A stretch of 64,000 nucleotides of DNA from Medicago truncatula (taxonomy: Eukaryota > Streptophyta > Magnoliopsida > Fabales > Fabaceae), in assembly GCF_003473485.1 (NCBI RefSeq), contig NC_053046.1:30767332-30831331 (forward strand). The letters run 5' to 3'. The notes under the pieces are model-generated. The model saw only the letters and a program-made list of their open reading frames with translations. It made no database searches and was not told the origin of the DNA. The position numbers and the translations under genes are program-made. Below, piece after piece: positions 1-64,000 of this stretch. Within the stretch, counting starts at the first letter, position 1. Each line of letters starts with the position of its first letter.

Positions 1-128
1 CAAATTAATGTATTATCATCTCATTGGTTCATTACTGTACTTCGTTATCATTCCATTTTTATTATAAAAACAAACTTTATTATTCAATAATATTATATTT
101 TTGTGTTGGGTTTTCCCCTATCTATCAA

Positions 129-221
129 GAAAGGTTATAAAAGAAATAAAGTATAATGAAAGGTTGGTAAATATTATTCATGTTAGATCTTTCATATATT
201 GATCTCGAGGGACAAACACAA
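129..221 (+). promoter_or_regulatory. Shared upstream motifs of NCR-1
   Basis: The 13-base motif GAAAGGTTATAAA (129-141) and the 11-base motif GACAAACACAA (211-221) lie about 230 and 150 bases before the NCR-1 start. The first recurs upstream of NCR-3 (30141) and NCR-4 (38377), and in decayed form upstream of NCR-2 (18237). The second recurs upstream of NCR-2 (18336) and NCR-3 (30243). The first contains an AAAG core typical of DOF-factor sites. That these are nodule promoter elements is inference; shared descent alone could explain them for NCR-2, -3 and -4. The rest of 1-359 is AT-rich with no gene seen. Confidence 0.4.
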
Positions 222-359
222 CACATGGTTATATGTAAAAGACTTTTTATAACGATATTAATTTAATAAAGGAGATCTTGCATCTCTTTAAGTGCTAAAA
301 AAAATCTTTATAATTTGATATAAAAATTTAATGTTTGTAAAAAAAAAAAAAGAAATAAT

Positions 360-647
360 ATGTTTGAAATTCTTAAGTTTGTTTATGTTATGATCTTCTT
401 TATTTCTTTGTTTTGTTTTTTAAATGGTGTAATTGCCGGTAAACCCCTTTTCTCATCCTTTTCAAATAATTTTCTTTATTATACACTTCTTTTATCATAT
501 ATTGTTGATATTCCTGTCATTGTGTTTTACATCACAGGAGACTATTATTCTTGTCATTACGATAAACAATGTGATGAAGATTGTCCCTTTCCTTTCAAAG
601 GTTATTGTGTTGAGCAACATTGTTTATGCAAAAGATGGTTACAATAA
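360..647 (+). CDS. NCR-1: nodule-specific cysteine-rich peptide
   Basis: This is a two-exon gene for a secreted peptide of about 62 residues. Exon 1 (360-438) encodes a hydrophobic signal peptide that starts MFEILKFVYVMIFF. Exon 2 (538-647) encodes the mature part. The intron (439-537) has GT-AG ends, is 99 bases long and has no in-frame stop, so an unspliced reading gives a false 95-residue ORF. The mature part has six cysteines spaced C-x5-C-x3-C-x7-C-x4-C-x-C, the six-cysteine NCR pattern. It is rich in Asp and Glu and so near neutral or acidic. In the family, such peptides go through the secretory path of infected nodule cells to the symbiosome and push rhizobia into terminal differentiation. 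Acidic members usually lack direct antibacterial activity. It belongs to a different subgroup from NCR-2, -3 and -4. Which NCR number it has was not determined. Confidence 0.88.
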   Translation: MFEILKFVYVMIFFISLFCFLNGVIAGKPLFSSFSNNFLYYTLLLSYIVDIPVIVFYITGDYYSCHYDKQCDEDCPFPFKGYCVEQHCLCKRWLQ

Positions 648-678
648 GTTTGTAATTATCGCTCCTAATAAGCCTATA

Positions 679-904
679 ATTTCAACTTAAACATCTTAAA
701 GGTGTAAAACTTATGATACATTCACATTTCAATTTACATTGCTTTGATATTCCAAATAGTTATAGGGTCTCTAAAGCATATACATTATATTATATTTCAA
801 CTTAAACATCTTAATGGTGTAAAACTTATGATGCATTCACATTTCAATTTATATTGCTTTGATATTCTAAATATTTTGAGGGTCTCTAAAGCATATACAT
901 TATA
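679..904 (+). repeat. Tandem duplication, about 115-bp period
   Basis: Two head-to-tail copies (about 679-793 and 794-904) lie just downstream of NCR-1. Both contain AACTTAAACATCTTAA, then the GGTCTCTAAAGCATATACAT end. They differ by a handful of substitutions. The second copy is interrupted at its end by the Stowaway-type MITE. No coding role is seen. Confidence 0.8.
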
Positions 905-1050
905 CTCCCTCCGGTCCTTATTATAAGAAAAAGTTGATTTTTTAGATTCATAGAATAATTAATGTATCTTATTGTAAATATATACTAGATACATCACTTA
1001 CACAATGAACCAAAAAATCAATTGTTTCTTATAATAAGGATCGGAGGGAG
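905..1050. mobile_element. Stowaway-type MITE
   Basis: This is a 146-bp non-autonomous Tc1/mariner element. It starts CTCCCTCCGGTCCTTATTAT and ends with the matching inverted repeat ending CGGAGGGAG. TA dinucleotides at 903-904 and 1051-1052 are the target-site duplication. It has no coding capacity. Confidence 0.88.
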
Positions 1051-1052
1051 TA

Positions 1053-3051
1053 TTATTCATGTTATTTCACATGTGTTTACTTTTAGTTATGCCTATCTAC
1101 ATCAACAAATATGATAGAAACCTGCAAAGGTCAAATGAGGGAAAATAAGAATAAATTAAATCATAATTTTAGGGTCCATCTGACTCAATGATGGAGGAGA
1201 AAAGAGATATTTGAATAGAGAGAAGAGAAGGGGAGAAACTTAAATTACATACGTATTTTGGTTATCAATAATTATAGTTCAGTTCAGTCCGGAACAATTT
1301 AATTTGATTTAGAACAATTCGGTTCAATTCGAAATACAAACAGTTCAGTTATTTTAAATTTAACAAACATTTCAATTTAGTTTGATTTAATTTTCATCCC
1401 AAACTAAACCATGCCCACGCTTAGTCATTGCACACATTTTATAATTTTAGTTTAGTGGTTTTAAAACAAACTCTTAAGATAATGGTCCATGGGTGTGGGT
1501 ATGACCTTCATACAAAAAGAAAAGTATAACACCCTCCCTCACAATCGTATCGCATAACTTATTTTTTCAATATAGGATTTTAAAATCAAGAAAATAGTCC
1601 TTGAGCAACAATGGATAAAATTACATGATTTTAAAATGGATCTAGCTAACGAGTGTATATGGGACACTTTTTAAATAATTCACATTAAAAAATTATTTTT
1701 TAAAAAAGTTAAATACTACAATTTCTGATGTACGAAATATATATTTTCATAAAATCTTATTAATTTATAGTGTTTAAAGAGTGTATTGGAGATATTCGTT
1801 AACATTTTTCTCTTGAAATTTAGATAAAGCTCGAATTGTATTTTAGCTATCAATGTAATTTTAAACAGCAAAAAATTAAAAAATTAAAGATGTTTTGGAT
1901 TTGTAAAAAAGATAAAAAGATTAATAATGTTTTAATCATGGATTCGTTTTTTACATATTTGTTTTTCTTTCTAAAAATGATTTTTTTGAAGTATTTCGTT
2001 TTATTGTTTTATTTTTTTTAAAGATATTTTAGTTTTTTTTTTGACAAGAAAAAGATATTTTAGTTTTTGACAAGATTTTAAAAGTATTTTAATAGAGAAG
2101 TTTTAGATGAGAAATTGGTTGAATATATAATTTGTCATAAAAAATCATTCTAAGTATTTCATTTTTTTGCTACAACCTTTTTTAGATAATAAATTTTTTA
2201 AAACTGTTTAAAATGAAAATATATTTTGAGTAACCAAACAATTGAGCTCAAATAGTTAATGAACTTCACCAAATGACGAGCTATTTAAGAGAATCTGAGT
2301 TCGATTATATGATGAAACAATTATTGGTCAGATTTTACTTACCTTTAGATCGAACTTTAAATTACTAGAACCTCAATCGTAGGATGAATTAGATTAATTA
2401 GTTGAACTCAATTATCTTCTAAATAAAAGTTTTTTAGATTCTATGATCGACACCAATCAACTTAATTGATTTCACTTAATCAAACCCGCTCTCTCTAACG
2501 AAGTTAGTTTTTATACATTTATTTGATAATTTTTTTGGAGTTTGTGCTTTTAACATTCTAGTTATTTCCATGCATTTATCAGCCAACCCAACGATAACTT
2601 GGTGCTATTTTTGGAACGAAATTGAATACATCACCCTTCTTATCGTAACTTTATAATTTTCATATTCTCTAATCATCTTTGTTTTTGGAGTTTTTTTTTT
2701 TTAAGCAAAAGAGTGCAAAACAAATGCAACACCCTAAGTAGAATAAAATAAAAATAAGAAATACATAAAACAAGGGGACATAAAACTTGATCCAGACAAA
2801 AAAACAACTCCAAAGGGTAAATAAACATCATAAAACTTAAATCCAAATCTAAATTCATAACAAACAACTACACACCGTGCAATCTGGCAGACCCGATTAC
2901 AGATTCAAAACCAAATTGCAAAGAAGACGATGTGTGCGCTGAAATGCAACGAATACAGATTATGATAACAATGGGTGAACGTTTGTTTTTAGAGTTATAC
3001 TTTCCCCACCATTAAAAATTAAAATACAACGACCTGTTTTTCTTTATCATT
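1053..3051. other. Gene-free AT-rich stretch
   Basis: No supported gene is seen. A weak inverted-repeat element lies at about 1644-1803: its left end has CTAACGAGTGTATATGGGAC and its right end has TATTCGTTAAC, which match as inverted ends. A relative lies near 5983-6160. Short ORFs here are AT-rich and show no family pattern. Confidence 0.4.
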
Positions 3052-3067
3052 AACTCTCATCTGTTCT

Positions 3068-3246
3068 GTGGTCAAGCCCGCTAGATTGTTTGGGCATTGG
3101 CTAACTTGTGTTTTTTCTGTTTTCTCCGTTTTAGTTATTTTCTGACATCTTGTAATTTGTTAGTGGTCTCCTAAACACACCTTATGCTTGGAAACTGCTG
3201 ATTGTTGTGGTAATATAATTCCATTTTGACTTCTTAAAAAAAAAAA
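3068..3246 (+). mobile_element. 5'-truncated LINE tail
   Basis: This 179-bp fragment ends in a poly-A run (3236-3246). It is flanked by a 15-base target-site duplication with one mismatch: ACTCTCATCTGTTCT at 3053-3067 and ACTCTCATGTGTTCT at 3247-3261. The GGTCTCCTAAACACACCTTA stretch before the tail resembles the 3' ends of plant L1 elements, including the one at 37453-37938. Severe 5' truncation is usual for LINE copies. Confidence 0.75.
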
Positions 3247-3750
3247 ACTCTCATGTGTTCTCTCATGTTTGATGTTTAATGATTCACATTTAACTTAAAA
3301 TAAAAAAAATTAAAAGGATTTTCTATAGAAAATGTTATTTTCGCTATAGCAAGGGCTTGAGTGCAACTCTTAAATTTGATATTTTTTAAAAATAAATTTT
3401 AATACCACCTGAGCTTTATATTTAGCAGTCCACTAAACACAAATTACAAGTCAGTACTATAATGCCACATCTACTTGACACATTATTATGTTATTGTTAG
3501 GGATAAAACTGAGGGTTCCCTGTAATATAAGGACAAAAACTTCATTTAAACCTTTAAATTAAATAGACACATAAATGAAAAAAAGTTGAAAAGAAGAAAA
3601 AAATAATTTTATTATTATTGAAAATAGGGGTGAGAATAGGCCAGACCATCCGTCAGGGATCTATGGCCCGGTCTACTTAAAGCTCGGCTCGACCTAACTC
3701 GTTTATTAAACAGGTTAGACTTAAGATTTTTAAAAAGCTCATTAATTTAA

Positions 3751-4298
3751 GGCTTAATTTCACTTTTGGTCATTGTGTTTTGGCCTACTCACGAAATTGG
3801 TCATGCCCTTTTAAAACAGAACAAAACGGTCCTTGAATTATCATTTTTGCTGCATTTTTCGTCCTACCTCCTATTTTCAAACTCCAGAAACGCAGAGAAA
3901 TGATAGTTTTAGGCGGTTTTAGACCTACCCATATGCTCAACCATGAAATCAACAAGGATAAAAAAACATGTGGGCACAAGGAATCTATTCTATTCAGCTC
4001 ACTAACCAAAAAAATTCTAATTTGAAACATATCTTAGAAATTAGGATTTTTTTGGTTAGTGTGTTGAATAAAGTGGATTCTTTGTACCCACATGCTTTAT
4101 TCCTTATTTATTTCATGGTTGAGCATATGAGGTATGTCTAAAACTGTCATTTCTCTACGTTTTTGGAGAATAAAATGGGGGGTAGGACGAAAAATGCAAC
4201 AAAAATGATAATTGAAGGACCATTTTGTTCTGTTTTAAAAGGGCAGGACCAGTTTCGTGAGTAGACCAAAACACGAGGACCAAAGGTGTAATTAAGCC
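3751..4298. mobile_element. Mutator-like foldback MITE (nested)
   Basis: This 548-bp element is almost entirely one inverted repeat. The left arm runs from GGCTTAATTTCACTTTTGGT to about 4022; the right arm starts about 4036 and ends with the complement of GGCTTAATTACACCTTTGGT. A perfect 9-bp duplication TTAATTTAA flanks it (3742-3750 and 4299-4307), which is the size typical of Mutator-like transposases. Apparent ORFs on the minus strand are arms of the hairpin and not genes. Confidence 0.85.
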
Positions 4299-4446
4299 TT
4301 AATTTAAATAGGCTAGAGTAAGGCTTATAGAAAAGCATACTAGGCCTATCTAGCCGGCTCATATATGTGTAATTATATATACTACAGTATACAATACACA
4401 CATATCAACTCTACAAAATGGATGTGATAGCTCTACCAAATTTTAT

Positions 4447-4454
<8 letters not shown>

Positions 4455-4512
<58 letters not shown>
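4455..4512. repeat. AT microsatellite
   Basis: An uninterrupted TA dinucleotide run of about 58 bases lies inside the outer hAT-like element. It is likely polymorphic in length. Confidence 0.95.
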
Positions 4513-4516
<4 letters not shown>

Positions 4517-4689
4517 AGGGGAAAAATTGATGTACATGCCTTACAAAATTTTATTGACCTATTAACCTTTTAAAACAATATATGTTTATTAACCTTTTTT
4601 ATAAACAGGTTAATTTATTATAAATTAGCTTTTAAACAGGCTAGCAGGCCATATCAAGCTTAAAATAAAGCCTTTGATAGGCTAATAGG

Positions 4690-5760
4690 CAGTAGGGATG
4701 GCAATGGGCATCCAATGGGTAGGGTACTATAATGTCCATCCCCATACCCGCATTTTTAAAAATTACCCGTACCCGTGTCCGTACCCTCGTGGGCAACAAC
4801 TTTAGTGCCCTTCCCCATACCTTATGGGTATCTAAGTGCCCATACCCGCACCCATTACCCACACTTTAACTATGAAAAGATAATAAAAACATCACAATTG
4901 AAATAAAACTATGGTCAAAATATTTTAAAATTAACTTATAAAATAATATGAATTGTAGTATTTAGTCCAATTAAAAACATTTAAAATATCTCTAAAATAT
5001 TGTACACCAGCAGGATGGAGTTGTTATTGTATTAAGCAGTTTTTTGGTTTAGATTTTAGTTTAGGCTTAAATAGCTAAATAAATTATTTAACTATACACT
5101 AAAAATAAATAAATTAGTTATGATATTAAATAAATATGTATATGCGGGGTGCGGGGCTGGGCAGTATAGTATCCTTATCCGTGCCCATATCCATTAAAAT
5201 TCGTGGGTATTACCCGGACCCGTCCCCAGATCCATGATAGCGGGATTTTACCCTACCCATTGTGGATATTTTATGCGGGTATCCATTGGGCCTGGGTCCA
5301 ATTGCCATCCCTAATAGGCAGGGAGGGATCTCTTCAAGGCCTAGTGTGGCAAGTGCCACACCAGCCTAGGTCATTTTCTTGCTTTTTTTTCCAATTTTTT
5401 TTAGCTGTTTAATGTTTATACACGTGTCTATATTTTTTTACTAATATAATTTGTACGCAATTGTGACTTGCTTTTAAAAAAAAAGCGCAACACGTTCACC
5501 CGTCTTTATGCAAGGTATCATGCTAGAACATTTTATTCATCTCCTGTAACCTATATAGAAATAGATGTTCTTAAAATAATTAGTAACGATATAGTTTTAG
5601 TTCATTTTTAACAAATGGAAAATAGATTATTTTCTTTGTAATTTTGATTGCTACAACTATTTTTTAATATAACTTCTTATTAAATTTAGAATTATTTAAT
5701 TATTTGAATTTGACAATTTTTTTTTGCCCCTGTAACATTTTGAGTCCAAATCCGCACCTG
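4690..5760. mobile_element. Second hAT-like element (nested)
   Basis: The ends are CAG (4690-4692), resuming as GGAGGGATC at 5322 after the inner insertion, and ATCCGCACCTG on the right (inward CAGGTGCGGAT). An 8-bp target-site duplication CTAATAGG lies at 4682-4689 and 5761-5768. Without the inner element it is about 440 bp. The CAGG...CCTG ends and 8-bp duplication fit a non-autonomous hAT. Confidence 0.75.
4693..5313. mobile_element. Third, innermost hAT-like MITE
   Basis: This 621-bp element starts TAGGGATGGCAATGGGC and ends with the complement TTGCCATCCCTA. It is flanked by a perfect 8-bp duplication ATAGGCAG (4685-4692 and 5314-5321). The subterminal parts are rich in GGGTA/TACCC repeats, as in the common plant TAGGGATGGCAA family. 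It inserted three bases inside the left end of the second hAT-like element. Confidence 0.88.
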
Positions 5761-5848
5761 CTAATAGGTCAAACTTAAACTTTAATTTTTTCAATTAGAT
5801 CTGACATATTTAAGCAAAGCCCGACTCATTCTCATCCCTAATTGAAAA

Positions 5849-7672
5849 TATTGATCTATGTCTATTTTTGAGTATGTATTTAAATAATTTGAGTTTATAG
5901 TAACCAAACACGATTTACCTCATGTTGGTCAATAATACATAGTGAAAGACCAAATAATCAATCAATAGTAATTAGTTAAAGGGAAATATTAACAAATATT
6001 TTTAGAGCACTCTTTAAAAATTTTAAAATAGTAATATTTTATGAAAATATGCGCATTCAATGCATTGGAAATTGAAAGTTTAATTTTTTAAATAAATACA
6101 TTTAAAAAACTTATTTCTTTAAAATCCTTAAAGAATATCCTCCCAAGAGCACTCGTTAACAAAAACCCTCGATTAAAATAGTTGTAACATAACCGTGATT
6201 TTAATGCTTTTGTTATGGGATGGACCAAGAAAAAGCAAAAAGTTCAGCAAGAAAAAGACATGGCCCCACTCATTAACTATTTTGGTTGCACTTTTTATCA
6301 ACTTTACTTACATAATGTGACATGTCACATTACCAACACATACACATCAAACAACAAACTCCATAATTTGCATTATTCTTCTCATCTCACACCTACACCA
6401 ACCCTCCCATATCTAATCTATAATCTAACTATTTTCTATCCAATCCATCTCAACATAAACACACAGAAGAGAGATAAACAAAGAAGAACAATAGGGTCAG
6501 TGTTTCTTCTCTAGGGTTCTTATTTATACTTTCAGTTTCTGTAGTAATAAAAAAATATATAATTTATAAAGTTTCTTAAAAAAGTAATAACACCCTTTTC
6601 CTCCTTATAGATCTTGTACTCTCTTTCATTTTTCGTACAAATACACACGTGTTCTTATTTATTTATGTTTTAAATATTTGTTTTGAAGTTTATGTGTTTT
6701 TTTTTTTTTTTTTGACATGAAGATTCTTATGGGAGTTTGCTTGAGATAAGGAAAAGTTGAAATTTTCCATAAAGGGTAATTGTTCTATTAACCTTTCTGA
6801 CTTTTTTTGGTCTGTTGAGAACTGATCTGTTATTTTTGCTTTGTCTGATGATAGATGTTGTAATGAAATTGTGGTTGTATTTTTTATTTGGTGGACTTTT
6901 TTCTACTATAATGATGGAAATGCATTTTTATTTGAGGAAAAAAGTCTCTGGTTTATTTTCCTGAAAATGATTAATTAGTTTTATGAAATTAATTTTATTT
7001 TCAAAATATAAATTCATGTTTTCCTTTGGGAGTTCTTACATGAATACTATCAGGTCTTAATTAGTCATGTTTGGATTGATCGTGAGTTTGACAAAATTAC
7101 AGCGATGTTATTGTTTTGTTGAAGCTTAAATTGTACCAAATCACGGTGGAATAAAGTGATTTTGGTAAAGTCATCGTCAATCCAAACATATACTAATTTA
7201 TCATATTTTCTTTCTGGAGATGTCTCTTTAATGTTCTTGTTTGATATTGGTTGCTTGTTTCCATACTGAAGATCCCAATAACATAAATTACTAGTTTAGG
7301 CGACATAGCACCTATAGTTACTATGAAGCACCGACACAAACACGAGGGACATCATTGACTCCGGGTAATAATTTGAGAAAATGGAAGAGATTGAATGTAA
7401 TGACATGCATATATCAGTTATTTCTGAGTATATATATTCATATCATGTTTGTTAACTTATTAATAGTATCCCTTGGCAGAAGTTGAATTTTCAGAACTAA
7501 ATTATGCTGCCCTTTTTATCACATTGTTTCACAACTTTTAAAGTTCACCACATAGTTCAGCTTCAATATTTTATATTTTGGGATAAGAAGGATAATTTTT
7601 CGGTGTTGGTCATTACTAATTGTGGAATTGTTTTGTTTAAATTAAGGAGCAAGCACAGCGTGTGGTTTAAAG
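5849..7672 (+). other. 5' flank and probable leader of the COL gene
   Basis: A weak MITE-like inverted repeat lies at about 5983-6160 (right end ACTCGTTAAC). From about 6300 the sequence becomes pyrimidine-rich and A/C-rich, as plant leaders often are (for example 6440-6530 with TTCTTCTCTAGGGTTC). A leader intron between about 6700 and 7650 is plausible but not proven. Short ORFs at 6215 and 7504 look incidental. Confidence 0.4.
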
Positions 7673-10600
7673 ATGGGTTCTTTATGTGATTTTTGCGGAG
7701 ACCAGAGGTCTTTGGTGTACTGCCGCTCTGATGCTGCTTCCTTATGTTTGTCGTGTGATCGAAATGTTCATTCTGCTAACGAACTTTCTAAGCGTCATTC
7801 AAGAACACTTGTATGCGAGAGGTGTAATTTACAACCTGCATATGTGAGGTGTGTTGAAGAGAAAGTTTCACTTTGTCAGAACTGTGATTGGTCAGCTCAT
7901 GGTACCAATCCATCTTCTTCAACACACAAGAGGCAATCAATCAATTGCTTCTCTGGCTGTCCTTCAGCTTCCGAGCTTTCTTCAATATGGCCCTTTTTCT
8001 CAGACATCCCTTCTACGGGTGAAGCATGTGAACATAAACTCGGTTTGATGAGCATTAATGAGAACAGTGACAACAGTGCTAGGGTTCCTCCAGAAAGCAA
8101 GAATGTGTCTGGTTCAGCTCAAGTGGCCGACCTTCCAAGCAAAAACAAATCTGGCGTCGACACATCTTCAATACCCGAGTCAAGTGCCAAACCCCGTATT
8201 TTGGACCAGGCGCCCGGATCTTCCAATGAATTTATGCCTAAGGTATAGCTTCATGATTTTCTTTTAACTGCAATATGTTTGTCGCACAACGGCATTCAAT
8301 GAAATTACAAAGTTTCTCTGAATGAATTGTTTGTGGAAATTTGTTTGACGGTTTGTTTTTTTCCCTCTAAGTTATTGATAATATCAAAACTATTAATTAG
8401 ATGTGATGGACAATCTAACAACTGAACAATAATTAAATTGCAGGCTTGCAAGGAATTAGTTATTTTTTATGTGTTAGTTGTTTAATGGTTACAATATACA
8501 TATCTAAGTAGTTTCTTGTCAAATGATTCTTTTTGCGGTATGCCTTAGTTTTGCCCCTTTATCGTTTTGTGTCTGTATTTTGTTCACAGAATTCTCAGCA
8601 CTCCTGATTTATCAGTAGCTTGAACTTCAAAGCAGGAACAGGTGAGCTTGCATGCTAGTAACTTAGTACCTTCAGTCCATGTGATTATGAGAGTAGCCAA
8701 TTCGATTCAAAAAGTATGGTCTGATTGTGCTGAAAATAATTTAAATGCTCCAGTATGTAATTTATATGAATTTCGTTAGGCTGAATTAGTTACTGTAATT
8801 ATGGTCTTGTTCAGTTCTGCATTTCAACGTTCTAAGAGGATCTCTCTTTCGCGGGTGACGGTAATTATGTCATCTCAAATTGTAGTCTTTGGGTTTTGTT
8901 GATAGGTGAAATGAAATGTTAAGTGGTCGCAAAATATATGCAATTTTTTCCGTCACCTACGTACATGTATAATTGTTCTTGGGTTTGGTATCTATGTTTT
9001 CTCTCTTTCTCTATGCAGCTTGATGACAGTAGATGGCATAATGATATGTTTGCAAAGAAACCATAGCCTTGCGGCTTACATGCATTGACGGTCACTTGTT
9101 AATGACGACGACATTTTATATGATTTTTCTCTCTTTTGTCTTGTTTAGTGAAATGAGTTACACAAGTTTTACCTTTCTTATTTAACCTGTCATGTTGAAT
9201 CTGCAGTTACTATGTCCCAGTAGAAAGGCTCCAGCACTATGTGAAGATGATAAGTTGCTTGATGATTTCAACATAGATGAGATGGATTTTGAACTTGAGA
9301 ACTATTCGGAACTTTTTGATTTTGCTCTCAACCACTCTGAAGAGTTTTTTGAAAATGGTGGTATCAATAGCTTATTTGAGAGAAAAGACATGTCTGCTAG
9401 TGCTGGTGATTCAAATTGTCAAGGTGCTTTTGCTGCTGAGGTACTCAAATCTCATCGTCCTTTGTTAGCTATAACTTTGGCTTTTCTATTATCGAAGATT
9501 TACCGTTACATGTCACATAACTGAGTAAAGTGTCCTCAGTGTTGTCCAATATTGGTGCAATAGTGATATAGTGTAGCAAAATTTGAACAAATTGCCACTG
9601 GTTCATAGTGTTGTCCAATACCAGTGCAATAGTGTAGCGAAATTTGAACCAATTGCTATTGTTCTGCTATACGCTATACGCTATTTGGTATTAAGTGTTG
9701 TCAAATAGTGGATATAGCACTTAGCGTAGTGGAATTTGAACAAACTGCTATTTCAACAATCTGTGATTGACAACACTGTGTATCCCATTACCTATAGAGA
9801 TGTGCACCTGTGCATTGCAGAGAGATCAAGTTCTATGCGACTGATTTTCTAGTCTGTTCATCGTCTGTGTATACTAATTCTTGTTATCTCCCAATCTCTG
9901 GTGATAGTGAGTATATTAACTTAAGTTATCGTTGTATTTCAATTCCTTAAGTCCTTTATATTCGTTTGAAGGTTTACTTGTTATGTTCACTCACATAAAC
10001 TGCATGCATTTAAGCGAGTACGAGTATCACTTTCAAGTGATTTCATGTTTACAATGTGAAAGTCATATTTGACAGAGAGAACATTTAGTTTCCTTTGGGA
10101 TCCTAGTTTAAAGGTTTTGTATTTCTTGCATTTTATACTTATTATCGTACCTAAACTTCTGTTTTTAGGGGTCATCAGCAAGGTTTGTTAGTGCTATCCA
10201 ACCAGAATGCAGCAATGCTGCATCTGCAGATTCAATATTAAGTACTAAAACTGAACCGGTTATTTATTTTACGGAAAGACAATCAAACCTTTCATTTTCT
10301 GGCGTTAACAAAGATGCTAGTGCTGGTGACTATCAAGAGTGTGGTACTTCTTCAATGCTTCTCACAGGGGAGCCTCCCTGGTGTCCTCCTTGCCCCGAGA
10401 ATTCTATTCAATCTGCTAATCGCAGCAATGCTGTCATGCGTTATAAGGAAAAGAAAAAGAATCGAAAGTAAGTTCACTGTATTGATACTATTTACATATC
10501 CAACGGCGTTGATATAATTTTACCTGTGGTTGACGTAAAAGTAACGATAGCTGTCATCTGCTCATGTTTTTGTTGTGGTCTCAGCATGTGGTTATTATTA

Positions 10601-10963
10601 ATTTTAGTAGTTGTCGTCGTTAATTTGTTTCACCTTTTCTCATTGTTTTACCTTTTTGCATTTAAAATTGGTACAAGTAATCTTTTTCTTTAGAAGTGTG
10701 CACATTCCAAATGAGACACGTAATACGCGACAGAAAAAGTAGCAAATAGTATGTTAGATTTACTTATAATCTCAAAGCTTGGTTGCTACTTGCTATATAG
10801 TTGATTTATCAGTTATGATGAATGCCGTTTTAGGTTTGATAAGAAAGTAAGATATGCTTCTCGGAAGGCAAGGGCTGATGTCAGAAAACGTGTGAAAGGC
10901 CGGTTCGTCAAAGCTGGGGAAACATACGACTATGACCCTTTGAGTCAAACTAGAAGCTGCTGA
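7673..10963 (+). CDS. COL9-like: CONSTANS-LIKE B-box/CCT transcription regulator
   Basis: Four exons (7673-8242, 9207-9440, 10169-10467, 10834-10963) join in frame to 410 residues. All introns have GT-AG ends. Residues 1-45 form a B-box zinc finger ([13 protein letters not shown], then CLSCDRNVH), and residues about 46-90 form a second one ([22 protein letters not shown]). The middle is acidic and Ser-rich. Near the end [10 protein letters not shown] precedes [11 protein letters not shown], and exon 4 completes the CCT domain ([20 protein letters not shown]). The second CCT intron interrupts a Lys codon. Two B-boxes plus this linker and CCT point to the COL9/COL10 (BBX7/BBX8) group, which in Arabidopsis acts in the nucleus in light, clock and flowering control; COL9 delays flowering there. 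All finger ligands look present, so it should be functional. COL9 versus COL10 orthology was not settled. A MITE sits in intron 2. Confidence 0.93.
9537..9778. mobile_element. Intronic MITE, CAGTGTTGTC family
   Basis: The element lies in intron 2 of the COL gene. The left end is CAGTGTTGTCCAATA and the right end, read inward, is CAGTGTTGTCAATC. Internal AGTGTTGTC repeats suggest a partial tandem duplication of its end. A relative with the same ends lies in an intron of the GTE gene (15158-15330). No clean target duplication was found here. Confidence 0.65.
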
Positions 10964-11136
10964 GTGCACACTTTTTAACCATGTCCTATGAAAGGAAAGA
11001 AACACTCAGCAAAAAGAGTAGTATATTCTTCTAAAGAATGGATGAAATTTGATGCAAATACAAACCGTCTGATTTAACGCAGGAGCCTATAATATCTTCA
11101 AGAAGGTTGTAACAAAGTCATATTTCAATGAAATGG

Positions 11137-11690
11137 CAGTATAAGCTTGGAAGGGAACGCGCGTCCTTCACCGCGAAGGATATCCAAATTGTGATGTCAA
11201 CTAAACATGTCACAAGGTGCCCCATCAAGCAACGTGCCTTGAATTTTGATTCCCTTTATGAGGCAGATCATGGTTCTTGATTTTATTCTAATGCACAATT
11301 CTTTGTTAGTCCTTTGGTCACGATATTGTTCACGGTTTGCATTATTCATGTTAATTTCACACTAATTTAAGCCTATGTATGTAGAACTGCTAGAGATGGC
11401 ATGATAAGTGTTACTGTTGTAGAAAATAATGTTTTGTTTTGCATACATGTAGATGGAGTTGTAATTGCTAAATAGTCACTTAAATGAAAATTGTACATTT
11501 GAAGGTTATGTAAAGAATAGGATGTCATTTATCATGATGATAGGTTGAACATGTATTGGTAGAAGTTTTGTTGGTATTGTTTGGGTCAATGTTTGTATTC
11601 TTCAATTGTAAACCCTCTTTAAAAGAACTGCAACTATTTGTCAGAAATTATGTGTATGTTAAAGTATGGATTCTTGTGTTTTTTACTTCA
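11137..11690 (+). repeat. COL 3' flank, duplicated beyond NCR-2
   Basis: This stretch beginning about 175 bases after the COL stop is repeated at about 18915-19182 plus 27906-28230. Both share CTTGGAAGGGAA, GTCCTTCACCG and CACGATATTGTTCACGGTTT. The second copy is split by the LTR retrotransposon, so this copy shows the empty site (GATAAGTGTTACTG near 11403-11416). It may also be the COL 3' untranslated region. Confidence 0.8.
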
Positions 11691-12011
11691 TTCAGTGTTT
11701 ACTTCTTTTGACGTTTAGTTCTTTTTTTAACTAGTAAAGTTATGTTTGTACTTTTTCAAATATAAAGTTATCTTAATGCAATGCAAAAGGTTCACAAACT
11801 TAACATCATTGTAGTTCCTTCGATTTAGAAGAGATGTCGAACTTTTGACGAAAAATGAACGTACGTATTGGTGTCTCCCAAAACACTTGAGTATTTTAAG
11901 ATGTGGTGTTGGTTTCCCCAAAAGGACATCAGCGCAGTATCCAATGCAATTCTACCTTGATTTTAAGAAGCAGGCAATAAGAACTTATATGTTAAAGCAA
12001 TGAGAAATGAT

Positions 12012-12178
12012 ATTTGAACAACAATTTTTTGACAACGTTTGTGACAACTTTCTCTCTCTCATACTCACATTTTGTTTTTATTTTCTCTCTCTATTGCTTT
12101 GATTTTTGTGCCAATACTCATATTTCTTTGTATATTTAGGTTGTCCCACAAGTTGTCAACAAAAATGGTTGTTCAAAT
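12012..12178. mobile_element. MITE with ATTTGAACAAC ends
   Basis: The 167-bp element starts ATTTGAACAACAATTTTTTG and ends with the complement of ATTTGAACAACCATTTTTG. Inside both ends are GACAAC/GTTGTC motifs. Related but diverged elements lie at 47161-47305 and 48671-48848. The rest of 11700-12850 holds no supported gene. Confidence 0.7.
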
Positions 12179-12851
12179 AACACTCCTCTAAAGCAATATG
12201 AGCTTCTATGTTAAAACTGTCTTTTGTCGTGATTTTGGAAAAAAATGTGGATTACAATCGCATATTTAAACAGAGGTTTAGTGCAAATGTCTAAGTTATA
12301 ATATAAAAAGATATCAATATTTTTTATTTTTTATATTTTAACCTTTTACATAGGCTATTTTGAATACTTTAGAATACGAAGAAATAATAAATTACTTTAA
12401 TCATAATAAAGGAATTTTTTCTCAAATAATTCCTTTTTTCGATGTTAACCCCTTAATCCATGGTCTGATAATCCGAAGTTCGACCAAGAGGTAAGTAAAA
12501 TTTGACAAAATTATTCCATCCAAAAATAAAACTCGGATCTTTTGATGGAGCTCATTAACTACTTAAGCTCAATCGTTTGATTTATATTTCAAACATTTCT
12601 TGTAAATATAATAACATCGTATACAATTTTACTTTAAAAATAAGAGATTGTGTACCATTTTTTTTTTTTTGAGGGAAATGTGTACCAATTTATATTTTCA
12701 ATAAATTCGTATTCGTATACATGACAAGTGAAAACATGTAAAAGTGGTTTAGTACTATTAATCTAGTTGCCGAGGTTCAAAACTTGGACGCGGTCTTTTG
12801 ATTGCGACTATTGAATAAACCGATATATAGCACTTATATTAAGTTACACCA

Positions 12852-15800
12852 ATGCAATCATCACTGAATCAATCAATCAATATGGCTATGAATCCTAATC
12901 AACAACATATTTCAACTGAAGATTTAAACCGCTATAGACATTTTCTCAGTCAACTTGACTCCCAAGTTAACAAGGTCAATTTAATTTCTTGTTCATTTAT
13001 TTTTCTCTTTTCATCATTCTTTATCGTCGTCACCAATTCATCAATATTGCACAAAATGTGCTCTGGATCATATTGCTCAATTATTTGTTCAATTTTTTGA
13101 TTCTAAATGTTTTTATTGTTAATGTTTCTTGTCTCAGTACAAACCCTAGGGTTTCGGCATTTGTTCCAAAATTAAACAACTCATATTTTCATTTCGATTT
13201 CGTCAAGTTAAAATTAGGTTATTTGATCTCCATCCAACACGTTGGATCAAAGCAAACTGCTATCAAGAAACAAATGTTTAACCGACGTCGAAACAAATCA
13301 TTGCGAATATGAAGCCTGGGGACTGGCTTCATATTCTCAGTTGTCAATCTGATAGGATTTCCGCCAGGTTTTTGATGCCATCGCGCTCCCTTGCGACACA
13401 AGTCAGTCTACATTTCAGCCCACTCACTTCTGTGGGCATTTTTATGGCCATCCTTCTTCTCTAGACACCACATTCAAATTGGTGCTCTCAGACCAAGCAT
13501 TGTGTTGATCCTCTCTCATGACTGTAATCAATCTTTTTTCCACTGACAAACGTAACAAACCAACATTCTTGATTATATAAATTTGCAAATAATTTCATTG
13601 CTATAGACAGATTGCTCTACTTGATCATGTTGTTGAACCAAGTAATTAACCGACATTGAAACAAACCAAACCATTGAACCATGTCAGTAAGTTTTTCTCT
13701 TTCCCTGTATGAAGTTGAATGACAGTGTAAAAATTGAGTTCTAATTTCTTAACTCAGTCCATCAATAATTTTTTCTGATAGTAATTATGATTCAAAAACT
13801 CTTGGGGGTGTTAAGTTTTAATTATAAGTTTTGCCCTCTTTTTAAGCAATTATTTGTAGTTTTCTTTTGATCAATTTATTTATAGATTTTAGGTTAAATT
13901 GGTATTGCAAATGTGCAAGTATGGTAATTTTGTTATCTTTTTGGGATTTTATTTTTATCATATTGCAATCTTGTTATCCAATCTAGCATTTCTGATCCAA
14001 AGGGGAATGAATCAACATCCTTTTTTTCTTTCTTACAATATCTCATTTGCTTTTTCACCAATTGCATTCTAATTTCTATAACACAGTTAGTGTACACTTC
14101 GTCAGAATAAATTTGCTGCTATGCATTGCTGTGATTGTCGTGTGTGTAAGTTTGAATTTTGAACAATGTGTCGTGTATTGAATGCAGCTTGGGAAGCAAG
14201 TAAATGATGTTGAGCAGTTTTACCAATCCACTGATGTTCAACAGAATGATTGCAAATACAAAGGCAGGGAGAAGCCTCCTACCGGATCTAAGAAGGCGTT
14301 GAAACGTGCTTCAGAAGATATGCAAGCGGAGATGAGGCACAATTTTAACAAAATATTCAATGAGGCAAGTGCAAGTACTTCTGCAATAACTACTACTACT
14401 ATTATTATTATTGCTGCTGTTGTTATTATTATTATTTCAGATTAAGATTGATTCATGTGTCTCCACAGGCATGAATTGGGTACACTCTCACTTTGATCAA
14501 AATGATCTAACCTATGTCTCTTCCTTCTATTTGAATTCTTGAATTGGACTTGGTTAGGATTATAGAACAAAAGGAAATTAGAGTAGTTAAATTAGTCAAG
14601 AGTTGTTATAGAAGTTAGTTAGCTAGCTAGCTAGTTGAGGTTGTTATAACACAAATGGCAGAGAGCATGATTGGAATATGGTAATTGTGAATAGAGTATT
14701 CTCTATTGTGAAGGGGAAACGGTTGGAGGAGAGATTCTCTTTTCGTCTATCATATTTCTTAAATAAAGTGTTCTTTCTATTCCATTCAATTCTTGGATTC
14801 CTAACAGACTCAAACTTTTATGTTTAAACGGTACTGATTACTTTTGACATTTTCAATATCTCAGAATTGAAAGGAAAAAACCTTACTTCAATAAATGACA
14901 TTTGAAACTTGTATGATGTATTGTAAGAACTATGACCAGCTTTCAGTGGTAGACAGCATTTTGTGGTTTATCATGTCACAAGGGTTATATATGAGCAAGT
15001 TAGTTTAAGGTGTAAATGTATCAGGAGTTTTTTAGAGTATCTTTTTTTTTTCGTTGATCACCTAATTGTCCACTGCATACAAAATCTTCAGTAGTGAAGC
15101 TGCTTGCCATGACCAATTATATATTACTTCAGCCTCTATCATTCAGCTATATTTATCCGGTGTTGTTAAATAGTAGCTATAGTGGAGTGGAATTTGAACA
15201 TATCACCATCGTTTTGTGATATGCTATTTAGTACAAAATATGTCAAATAACAGTTATAGTAGTATAGCACTTTTATGTAGCGGAATTTGAACAAACCATT
15301 ATTTTCCAGGATCCGCGATTGACAACGCTGATTTACCATTATATGTACATAAATAAATAAATTATTGCAAGAAGATATATTGATTTTATGGATAAGATTA
15401 TTATCTTCTACAATGCTACTTTCATTAAAAATAATAAAGCAGGGATTTGTTAACTTTTCACTTGCAATGATTAACCTTCTCTTTTCAATTGAATCTTGTG
15501 AAGTATTTCACCTAGTTTCTTTAAAATCTCAATAGCGATGCCTTTTCTTTTTCTCAGATAGCTAAGGATAAATGGGCGTGGCCATTTTTGGATCCTGTAG
15601 ATGTTGAAGGTCTTGGGCTGTATGACTATTATCAGGTAATTTTCTTTTCATTCCATTTTTAAGCTTTTCCATTGACTTGGACTATAGACATCTTGATTAC
15701 ATTACATAAATGACATTTGAAACTTGAACATCTTTTGAGAAATGGTTTAGATATTTTCTTGATCAGTCTTATACCAAAAACAATTCATTTGTTTTTCTTT

Positions 15801-17340
15801 TCCTAGATCATTGAGAAGCCTATGGATTTTAGTACTATAAAAATAAGAATGGAGGCTAAAGATGGCTCTGGTTATAAGAACGTGAGGGAGATATATGCTG
15901 ATGTAAGGCTGATTTTTAAGAATGCAATGAAGTACAATGATGAAAAGAATGATGTCCATGTGATGGCTAAGACCTTGCTGGAAAAATTTGAGAAGTAATG
16001 GCTGCATTTTTTGCCTAAAGTTGCTAAGGCGGTAATTTGTTTTTTTTTCCAAATACTTTCCTTTGTTTTTGATGAATGAAACTTGCTTATGTACAATTCT
16101 AGAGGTTGCACTTATAGAAATAACAGTGGTTTCAGCCATCCTATGCAATATTTTTCTGTAACTATATTAACTTGCTTTATTTGATTATTTCAGGAGAGTG
16201 ACCTATCAAAGGAAGAAGCACATGAGGAATTGAATAAAAGGCTTGCTCAAGAAGCAACTTATGCCAATATGACTAGGGAATTAAGCACTGAGGTTGGTTC
16301 ATTATTTTTTTTCAGAGCTGTGTTTAAAATCTAATGATGTATGTTACTTGGAAGAAGTATTTCAGACGGTTAATTTGTGCATTTAACTTTTGTTGTTCCA
16401 GCTGTCTAAGGTTGATATGGCTTTGAGAAGTCTCAAAACAACAGCGATTTCACAGTGCAGGTCTGTAAAGAGTCACTCGATGAATGATAGTTTAGTGCTA
16501 CATATTATCTGTTAGTTTAGTGCTTAGTCCCGCAATGAATGATTCTTGAACCCCCTTATGATAGGAGATTTGTGGATTTAGATTTCATGCATCCACACAG
16601 TCACGCTGTCATCGATTTGAATTGTCTAGCTAAGATCAGGCGGTCCTCATTTCAACTCTATATTTTAGTCTTGGATTACAGAGTTGAAACTATGATTGAT
16701 CTGACGGTCCTGGTTGCATGACTGCTTCAAATAGGTGATTCTCTTGTTGCAAGAAATCAGGATGAGTTTTATAGCACCTAGTCTCCCATTAGTTTGTTCC
16801 TCTAAAGACAACTGAGAATTCGTTATTGATTTCCTTTTGGTGATGTTATGAAATTATGTTGCTTATTATGCATTGTTCGGTGGTTGACAATACTTCAGGA
16901 AACTGTCACATCCGGAGAAATTAATACTTGCGAATGCCTTCACCAAATTGTCTCCTGATAACATCGTCAAGGCATTGGAGATAGTTAAAGAGAGCAATCC
17001 AAATTTCAAAGATCGTATTGATATGGTGACCCTTGACCTTGATTCTCAGGTTTGTCATATTATATATTGATACTGAATTACTGATGTTGTTTGCTTTCAT
17101 TAATTTTTTAATTTTGTTTGTCTTATCTTATCTATAAAAGTTTTGATTTTGTTTAGCAAGTGTTATTTAGCTACTTACTAATTTCATTAGCATATTATAC
17201 TACAGAGCGACTACACATTGTTTAGATTGCATATGTTTGTTAAAAACACACTAGAAGTTCAAGAAGGAACAAGCGTTATTAATCATGAAGACAACATCGA
17301 GGAAATGAAAAACAATGCCAAAAAGAGGAGAATTGTGTGA
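12852..17340 (+). CDS. GTE1-type bromodomain/NET protein, in-frame stop
   Basis: Eight exons join in frame: 12852-12974, 14188-14364, 15558-15635, 15807-16031, 16194-16292, 16402-16460, 16899-17049 and 17206-17340, or 348 codons before the final TGA. A bromodomain spans exons 2-4 (KDKWAWPFLDPVDVEGLGLY, then KPMDFSTI and MKYND with the acetyl-lysine-binding Asn). A NET-like domain spans exons 7-8 (KLSPDNIVKALEIV), followed by a basic tail ending KKRRIV. Plant GTE proteins of this type bind acetylated histones and regulate transcription. A TAA at 15996-15998, codon 190, interrupts the helix right after the bromodomain where relatives read on. Every downstream exon and splice site stays intact, so the change looks recent. 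Translation as read would give a 189-residue bromodomain protein without NET. Intron 2 has a GC donor (GAG|GCAAGT). Either a young pseudogene or a truncated protein; a sequencing error is possible. Confidence 0.82.
13305..13336. other. Perfect 12-bp hairpin in GTE intron 1
   Basis: GAATATGAAGCC (13305-13316) and its exact complement (13325-13336) flank an 8-base loop. The surrounding 13220-13500 has higher GC and no Stowaway-like ends, and looks unlike the AT-rich intron around it. Its origin is unknown. Confidence 0.6.
15158..15330. mobile_element. Intronic MITE, second CAGTGTTGTC-family copy
   Basis: It lies in GTE intron 2. The left end CGGTGTTGTTAAATAG and the inward right end CAGCGTTGTCAATC match the element at 9537-9778. 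The flanks ATTTATC and ATTTACC are a likely 7-8 bp target duplication with one change. The GGAATTTGAACA motif is shared with the other copy. Confidence 0.65.
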
Positions 17341-18555
17341 TTCTCTTGCCGAAGACATGTAATAAGGACAAAAAATTACATACTTTGTGATTCAGCTGTG
17401 CGAGAAATAAGGTAGTGTTTTAGTTTTGGTCGAGGTTGATGCTCAAAAACTTTATAGGTTGGACATGCCGGTAGGTCTTTTGAAACCTTTCATTGTAAGC
17501 TCAACGAGGCATGAAGACAACATTAACCTTTTCTTGTTTGACAATATTTTTTGAACATATTGAACATATTTGTAGAGAAATTTATGCCACTTGATGAGGG
17601 AAAATAAATATTGAAATAGTTGATGCATTCTTAGAAATTCATTAACTTTTAGAAATTGTCACCGGTTTTAAACAACAATTTCATTCTTCAGCACGCATAC
17701 ATTCTATTTTCCATGTCCCTCAATTGAAGAAGGCAGTAGAAAACCATCCTGTCTGCCACACAAGAATTACTTGTGGATTTCAAGCTGATGGATTATTGGG
17801 CCAAATAAACAAAGAAGAACTAATACCATGAGACAAACATTCCTTGACCAAATGAAATACCATTTGAACTTTCACATGTACAAGTTTTGAAGAAATTGTC
17901 ACTACAATATACTAAATGCAAGACCTATGAATCAAAATTGCAACCAAAACTGATGATAACAAAACCAACAGTAGTTCAAATTAGTCTCATTTGTAGTTAA
18001 CTTTGATTTTGATCTAATAATACACTCGATTAATGCATAAATTTTATCACCTATTAATGGTGCATGATTTCTACAAATAACTTTGCCAACGGATATCAAT
18101 ATTATTCCTTTTATTATTATTATTATTATTATTTTTTTATATAATTTTTCCTTTCTTTTATTTAAAGAAAAGATGCTTATAGCATTTCATTAATAATATT
18201 ATTCCTTTTTTTTTTATAATTTTTCTTTTTCTATCATAAAAGGTTAAATAGTCGAAATTTATTAAATTAAACAAAAGGAAGTCTTATGATTGATAAGTTT
18301 TTTTTATGTGATCTTTTTACAAAGTGTGTTAAAGTGACAAACACAATACTTTAACTCCTTAAAAAAAAAAACACAATACTTTAATGTAGTTAAGAGAGAT
18401 TCAATAATTATTCTAATTTTATGATGGTTTTTTTTTTATTTTTTTTATTTTACAATTTCATAAGGGCTAAAAGTTATTTTGTTGGTGTAAGGAGAAGACC
18501 AACTCTATAAATTATAAAATGATAAAATCATTTGTTACATTCAAAGAGGGGATGC
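17341..18555. other. Region between GTE gene and NCR-2
   Basis: At about 17660-17860 lies a decayed Ty3/gypsy integrase C-terminal fragment (the reading HSIFHVPQLKKAVENH is visible). From about 17970 the sequence matches the upstream region of NCR-3 (29935 onward), including AATAATACACTCGATTAATG, so it belongs to the duplicated NCR segment. A TATA-like TATAAATTATAAAA lies at about 18506-18519, 37-50 bases before the NCR-2 start. No other gene is seen. Confidence 0.7.
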
Positions 18556-18906
18556 ATGACTATAATTATCAAATTTGTTAATGTTTTGATTATTTTTCTT
18601 TCTCTTTTTCATGTTGCAAAGAATGACGACAATAAATTACTTTTATCTTTTATTGAAGAAGGTAAGCTACTTTTATTATTTACAAATTTCCTTATTTCGT
18701 ACGCAATATTTATTCCATGTTAGTTGATTTTTATTTTTTATTTTTTTACATTAGGTTTTTTATGTTTTAAGGATTCTGATTGTCCATACAATATGTGTCC
18801 GTCTCCTTTAAAAGAAATGTGTTATTTCATCAAGTGTGTATGTGGTGTGTACGGGCCTATAAGAGAAAGAAGGTTGTACCAAAGCCATAATCCAATGATC
18901 CAATGA
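18556..18906 (+). CDS. NCR-2: nodule-specific cysteine-rich peptide
   Basis: Two exons, 18556-18661 and 18755-18906, with a GT-AG intron of 93 bases, encode about 85 residues. The chosen start is the ATG of MTIIIKFVNVLIIFLSLFHV, the signal peptide. The ORF can be extended upstream only through a TTG codon. The mature part carries six cysteines spaced C-x5-C-x4-C-x7-C-x4-C-x-C, from LCFKDSDCP to KCVCG. Exon 1 has a longer tail (NKLLLSFIEEG) than NCR-3 and -4, apparently because the splice donor moved downstream. After the last cysteine there is an unusual extension of about 20 basic and polar residues ending NPMIQ, produced by loss of the stop used in NCR-3. It is a close paralogue of NCR-3. 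The family role is transport to symbiosomes and control of bacteroid differentiation. The long tail makes full function less sure. Confidence 0.82.
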
Positions 18907-18914
18907 ATTGGAAG

Positions 18915-19182
18915 TAAGCTTGAAACTTGGAAGGGAATGCGTCCTTCACCGTGAAGGATATCCAAATTGTGATGTCAGCTGAACATGTAACAGAGTGCCC
19001 CTTCAAGCATTGTGCTTTGAATTTTGATTCCTTTTATGTGGCAAATCATGGTTCTTGATTTTAGTCTAATGCACAATTCATTGTTAGTCCTTTGGCCACG
19101 ATATTGTTCACGGTTTGTATGTTAATTTCACACTAATTGAAGCCAATGTATGTAGAACCGCCAGAGATGGCATGATAATTGT
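18915..19182 (+). repeat. Left half of duplicated COL 3' flank
   Basis: This is paralogous to about 11137-11405 and continues at 27906 beyond the retrotransposon. It begins a few bases after the NCR-2 stop, which places the duplication junction at or within the NCR-2 3' end. Confidence 0.8.
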
Positions 19183-21310
19183 TGTAACGTCCACTTTCGT
19201 TTAATCGTTTATTTAATTGAGTTTAGGTGATTATATTATAATTATATAATATATGCATGATTTTGATATGTTTTGATGATTTATGATGATTTGATCGATG
19301 ACGTGATGAATTATGAGTTTTGGAAGATTTGATAAGGATATGAGAATTATTTTATTGTTAAATAAAATAAAGATTTGAAAATAATATAAAATATTTAGTT
19401 AAGGGCTGTTTTGATATTCTAGATAGTTTTGGGGGAGAAAGTGAGATAAGATAAGTAATTAAGAAGAGATATAAATAGGGAAGACCTAATTTTTAGAAAA
19501 ACATTGTTGTACGTACGTTTTTGGAGAAAAAGCCAAGAGAAGAGAAACCAAGAGAGAGGGCTGCGATTTCTTCATACAAGGTAAGGGTGAGACTAATAAT
19601 TCAATCAAGTTGATTGTTGTAATTCTGATGATTAATTGACAAAGTTAGGATTGATTTAGAAAAATTTTGGAATTAGGTCAAAACCCTAAAAATTGATGAT
19701 CAAACGGTAAAACTTGATTAGATTGATGTAGAAACCGTCCTATAATCTTAGAACATGTTTAGGATGGATTATGGAATCAATATTAGGCTTTGAACCATGT
19801 TATTTGATGGATTTTCGAGAAAACCCGTATTCTGCCCGAGCTTCTGTTCATCGCTCGCCTTGGCGAGGGATGATTCTCGCCTCGCGAGTGATGAACTTCA
19901 TCGCTCGCCTCGCGAGCCCTTTCCTTTCGCCTCGCGAGCGTTTCTGGCATCGCTCGCCACGGCGAACAACCCTTCCTCGCCTCGCGAGCTTAGGCAGAGA
20001 GCATGTCATATTTTGTGTTTCGACCTTTTTAGTTGGACCTTGGATGCCTTAGAGTGCCTGAACATACCTAGTTTTGATTAGGAATGAATGTAGGATCAGA
20101 TTGAACCCATAACAACACTAGTTTGGAAGATGAGTGGTACTCGCCATGGCGAGTAAGAACTCTCGCCTCGCGAGCACAACTAGAATTTAGATGCTTGAGT
20201 GTTTGTGCGATCTGTGTCGCACGTGTTGATCAAGAGTGAACCCCTAATTGGTAATGAAACCTAATGATGACGTTTAATGCAATCTGTAAAGCCTTTAAGA
20301 CATGTTGTCGTTAATTAAGCATGATTAATGTATTGTACAATCATGTAAGATATGAAAGTTAATTATGATGCAAATGATTGGTTGTTGATATAATGATATC
20401 ATCTTGTTATGTGACTTGTTTATGCTGCTTCCGTTATTTAACTAAGTGCATATGGTATATGATGAAGTTTAGCTCCAAATTATTGGATGCATGTTGATAT
20501 GTTGAATTACGGTGTTTTGTTGTTAAGAGTCCATGCATAGCATATCATTGAGCTTAGTCCTCACCACGTTTATTAGGAGCTTTGTCCTCCGCACGTTTTA
20601 TAGGAGCTTTGTCCTCCGCACGATTAAAGTATATTAATACTTATGATGACGATTGGTACCACATGCATATAAGGAGTCTAAGAGCATTGTCACATTGTCA
20701 TGATTAAGATGCCTTGTTGATAATGATTGAATATGTGATTACGTGATAAGTGTTTATCAATTATGTTATGTTGTTCATGATAATTGGATATATGATTACG
20801 CAATAACTGTTTAGCAATTATGCAATGTTGTTAAAGAAATGATTATGATGTTAATTTATGATTCGCAGTTACATTGATTAATGTTATTTTGTTATGAAAT
20901 CTCACCCCTTCTGCTTGAAAATGTTGCTCTTCGTATGGGTAACTTGCAGGTGATCGTGCTTAGTGTGCAGTTGCCGTCGTGAGTGGCCTTGCCTTCTCTG
21001 TGTGGTCTAGGTCGCTCTGATACGTAACGGGATGGGGTTATATGCTATAACATGCTTCATTCTTTTACGTGAACTGCTATGATAATTTCTGTTTTGATTA
21101 ACTCTTTTGAGATACTTTATTGGGGCCTGCGTGCCAAACTGATTTATGGTTAATGAACTAATATTCCGCTGCTATGTTAAGATATTATGTGAAAGTTAAA
21201 TTATTATTTAACTGTTTTTTTGGATTACGTTTCTATGTGATATCCCGTTTATGGTTTTTACTCTGATAAATGTTTAAGAAATTTGTATATTGGGAAAACG
21301 GGGTGTTACA
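19183..21310 (+). repeat. 5' LTR of the chromovirus
   Basis: The 2,128-bp LTR starts TGTAACGTCCAC and ends GGGGTGTTACA. A TATA box, TATAAATAG, lies at 19470-19478 and is the probable promoter. A CG-rich cluster of short palindromes lies at 19850-20180. A tandem pair built on TAGGAGCTTTGTCCTCCGCA lies at about 20570-20625. Confidence 0.95.
19850..20180. repeat. CG-rich palindrome cluster in the LTR
   Basis: At least six short inverted repeats occur here: CTCGCCTTGGCGAG, several CTCGCCTCGCGAG, CTCGCCACGGCGAA and the perfect 16-bp ACTCGCCATGGCGAGT. They stand out in an AT-rich LTR. The 3' LTR has the same cluster minus 50 bp, lost between two CGCCTCGCGAG repeats. Confidence 0.85.
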
Positions 21311-21312
21311 AT

Positions 21313-21324
21313 TGGTATCAGAGC
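21313..21324 (+). promoter_or_regulatory. Primer binding site (tRNA-iMet type)
   Basis: TGGTATCAGAGC begins two bases after the 5' LTR. It is the standard plant retrotransposon complement to the 3' end of initiator methionine tRNA, used to prime minus-strand DNA synthesis. Confidence 0.95.
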
Positions 21325-21423
21325 AGGTCGGTCCGTCCGGTCAATTAGAGAGTCGTGTCGAGTCTTAGTAATATTTATATTACTATCTTATGTTGTTGTT
21401 GCTACTTTTGTAGAATATCAGGA

Positions 21424-24400
21424 ATGGCTGGAAGAAACGATGCTGCGTTAGCTGCTGCTTTACAAGCTGTTGCCTAAGCTGTGGGACAACAACCTAACGC
21501 AAATGCTGGTGCGAATGCTGAAGCTAGGATGTTGGAGACTTTCATGAAGAAGAACCCTCCAACTTTCAAAGGACGTTATGACCCTGATGGAGCCCAGACG
21601 TGGCTTAAGGAGATTGAGAGGATTTTTCGGGTTATGCAGTGCACTGAGGATCAGAAAGTGCGGTTTGGTATTCATCAGCTAGCCGAGGAAGCTGATGACT
21701 GGTGGGTTGCTCTTCTGCCTACCCTTGGGCAGGAGGGAGCTGTTGTGACTTGGGCTGTTTTCAGGAGAGAGTTCCTGAGAAGATACTTTCCGGAAGATGT
21801 TCTCGGGAAGAAGGAGATCGAGTTCCTTGAGTTGAAGCAAGGAAACATGTCTGTGACAGAGTATGCTGCCAAGTTCGTGGAGCTGTCAAAGTTCTACCCG
21901 CACTATACTGCTGAGAATGCTGAGTTCTCGAGATGCATCAAGTTCGAGAACGGTTTGAGGCCCGACATCAAGAGGGCGATTGGGTACCAACAGCTAAGAG
22001 TTTTTCCGGATTTGGTTAATAGCTGCAGGATCTATGAAGAGGATACGAATGCTCACTACAAGGTAGTGAATGAGAGGAAGGGCAAGGGACAGCAGAGTCG
22101 TCCTAAGCCGTACAGTGTCCCCGCTGATAAAGGGAAACAGAGGATGGTCGATGATAGGCGGCCTAAGAAGAAGGATGCTACAGAGATTGTGTGTTTCAAT
22201 TGTGGTGGGAAAGGCCACAAAAGCAATGTCTGCCCTGAAGAAATCAAGAAGTGTGTTCGATGTGGCAAGAAAGGTCATATTGTAGCTGAATGCAAGCGTA
22301 CGGACATTGTGTGTTTTAACTGCAATGGAGAGGGTCACATTAGTTCACAGTGTACTCAGCCTAAGAGGGCGCCGACTACTGGTAGAGTCTTTGCTTTGAC
22401 TGGTACTCAGACAGAGAACGAGGATCGTTTGATCAGAGGTACTTGCTATATTAATAATACTCCTTTAGTTGCTATTATTGATACTGGTGCTACGCATTGT
22501 TTTATTGCTTTCGATTGTGTTTCTGCTTTGGGTCTTGATTTGTCTGATATGAATGGAGAAATGGTTGTCGAAACTCCAGCTAAGGGTTCGGTGACTACTT
22601 CTCTCGTATGTTTGAAATGTCCTTTGTCTATGTTTGGTCGTGATTTCGAAATGGATTTAGTTTGTCTACCTTTGAGCGGTATGGATGTGATTCTGGGTAT
22701 GAACTGGTTAGAGTACAACCACGTTCTTATTAATTGTTTTAGCAAGTCAGTGCATTTCTCTTCCGTCGAAGAGGAAAGTGGTGCAGAGTTTTTATCTACT
22801 AAGCAGCTGAAGCAACTGGAACGCGACGATATCTTGATGTTTTCGTTAATGGCTACTTTATCTATTGAGAATCAAGCAGTGATTGATAGGTTACCGGTGG
22901 TGTGTGAATTTCCTGAAGTTTTTCCAGATGAGATTCCTGATGTGCCTCCAGAGAGAGAAGTTGAGTTTTCTATTGATCTTGTTCCTGGAACGAAGCCGGT
23001 CTCGATGGCACCTTATCGTATGTCTGCTTCCGAGTTATCTGAGTTGAAGAAACAGTTGGAAGACTTGCTTGAGAAGAAGTTTGTTAGACCAAGTGTTTCA
23101 CCTTGGGGAGCGCCAGTTTTGTTAGTAAAGAAGAAAGATGGTAGTATGCGGTTATGTATTGATTATCGGCAGTTGAACAAGGTAACTATCAAGAATAGGT
23201 ATCCACTTCCGAGAATTGATGATTTGATGGATCAGTTAGTGGGTGCACGTGTTTTTAGCAAGATTGATTTGAGGTCAGGTTATCACCAGATTAAAGTAAA
23301 GGATGGAGATATGCAGAAGACAGCTTTCAGAACGCGTTATGGTCACTATGAATATAAAGTTATGCCTTTTGGTGTTACCAATGCACCTGGAGTGTTTATG
23401 GAGTATATGAATCGCATCTTTCATGCATTTTTGGATCAGTTTGTGGTTGTGTTTATCGATGATATTTTGATTTACTCCAAGACTGAAGAAGAACATGCTG
23501 AGCATCTGAAGATTGTTTTGCAAGTGTTGAAAGAGAAGAAACTTTATGATAAATTATCGAAGTGTGAATTCTGGTTGAAAGAAGTGAGTTTTCTAGGCCA
23601 TGTTATTTCTGGTGATGGTATTGCAGTGGATCCGTCTAAAGTTGAAGCGGTATCACAGTGGGAGACTCCTAAGTCAGTTACTGAGATTAGAAGTTTCTTC
23701 GGTTTAGCTGGTTACTATAGAAGGTTTATTGAAGGGTTTTCTAAGTTAGCTCTTCCGCTAACGCAGTTGACTTGTAAAGGTAAAACTTTTGTGTGGGACG
23801 TCCATTGTGAGAACAGTTTCAGTGAATTAAAGAAGCGTTTGACGACTGCTCCAGTGTTAATTTTGCCGAAGTCAGATGAACCTTTTGTGGTTTATTGTGA
23901 TGCGTCCAAACTGGGTTTAGGAGGTGTAGTTATGCAAGAAGGTAAAGTGGTAGCTTATGCTTCAAGACAGTTGAGAATTCATGAGAAGAATTACCCTACG
24001 CATGATCTCGAGTTAGCGGCCGTAGTCTTTGTATTGAAGATATGGAGACATTACTTGTATGGTTCGAGATTTGAGGTGTTTAGTGATCACAAGAGTTTGA
24101 ATTATTTGTTCGATCAGAAGGAATTGAATATGAGACAGCGAAGATGACTTGAATTGTTGAAAGATTATGACTTTGGTTTGAATTATCATCCAGGTAAAGC
24201 TAATGTTGTTGCAGATGCCTTGAGTAGGAAGACATTGCATATGTCCGCTATGATGGTCAGAGAGTTCGAATTGCTTGAACAGATTAGAGATATGAGTTTG
24301 GTTTGCGAATGGTCACCTCAGAGTGTGAAACTGGGTATGCTGAAGATTGATAGTGAATTTCTGAAAAGTATCAAGGAAGCGCAGAAAGTTGATGTCAAGT

Positions 24401-25785
24401 TTGTAGACTTGTTGGTTGCTAGAGATCAGACTGAAGACAGTGATTTTAAAATCGATGATCAAGGTGTGTTGAGATTCCGAGGAAGAATTTGTATCCCAGA
24501 CAATGAAGAGATTAAGAAGATGATTCTTGAAGAGAGTCATAGAAGTAGCTTGAGTATTCATCCGGGAGCTACGAAGATGTATCATGATTTAAAGAAGATT
24601 TCCTGGTGGTCTGGTTTGAAACGAGATGTGGCACAGTTTGTGTATTCATGTTTAGTTTGTCAGAAGTCGAAAGTTGAGCATCAGAAACCTGCTGGAATGA
24701 TGGTACCTTTAGATGTGCCAGAATGGAAATGGGATAGTATATCCATGGATTTTGTGACGAGTTTGCCAAATACTCCTAGAGGGAACGACGCAATTTGGGT
24801 TATTGTTGATAGATTGACGAAGTCGGCTCATTTTCTACCGATTAATATTAGTTTCCCTGTTGCCCAATTGGCAGAGATTTATATTAAGGAGATCGTGAGG
24901 TTGCATGGTGTTCCTTCGAGCATTGTGTCAGATAGAGATCCAAGATTTACTTCTAGATTTTGGAAAAGTTTGCAAGAGGCTTGGGGTTCGAAGTTGAGGT
25001 TGAGTTCAGCGTATCATCCGCAGACAGATGGTCAGTCGGAGAGGACAATTCAGTCGCTAGAGGATTTTTTGAGAATTTGTGTTCTTGAGCAAGGAGGAAC
25101 TTGGGATAGTCATCTTCCGTTGATCGAGTTCACATACAATAATAGTTATCATTCAAGTATTGGAATGGCACCTTTCGAGGCTTTATATGGTCGGAGATGC
25201 AGAACTCCGTTGTGCTGGTTTGAGTCAGGTGAAAGAGTGGTCTTAGGACCAGAGATTGTTCAACAGACTACTGAAAAAGTTCGGATGATCCAAGAGAAAA
25301 TGAAGGCGTCACAGAATCGACAAAAGAGTTATCATGATAAGCGTAGAAAAGATCTTGAGTTTCAGGAAGGAGACCACGTGTTTTTGAGAGTCACTCCTAT
25401 GACGGATGTAGGACGTGCTTTGAAGTCAAAGAAGTTGACCACGAAGTTCATTGGTCCATATCAGGTATTGGAAAGAGTTGGAACGGTGGCTTACCGAGTG
25501 GGTTTACCGCCGCATCTTTCGAATTTGCACAACGTTTTCCATGTGTCGCAACTTCGAAAGTATGTTTCGGATCCATCTCATGTAATCCAAAGTGACGATG
25601 TGCAAGTTAGAGACAACCTTACGGTAGAGACTTTACCGGTGAGGATTGATGATCGTAAAGTGAAGACGTTGAGAGGCAAGGAGATACCTATCGTGAGAGT
25701 CGTTTGGACGGGAGCGACTGGTGAAAGCTTGACGTGGGAGCTTGAGAGTAAGATGCTGGAGTCTTATCCAGAGTTGTTTGCTTGA
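21424..25785 (+). pseudogene. gag-pol polyprotein with two in-frame stops
   Basis: The reading frame starts at ATG 21424. It is broken by TAA at 21475-21477 (codon 18) and TGA at 24145-24147 within RNase H, and ends with TGA at 25783-25785. Domains in order are: gag; three CCHC zinc knuckles ([18 protein letters not shown] and CFNCNGEGH, 22190-22350); aspartic protease (IDTGATH, about 22477); reverse transcriptase with the FIDD active site (about 23455); RNase H (begins about 23880); integrase with an HHCC finger (about 24537-24660) and a D,D,E core; and a chromodomain at the end (GESLTWE). Three knuckles are more than the one or two usual in the group. Both stops are explained by single C-to-T-type changes, as expected from decay of methylated cytosine in silenced elements. 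No frameshift is seen. Confidence 0.93.
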
Positions 25786-25813
25786 GGTAAATTTTCGAGG
25801 ACGAAAATCTTTT

Positions 25814-25826
25814 AAGTGGGGGAGAG
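25814..25826 (+). promoter_or_regulatory. Polypurine tract
   Basis: AAGTGGGGGAGAG lies directly before the 3' LTR and would prime plus-strand synthesis. Confidence 0.9.
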
Positions 25827-25827
25827 T

Positions 25828-27905
25828 TGTAACGCCCACTTTCGTTTAATCGTTTATTTAATCGAGTTTAGGTGATTATATTATAATTATATAATATATG
25901 CATGATTTTGATATGTTTTGATGATTTATGATGATTTGATCGATGACGTGATGAGTTATGAGTTTTGGAAGATTTGATAAGGATATGAGAATTATTTTAT
26001 TGTTAAATAAAATAAAGATTTGAAAATAATATAAAATATTTAGTTAAGGGCTGTTTTGATATTCTAGATAGTTTTGGGGGAGAAAGTGAGATAAGATAAG
26101 TAATTAAGAAGAGATATAAATAGGGAAGACCTAATTTTTAGAAAAACATTGTTGTACGTACGTTTTTGGAGAAAAAGCCAAGAGAAGAGAAACCAAGAGA
26201 GGGGGCTGCGATTTCTTCATACAAGGTAAGGGTGAGACTAATAATTCAATAACGTTGATTGTTGTAATTTTGATGATTAATTGACAAAGTTAGGATTGAT
26301 TTAGAAAAGTTTTGGAATTAGGTCAAAACCCTAAAAATTGATGATCAAACGGTAAAACTTGATTAGATTGATGTAGAAACCGTCCTATAATCTTAGAACA
26401 TGTTTAGGATGGATTATGGAATCAATATTAGGCTTTGAACCATGTTATTTGATGGATTTTCGAGAAAACCCGTATTCTGCCCGAGCTTCTGTTCATCGCT
26501 CGCCTTGGCGAGGGATGATTCTCGCCTCGCGAGCGTTTCTGGCATCGCTCGCCACGGCGAACAACCCTTCCTCGCCTCGCGAGCTTAGGCAGAGAGCATG
26601 TCATATTTTGTGTTTCGACCTTTTTAGTTGGACCTTGGATGCCTTAGAGTGCCTGAACATACCTAGTTTTGATTAGGAATGAATGTAGGATCAGATTGAA
26701 CCCATAACAACACTAGTTTGGGAGATGAGTGGTACTCGCCATGGCGAGTAAGAACTCTCGCCTCGCGAGCACAACTAGAATTTAGATGCTTGAGTGTTTG
26801 TGCGATCTGTGTCGCACGTGTTGATCAAGAGTGAACCCCTAATTGGTAATGAAACCTAATGATGACGTTTAATGCAATCTGTAAAGCCTTTAAGACATGT
26901 TGTCGTTAATTAAGCATGATTAATGTATTGTACAATCATGTAAGATATGAAAGTTAATTATGATGCAAATGATTGGCTGTTGATATAATGATATCATCTT
27001 GTTATGTGACTTGTTTATGCTGCTTCCGTTATTTAACTAAGTGCATATGGTATATGATGAAGTTTAGCTCCAAATTATTGGATGCATGTTGATATGTTGA
27101 ATTACGGTGTTTTGTTGTTAAGAGTCCATGCATAACATATCATTGAGCTTAGTCCTCACCACGTTTATTAGGAGCTTTGTCCTCCGCACGTTTTATAGGA
27201 GCTTTGTCCTCCGCACGATTAAAGTATATTAATACTTATGATGACGATTGGTACCACATGCATATAAGGAGTCTAAGAGCATTGTCACATTGGCATGATT
27301 AAGATGCCTTGTTGATAATGATTGAATATGTGATTACGTGATAAGTGTTTATCAATTATGTTATGTTGTTCATGATAATTGGATATATGATTACGCAATA
27401 ACTGTTTAGCAATTATGCAATGTTGTTAAAGAAATGATTATGATGTTAATTTATGATTCGCAGTTACATTGATTAATGTTATTTTGTTATGAAATCTCAC
27501 CCCTTCTGCTTGAAAATGTTGCTCTTCGTATGGGTAACTTGCAGGTGATCGTGCTTAGTGTGCAGTTGCCGTCGTGAGTGGCCTTGCCTTCTCTGTGTCG
27601 TCTAGGTCGCTCTGATACGTAACGGGATGGGGTTATATGCTATAACATGCTTCATTCTTTTACGTGAACTGCTATGATAATTTCTGTTTTGATTAACTCT
27701 TTTGAGATACTTTATTGGGGCCTGCGTGCCAAACTGATTTATGGTTAATGAACTAATATTCCGCTGCTATGTTAAGATATTATGTGAAAGTTAAATTATT
27801 ATTTAACTGTTTTTTTGGATTACGTTTCTATGTGATATCCCGTTTATGGTTTTTACTCTGATAAATGTTTAAGAAATTTGTATATTGGAAAAACGGGGTG
27901 TTACA
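25828..27905 (+). repeat. 3' LTR of the chromovirus
   Basis: The 2,078-bp LTR starts TGTAACGCCCAC and ends GGGGTGTTACA. It is nearly identical to the 5' LTR apart from a 50-bp deletion near 26531 and about 14 single-base differences counted by eye. Confidence 0.95.
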
Positions 27906-28230
27906 AGTGTCACTGTTGTAGAAAATAATGTTTTGTTTTGCATACATGTAGATGGAGTTGTAATTGCTAAATAGTTACTTAGATGAAAATTGTACATTTG
28001 AAGGTTATGTAAAGAATATGATGTAATTTATCATGATTATAGGTTGAACGTGTATTGGTAGAAGTTTTGTTGGTATTGTTTGGTTCAATGTTTGTATTGT
28101 GTACTTCAATTGCAAACCCTCTTTTAAAGAACTGCAACTATTTGTGGAAATTTATGTGTATGTTTTGTTTTTGACCGAATTTATGTGTATGTTAATGTAT
28201 GGATTCTTGTGTTTTTTACTTCATTCAATG
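27906..28230 (+). repeat. Right half of duplicated COL 3' flank
   Basis: This continues the copy cut by the retrotransposon and matches about 11402-11690 (shared GTAGAAAATAATGTTTTGTT). It carries a small local duplication of TTATGTGTATGTT near 28151-28195. Confidence 0.8.
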
Positions 28231-29934
28231 TTTATTGTAAATTTTATGATATGATATACACCTAGAAGATAGACTTCACTCTACACACTTTGATTCCATG
28301 CATGTTACCCTCCACCCCATTCTGTTGAGTAAGCCAATAGAGATGTAAAGTAACAATAGTTCGTCATCTCAATCTAGCAATAACTAATTAAGTCTAATTG
28401 TAGGTCATCTGAATTAGAGGAGAGGTCGAATCTTTATCGATCAATGAACTAACTTCAATTTAATCAATCACAAGTTAAGCCTTAAATTAGTTCATCCGAT
28501 TCATAAAAAATATCAAACTTTTGTTGACCAATGAACTAACCACAACTTATTTGATCACAAGTTAAGTCTCATCGTAGTTCATTTGATTTGTCTTATTAAT
28601 TTTTAATACTATCTTTTAATTAAACACTATCTTAAATATTGTAATAATATGGTTTTCAAATTATTAAATCTTAATTATGTATCATGTTTGTTATTATTTT
28701 CTTTAAATAATAACAGAAATCCCACGTTCCAATTTAAATAAATATTTTGAAAAAATAATTTAATATATTGATGAACAAAATACTCAAACTTACGTTGCAA
28801 TTGTTTCTGAGGTACAATTCTAAATTTGCACGTTTTAAATTTCAATTGAATTCAAGATTAGCTCTTATTCAGTTCTATATTTTAAGAAAAGGGTCAATTA
28901 TCGATCCTGTCAAGGTAGTGGGTCACTAGTTGAACCCGTACTAATTGAAATGCATGATTGTTTATTTTTTATGATACGAAATGCATGATTGTTGGTGTAC
29001 TTTATATAAGAAAAATTAAATTTAATGACAAATAATTTTATATTTAAAAAATATAGGGTTAATACCTCAAATAACCCCTCTAATTTGGGCAAGGTGTAAA
29101 AATAGGCCATGTAAAAAGACACAAATTTCAATGGTATAATTTTTTTATTCTTCATATTTTAACCTGTTACAAGGCTATTTTTATACATTTTTTAATCCTT
29201 TACTTGGACTATTTGAAATATTAACTCAAAAATATATCATAAAAAGGAAAACAAATATAAATTATGTTTCAATAATTATAAGTTATTATCAGAGCTAGGC
29301 TCATCAATCAAGATCGCATGACTCATTCCTACTATACTAGGAATAATCCTAAATCATCAACAAGACATTATGGTACCTACTTGGTCCTTAATTCATCAGC
29401 ACACATACATTCTATTTTCCATGTCCCTCAATTGAAGAAGGCAGTAGAAAACCATCATGTCTGTCACACAAGAATTACTTGTGGATTTCAAGATGATGGA
29501 TTATTCTGCCAAATAAACAAGGAAGAACTAATACAATGAGACAAACATTCCTTACGTATCACACATCGAGCTCATGAATATATTGTTGTGTTCCCCATGT
29601 AAGACTTTGTGAACAAGTGAAATGGTTTAGGTAAAACTATCCCAAATGAAGACGTAGTTAATAAGGTAGTGTTGAGTTATGTATTTTCTTCAAGTTCTTT
29701 TAATTAAACGTTTTAATTGAACGAGAAGAAAATATATTCAAAAATAACTTAAGGGAAAATTGTTAGAAGTAAAAACATAGTTTCAACCATCCATTTCTTG
29801 TGTTTTTCATAACCTTAAGTAGCAAAACAATGATCATATAATTCGAATAACATAGGAGCTTGTTGAGAGAAAAATTGCACAAGGCATCGTCATGTGTATC
29901 TATAGAGAAAATGTAGCTTGATCTTGGAGAGATG
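28231..29934. other. Region before NCR-3: gypsy and DUF868 relics
   Basis: No intact gene is seen. At about 29330-29545 lies a decayed Ty3/gypsy integrase fragment almost identical to that at 17660-17860 (HSIFHVPQLKKAVENH), showing that the NCR-2 and NCR-3 segments are duplicates. About 29874-29942 matches the DUF868 coding sequence in degraded form (TTGCACAAGGCATCGTCATG). Confidence 0.65.
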
Positions 29935-30140
29935 TCTCATTTGTAGTTAACTTTGATTTGATCCAATAATACACTCGATTAATGCATAAATTTTGTCATC
30001 TATTAATGATGCATGATTTCTACAAATAACTTTGCCAAGGGACAACAATATTATTCTTTTTTTATTTTATTTTAAAAAGATGCTTATAGAATTTCAATAA
30101 TAATATTATTCCTTTTTTGTGATTTTTTCTTTTCTATTAT

Positions 30141-30389
30141 GAAAGGTTATAAAATAGTGGAAATTTATTAAATAATAAAATGAAGGAAGTCTTATGATTG
30201 ATAAGTTTTTTTATGTGATCTTTTTACAAAGTGTGTTAAAGTGACAAACACAATAATTTAATGTAGTTGAGAGAGATTCCATAATTATTCTAATTTTATG
30301 AAGGGTTTTTTTTTTATTTTTTTTTTATACAATTTTATAAGGCTAAAAACTATTTTGTTGGTGTAAGGAGAATGCCAACTCTATAAATT
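30141..30389 (+). promoter_or_regulatory. NCR-3 upstream motifs and TATA box
   Basis: GAAAGGTTATAAA lies at 30141-30153, GACAAACACAA at 30243-30253, and a TATA-like TATAAATT at 30382-30389, about 45 bases before the start codon. The order is the same as upstream of NCR-1 and NCR-2. Confidence 0.45.
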
Positions 30390-30431
30390 ATAAAATGATA
30401 AAATCATTTGTTACATGCAAAGAGGGGATAC

Positions 30432-30698
30432 ATGGCTGGAATTATCAAGTTTGTTCATGTTTTGATTATATTTCTTTCTCTTTTTCATGTTGTAAAGAAT
30501 GACGATGGTAAGTTACTTTTATTATTTACAAATTTCCTTATTCATAGACAATATTTATCCCATGTTAGTTGATTTTTTTTTTCATCAGGTTCTTTTTGTT
30601 TTAAAGATTCTGATTGTCCAGACGAGATGTGTCCGTCTCCTTTAAAAGAAATGTGTTATTTCCTTCAGTGTAAATGTGGTGTGGATACGATTGCTTAG
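30432..30698 (+). CDS. NCR-3: nodule-specific cysteine-rich peptide
   Basis: Two exons, 30432-30507 and 30589-30698, separated by an 81-base GT-AG intron, encode 61 residues. Exon 1 encodes the signal peptide (MAGIIKFVHVLIIFLSLFHV). The mature peptide begins about SFCFKDSDCPDEMC and has six cysteines spaced C-x5-C-x4-C-x7-C-x4-C-x-C. It ends a few residues after the last cysteine, the usual NCR length. The gene escapes simple ORF searches because each exon is short. It is the closest paralogue of NCR-2, with the same CPSPLKEMCYF core, and the intron falls in the same glycine codon in NCR-1, -3 and -4. Splice sites, start and stop are intact, so it is probably functional; the expected site of action is the symbiosome of nodule cells. 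A solo LTR begins 58 bases after the stop and may alter its 3' end. Confidence 0.9.
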
Positions 30699-30756
30699 AT
30701 TACGTGACTACATGATTATGTATTTTTTTTTTGTTACATCATGATTATGTATTTAG

Positions 30757-33403
30757 TGTAACACCCTAAATCCAGACTTTAATTTATTAAATAAAAGGAT
30801 GTTACAAAACTCATCATCTGTCATTCAATAAAGCAATAATAATTCATACTTCAACAACGGAAAATAATTCAACTTGTCATTTTAAGAAAAATATTCATGT
30901 CTTCAACATCAACAATGGGAATGACAAAAGTTTCACAAGACTCTAACTCAAATGGAAATTAAATTTCAACATTTTAACCTCAACCCTGGTGTTACAGATC
31001 AGAGCATACATTCATCAACTACATAAGTTCACTAAATAAAAACAACAAAATTAAATCCCCGTCACCACCTCTTACGCGTCCCGCAACTAGAACTTCTCAT
31101 CCTGAGTATTTGTACCCCATGGATACAAACACCATAAATACAACGACAACAAAGGGGTAAGAATACACATCATAACATTTAATTGTGATACATTAATCAA
31201 TTACATAAACACTCATATCGTCATTGATTTCCATTCACTTCTTATTCATAACTTCATCTAGATTACACATCTTCAACATATACATCATACACTTATGATT
31301 AGCAAGTATCACTACAACATTTTTTGGCTTTAGTAGTTCTTTTCATTAGCACATAAATCACATATGACACATATACATCATAGGCACATCATCAATACAC
31401 ATCACATACACCACATATATCACATATACATCATATACACTTAACATGAGCCATATGCAAATACACTTTGTTCCTAGACCTATATGCAGACCGATACCGG
31501 AACCTATCGTCTTTATGATCTATGCCAGGGTTGTGTTTCTGAACATACACCTATCTTTCGTCTTTCGTCTTAATGCAATATGATATGATGCATGCAGACT
31601 CACTAATCACCATATAGAAAATACATCATCAACACGTCATTCAACATATCATCTTTGCAACAAATAATTCATCATCGTATTTTTACTTGTCATTATAGAA
31701 CAAGTATGTCTTTTGTCTTTATTCGTCTTAACTACATCTTTTGTCTTTAGTCGTCTTTAACAAACATCATCTAGTTCTTCATTTATCATCATCTTACATG
31801 AATTAATATATCACCATTTACTTCCCATCTTACATATATAACATCTCCTTTTTAATCAACATATTATATGCATTCTTATATAACGTTTTCATCCCTTGCT
31901 CGTTCATCCTCACCTATAGAATTCCTCACTCCACTTTTACTACACCTTACCCTCTGCGGTGTATTCTCTGCTTCGTCTTAGTTTTAATCCCTTACCTCAT
32001 CATTACTTCCACTTATAAATTCCTATCTTCACATATTGACTCATCTTCATCGTCGTCTATTACCTTAGGCCACTAACATCATATATTCGTTCTACTTAGG
32101 TATTTTACTCTTTAATTTTAACTTATGTTATTAGACTCAATCTTTAATCTACGGTTCTTCTATTATCTTCGTCTCTTGTTTATGAACTAGTCCTAAAACA
32201 ATCCCCCTTTCTTCACTTATCCCTTATCTTTTTTCTCATTTATCTCACTCTCTTCTAATCAATTCCTAACATGACTCACCTCTCTTACTACCCCTCATGT
32301 CATTCATTTACTTCATACACAACTCCCTATCTTCATTTACATTTCACCTTGACAATCCCCTTATCGTCATCAAATCTCTAAGTTCGACCTCGCTATTTAC
32401 ATCGTTATGGCCTTGTCTCATTATTCATAAGTAACTCTACATTCATCCTTACCGCAACTAACATCTCTCACCATATCCTTTTATTTCATCTACTCCTCTC
32501 TATCCTCATTTACCTACGCCTCATCGTATCTTCATCATTACCATTTACCTTGACTCATTTTCTCTTTAATTTGCAATTTTCCTAAGTTCACGCTCTTCAC
32601 ATAGTCTTGTCGCTACATTTACCCTTTACTCTAGTTTACTATTGTTTTCATCTTTATTAGTTCACGAGTAATCCTTTTACAACTCTCTCTAATTTTCTTA
32701 GGGAACCTTTCCTAACTTTGTTTTCGACCCTAAACTCGTCCTAAATCATCACCGTAAGATTACCCTATCATTCTGACCCTAATTTCTCATTAACCTATCG
32801 GATTATCTACTCTTTTTAAGGCCAATTCCAAAAATAACACCCTACACTAATTCTCTTCAATTCTAATGTTTCAACATCATCATCATGCACCTTCATCGTT
32901 GTTTTCTGATCGAAATTCACATCATAACAACATTAACAACTAAAGGGCTAAAACAACCCCCCATCATAGAATAAGGTACCATAAAGTGAAAGCAATCCCC
33001 CTTACCTCGAAATATCCAAATTTGTGGTGCTTGGCTCTCTTCTCCTTAGCTAGGGTTTCCCCCTCTTCTCAATTCTTTTCTCATGTTCAACAAGAATGTT
33101 TATTCTGATTTTCTATCTCTCTATTTATACTAGATTATTGGGCTATTCACGTATTATTATTTTCCTCTCTTCAACTTACCATAACTTTACTTCTTCTTTC
33201 CCCACTTATTTTATTACTTCTACTCTGCACCTCCCACTTCTATTTTCTCATCATACTAATCCGCATCACCTATCAATCACTATCACAATCCTATTTTTCT
33301 TGATAAGAGTATAATACTTGATTGCACTATCATCATAACAATATTTAAAACTCTACCTATTTAACATCATTAATTTAATAAAATAGAAATTCGGGGTGTT
33401 ACA
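30757..33403 (-). mobile_element. Solo LTR, Tekay-like, in NCR-3 3' flank
   Basis: The 2,647-bp unit starts TGTAACACCC and ends GGGGTGTTACA. It is flanked by a perfect 5-bp duplication TTTAG (30752-30756 and 33404-33408). No internal region is present, as after recombination between two LTRs. Orientation is minus: read that way, a TATAAATAG box and a CACCCC/ATGGGGTA block resemble the 5' LTR at 19183. NCR-4 has the same 3' flank uninterrupted (ATTATGTATTTAGTGCC near 38918), which confirms the insertion. Small ORFs inside are not genes. Confidence 0.88.
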
Positions 33404-33408
33404 TTTAG

Positions 33409-34083
33409 CGCCAGATTCAATATAGTACACAAATATTTTGCTAGAATATTCAATGAGTTATCATTTAGTTATTGTCTTGACATCCAATAATTAGATTTTT
33501 TTTGTTGTTCTAATTTCACGAACTTTGTAGTTACGACTTTGTACTACAAAATGATGGTAATAAAACGAAATAAGTCATCAAATATTTTTTTTTTTTTTTA
33601 GAAAAAGTATGCAAATAATATAATTTACATTATTTTACTCTCTTAAATTCGAAGATATCCACATGGTCTTCTTCAATTCAGGGATATCAAGTTTTTGTTC
33701 CAACCCTCAAGTTAATCAATATATCTTTAATAGTAAAGTCGAAAAATAGTTATTATGTTACTTCTATGTCCAATTTTATATTTATATCATAATGTTGTTA
33801 CATTTATGATTTTTCTCATACTTCAATTTATATTTCTCTTACATTTTAATTTTTTAAAAGCTACACAAGCTTTGTTCGCTTTTTAAAAATATGGAAAACT
33901 AGAATTTTACTACAAAACTATAATAATCTACTACAATAACTATACATGTATTAATCATGCCAACTATAAGATATACTATAATTTATGTAAATGACAAAAT
34001 TATTCTTGTAAAAATATATTTAATTCATTAAAATTTGAATTCAAATTCTCATAACTTTTTAATTATTATTTATTTTAAAATTC

Positions 34084-34125
<42 letters not shown>

Positions 34126-37100
34126 TTTTCTTATACTATAAATAACAAAATTACCTTGTGATATATTATACATATTTTTAACACTATAAATAATTTTATT
34201 TTTTAGTTTAACAAAAAAGTATTTTTTATTTAATATAAAAGTATATTTTATTTATTTATATTTTAAATTAAACTTTTTAAGGGAGGGTGAGGAAATTATT
34301 TTCTTATATTATCATAATGTTTAACCTTATCAGTTTTTCACTCTCTTCATAAATCTCCTCTCCCTTCTCTCTAAGACAACATCTCGTATGCCACCACTGT
34401 CAAGACGTTATTCCGTGGTGGTGCGATCGATTCAGTTGGATTCATGACACCACGTTCAAACCAGGATGGGTCTTGTACCTGATGAGAGATATTTGAAACG
34501 ACGTCATGTTCCTTGTTCTTGATCGTTTATGCCTTTGGTCGTCATCGCAGGGTCGTGGTTCATTGCTTATTTGGTTTCAATCTAGGTTGGGTTCTGGATT
34601 CAGTTGTTGTTTGATTAAGTTCCACGTTGGGGTTTTCGATGGCTTCACCACGACTATTCAAACTATCGATGTTCCAATGGTGTTTGGTTAATTTTAAATT
34701 GTTGATCCTTGTTTGTGAGGCGTTAGGTTTGGAACCTCTCCATTAACTAGACTCGCTCCGGTCTAGGTTGATTTCAAGACTGGGTTGGCTGGTGCATGTA
34801 CTCATTATTCTTTTGAATCCATCAGTGTTTTGTTGGCTCTCCAAGGAACTGTCTTGGTTTAGGTCCTGCTAGCTTGGATTCAAGTATTCTCGGGATTTAG
34901 TTTTGCTCAAAAGAGCATTGGCTATGCGAGTTGGTGCTTTTGGGCATTTTAGGCGAGTTGGTTAATTTTGATTCATTAATTAATAGATTAAGTTCATCAA
35001 GTTTATAAGACAAACCTCTTTTTTTGTACCTATCAACTGAGTTAAACTCACGAAGACATAAAACAAACCTCTTTATTATGGAAGTACTGGATGTAGCAAT
35101 TTTTCAATTGTAAACTTATATAGGAATAATTGTGTGTTTTCATCTTTCCCTTTTATCACCTGCTCCCAAGTGTCCCCTGGGTTCAAGTTTGGGTAAGTTG
35201 AAAAGTAAAAAAAAAAATCTTTCCCTTTTTTATCTTTACTTGGAATGTTCTGCACACTTTTTCTTAACATGTATTTAATTAAAATGAAAAGAAAAATAGA
35301 CTTTTGATAAATAACTTAACGAAAACTTTAAAAAGTAATATACTAAACCCACTTTCCATTTTATGAGTAAATACGAGTGACGTTGGACACAAAGTGTGTA
35401 ACTGTAATACCATGTCGGTGAAAGAAATATATGCTACAAACAACATTAGCATTTAACATACTAAGAAAATTGTGTAAGCAATGATTTTGTAGGAACATAT
35501 TCCATTCGATCACTATTATAAGCAAAATTTCACATTTTAGATACATTGAATAATTAATGTATCTAGTTTATGATAAAGACTAAATATATTAATTATTCAA
35601 TGTATCTAAAAAGTCAGATTTTGCTTATAATAGTGATCGGAGAGAGTAGTTATTTTCATATCTGTATGCTATATCCATGTATCAATTAATTCTAGATTCC
35701 TTCATGCAATATAAAGTTGATTTTTTTACTCAAAATTATATTCTTTTTTTATTTACCGCAAAGTTTCTTAAGACTAAGCAAGTCATCAAAAAAATTTAAA
35801 GCAAATGAAAATATATTATCATCTCATTTGGTTTTTTCTGTACAAATTATCATCTCATTTGTTTTTGGTACAATCTCATTTTTTTTATTTAATTCCCTAA
35901 CATGTGTTGACTTGAAACCTTGGAGTGATGTCAATTTTAGCAGGTTAATTTGACTTCATCGTGTCATACTTGCTATATTTCTCAAAAAATAATGAACCAA
36001 AACTTTACCGAGGAAGAAAAGATATATCCTATAGAAACAAATCAACTTTACTTGACTTTGGTTAATAATAATTTTAATTGTTTTTTATAATAAACAATTT
36101 TTTTCTTAAGATTTAATCGAAATGTAATATTTTTTATAATAAACAACTTTACTTGACTTTGGTTGATAATAATTAGTCCTTGCTTGAAGGCTAAATATAC
36201 ACCATGTCTAATATGAGATGGTTGCTGATCGTATAACAGGCTCACGAGATTTTTTTTTTTGTCCTTTACTTATTTTTTTTGGGGTTATCAGTCATTTACT
36301 AATTGTTTATTTGCATTTGTTTATTTGCTTTCTTTTAAATTTAGTTATAATATGTTAATTGAAAATCTTTTTAGATTTGACTTAATGGTTGTTATTTCAA
36401 ATCTAAAAATGATATTAGAGCAAAGAACTCTATGAATTGTAAGTTTTTTTTTTTTTTTTTTTATGAAATGAAGAAGTTTTTCCTAAATTATGATGAAGAT
36501 ATTTTTGATCCACTTGCAAAAAGTACAGCACAAACCCAAATCTTTTAAAAGGGAACACCTTAATTAATATAGCCCTATAAGATCCAATTGCGTTAATCTT
36601 TTGAAAAAAGTTGTTTATTCGGCTTCATCAATATTGTGTATGAACTGTAGATCGTGCGTGATGCTATTTCGCGGTGCGACTTCGTCGAAATGACATTACG
36701 TAGGCTTTTTTTTTTTTTTTTTGACACTCTTGAAAAACCAAAGGAGGAAACTCATATTAGACTAACGATTTAATGTCTCTGGGTTATATTCTTGGGTTGA
36801 GAAGCACTTCACAAACAATTTGGATAGTGAGATCCCATTAGAGAAAGGATAAAAAAGTTTTCTCTCATTTTCTTAGTGAAAAATGGATAGAAATTAGGGT
36901 TTGTTTTATGTGATTTAGGATCTAATTTCTTGTAATTTCGTTGTATCACTCGATTTGAGGGTTGAACTATGTTAACAAATTTTTGTGTGTTGTTTTCTCT
37001 TCTCTATTATCTTTGTTGTTTGAATAAGCTTGTGGTTTTACTTCACACTTATATTTTGTTATGTTGTTGTTGTTGCTTAAAGCTACTTTGATTGGGATGT

Positions 37101-37129
37101 TATTTCCTTTTGCTCCACACATTTAAAGT
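33409..37129. other. Intergenic DNA with MITE and AT repeat
   Basis: From 33409 to about 33550 the sequence matches the NCR-4 3' flank. A TA run lies at 34089-34118. A stretch at 34385-34960 has higher GC and may be a decayed gene or transposon, but no family was recognised. Poly-T/poly-A runs are common at 36440-36460 and 36705-36722. No supported coding region is seen. Confidence 0.5.
35500..35646. mobile_element. Stowaway-type MITE
   Basis: The 147-bp element is flanked by TA (35498-35499 and 35647-35648). Its left end is degraded (TTCCATTCGATCACTATTAT) and its right end, read inward, is CTCTCTCCGATCACTATTAT. Long arms continue through ATACATTGAATAATTAAT. It is a relative of the element at 905-1050. 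Confidence 0.85.
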
Positions 37130-38060
37130 TTATTGATGTGGTTTTAAGTTCAAATTCACAAGACGAATGTGTGTAAGGTTTAGTTGTGACATTGTATGGT
37201 GTCGCGTCACGAGACGAATGTGTGCAGAGTTGTGTATTGTGATACCTTTGTGCACTGATGAACTGATTGTCAAGTATCCTTCCCAACTCTATTTTCCACC
37301 ATTGTTGTCCAATGCCGACTGACGCGAGGAATTGCACCACCCCGAAGCACCTTGGAAAATAATCAGTTTTCTCTTTGGTTCTTCACTTATGTTATTATCT
37401 TTTACTTTAATATTATTGTAATAGATATGTATCAAGAGCTGAATTTGATTATTGCAACACACTTGTTTCTCTATTGTGCATCTTTCGGTTCCATATGGCA
37501 GCATATAAGAAATTAGTTGGGCATTTCAGGAGTTGATCCGCTTACTCTACATGATCATTTCTTTTAGTTTACTAACTCTATTGGAATGTCACGAAAACGA
37601 CGTTCTTTTAAGCAGTTTTGTGGCTATTGTGTGTGTGGATAGTTTGGAATGAACGCAACAACAGAATATTCAAGAATACTCAAACTACCACGACAGATCT
37701 TTTAGAAAAGGTTAAATATCAATCTCTGTGGTGGCTTAATGCTCAAAACGCCAATTTTGTTTATGGCAATTATAACTGGTGGTCGGACTCGTACTATGTT
37801 TGGGTATCGACTGGCCTCTCCTTTGTAATTATACAGTGACTATTTGTTTTTGGGGTGGTCTCTTTAATACACCTTGTGCTTTAGAGGATCCATCGCCAGT
37901 GTTAATATATTCTATTTTTTATTCTTAAAAAAAAAAAATTGATTATAACTAGTTTATGTTTAATGTGATACTCACTAAGTCAACGTGTATTTAAAATTTA
38001 AAGGAGAGACAATTTTTAAAAATAGTAGGGACTTAAAACATGTAACTTTTTTTGTTGTGT
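37130..38060 (+). repeat. Left direct repeat flanking NCR-4
   Basis: About 37130-37440, resuming at 37939-38060 after a LINE insertion, matches about 39315-39975. Shared blocks include GACTGACGCGAGGAATTGCA, CACCACCCCGAAGCACCTT and TTTAAAATTTAAAGGAGAGA. The two copies lie in the same orientation either side of NCR-4. Confidence 0.8.
37453..37938 (+). mobile_element. 5'-truncated L1-type LINE
   Basis: The 486-bp insertion ends in poly-A (37927-37938) and has an 8-bp duplication TTGATTAT (37445-37452 and 37939-37946). An ORF at 37618-37839 reads WIVWNERNNRIFKN, the conserved zf-RVT tail of plant L1 reverse transcriptases. The matching site in the right-hand direct repeat (AAATTTGATTATAACTTGG near 39690) is empty. 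Confidence 0.88.
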
Positions 38061-38170
38061 GATTAATTTGGGCATGACATAAAGTAGAGACCGATTTATG
38101 GACCAATTATAAATACCAAGTTAGTGACCATTAGAATGATATTTTGGTCTCGAAAAGAAATTTATCTAGT

Positions 38171-38240
38171 AGTTGCACAAAACATGGTCACATGTTTCTA
38201 CCAAGCAAATGTAGCTAGATTTTAGAGAAATATCTCATTT
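38171..38240 (+). pseudogene. DUF868 relic upstream of NCR-4
   Basis: About 70 bases (for example CACATGTTTCTACCAAGCAA, then ATGTAGCTAGATTTTAGAGA) match codons of the intact DUF868 gene near 52305-52375. In-frame stops are present. A poorer copy of the same relic lies upstream of NCR-3 at 29874-29942. It was therefore carried along when the NCR segment duplicated. Confidence 0.75.
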
Positions 38241-38376
38241 GGTAAGTAACTTTGTATCCAATAATACACTCAATTAATGGGTAAACATATTGTCACTTTG
38301 TTGTATTATTTCTAAAAAAAAATTTGCAATTGTCAAATAATATTATTATTTTCTTTTATTTTCCCTTTCATATCAT

Positions 38377-38586
38377 GAAAGGTTATAAATAATTGAAATT
38401 TAGTAAAAAAAAATAAAAAATAAAACGAGAATGATCTCTTATGATTGGTAAAATTTTTGTATGACGTTTGATGTGTTTAAGAGACATTTAATGACTATTA
38501 TAATTTTACAAGGGTTTTTCTTTTATGATTTGATAAACACTAAAAATTATTTAGTTGATAAAGGAGAGGATACGTTCTATAAATTA
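38377..38586 (+). promoter_or_regulatory. NCR-4 upstream motif and TATA box
   Basis: GAAAGGTTATAAA lies at 38377-38389 and TATAAATTA at 38578-38586, about 45 bases before the start. The second shared motif, GACAAACACAA, is missing here. Confidence 0.4.
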
Positions 38587-38629
38587 TAAAGTGATAAAAT
38601 CGTTTTTTTTATAGGCATAGGGTGGAAAT

Positions 38630-38917
38630 ATGGCTAAAATTATCAAGTTTGTTTATGTTTTGGCTATCTTTTTTTCCCTTTTTCTTGTTGCAAAGAACGT
38701 CAATGGTAGGCCATTTTTATCATTTTCTAATTTCCTATTTACTTCGCACACAATATTTATTCCATTTTAGTTACATTCTTTTATTCTTTTTTTTATTACG
38801 TCAGGTTGGACATGTGTTGAAGATTCTGATTGTCCAGCAAATATATGCCAGCCTCCCATGCAAAGGATGTGTTTTTACGGTGAATGTGCATGTGTTAGGA
38901 GTAAGTTTTGCACATGA
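38630..38917 (+). CDS. NCR-4: nodule-specific cysteine-rich peptide
   Basis: Two exons, 38630-38705 and 38805-38917, with a 99-base GT-AG intron, encode 62 residues. The start is the ATG of MAKIIKFVYVLAIFFSLFLV, the signal peptide; a longer reading from a GTG at 38622 is in another frame. The mature part WTCVEDSDCPANIC...FYGECACVRSKFCT has the six-cysteine spacing C-x5-C-x4-C-x7-C-x4-C-x-C plus a seventh cysteine two residues from the end. The extra cysteine is unpaired and could allow dimerisation or change disulfide pairing. It is a more distant paralogue of NCR-2 and NCR-3 that shares upstream and downstream sequence with them. All signals are intact. The expected role is secretion to the symbiosome of infected nodule cells. 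Confidence 0.9.
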
Positions 38918-39314
38918 TTATGTATTTAGTGCCAAAACCAAGAGAGCAAACAAATGTCATGCAAGAATATTTCATGAGTTGCCATTTAGTTATTGTGTAG
39001 ACAACTAATAATTTGATTTTTTCTTTCTTTCTAATTTTATGAACCATATAGTTATGGCTTTGTACTCTAAGATTATGATATTGAAATGAAATAAGGCAGC
39101 AAATAATCTTATTTAAATTTTGTCTTTTGTATCTTTGATTTCAAATATATCGAAATGACCTTCAATTTAGGCATATTAAATTTTATTTTCAGTCCTACCG
39201 TCTATTTTTTTTAAGCAAAGAAGGAAACCTAGTAGTGTGCTAAAGCTCTCCTAAATATATAACCTAAAGAAAAAGGTGGTTCACAAATGAGGAGGGACCT
39301 AACCAAAACCTCCA

Positions 39315-39975
39315 CATGGATTGATAAACCTATAGTTCGAATTCACAACATGATTGTGTGCAAGGTTTAGTTGTGGTGATGTATGGTGTCGCATCACGAG
39401 ACAAATGTGTGCCAAGTTGTGAAGAATTGTGATATCTTTGTGTACTGATGAGCTGATTGTGAAGTATCCTTCCCAACTATATTTGTCACCATTGTTGTAC
39501 AATGCAGACTGACGCGAGGAATTGCACCACCCCGAAGCACCTTAAAAAATAATCAGTTTTCTCTTAGGTTATTATCTTTTACTTTAATATTATTGTAATG
39601 GATATGTATCTAAGCTCATTGTGTCTATTTTATGCCTTGCTCGCTAAGAGCTAAAACCCTTTAATTTATGTTCGATATTGTGAAATTTGATTATAACTTG
39701 GTTATGTTTAACGGCAACTAAAAAAAATATGGTGATACATACCATACATTTGGTTAACCAAATTTTTTTAGAGCGGTACAAAGATGTTTACACATTAAGA
39801 TGTCAACCTATCTTTATTCTATATTCAATGTGATACTCATTAAGTCAACGCGTATTTAAAATTTAAAGGAGAGACAATTTTAAAAACTAGTAAACCACGT
39901 GCATATTTTTTTTATAGGGAAGAAAACATGTAACTATTTTTAGGAAATGCAGGGAAGAAAACATGTAACTACTTT
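39315..39975 (+). repeat. Right direct repeat flanking NCR-4
   Basis: This is the partner of 37130-38060, with the LINE site empty. Minus-strand ORFs in this repeat are not supported as genes. Confidence 0.75.
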
Positions 39976-41249
39976 TTGTGTGGATTATAAGGGTAAATAA
40001 ATAAATAATTTTCTTATCTTATCATGATGTACACCTAGGTCGTATCCAGATTAGAATTTCCTGATGGACATCTAGCTCATATCGAGAGACATGATATGCT
40101 ATTTCAATATTTTTTTTTTTTAGAAATTAAACCTTGTCATCTCTACTTACACATTAAGTGAATAACAGTTTTTTCAATAGCTTCCTTAAAAAAAAAAACA
40201 GGTTTTTCAGTAGCTTTATTCTTCCAATTTTAAAATTATTATTTAATCAACGTGGACAGTGATATCTCTACATGTATATTACAACATAAACACTTTTCAT
40301 GTCAACTCATTAAAAAAAGGTGACACATCATAGTGTTTAGGAACCAAACTTAAGGTTGGGGTCAAAATAGGACGGTTCGATGGCCCGGCGACCCCGGACA
40401 CTCGTCCGGGCTTCAGCCCAAATCTTTTGCAATTTCTTATGTAAATTTCTATGAATTTCTTATATAACCCCTATAAATTGGACAATTCTTTAAATTTTTT
40501 GATTATTTGCTTGCAATTTCTTATGCAAACACATATAAATGTGTTGCAATTTTTTTTTTGCCCGGGCTTTACAATAATCCTGGCTCCGCATCTTAAAGTA
40601 AAGGGACTAAAATGTTTGATTTTGAAATGGGAATCAAGTTTCATTTGAATATGATAAAATAGAGATGCCAAAATTGCAAATAAGTGTTTTATCTTTTATT
40701 TGAATTTGTTTTCAAATATTTTTTCAATCTGTTTTCAAATAAAGTTGTTGATTTTAATCTATCTATCGAAAAACGAGGGTGTTTCTAAATGTAATAACAA
40801 TTCTTTTAAAGAGTGTAGAAATTTTAAATTAATTTATAAAAGATTTATATATTTTATAGGTCAATTCTATAGTGCACAAATGAGACAAAGTCTTGAATCA
40901 TGAATAAGTTAGTTTCCATCAATACATCAATAAATCTCTCCATTTAATTAAATAAAATATGACGTGGCTTATTGATACAATGGTGATAAAAACACATGAT
41001 GCAAGACCATTTTGTTTATGCTTGTTAGACAACGTTTATTTTATAATATATTTTCTATAAAGAAAGTGTATCTTCTATAATCTTAATCAAGTCGCGTTTG
41101 ACATTATATATGGATATTTTTATAGGTTGGGATTCAAATCATGATCTGAGACGGCACGAGAGACTAGCCTTATTCGCTAGACTCAACATGTGTTAGTGCG
41201 TATCACTAATTTTAAGCGTTGATAACAAGCGTATACGATAAAATAGATA
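39976..41249. other. Intergenic stretch, no gene seen
   Basis: The DNA is AT-rich. A GC-richer patch at 40365-40415 (GGCCCGGCGACCCC) with CCTGGCTCCGCATC near 40580 suggests a decayed hAT-type element, but no complete ends or target duplication were found. About 41125-41220 resembles a degraded SINE-like unit. No coding region is supported. Confidence 0.35.
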
Positions 41250-41508
41250 CTCCTCCGTTCTATAATGATCGACTCAGTTGACTGTTTCATATATACCAAT
41301 ACACAAATTTGATCTTTAATATTTTTAATTATTTATTAGAAAAAATTATTAAAAATTTGATGTTTCAAAAATATTTATGAAGACAAATCTGACAATATCT
41401 TATATGCTACCATTTATCTTTATATTTTAGTCAAAAAATATGGTCAATGTATGTCTCGTAAATAATACACATAGTGAAACTAGATGATTCGATGTGGGAC
41501 AAAAAGAG
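41250..41508. mobile_element. Degraded Stowaway-like MITE
   Basis: The left end CTCCTCCGTTCTATAATGAT and the right end GGGACAAAAAGAG lie between TA dinucleotides (41248-41249 and 41509-41510). The left end is close to the Stowaway consensus and the right end is decayed. The interior is AT-rich and non-coding. Confidence 0.55.
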
Positions 41509-41823
41509 TATATAATTAAGGATAGTAGAAAAAACGGATAGAAATACACATGTTGTAACATACTGTTTCTAGTCAATTATAAGATAACTAGCTTTCAATT
41601 TTCTCCCTAAAAAAAACTTATAATTTTCTATCTCCAAGAATAAGATTAGAAGAAACTTAATAAAATGAAAGCTTGAGAGCCAACACCATCACCATTGCAG
41701 ATTAATCAAATTTCATTATATTCACTCATTGAACCTAACATCACCATAATGAGAGTTACAACAAGAACATTATAATCTGAATTCTTATTTTGATGATTTG
41801 ATCTTGTTAGAGAAAATATTTTA

Positions 41824-42390
41824 ATGGCTTTTCGTGCCTTTAGATCACAATCGGTATCAACACAAGGAGCATATAACTTAGCACACAAAACAACAGAGGA
41901 GCATGTTCCAAGCAAAGTTGCACAAAGCACGGTCGCATGTTTCTACAAAGCAATTGTAGCTGGATTTTGGAGAAATGTCTCAGTTTTATGGTGCAAAAAT
42001 CTTATGAACCATACGTTACATGTCATGGTCGATAGCGTAGGAGATGATTCACAATTCAGCTGCAAGATTGATGTGAAGCCATGGCCCTTTTGGAGTAAAA
42101 AAGGATACAAAACATTTGAGGTTGAAGGGAACCACGTGGAAGTTTATTGGCATCTTCGTAACGCGAAATTCACAGTAGTCCTGAACCGAGTAGCGATTAC
42201 TACGTAGTGTTAGTTTCGGACGAAGAGGTTGTTTTGTTGTTGGGAGATTACAAGAAAAAGGCATACAAAAGAACAAAATCTAGGCCTGCACTTGTCGAGG
42301 CGATGTTACTTCTGAAGAAAGAAAACATTTTTGGGAAGAAAAGTTTCTCTACGAAGGCGAGGTTTGATGAGAAGTTAGAAAACAAATATT
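41824..42390 (+). pseudogene. DUF868 pseudogene 1
   Basis: This copy is nearly identical to the start of the intact gene at 52215, including MAFRAFRSQSVSTQG and about 250 bases of upstream sequence. It loses one base near 42173 (TTCACAGTAG where the intact gene has TTCACCGGTAG), which shifts the frame. It then continues in another frame (VLLLGDYKKKAYKRTKSRP) until about 42384, where homology stops, so the last third is missing. The frameshifted product would stop at 42207. It is a recent duplicate that lost its 3' end. Confidence 0.88.
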
Positions 42391-42470
42391 ACATTTTCAT
42401 ACGGTCAAAACACACAACCAACTCAAAGGGTGTTAACTGTTAAACATTGTTCATTCTCTATGTTAACATG

Positions 42471-42770
42471 CCCCCTCCATTTTAAATTATAAGCAAAAAG
42501 CAATCAATTATCACTTAATAAAAATACCAAAACATAATAATTTGGAGTATAGCTTTTTGTGTTCTGCTCTGAATTAGTTTCACACAAATAAGTATAAACA
42601 ATTTTTATTGATTATTGGTTATGGAGAAAATAGGAGAGAGTGTAAATTGAATATAATTTGCATTCAATTTTATCATAATAAGTAAAAAAAATTAGAAAGT
42701 TGTTTTTCTAAACATGATTAAATAGGGTAAAAATTTGTATTTTTTGCTTATAATTTTAAGACAAAGAAGA
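42471..42770. mobile_element. Stowaway-like MITE
   Basis: The left end CCCCCTCCATTTTAAATTAT continues to AAGCAAAAA. The right end read inward is TCTTCTTTGTCTTAAAATTA, continuing to TAAGCAAAAA. Target duplications are not clean. The family resemblance rests on the CCCTCC start and the ATAAGCAAAA arm. Confidence 0.55.
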
Positions 42771-43053
42771 TAACTGTTTTTACTATTTAGGATTGAAGGA
42801 GGATAGAGTTATGAAAGTATAAGAAATCTTTCAAAAATAAATGAAACTATATGAAATATTAAGTAATACATGTGCGCACGCACGCACGCAAACATACACA
42901 CATATATGTACAAACATACACACACATATATGTATCAGTATATTAAGTTCATTTCTTTAACTATAAAATTCATAATAGTTGTACTTTATTTTATTTACTT
43001 CTCATCGACAACTAAGACACGTAAGGAGACATAACCAAATATTAGGAATGAAA

Positions 43054-43097
<44 letters not shown>

Positions 43098-45639
43098 TGT
43101 GAAAGACGGAATTCGATCTGCTTCCTATTAGTCCTCTCCCATTGATATGTTAAATGTGACCAAGATCAAATTATTCCAACAAAACATGAATCTTAGTAAT
43201 TCAGTTACAAATAATAACATAGAAATATAGTGTTGAAGTCACATTAAAACAGATAATTATGGTTAATAAACATAACATAAGAAAAACATAAGCTTATGAG
43301 AGTTATTGTTCTAACAAAAGGTGACCTAAAAGTAGTCAATTATTGATGCAGGCATTCGGGGTGAGTGTCTAGACATAACAATCGATATTGCTCATGCAAT
43401 AACTTACCTTCATATGTACACGAGTATGTCACATAAAAAGCAATAATATATTAGAACATATTTCAATTGTTTAAAAAATTTAGTGTATCTAACTGTACTA
43501 TCTGGGAAGGCTATTAGCAATATCTGTTCAAGTAACCTTAAGAAACACATAACTTAATAAACATAACTAATAGATGGTTATATTGTCATTGATCGAATTA
43601 GAGTTAATAAAATAAACATAACATAAGAAAAAGGCTAATAAACATAACATAAGAAAAGGTATAGGCGGTGAGACATGAAAGTAATTTGTACGAAAAGGGA
43701 GAAAATCAGAAGAAAATTAAGAAATTTCATTATCCCATATCCATCACCATGCTTCTCTATTCTAGCAGGAGAGTAGCTCACTTCCACCACCGGCGACGGA
43801 GGCGGAGGGTGAAGGAAGGATGGTGCAACCAACACCACACTCAACCGGTAGTAGTTGTGGAGAAAAAAACTTAAATAAATACCGATTTGTTCACATGGTG
43901 AAATCAGAGGAAGTAGAAGAATGAGAAGAAAAAAAAAAAAAGGCGTTGATGAACATAAGTGAGTGAAAGTGAGAGTAAGTGAGTGAGTTTCATGTCATAT
44001 TTGAAGAAAAGAAAGAAAATGGAGAGATTGAGTGAGAGGATATGCATGGGGGGAGGTGTGTTACAGATAGAATGAAAAATGACAAAAAATGAGAGGAAAG
44101 AGAGAGAGGTATGTGTTGTTTTGTTTGAAGAAAGAAGATGAAAAACTTAACCGAGTCATAATATATGCATGGGCGGTCCCATTTTGTTTTGTGAGACCCT
44201 TTCAATGGAACAGTTTCTCTGTTTTTTTTTTTAATCTTTGTTACATTTATTATTATTGTGCATTTATTTAATAACATAAACAAAACAAAAACAAAAAAGA
44301 GACAATACCAAATAAATTGGAAAATCATATTTCTACATGATAAAATTATTTGAAAAATAATTTTTGTAGAATTATTTTGTGACAATTTTTATCTTTTATA
44401 CTCATATCATGTTCCTCTTTCTCTCTATTGTTTCTTACCATTAAGAAAAAATGAATTAGTGGGTTTTTATTAATGAAACAAAGTGATTAGAGTTAAGTGG
44501 TTAATGAACTTCACTAAAAGACAAGTCATAACATGAATACGATTTATGAGAGTTAGTTTGCGTTAGTAGAACTCAAATCGTATGGAACAACACAAATCGT
44601 AAGAAACAAAGTGATTTTTTCCGATACTAATTTCAGTGAATTAGTTTGTGCTTTTAAGAAAATAATAATAAAATTTTGTATCATAGTAATAAACAATAGA
44701 AAACACAATATATGGAAGTTTCTTATTATTCCAAAGATCACTTGGACTGAATAGGACCGGAGAAAACGATTTGTGTGCATAACATAACATATGACTGCAA
44801 GGCAAGAAAGAGGTTGGGACCAGATATAAACATAAACATGTGACTGCACTATAAGAAAGACCTTAGGACCGCATACCATTACATATGTATGATTCCACAA
44901 AAGAGGTTGGTATAACAATTGTTCCAAAGGATTGAATAAAGTGCTAGCTTGGACAAGACTAATTAATTTTAGAAGTAATGAAACCTAGTTTTGACAATGG
45001 TAAGTTATTTTCTTTTTGGTTAAATTAATTTATTCTATTAGCTCTTGAGGTAGGAGGAATTTTAATATGGTCATAACACCAAATAAATAGTGTTTGCACA
45101 CACATATAAAGAAGCATTTTCAATAGTAAAAATGAAATTGATAAAAAAAATGATTGAATATTTTTAGAATAATTTATTTACGTGTGTTCGCTCAAAGACT
45201 ATTTAGCTGGTCTTATAACCATAGATGTGTGTATTAAATACTTTTGTATAAAATAATTTGCTCGTAGCTCACAAAATCTTGTTTCATTAGAAATTTAAGA
45301 TTGTATGTTACATTAATTTATATTTTAGCTTCTCACCATTTAATTTTTAATGCAAGGATAAGTAAAAGAGACTAATAGTGAAAGAAAATAACATACTAAT
45401 CAACAAAAAAGGATAAGTAAATGATAGAAACAATTTGGAAGGGCCATCAATGATCATCATTTCATTTTCAACTATGTTATTTTCAACTTCAACTCTATTG
45501 CTAACAGTCACATGAATGATGCACCACACCACATTTCTATTTTGGTATATTCATCTTAATCACATTACTATGAATTTTCTTCTCTTTTTAATTGGCATAA
45601 ATAATTATGTGTTATTATCATATGTATTATTTAATAATG
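42771..45639. other. Intergenic region with kinase relic
   Basis: A CACGCA/ACATACAC simple-sequence patch lies at 42870-42930 and an AT run at 43057-43094. The only gene-related sequence found is the kinase fragment at 43317-43540. A GC-richer patch at 43785-43860 reads as a short ORF on both strands but matches no known family. The remainder to 45639 is AT-rich without a supported gene. Confidence 0.5.
43317..43540 (+). pseudogene. Kinase exon-4 relic
   Basis: This stretch matches, on the opposite strand, exon 4 and both flanking introns of the kinase gene at 61141-61377. Shared parts include TAGTCAATTATTGATGCAG and CTCATGCAATAACTTACCTT, then GGCTATTAGCAATATCTGTT. Eighteen bases are missing between two GGTGA repeats. 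Intron sequence is kept, so this is a DNA-level duplication and not a retrocopy. No other kinase exon is present. Confidence 0.88.
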
Positions 45640-47066
45640 TGTATTGATGTGTTATTTGACGATGTGTTATTTAACGATGTGCACAAGATAAAATATTCGA
45701 CGATGTATTATTTAATGATGAGTTATTTGAAGATGTGTTGACATAAATATGTGTTATATATAGATGTGTTATTTGAAGTTGTGTGATTTAAAGATGTGTT
45801 ATATAAACATGTGCTATTTGAAGTTGTGTGATTTAAAGATGTGTTATATAAAGATGTGCTATTTGAAGTTGTGTGATTTAAAGATGTGTTATATAAATAT
45901 GTGTTATTTAAAGATGTGTGATTTAGAGATGTGTTATATAAAGATGTGTCATATAAAGATGTGTTATCTAAAGATGTGTATTTGTCGAGTCATATAAAGA
46001 TGTGCATTGTTGAGTCATTACTTGGTGTTCATGCATTCATGGTCAGTCTAATTTAAAGATCGGGATAAATCAGTAACATACCTCTGATATACAAAACTGG
46101 TACCACATGCATATATAGTCGAGTTAGCGACATTGTATTCACTGTCAAGCATATTTGAAGATATAGTATATTTAAAGATGTAGTGGATATAAATTAATAA
46201 TATACCTCTGATATCCAAAATATTTAAAGATGTAGTGAATTTGATTATATATTTAATGATGTGTAATTTGTAAATTATTTGATAATGTGGCATTTAACGA
46301 TGTGTAATTGATCTGTTATTTAAAGATGTGAAATTAATTTATGTTCTATTTAAATAAGTGTAACTATTTTAAGATGTGATATTCAATGATGTGCTTCTAT
46401 ATGATTATGTGTGAATGATCTGTATTTTTTTAAATGTGTACTTGATATACTTAAATGGTGTTGATACTTGTATGTTGTATAAGATGTTGATTCATGCATA
46501 TTGATTTTTATAAAACGAAGGTTTATATTTAAATGTGAATATTATTCGTATGTGATGTATACATGCCTAAATGTAAATGATGAGTTCTTTGTTATGGATC
46601 TATACATGTGTTTATGCATTTCTTATGTTGAATATATTCTCACCCTCTAGTGGCGGGTTGGGCGCCTACACACTTGTGGTGTAGATTTGCAGGAAAAAGA
46701 AGCTAAGTAGCATTGAGTAGTTGGAGACGTCGTTGGCGCTTACCCATTTATTTAGTCACTATTGTTGGAGTGTTATAGATTCAAATGCTCTGATTAGTAA
46801 CACCGGAGTCGGGACGATTTGTTTTTGTTTTTAGTCTTTCCTTTGCTTTAGAATTCAATTTGAATTCAGCTTTGTTGAAGATTCTTAATGATGTGACAAT
46901 TTTATTAATGTTTTTTTTTTCTTTCTAGAATTATTCAGCTGCGATATTTTTGAAGTTATAAATAAAATTGTTTGAATTTTTATGAAGATATGTGACACCC
47001 TTGCATGTTTATTTATTTTGAATACATTTTTATTATAAAAATAAAATGTGGGATTAAGTTGTTACA
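45640..47066 (+). repeat. Decayed LTR with GATGTG minisatellite
   Basis: The part 45640-46420 is a degenerate tandem array of 15-30 base units built on GATGTGTTATATAAA and GATGTGTGATTTAAA. Downstream, TGGTACCACATGCATATA (about 46100) and the CTCACCC...TTGCAGG block (46630-46695) match the chromovirus LTR at 20656 and 20905-20950. A possible GTTACA end lies at 47061-47066. The left end was not found. The repeat-encoded ORF (MCYLKLCDLK) is a by-product of the array. Confidence 0.55.
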
Positions 47067-48172
47067 CCTGACACAAAGAAGCTTCTAGTTATTCTAACCA
47101 CATGTCACCGGCAGAAAGGCAGTTTCGTACTCCTTATATGATATGATGCGAGAAATGGTGATATTACAACCACTTTATGACAATTGGTTGACAACTCTCT
47201 CATGTTTATATTATGTTTTTATTTTTATTTTCTATTGTTTTTGACTAATAAAAAGAGAGAGAAAATAAGTTGTCATAAAATTTGTCTCAAATGATTGTTC
47301 AAATATTATTACTGATAAGATAATTTGGTCTGTAATGATATTTTAAAAAGAAAAAAATGTGTCTATTTATCTAAATTTGTAATTAGGTGACATAATTGGT
47401 TATTGTCGGCCTGTTTTAAATTCTTCCTTTAGAAACTCCCATTTTAAGTTTGTTAGGAGACCAATCGATAGGGTTGTTTGTGCTCTTGTAAATGTGATCG
47501 TGTCTTTAGCTATTTTTCATATTTTTATTGATACAAACAGAAAGACAGACATTAATATTCTCTTGACTTTGCAAATGTCTTGTTCATATGTGATGGAATT
47601 GGTCATTCTAAAGACCACCTATAATCAATTTGGACGAACACTTGTAAATATTGTTTTCGAAGTTGGATGAATTTAAAGGTTGTGGATCTTGATTTATTGT
47701 TGACCTTTGGTCATTGAAATTTTAGTTTGGTTATTAGAATTTTAATTTGGTTTTGTTAATGACTCAATGTCTTCTAAAAGTTCAATAATGTATCATTAGA
47801 GTGTTGCTAGCTTATAGTAAAATATGAATGGGGAATGTTCCAACCCATGATCATTTTGATTACAGTTTTGATATTTTAACATTTCAATGAATGAAGCTTA
47901 TTTCCTGTAAAAAAAAAAGACACTAATATGTTCGTCTATTTTTTTTTTTTTTGGTACAATGTTCGTCTATTTTTTTTTATATTGCGCTTAATTGCATTGA
48001 TACCAATTTCGGCACATACGATGATCAAATATGTTTAACAGATAAAATTAAATAAACTTTTTGTAGTGTTCATTTTGTCCAGAGTGAGTTGTTCTTATTC
48101 TGTTAGAATTTGACTAATTTTTAAGTATCATTAAGAAATCTCCGTGAAAGACTAATTTTTAAGTATCATTGA
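47067..48172. other. Intergenic stretch with a decayed MITE
   Basis: A degraded relative of the 12012 MITE lies at about 47161-47305 (left ATATTACAACCACTTTATGA, right end ATGATTGTTCAAATAT). A 38-base tandem pair built on CTAATTTTTAAGTATCATT lies at about 48110-48180. A poly-A near 47910 may be a LINE tail but no duplication was found. No gene is supported. Confidence 0.4.
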
Positions 48173-48314
48173 GAAATCTTCATAAATTTAGCTTAGTTGG
48201 TAGAGATATTAGATATTATATGCAGGGGTCGGAGTTCGAACTCCAAACACCCTACCTCTCCATATTTAAAATGTGTAAGCTCTAACCACTAGGATACTTG
48301 AGAAGAAAAAAAAC
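48173..48314 (+). mobile_element. tRNA-derived SINE
   Basis: The element has RNA polymerase III promoter boxes: box A TAGCTTAGTTGG (48189-48200) and box B GGAGTTCGAACTCC (48231-48244). It ends in an A-rich tail. An 8-base ATCATTGA duplication flanks it (48165-48172 and 48315-48322). Confidence 0.78.
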
Positions 48315-48670
48315 ATCATTGATAAACTTGGATCTCAAGGATTTTGCACCTAAAGAAACAATTATTTATTAGTTAATAGTTATTCTAATAGAGACATTGT
48401 TTATCTTAACACATGGTTTGTTGTAAAAAAATTATGGTTGAGCAAACATTGATAAAAAGGAAACAGTGACGTCATTCATAATTGATTCACATGTATATGG
48501 ATTAATTCTTAAAACAAAGTAACAAATAACTAAGGAATCAACATATAAAAATGCCAATTAAGGTAAAAAGTAACTACTCCGGACCGTGACTTGTAATCAC
48601 ATGAACTCCATCCCTTTTATTGTTATCCCTACCAATAAACAAAAACCTTGAAATATGCATGTAGTTTAGA

Positions 48671-48848
48671 GGAATGATATTTTGACATCCAATTTTTAAC
48701 AATTTTTAGGGATAATCTTTTTCCTCAATTCTTATTGGATGATAACAATAGAGAGAGAAAAAGGAAGAAAAATAATAAAAGTATAATGAGAGTATAAAAT
48801 AGAGTTGTCACAAAAGTTGTTGAAAATCGGATGTCAAAATATTATTCC
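48671..48848. mobile_element. MITE with GGAATGATATTTTGACATC ends
   Basis: The left end GGAATGATATTTTGACATCC matches the inward right end GGAATAATATTTTGACATCC. The interior carries GTTGTCAC-type motifs and AGAGAGAAAA runs like the element at 12012. It has no coding capacity. Confidence 0.7.
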
Positions 48849-49007
48849 TCATAAGTTTATTGTATGGGTCCCATCTTATTTTGTGGGACCATAATTTCAT
48901 GCAATGCAATGTGCATCAGGTGACACCTTTGTTATTTTTTTTAACTAACCAACTTTAAATTGGTTGTACAAATATCATTTTTCATTGGTTATATACTAAT
49001 ATAATTT

Positions 49008-49845
49008 GAGTGAATAGGCACAAAAAAAAAACCCTCAAATTATAACTTTTGTTAAAAATCCCCCTAATTTTTAAGAAACTTCATAAACCTCTCATAAAAT
49101 TGTCAAACGTTAGTCAATTACCCCTCTCCGTTTGTTTTGGCTCTTAAATGACTATTTTTTAATATTTTTTTCTTTCTTCATCTTCTTCCTACTACTTTTT
49201 TCATCATCTTCATCAATATTCATAAAAAATTTCAAAAACAATTTAAGAAACAACAACCATTAACAACATCATCATCTCATTAATATACATCAAGAACTAA
49301 TTATAAATGTGCTAATTTAAAGAACTGATTATGCTATTTCTACAAAAATTAAATCTGCTTCTATATCTAACAACACTAGACTAGGGTCACATTCCAACTC
49401 TAATTTAAAGAAATAGGCTTTCTATGAAAATTGTGAAGTTCTTATGAGTGAATGAGTGAACATGTCCCTTGCATTCAACTTTAATACTTTTGAGAAAACA
49501 AGCTTTCTATGAGAAAACAACTTTAGATTTATAACTTTAACTTGGGAGGTGTTATTGTTGTTGATGGTGGTGGATGTGTAGTAATGAGATGATGATGATG
49601 TTGTTAATGGTTGTTATTTCTTAAATATTTTTCTAGATTTTTTATGAATATTGATGAAGATGATGAAAAAAGTGGAAGGAAGAAGATGAAGAAAGCCATA
49701 AAAAGTCATTTAACAACCAAAACAAACGGAGAAGGTAATTGACTAACGTTTGACAATTTCAAGGATTTTTTTGAACTTTCTTAAAAGTTATGGGGAGTTT
49801 TTGACGAAAATTATAATTTCATGAGTTTTTTTTACCTATTCACTC
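49008..49845. mobile_element. Long-armed foldback transposon (Mutator-like)
   Basis: The 838-bp element has arms of nearly 300 bases. The left starts GAGTGAATAGGCACAAAAAA and the right ends with the complement of GAGTGAATAGGTAAAAAAAA. Both arms contain CATCTTCATCAATATTCAT and GACTAACGTTTGACAATTT or their complements. A perfect 10-bp duplication AATATAATTT flanks it (48998-49007 and 49846-49855). No transposase is encoded. Confidence 0.85.
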
Positions 49846-49855
49846 AATATAATTT

Positions 49856-52214
49856 GCATTTGATTAATGTTTTTCTTATTTCATCGATTAACAAAAATGT
49901 ATGTTAAGACATGTTTTACTTGTTAAATGCAAATAATAACTCACCTTATATACATTTATTTTGGTTAAATTTTCGTTTGCAAATAAAACTTATATAGTTT
50001 CAGTCAATACTAATAAAACTTATAGTCTGACACTCCTGGTTTGATAAATTACCTCCTCTGTTGGCTTTCGACTTCTCTAGAGATAGAAATGACTTGCCTA
50101 ATTACCGCTTTCCTTAAGATTTCTGATTTTTTATTGCTTCCTTTTTTCATATTTTTCTTTTGAAGGTAACGGCCTAGTCCCCCTTCTTTGTATTTATATT
50201 TTTCTTTTCTTTTTAATATATATGAAGTAGTTGGTATAGGATAGGAGTTCCAGTGGGGTGCCAACGTAGTTGGGATGTCTCTGGGCTCCTTGATGCCTCC
50301 CCTACTTCTTGTCTTATCCAAACAAAACAAAAAAATACTAATAAAATAATAAATAAACATTAAAATTTACTTTTGCGGTTCAATTTAGTTTTAAAAAAAA
50401 AAGTGATCTGAAATCTAATTTGATCCTAATAGTTTTTACAAAACACCATCCAAACGCTTTAAAAAATATTCAGTTTTTTTTTTACGGGTTTTTTTTAGCA
50501 GTTTAAAATTTTACTAATATATTAAATTGGATTAGATTTGAACACCCCAAATACAAAGAACAAAGTACCAAGATCAAAACACCCTACTTACCAAATCGAA
50601 AAACGACAAACTAAATTGTAAAAACATTTGAAAAAAATGTACTCAAATATTCCCCAACAAAATATTTGGCATTAATCCTAATATTTTGTCATCCTTAATA
50701 TTGTTTAATGGGAGATCAAAAACATTATTTGAATCAGGAGCTTTTTTCATTGTCCTGCATTTAGAGAAGTAATTTTTATATGTTTTTAGATAAATACACA
50801 GAGTTGTTTTAAAAATACGACCAAAATTAAGGACGACATACGTCTTGTCGGTTCTTTTTAGTCAAACAATAGTTCTTTACCACGTAAAAATTATTCTCGG
50901 TTGGTAATACATACATCTTTTTGACGGTGATCGAGGTTTGAACACCAAACCTTGCATATTTTATGCACTATACCAACTAAATGAATTAAGCTTACGAGGA
51001 CTCATAATACATACATCTATCAATGAATTATAGACTCTTGAAAAACTACAATTTAAATAATAGAATGTCATATAAAGATATAATATATTCAATAACATTT
51101 CCTAGTGTAAAATATAAAATGTATGACATTAAAAAAACCTGAAGAACAAAATTATTTTGCATTAATTTAGATATGGTAACATTAATAGTCATTTTAATTC
51201 CTGAATGTGTAACAAATAGCCACGATAGTCTTTTAATATATCAAATTTTTTAAAATAATCCTTAATTATACACTACGTTAGTCCAAATTGTCTTTAACGC
51301 TAAAATAATCATCAATGCTCACTATAATTCTTTTTATATAAAGATTAATATGACAGTATGAAAATAAACAAGTATATTGAAAAACTAATACGACAATATT
51401 AACGAAATATTTTAATGTTAATTGATTAATTCCTTAAAAAAAATATTTTGACCAACGAAGTACACAATCTATTTTAAAATTCTCATACATTAAGAGATTA
51501 TTGTGGCTACTTGTTGTTAACACATTCAAGACCAAAATGAATACTAACCTTTTCCATTTTTAAGGATTAGATTAGATATGCTAGCATGTCGAACCGTACT
51601 TGGTTCTTGTTGAATATTTTATGCATTTGTTGTTCAATTTTTTTTATAGTACGTACTTGGCAGCTGTTGTTGATTTCTTTTCATAGAACATATTTTGATG
51701 TCATAAATTGTATTGTATGAAGATGAATATATTGTTGTGCTATAATTGGTGTTTGTTGTGTGATTTGATTTTCAGATTTCTAAGATAACTAACTTTCATA
51801 TTTATAAGATAACTAACTTTCAGATTTCTCCCTAAAAATAAATACTTATAATTTTCTATCTCCAAGAATAAGATTAGAAGAAAGTTAGTAAAAAGATAGC
51901 TTGAGAGTTGAGAACTAAAAGGACATTCCTTATGCTCCCTTATCTTTCGGGTAAAATACTGTTTCTAGCCTCTAGATGGAGACTTTTTCTCCAAACAAAG
52001 AAACCAAAACAACAAACTTTCTCTTTCTCACCCCAAAATTCAGCCAAACAAATTTTTCTCTGTAAAAAAACCAATACCATCGCCATTGCAAGTTAATCAA
52101 ATTTCATCATATTCACTCATAGAACCTAACATCACCATAATGAGAGTTACAACAAGAACATTAGAATCTGAATTCTTATTTTGATGATTTGATCTTGTTA
52201 GAGAGAATATTTTA
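49856..52214. other. Intergenic region before the DUF868 gene
   Basis: A SINE lies at 50919-51004. A 100-base patch at 50230-50335 (GCCAACGTAGTTGGGATGTC) looks like a fragment of an RTE-type or SINE-type 3' end but is not assigned. From 51780 the sequence matches the flank of DUF868 pseudogene 1 (41570 onward). About 155 bases at 51914-52068 are absent from that copy. No further gene is seen. Confidence 0.5.
50919..51004 (-). mobile_element. SINE on the minus strand
   Basis: Read on the minus strand, box A-like TTTAGTTGGTATAGTG and box B-like GGTGTTCAAACCTC are visible, followed by an A-rich tail (TTTTT at 50919 on the plus strand). A perfect 14-base duplication TAATACATACATCT flanks it (50905-50918 and 51005-51018). 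Confidence 0.85.
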
Positions 52215-53144
52215 ATGGCTTTTCGTGCCTTTAGATCACAATCAGTATCAACACAAGGAGCGTATAACTTAGCACAGAAAACAATAGAGGAGCCTGTTCC
52301 AAGCAAAGTTGCACAAAGCACGGTCACATGTTTATACCAAGCAAATGTAGCTGGATTTTGGAGAAATGTCTCAGTTTTATGGTGCAAAAATCTTATGAAC
52401 CATACGTTACATGTCACGGTCGATAGCGTAGGAGGTGATTCACAATTCAGCTGCAAGATTGATGTGAAGCCATGGCCCTTTTGGAGTAAAAAAGGGTACA
52501 AAACATTTGAGGTCGAAGGGAACCACGTGGAAGTTTATTGGGATCTTCGGAGCGCGAAATTCACCGGTAGTCCTGAACCAAGTAGCGATTACTACGTAGC
52601 GTTAGTTTTGGACGAAGAGGTTGTTTTGTTGTTGGGAGATTACAAGAAAAAGGCATACAAAAGAACAAAATCTAGGCCTGCACTTGTCGAGGCGATGTTA
52701 CTTGTTAAGAAAGAAAACGTTTTTGGGAAGAAAAGTTTCTCTACGAAGGCGAGGTTTGATGAGAAGAGAAAAGAGAATGAGATTGTTGTTGATAGTTTAA
52801 CAGGTAATAGTACTAATGATCCTGAAATGTGGATTAGCATTGATGGAATTGTTTTGATTCATGTTAAGAATTTGCAGTGGAAATTTAGAGGGAATCAAAC
52901 TGTTATGGTTAATAAACAACCTGTGCAAGTTTTTTGGGATGTTCATGATTGGTTGTTTAGTGGTTCTGGTTCAGGACCTGGACTTTTCATTTTTAAACCA
53001 GGGCCTGTTGAAGATGAAAGTGAAAAGGAAGGTAGTGCTGTTCAAAGTTGCGAAAGTGATGATGGTAGTCTTGGTTATCATTCAACTCTTAATAATGCTA
53101 CTTTTGAGTTTTGTCTTGTTCTATATGCTTATAAGATTGAGTAA
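52215..53144 (+). CDS. DUF868 family protein
   Basis: A single exon encodes 309 residues starting MAFRAFRSQSVSTQG. The length and the blocks VTCLYQANVAGFWRNVSVLW, KIDVKPWPFWSKKG, VEVYWDLRSAKF and VQVFWDVHDWLF fit the plant-specific DUF868 family, whose biochemical role is unknown. The W- and V-rich strand pattern suggests a beta-rich fold; no signal peptide or membrane segment is seen. The repeated V-x-V-[FY]-W-D motif in each half hints at two related modules. The start is supported by the same ATG in pseudogene 1 and by stops upstream. It is the only complete copy of a small duplicated family in this window (pseudogenes at 41824 and 58309). The frame is open to a normal end, so it is likely functional. 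Confidence 0.92.
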   Translation: MAFRAFRSQSVSTQGAYNLAQKTIEEPVPSKVAQSTVTCLYQANVAGFWRNVSVLWCKNLMNHTLHVTVDSVGGDSQFSCKIDVKPWPFWSKKGYKTFEVEGNHVEVYWDLRSAKFTGSPEPSSDYYVALVLDEEVVLLLGDYKKKAYKRTKSRPALVEAMLLVKKENVFGKKSFSTKARFDEKRKENEIVVDSLTGNSTNDPEMWISIDGIVLIHVKNLQWKFRGNQTVMVNKQPVQVFWDVHDWLFSGSGSGPGLFIFKPGPVEDESEKEGSAVQSCESDDGSLGYHSTLNNATFEFCLVLYAYKIE

Positions 53145-53722
53145 TAGAGTTAAGAAACCAAAAATGTATGATAGTGGAGGGTCACTAATTAGTAGCATGA
53201 TTTTTTTTTTTTTAGCTAGTTTCATTTTTGAGTAGGTTGGAATGGATATTATTGCAACTATTGTTGCTAATTTAATTGGAAGACCTTGCTACATTGTATG
53301 TTTTTGTTGCAGACGATGTAAGTAAGATCGATCATAGAAGTGATTCATGATATGTATTTGACAGAATCATTCATCCATTCAGAATGAGAAAATTCTAATT
53401 GTTAGTTTTTGTTTTTTACATCATTTCAATGCTATTCAATATATGTGTTGGTGTCAGTGTTCTATGTATATCAGCAGTGTCTACGTGTCGTGTGAAGTGT
53501 CCGTGTCGGAGTTTGCGGTTTGTAGGTTAGAAGTCATCCATCTGTTTAAAACAACAATGAAAATAGGTTTATTATTTTCTAATGAATTAGACACAATGGA
53601 TTCACAAAATATCCAACATGTTAAATACTAACTTATCAAGTCCATGCCTGTAGTGAGTTAGCAAATACATAAATGATGAAATTTTAACCGATCAAGCAAA
53701 CAAATTCAAGAAATGTGTGTCG

Positions 53723-53883
53723 CATGGTTTTAAATTGTGGACTACAATCAAATTTGCAGCCGCAATGCAACGGTTTTAGAGGTTTCCATAACAGCACTGT
53801 AACCGCAATTGTGGCCACATCTATCGTATTTTACCATAATATTCAGGTCCACAGTTTAACCACAACCGCAATTTAAAACCATG
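53723..53883. mobile_element. MITE with CATGGTTTTAAATTG ends
   Basis: The left end CATGGTTTTAAATTGTGG and the inward right end CATGGTTTTAAATTGCGG match. A second copy lies at 59519-59677. The element is probably older than the segmental duplication because both copies occupy the same place relative to the kinase 3' end. Confidence 0.6.
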
Positions 53884-53913
53884 ATTTGAAGCAATTCAAA
53901 CAATAAACAAATT

Positions 53914-54163
53914 TCATGAGTGAATATGATTAGGTGCAGAGAAAAACTTGTAGCCGTCCTCATCTTCAATACCAAATAACATATGCTTATTCGTTTTTCT
54001 GTGAAAAAGTTTCAGATTGATGAGATGTTAAGGCAGTAAGAGGAGTGGTTTCATCTTTAAAATCTTTTCGTATTCTCCACATAACTTCTGCACAATTCTT
54101 CATAGGTGGCCTTGAATGTATGGAAGGTGCAAGGTATTGAAAAGCTAATTTGAAAACCTTCTT
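53914..54163 (-). pseudogene. Kinase last-exon relic
   Basis: It matches the 3' two thirds of the last exon of the kinase at 59703-60038. Shared stretches include CTGCACAATTCTTCATAGGT and GTGGTTTCATCTTTAAAATC. A net two-base change near 54000 shifts the frame, and the matching sequence ends at about 54163. It is a fragment left by duplication of the DUF868-kinase block. Confidence 0.85.
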
Positions 54164-54801
54164 TTATTAAGTTGACAACAGAAGATTTCCATACAAAAAC
54201 TGTCAAACTTGAAATTGAAAGCCTAACAAACACAATAAAACACTAAAGTCTTAACAAAATGTCATTTATTCATCCTTTCCTATTCCTACTCTTAACCAAA
54301 CAGTCAAGAGTGTGAACTCCACACTGCTAACCAATCTAAATTATTCTATAATAGAAAACGATGTAATCATCCCATGCTTTAGGAATACGAGATCCTGCAA
54401 AAATAAGAATTAATTTTAGTACTTGAAAATGTCATAAAATCAGTGCAATTTTAGTACAAGAAAAAACATAAACACAAGTAACTAATCATTTGATCAGGAC
54501 ATGTGATATGTATAGATTAACTTGACTATGAAAACTACGATGATGTATATTATGAGATTGATACTGTCTTTGATGACAGATTATTGAACATTGAGAAATG
54601 CAATACAAATTGTAGAAAATGTTTAGTTACACATATATCAACAGTCACATGGTTAACGAATTACAGCAGTTAATAAAGCAACTATCCCATTGCTAAAAGT
54701 TTTCATGATTCAGTTAAACCATAAAAGTGAAACTAACTAAGTAGGAAAGAACAGAAGTACCTGCTTAGCATTCATCCAGTTTAGAACAACTAGACATGTA
54801 T

Positions 54802-57513
54802 TCACTGCTTCCACCACATGAACACTTTCAATATCAAAGCATTCAAGAATTTGGAATAGGTTTCTCTCCAAGATGGTAGGAACAATATTGACCCTATAAA
54901 GCCAACAAAAGTAGTGAAGAATCCTAGCCCCATGCTCATGTATAATGCTTCCAAAAATATTGAACTGTAATCTCCTGCATCAGTTATTGGCACTTGATGT
55001 TTTGGCGGCTCTTCTTCTCCTGGACATTTTATATCAAGTGGCTCTCCACAGAGATTAGGATTTCCTTCAAAACTTGAAGCGCTAAAAGTCTGCAGCTGCG
55101 TTCCAATTGGAATTTTTCCATAAAGCTGATTGTTTGACAAATCCAACGTAGTGAGGCGATCAATATGAGCTAGACTGGAAGGAATTGTGCCTGATAGATG
55201 ATTTCTTGATAGATCAAGAAATTCAAGTGACTTGAATTTTCCTATGTCTGAAATTATTTCCCCACTAAGATTGTTCCTTGACAAATTTAAGGATGTCAAT
55301 CCAAGTAAGTACTCAATTTCTGTTGGTATTTCTCCTATAAGGTGGTTGCTTGAGAGATCAATGCTGTTTAAAAACTTATCTGCATTTTTAAAGAGTCGGT
55401 CCACACCTTTCCACATCAAGAATAGATCAAATTCATATATAAAATTCATTCCCATATTATCAGTAATATTGATTGCATACGAATGATACGTCAATGAAGT
55501 TGAGTTCATGGTGCCCTGAGCCATTGAAGTAAAATTCTTTACACATGTTGGGATTCCTCCTGATAAGCTATTTAGTGACAAATCCAAGACTTGAAGTTCT
55601 CTCAAATAACATAGGTTTGAAGGCAGGCTTTCGTTGAAATCATTGAGTCGAAGGCTTAAGATTATTAACTGGTGTAAACTGTCTCCAATCCATGAAGGTA
55701 TTGGACCATGAAACATATTTTCTCCAAGGTCCAACAAAGCCAATTTGTTTGAACAATTCTTCAAGGAGGAAGGAAATTGTCCACTCAAACTGTTATTTCT
55801 TAAAATCAAAGCCTCCATATTAACAAGAGCACCCATTGAGAATGGAATCTTACCCGACAAGTTGTTATTGCTCAGTTCAACAAACTGTAATGAGGTTAGA
55901 TTATTCCAACAATCAGGCAACTCACCCTTTAATTGATTGTTTGACAAATCCAACATTGCCAGATTGTTAGGCTTACTATTGTTGCATACAAAGGAAGCTA
56001 AATCTGAAAATTTATTATTGGAAAGATGCAGTGCAACTGCTTGAAATAAAAAGGAAGGAATGGAACCTTCAAGTTGATTTGAACTCAAATTTATTTTAGG
56101 ACTTTTGGTAAACTCAAGTTCCAAATTGGGAACCTTGCCGATGATATTGTTGTTTGAAATATCAAGATTCAATAAGTGATTTTGATTAAGAAGCCAATTA
56201 GGAAAGGTAGAGTTGAGATTACAAGATGCTAGTAACAAATATTTTAATTGAAAAGGCGGAACCCAATCAGTACTAACCTTCACAGTCAACAGGTTAGAAG
56301 ACAACTGTAGGCCTAGTAATTTGGAGAAGTTAGTGAAATGAGATTCAGAGAGGACACCTTTGAAAGAGTTGCTGCCTAGGTACAAATACTCTAACTTCGT
56401 AAGCAATGTGATGCCCGTGGGTATTTCTCCAGTTAGTTTATTGTTATATAGACGCAACTCTCTCAAAGATGAAAGGGCTGAAAGGTCAGGTAACAAGCCT
56501 GAAATCTCATTATGCGATAACCTTAACTCTTGTAACAATGAAAGATTTTGGAGTTGTAAAGGGATTGCTCCAATTAGTTCATTGTAGCTGAGATCAAGGT
56601 GTTGTAATTGTGAGAGATTTCCAAGTTGGAAGGGAATTGCTCCAATGAGTTCATTTTCGCTGAGATCAAGGTGTTGCAATTGTGAGAGATTTCCAAGTTG
56701 GAAGGGAATTGCTCCAATGAGTTCATTTCTGCTGAGATCAAGGTGTTGCAATTGTGAGAGATTTCCAAGTTGGAAGGGAATTCCTCCAATGAGTTCATTG
56801 TAGCTGAGATCAAGATGTTGCAATTGTGAGAGATTTCCAAGTTGGAAGGGAATTGCTCCAATGAGTTCATTTTCGCCGAGATCAAGGTGTTGCAATTGTG
56901 AGAGATTTCCAAGTTGGAAGGGAATTGCTCCAATGAGTTCATTTCCGCCGAGATCAAGGTGTTGCAATTGTGAGAGATTTCCAAGTTGGAAGGGAATTCC
57001 TCCAATGAGTTCATTGTAGCTGAGATCAAGATGTTGCAATTGTGAGAGATTTCCAAGTTGGAAGGGAATTGCTCCAATGAGTTCATTTTCGCCGAGATCA
57101 AGGTGTTGCAATTGTGAGAGATTTCCAAGTTGGAAGGGAATTGCTCCAATGAGTTCATTACCTCTGAGATCAAGGTGTTGCAATTGTGAGAGATTTCCAA
57201 GCTGAATTATTGAAGGACTAATTTCACCACTCAAATTGCATGTAAACGAACCATGCAGATCAAGTCTTTGAACATAACCTGTTTGATTGTTGCATCGAAC
57301 TCCCTTCCATTTGCAGCAATCTTCATTTGGGTCGTCCTTCCATGTGGACAACATGCCATACTCATCTTGAAGGCCTTCTTTGAATTTGAGGAGTGCATTT
57401 CTCTCCTTCTCTTCACACTTCATTTCATCATTCTCCATTGCAGAGTTGAACCCAACAATGAAGAATAACACAAACAATGCATGGAACATAAGAATCATAT
57501 AGTTTCTCATCAT
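54802..57513 (-). CDS. LRR receptor-like protein (EIX/Cf type)
   Basis: A single exon encodes 903 residues. Residues 1-25 are a signal peptide. Residues about 31-75 are an LRR N-terminal cap (CEEKERNALLKFKEGL, paired cysteines in EDCCKWKGVRC). Extracellular LRRs run to about residue 830, interrupted by an island near the motif FLMWKGVDRLF. An acidic juxtamembrane stretch (PGEEEPPKH) is followed by a membrane helix (about 859-881, with GxxxG) and a short basic tail without a kinase. This architecture fits receptor-like proteins of the Cf/EIX2 class, which bind apoplastic ligands and signal through SOBIR1 and BAK1-type kinases. Residues 105-320 are nine nearly identical 24-residue units (LGNLSQLQHLDL, NELIGAIPFQ), a recent expansion at the N-terminal, ligand-facing side. 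Introns are absent and the frame is intact, so it should be functional. The ligand is unknown. Confidence 0.93.
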   Translation of the reverse strand: MMRNYMILMFHALFVLFFIVGFNSAMENDEMKCEEKERNALLKFKEGLQDEYGMLSTWKDDPNEDCCKWKGVRCNNQTGYVQRLDLHGSFTCNLSGEISPSIIQLGNLSQLQHLDLRGNELIGAIPFQLGNLSQLQHLDLGENELIGAIPFQLGNLSQLQHLDLSYNELIGGIPFQLGNLSQLQHLDLGGNELIGAIPFQLGNLSQLQHLDLGENELIGAIPFQLGNLSQLQHLDLSYNELIGGIPFQLGNLSQLQHLDLSRNELIGAIPFQLGNLSQLQHLDLSENELIGAIPFQLGNLSQLQHLDLSYNELIGAIPLQLQNLSLLQELRLSHNEISGLLPDLSALSSLRELRLYNNKLTGEIPTGITLLTKLEYLYLGSNSFKGVLSESHFTNFSKLLGLQLSSNLLTVKVSTDWVPPFQLKYLLLASCNLNSTFPNWLLNQNHLLNLDISNNNIIGKVPNLELEFTKSPKINLSSNQLEGSIPSFLFQAVALHLSNNKFSDLASFVCNNSKPNNLAMLDLSNNQLKGELPDCWNNLTSLQFVELSNNNLSGKIPFSMGALVNMEALILRNNSLSGQFPSSLKNCSNKLALLDLGENMFHGPIPSWIGDSLHQLIILSLRLNDFNESLPSNLCYLRELQVLDLSLNSLSGGIPTCVKNFTSMAQGTMNSTSLTYHSYAINITDNMGMNFIYEFDLFLMWKGVDRLFKNADKFLNSIDLSSNHLIGEIPTEIEYLLGLTSLNLSRNNLSGEIISDIGKFKSLEFLDLSRNHLSGTIPSSLAHIDRLTTLDLSNNQLYGKIPIGTQLQTFSASSFEGNPNLCGEPLDIKCPGEEEPPKHQVPITDAGDYSSIFLEALYMSMGLGFFTTFVGFIGSILFLPSWRETYSKFLNALILKVFMWWKQ
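56554..57201 (-). repeat. Nine 72-bp LRR units in three 216-bp blocks
   Basis: 648 bases are nine tandem 72-bp units. The two residues after LDL cycle RG, GE, SY; GG, GE, SY; SR, SE, SY, giving a three-unit period. Units 3 and 6 also share GGIP in place of GAIP and the silent codon CAT in place of CAC, 216 bases apart. The array was therefore copied as 216-bp blocks. A 208-residue ORF in a shifted minus frame is only a shadow of the array. Confidence 0.92.
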
Positions 57514-58308
57514 AATTTGACCAACAAAATAAAACTGAGTTTCTCAATAGAAAGTATACTCTGAAGAGAACACACACACACAGATAAATAAGAATAATAT
57601 GCGTGAGGTCAATTAGCACTACGTCATTTCCGCGATGTTTCCAAGCTGCTTCCTGCTATTCAATTTTTGACGAAATTGTACACTTTTTTTTAAGGTACAT
57701 TGCACATGTACAGGTTCTAAATTCTTGCACTATTTCCATCTTATTTGAAGTCATATTGTGAAGTGGTCCTTTCATATCCAAATACGGAAAGCATCTACTT
57801 TTCTTTAAAAAGAAGGTGGTGGCCGAATTTGGAAAAGTTGGGGTCATTGGTCTGTTGTGGACCCATTTCATAGTAAATTGCAAAAACCAATAACATAATT
57901 GGTTTAGAATTGTGTAAATGAAGAAAGATTAAATGACTTATGACTAATCTAATAGTTATTTTGATAGGCTTGTAACAGGCATCACATGGATTAACTTGAT
58001 AGCAGAACAGAAGCGCCATCATTTGCTTTGAAAAACTACAAAACCTCAATGCCTATTAAAAGACAGTCACAGGAAATATTCAAATAAATTCCCTTCATTT
58101 TATAATTAGTGCATAAGAATAGGCATTCATCCTAAGTATAATCAAACGGTCAAAAGGGTGTAGTGCACACTGCTAATCAAAGTACATTATTATTTCCATG
58201 ACAGCAAAAGATAACCAATAATTGATCGTAGCCCACAAAATATCAGCAAAATTTCTAACATTCTCCCACTTTTGCAAAATCAAATTTTTTTAAATAATAA
58301 GGATCATA

Positions 58309-58843
58309 TGATTTAGCACAGAAAACAACAGAGGTGCTTGTTCCAGGCAAAGTTTCACAAAGAACGGTCACATGTTTCTACCAAGCAATTGTAGCTGGAT
58401 TTTGAAGAAATGTCTCGGTTTTATGGTGCAAAAATCGTATCAACCATCTGTTATACGTCACTGTCGATAGCATAAGAGGCGATTCACAATTCAGCTGTAA
58501 GATTGATGTGAAGCCATTGCCCTTCTGGAGTTAAAAAAGGTACAAAACATTTGAGGTCGAAGGAAACCAAGTGGATGTTGATTGGGATCTTCGGTACACG
58601 AAATTCACCGGTAGTCCTGAACCGAGTAGCGATTACTACATAGCGTTAGTTTCCGCTGTTTCAAGAAAAAGGCATAGAAAAGAACAAAATCTAGGCCTGC
58701 ACTTGTCAAGGCGATGTTTCTTGTGAAGAAAGTAAACATTTTCTGGAAGAAAAGTTTCTCTACAAAGGCAAGGTTTAATGAGAAGAAAAGACATAATGAG
58801 ATTGTTGTTGATAGGTTAACAGGTAATAGTACTAATGATTAGT
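58309..58843 (+). pseudogene. DUF868 pseudogene 2
   Basis: This matches the intact gene from about residue 16 to 200 but starts without its ATG. It has an in-frame TGA at 58403-58405 (GGATTTTGAAGA), another stop in the FWS-KKG block near 58530, and a deletion near 58650 that removes the VVLLLGDY region. Homology ends at GGTAATAGTACTAATGATT. It is older and more damaged than pseudogene 1. Confidence 0.88.
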
Positions 58844-59518
58844 AATGATGAGATTGTACTAATGATCCATGGTGCCTACACGTCGTGTCTAGTGTTCGTG
58901 TCAGAGTTTGTGCTTCATAGGCTATAAGTCATCCATCTGTTCAAAAAATGTACAAGCATGAACAACAATGAAAATATGTTTATTCTTTTCTAATGCATTA
59001 GACACAATGGATTCACAAAATATCCAACATGTTAAATACCAACTTATCATGTCCATGCCACTGCAGTCAGTTAGCAAATACATATAAATGATGAAATTTT
59101 AACTGATCAAACCAACAAATTCAAGAAGTGCGTATAGCCACAATGAACATGTATTTTTAGCATCACTCACAAGACAATTATTTTGCAGAAAGTTTAACAA
59201 AATGTCATATTCATCCTTATTCTTATATTCATTATGATTTCAACTATTTTTTTACTAATTTGTCCAAGTGTTCATTGAAATGTTTATCCAAACTTGTTGT
59301 CAGAAGGTTTTCATTTTTCCCAATGTTTATCAGTCTTTTACCTTCAACTATCTCTCCTCTTATATATGCCATATTGTTCCACATAAACCTCATAAAAAAA
59401 TTCATGTTTTTTCTATTTATTAAATATTTGATATCAATCAGTAGGGTATAATCAAAAGGTCAGAAAAACTACAATCATATTGAAGCCAAACTGGCATACA
59501 CCATTGACTATGAAAACA

Positions 59519-59677
59519 ATGGTTGTAAATTGCGGTCTGCAACTGCAATTGTGGCCACAGTATAACAGTTTTAGGCCTTTTCAATGGCATCACAACCGCA
59601 ATTACGGCCACGTCTGCCTTTTACCACAGTATAAAGGTACACAGCATAACCACGACTGCAACCGCAATTTAAAACCA
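59519..59677. mobile_element. Second copy of CATGGTTTTAAATTG MITE
   Basis: Left end AATGGTTGTAAATTGCGG, inward right end TGGTTTTAAATTGCGG. It sits just beyond the kinase stop codon, as its partner at 53723 does beyond the kinase relic. Confidence 0.55.
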
Positions 59678-59702
59678 GAACAATTCAAACAATAAACAAA
59701 TT

Positions 59703-62700
59703 TCATGAACGAATGTGATTAGGTGCAGAGGAAAATTTGTAGCTGTCATCATCTTCAATACCAAATGTTATATGCTTATTCTTTTCTCTTTGAGGAAAGT
59801 TTTCAGATTGATGAGAAGGTAAGGTAGGAAGAGGAGTGGTTTCATCTTTAAAATCTTTACGGATTCCCCACAGAACCTCTGCACAATTCTTCATAGGTGG
59901 CCTTGAATGTATTGAAGGTGCCAGGCATTGAAAAGCTAGCTTGAAAACTTTCTTCACTACCTTGATGGAGGCTGGACTTCTTCTCAGTCTTGGATCCATT
60001 GCAAACACAGCTTCTCCGTTCTTGAGCATCTTCATTGCCTGCATGCATACATGCAAATTATGTTTGGATAAAATCTAATAAATGCAGCCATTTAGTTTTT
60101 AAAATTTGGCTCGGAGCTAATTCAACTCTACAAAACTAGCTTGTAAAGTCAAGTATGTCTGACACTTATAACATTTTCGAAGCCATATATTATCCAATAT
60201 AGGACTCTCCACACACCCCGCCACACCATGGTCCGCAATCGATAAAACTTCACCGAAGGAAAAGGTTTGATCTCTAATCATATAAAAAATGTTGTAAAAG
60301 TACTATTATATTTTTTTGTAATGTTTTTGGGAGATTTAACATGCATACCCATCTGATTGTGACTCTCTCATCAATTTTCTTCTTTGGTTCAACTGGATGT
60401 CTTCCTGTCATCATTTCAACAAGCAATACACCAAATGAATAAACATCACTCTTTTCTGTGAGTTGATAAGTTCTCAAGTACTCAGGATCCATATATCCAG
60501 CTGTTCCTTTAACTTGAGTTGAAATATGAGTTGCACCAGGGTCTTCGGACAATCTTGCAAAACCAAAGTCTGCCACTTTAGCCCTTAGATTCTCACTAAT
60601 TAGGATGTTTGATGCTTTGATATCTCTATGTATAATTGGATTATCTGTCAATTAAACAACACAAAATTCAGACATTCAATGGTTATCAGCATCTTACTAT
60701 ACATGTGAGTTCTATCTTGTTTCAATACAAAGTCGAACTCAATCTATATGAATCCCTAATGTGTATTGATAGTTAACATGAATACCATATTGAATCCCAA
60801 TTCATTATGGCGAATAACGAGTCACTATGATGTATCTCGATTTATTCCAATATGAATCACTACTTAAACTTGAGGTACTCAGCCACTTATTTTATTCAAC
60901 TTTGTATCTTCAATTACTTTGAGGTTCATACATGATATATCGAATTTTTATATAACTGTCACTAGTGTTTACTTACAAATGTATCTTACTATTCATAATA
61001 AGATTCTATTCACAATTCAGAAAATAGTTCTTCCGATTCACGATATGTTGAATCTACATTTGATAACCATTTAAGATTTTATTTATACCATTATATTAAC
61101 AATTTTAGGAATTGAGATAGAATGAACAAGACAATGTAAGGTTACTTGAACAGATATTGCTAATAGCCTTCCCAGATATTACAGTCAGATACACTAAAAT
61201 TTATAAACAATTCAGATATGTTGTAACATATTATTGTTTTCTATGTGACATACCTGTGTACATATGAAGGTAAGTTATTGCATGAGCTATATCGATTGCT
61301 ATGTCTAGACGCTCACCAATTTCTAGTCCGTCACCCCGAATACCTGCATCAATAATTGACTACTTTTAGGTCTCCTTTTGTTGGAACAAAATAACTCCAG
61401 TTTAAAGAATAAAAATACGGAAAATGCAAAAAGTTAGCACACGATGTTTGGTAACTAAGTTCGGCCAATTATTAAGTAAATACTACGGTCCATATTTTAT
61501 TAAATCTGCCCATTTATTTATCAGTAACTATGAGCTATCCCTAACACCTTTGTACTGTATTACAAAACCAGAACTTACCATCTAAATGTTCTCTAAGATT
61601 TCCATTCCCAACATACTCAACAATAATAAGCTTCTCATCTCCATGTTCCAAATATCCATATAACCTCACAAGATTCAGGTGCTCAATTTTCGATAAAGTG
61701 TATATTTCATTCTTGAATTCATATAGGTGACTCTGCAAAGCTTCCTGTATAAAAACACAGAAACAAACTTCACTACATTGGAAAAAATTCCACAAAAGAA
61801 ACACACAAAATGTCTGTCTAATGACATATGCTAGTAAAATTCTCGAGTTTGTTTTGACTAACTTATTTTACTTTATCTACTGACATAACACTTTTGAAAC
61901 AACTTATTACGTTTGTAGGCTTATTAAAGAAGCTATACAGGATAGCATATGAAAATAGTTTACAGCGACATGAAAACTTTTTGCCTTTCTTTTATCGTTT
62001 GTTATAGAAATATTTATTCATAAGCACTTGTATGATTAGAGTTGACGCTATAACTTAAGCAGACAGAGTCTTGGTATCTACCTAAATGCATAGTTTCATC
62101 ATCTACAGTTACAAATGGAACAAGTTATGGAGATTACTAAACTGAATAGATGAATATTATGCAATGCTAAATACCTTCTTGGCGCGCTTCACAGCGACAA
62201 TTGTTCCATCATTAAGCTTTCCTCTATAGACAGTTCCAAATCCACCTTCTCCAATTTGATTATCTTGAGAGAATTTTGCAGTTGACTTGTAAATTTCTTC
62301 AAAAGTGAAATTCCCAGTTCCAAGCTGTTCACTTGTAGTACTAGATGATGCATAGGAAGAAGAAAATCTCCATTTTGAAGAATTCTTGTTACTACTTTCG
62401 GATGATAAATCAGTTGAAGCTGCAAATTAAGATACATCTTAATCAATATTGGAAAATCTCAACTTACTTTTTCCGGTCTATATACCGTCACAATATGACT
62501 AATTTATGGTAGTGTACATATTGAAATGACTATGCATGCATGTACTTTTTTCCATGATTTGATCATAGTTTTACATAAAGGATTGAGCATAATCTATTTT
62601 TGGTCTTAACTCTGAAACCTCTCGTGCCAGAGGAAAATGACCTTGATAATCCAAAGTTCAGCCGAGAGGTTGAATACAATAAAAACATTTCAAATAAACT

Positions 62701-62974
62701 AAAAAGCAAAAAAATATTGTTTTTCATCATACTTACATGATAACATCAATCTTGGTTTTGATGTATTTTTTCTGTCATCATTTCCAATAACTTTTGAAGC
62801 TGTTTTTCTTCTGCCAGAGAAAATCAAAGCAAATATTTTGACAACAGATTTGAAACTTTTCAGTGCTGAATTCTGCTTCTTTGTTGAATCAATTTCTGAA
62901 CTATGTTGAAAATTAGAATTCTTTGTTCTTTGACTAGACTGATATTGCAAATTGGTGCTTGCTGATTTCTTCAT
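59703..62974 (-). CDS. Calmodulin-binding receptor-like cytoplasmic kinase
   Basis: Six exons join in frame on the minus strand: 62737-62974, 62175-62419, 61579-61744, 61254-61343, 60349-60644 and 59703-60038, giving 456 residues. All introns have GT-AG ends. Residues 1-115 are basic and Ser-rich with no signal peptide or membrane segment. The kinase domain has the glycine loop [19 protein letters not shown] with the ATP-binding Lys, HRDIKASN (an RD kinase), ADFGFARL and the MDPEY activation segment, then [20 protein letters not shown]. This layout and the segment around VAVKRAKK and LYEFKNEI, the calmodulin-binding region in family members, match the CRCK family (CRCK1-3), cytoplasmic kinases linked to calcium signalling and stress. 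The start chosen is the first in-frame ATG ([10 protein letters not shown]). All catalytic residues are present. An overlapping upstream ORF lies at 62934-63014. Confidence 0.92.
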
Positions 62975-63014
62975 TTGTTGATGCCAAAACTGTTGTTGAA
63001 GATCCAAAGATCAT
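62934..63014 (-). other. Upstream ORF overlapping the kinase start
   Basis: An ATG at 63014-63012 opens a 26-codon frame (MIFGSSTTVL...) ending with TAG at 62936-62934, past the kinase ATG at 62974. If the transcript starts upstream of it, it would reduce kinase translation. The start context was not judged. It may be incidental. Confidence 0.45.
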
Positions 63015-64000
63015 TTCTTGTACCAAAAATTTAAGATAAATGCAATCATTGCATTTGGTCTTTTCTTCCCTTATAATTTATTTCTCTAAGACCATTTCTT
63101 CAAAGAGATTTTGTTTCAGTCCAACCAAAATGAGTTGCTTGCAATACTTGTTTTAAATGTTATGTTATTGTTTAGGTAACATTTTACAAGTCAAAGTCGT
63201 ACAAATATTTATAGCTTTTGGCCCCCATGACAAATATACTAATAGAAGCAAAATATACTTTGTCACCTTATAATTCTTTTTTTTTTAAATGGTTGTCAAT
63301 TTTAATATTTTAATTTATTCAAATTATTTATCACCTTAAAGATGATACTTCCTAAATTTATTATCAAATTAAAAAAAATGGAATTATATAATTTAATTAA
63401 ATCACATAGAAATTTAATTAAATAAGTTAATAAACTATAAATTGTACTATAGATTTTGTGGAATGTTCTCTATAATTCAATATTTTTACTCAAAGTTAAT
63501 TAATATTTAAACACAGAATAGAAACAAAAGTTGGTTTTTTCTTTAAAATAAAAAAGAGAAATACTACTAAATGCATTTGTTACGAAATAAACCGTACATT
63601 TGTCTTATTGTAACTTTAAAGATTAATTTTTATTTCATTAATTATTTTGTTTTTTTTATCTTCTTAACAAGTGTTTTTAACATTTTCCTTCAAAAAAATA
63701 AAGTGTTTTTAATCATCGAGGAATTCTAAATTGTGCCAAATTTTTAATCTTAGGCACAAAGTCAAAGTGGGAAAAAATAAAAACCAAATCAATGTTGCTG
63801 TAATGAATACCAGGTCAATATGCTATAGTAGTTGGACATCATTAATAAATACCGACATATCATATCTCCAACTGTGATTCCTTGGCCAATATGATCATTT
63901 ATTTCAGTCCCACAGCTAAGGACGGCTGTACAAGTCGATAGGGTCATTTCTCCTTACTTTGTTGAGAGTAGTTAGGTGAGAGAGACAGAATGAGAAGAGA
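63015..64000. other. 5' flank of the kinase gene
   Basis: Very AT-rich sequence (63240-63720) with no gene or clear transposon ends. The kinase promoter is expected in its first few hundred bases. The last 150 bases are less AT-rich and may belong to another unit outside the window. Confidence 0.4.

Follow-up and report, generated by a model that had tools for sequence, protein, structure and literature searches.

The closest precedent for the array described here is given by the tomato Hcr2 genes, such as Cf-2 and Cf-5, in which intragenic recombination leads to varying counts of 24-residue LRRs that are highly repetitive at the nucleotide level, and for which an origin through replacement of the N-terminal half by recombining LRRs has been proposed (sections of PMC7468133). 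Passages of PMC4030839 describe the N-terminal part of Cf-2.1 as a tandem super-motif of two conserved LRRs, and map the specificity of Cf-2 to LRR3-LRR27. Near-identical LRR repeats are also reported for the rice NLRs Xa1/Xo1, where their number differs between related genes, and for the L and M alleles of flax (part of PMC7004385), while the LRR genes of Tetrahymena carry arrays of 90-bp exons in variable number, with unequal crossing over as the proposed cause (part of PMC6564038).

The receptor gene described here lies in the window, i.e., the whole stretch of 64,000 nucleotides from Medicago truncatula that was analysed, and resembles the Hcr2 genes in having an array of near-identical 24-residue LRRs in its N-terminal part. 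It differs from them in that the super-motif is composed of three LRRs instead of two, and in that the nearest relatives compared in its own genome carry a single such unit. The Xa1/Xo1 and flax L/M proteins are less similar, being intracellular NLRs with repeats of 93 or ~150 residues, and the Tetrahymena genes share the intragenic LRR arrays but are exon-based and belong to a ciliate. By analogy, the gene may thus work like Hcr2 with a three-LRR super-motif, a likeness that concerns the mode of change and not an assignment to the Hcr2 clade. Among the papers listed by searches for a legume case, none describes this array in its title or in the opening of its abstract, although such a description may still be published. 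The array adds a good example to those of an already known process, and represents neither a new mechanism nor a new kind of system. It would add another plant genome in which a surface receptor has remodelled its N-terminal ectodomain through the amplification of a single LRR, and since relatives in the genome keep the single-unit state, the steps of the amplification can be reconstructed. The tomato precedent had been missed in the first-pass annotation of the window, as had the replacement by the array of other ectodomain segments found in the relatives, and the amplified LRRs of further genes with different step sizes.

The receptor gene and its nine-unit array

The gene occupies positions 54802..57513 on the minus strand as a single ORF of 903 aa, the stop codon being included in these coordinates. 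Pfam matched LRR_1, LRR_8 and LRRNT_2 in the protein, and a search for a kinase domain over its 903 residues gave no Pfam match. The N-terminal LRR cap (LRRNT_2, PF08263, E 8.8e-13; residues 36-75, 57289..57408, minus strand) is preceded by a probable signal peptide at about residues 1-25 (57439..57513, minus strand; end point estimated), and a probable transmembrane helix at about residues 859-881 (54871..54939, minus strand; limits estimated) is followed by a short cytoplasmic tail. Both the signal peptide and the helix were called by hydropathy: the top 19-residue windows begin at residues 4-8, and of the listed windows beyond the signal peptide, those starting at 860-863 score highest. A non-LRR island of 53 residues (661-713; 55375..55533, minus strand; limits drawn by eye) is followed by four LRRs, the same number that follows the island in the LRR-RLP families tabulated in a section of PMC4030839. 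Pfam, hydropathy and the reading frame together give the features of an LRR-RLP: signal peptide, N-cap, LRR ectodomain, membrane helix, short tail and no kinase. The best solved relative of the protein is 7drb chain C, a membrane-localized LRR receptor-like protein (E 2.7e-166), which we take to be RXEG1. The gene is an intact LRR receptor-like protein gene, and its product probably acts at the cell surface as a receptor in immunity or symbiosis.

The array comprises nine 72-bp units, each encoding a 24-residue LRR, at 57204-56557 on the minus strand in the frame of the protein. Tandem Repeats Finder reports it at 56552-57201 with a period of 72, 9.0 copies and 93% matches, and the nine near-identical LRR units of the first-pass annotation are therefore real; its coordinates for the array, 56554..57201, are shifted by 3 bp from the units in the protein frame. 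The units fall into three blocks of three (all on the minus strand), which read from 5' to 3' have the following residue pairs directly after the LDL motif: RG, GE and SY in units 1 (57133..57204), 2 (57061..57132) and 3 (56989..57060), GG, GE and SY in units 4 (56917..56988), 5 (56845..56916) and 6 (56773..56844), and SR, SE and SY in units 7 (56701..56772), 8 (56629..56700) and 9 (56557..56628). The pairs are those previously noted. No base differs between units 2 and 5 or between units 3 and 6, while unit 9 is a diverged edge unit whose bases in columns 65 and 68 are those of 9/10 and 10/10 paralog units, respectively. A three-unit period, which had been claimed for the variable residues and one silent codon alike, is found for the residue pairs; the silent change, CAT in place of CAC, occurs in units 3 and 6 but is absent from unit 9, and the third variable site (GAIP/GGIP) has the same distribution, with GGIP in units 3 and 6.

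Only 13 columns vary across the units. Mismatches within the array amount to 14/432 at a lag of 216 bp, against 36/576 at 72 and 34/504 at 144, and exact self-matches reach a length of 210 bp at lag 216 (copies at 57159-56950 and 56943-56734, together spanning 56734..57159 on the minus strand), compared with 57 bp at each of the lags 72 and 144. The array (56557-57204) further encodes one N-glycosylation sequon per unit, nine in all, and has a net charge of -19 over 216 residues, of which two are basic. A 208-residue ORF inside the array, on the same strand and in another frame, mirrors the repeat and was dismissed.

A single unit in the paralogs

The genome used for comparison is one assembly of 429,922,655 bp in 42 contigs. 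The BLAST comparison covered 12 close paralogous loci on contigs C1-C4, with the distant relatives on C5 and C6 (L049, L052-L058) left out. Ten of the 12 loci contain one homologous unit, and all unit comparisons below refer to these ten; in the other two (L040, L044) the part corresponding to the array is missing, and they were excluded as having no match to it. No tandem match of at least 90% at lags 72, 144 or 216 was seen in any of the 12. The single units are of uneven quality: that of L045 is the weakest (16/72 mismatches), that of L042 contains a stop, and L043 has, after its first unit, a further degenerate one with 19 mismatches. Relative to L045 the window gene is without about 135 bp upstream of the unit, and relative to L043 without about 650 bp downstream of it. 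Any 90% tandem match at these lags was found in 7/60 locus rows, two of which represent the window gene and two a single C6 gene; this proportion should not be read as a genome-wide frequency, given that the loci were picked by similarity to the gene or the array, overlap in part and include some genes twice, with L061 and L062 (see below) outside the count.

We propose, at a probability of roughly 75%, that one ancestral LRR was amplified and its neighbouring irregular segments were lost, the array growing by triplet blocks from three to six to nine units. One ancestral 24-residue LRR would first have been copied into a triplet, the members of which then diverged in the residue pair that follows LDL (SR, SE, SY). 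The 216-bp triplet would have been duplicated (3 to 6), and the copy, altered at a few sites, would have been duplicated again (6 to 9). At some point the ~135 bp before and ~650 bp after the ancestral unit would have been lost, leaving a regular array in place of irregular LRRs; the order of loss and gain is our inference. The most likely mechanism would be unequal exchange between sister or homologous gene copies, and the two QLGNLS-encoding words that flank the single unit in 6/10 paralogs are a plausible site of the first such exchange. Growth by blocks predicts alleles with lengths of 6, 9 or 12 units. Unit number may differ among plants, as supposed in the first-pass annotation; the comparison made here is between paralogs, with one unit against nine.

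In parsimony calculations the block tree ((1,2),3) required 16 substitutions, equal to the best of 60 unconstrained heuristic runs, while the alternative block tree (1,(2,3)) required 19. When two outgroup units were included, a tree with unit 9 at the base required 23 substitutions, the block tree 25 and the best single-unit tree 31, so that the third block must be more than a plain duplicate.

Constraint and the residues after LDL

The window gene evolves under constraint, as seen from dN/dS values of 0.35-0.41 for its C-terminal part and 0.33-0.68 for residues 1-103, in each case against three paralogs whose reading frame is open throughout. Within the array, codons 13-14 show on average 2.24 pairwise nonsynonymous differences over 4.89 sites (0.46 per site), compared with 0.61 over 50.93 sites (0.012 per site) in the remaining codons and 1.76 synonymous differences over 16.18 sites (about 0.11 per site), values for which the unit pairs are not independent. 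Eight of the 16 changes inferred on the block tree, some of them not amino-acid changing, fall in these two codons, i.e., in 6/72 columns (P 1.6e-5; 3.7e-4 after correction for 23 codon pairs), and the proportion becomes 7/9 once columns varying only in unit 1 or unit 9 are dropped. Change is thus concentrated after LDL, as had been suggested. Among the single units of the paralogs, however, position 13 is nearly constant, while position 14 is as variable as position 20 with six residues each, so that variation in the family agrees only for position 14.

Residues 13-14 come after the LxL motif in the LRR strand and, going by the LRR consensus and the alignment with solved LRR receptors, would lie on the concave, ligand-facing side. 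A structure prediction from the single sequence reached a mean pLDDT of 49.2 and a pTM of 0.39, with ten-residue pLDDT means of about 55 to 83 in the array region. The predicted strand ends at position 11, just before positions 13-14, in 9/9 units; this fits the concave placement without proving it, as the quality of the model does not allow side chains to be positioned. The exposed, ligand-side position previously assigned to the variable pairs agrees with the consensus and with the strand positions of a low-confidence model. By analogy with tomato Cf-2 and Cf-5, it is plausible that the array helps to generate new surfaces for recognition. A far more speculative reading, which we consider very doubtful, is that of a periodic concave surface, in which the same residue types would recur with a period of three LRRs along a ladder of strongly acidic character and growth in threes would keep the register for a repetitive or multivalent ligand; if so, allele length could tune reach or avidity.

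Amplified LRRs are also found in receptor kinase genes. The next best matches to the array query were genes on C8, and a kinase domain is present in 4/4 genes fetched (L059-L061 on C8 and L062 on C7). L059 (C8:18861000-18865000), whose best solved relative is MDIS1-interacting receptor like kinase 2, has 16 tandem units with an exact match of 238 bp at lag 216. In L060, about 55 kb from L059, seven units stand in tandem and an eighth lies apart, and the longest exact match is 93 bp at lag 72; the corresponding values are 61 bp at lag 72 for L061 and 142 bp at lag 144 for L062, and all three genes have fewer near-identical units than L059. The four genes resemble the window gene in their tandem near-identical LRR units, and differ from it in the kinase domain and in a longest match that may lie at lag 72, 144 or 216. 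L059 is a gene unrelated to that of the window and lies on another chromosome; amplification of LRR units thus recurs in this genome, with varying step size. A 216-bp step as a general rule is rejected by the lag of 72 in L060 and L061 and of 144 in L062, and the three-unit step of the window gene is without a demonstrated cause, since other receptor genes step by 72 or 144 bp.

These genes bear on the question of whether the array has any recognition role of its own. Its growth could have been neutral, with homogenized LRRs merely being tolerated, a view that we regard as unlikely but deserving of serious attention. In the near-identical core of the L059 array (units 5-13 of 16) the two post-LDL residues are invariant while other positions vary, so that block growth needs no variation there; moreover, the window gene offers just 16 changes for analysis, and its paralogs show little variation at position 13. 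The neutral account fits less well with the clustering of the window-gene changes in the two codons after LDL and the rarity of nonsynonymous change elsewhere in the array, or with the second post-LDL residue being among the most variable positions over the 16 units of L059 and the 8 units of L060. Post-LDL variation is common once units diverge, yet growth by blocks is possible without it.

Competing histories, and other repeats in the window

The similarity of units three apart could alternatively be maintained by gene conversion in an older array, without block duplication. The identity of units 2 and 5 and of units 3 and 6, together with the divergence of the edge units 1 and 9, would be expected if conversion were weaker at the edges. 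A single duplication, however, explains the exact tract of 210 bp, which is nearly three units long, and it likewise explains the derived changes common to blocks 1 and 2: the paralogs have serine at position 13 in 9/10 units and C at column 29 in 9/10, which makes G in the GE pair and T in the CAT codon of these blocks look derived. As the 12 paralogous loci compared also contain no array, we judge an older, converted array to be improbable.

Growth by single units is less probable again. Under this explanation 72-bp slippage would have added one unit at a time and the three-unit order would have arisen by chance, and it is at lag 72 that the C8 kinase genes L060 (93 bp) and L061 (61 bp) have their longest exact self-matches. 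For the window gene, none of the 1,430 single-unit duplication histories requires fewer than 24 substitutions, against the 16 of the block tree, and one-unit slippage as the sole history is rejected on parsimony. A lag-3 similarity as good as that observed is reached in only 768 of the 362,880 possible unit orders, all of which were enumerated, and when the best of lags 1-4 was taken for each order, 42/20,000 random orders were as good. That the array is an artefact of assembly or consensus is similarly far-fetched: the window rests on one assembly, but the frame is intact over nine units that differ in an ordered way, and 648 bp is short for modern sequencing reads.

Growth by 216-bp blocks, proposed in the first-pass annotation with gene conversion as the other option, is thus well supported by the 210-bp exact match at lag 216 and the 16 against at least 24 substitutions, with conversion keeping the small probability given above. 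If sites change at a rate of about 7e-9 per year, the absence of differences over 210 bp suggests that the last step took place less than about 1 million years ago, an estimate that conversion would blur.

Several other repeats are present in the window. A segment bearing a DUF868 gene flanks the receptor gene in two same-strand copies (52255-54163 and 58299-59954); the gene is whole at 52215-53144 and reduced to a broken fragment at 58301-58839, with another fragment at 41824-42422. An array of 15-bp units at 45646-45983, which is without a listed ORF of at least 150 aa, scores higher at a period of 45 bp and is another repeat with a three-unit period. Finally, a retroelement-like segment at 19181-27909 has 2.1-kb terminal repeats that are 97% alike, and the long frames between them resemble gag-pol, a label assigned by eye.
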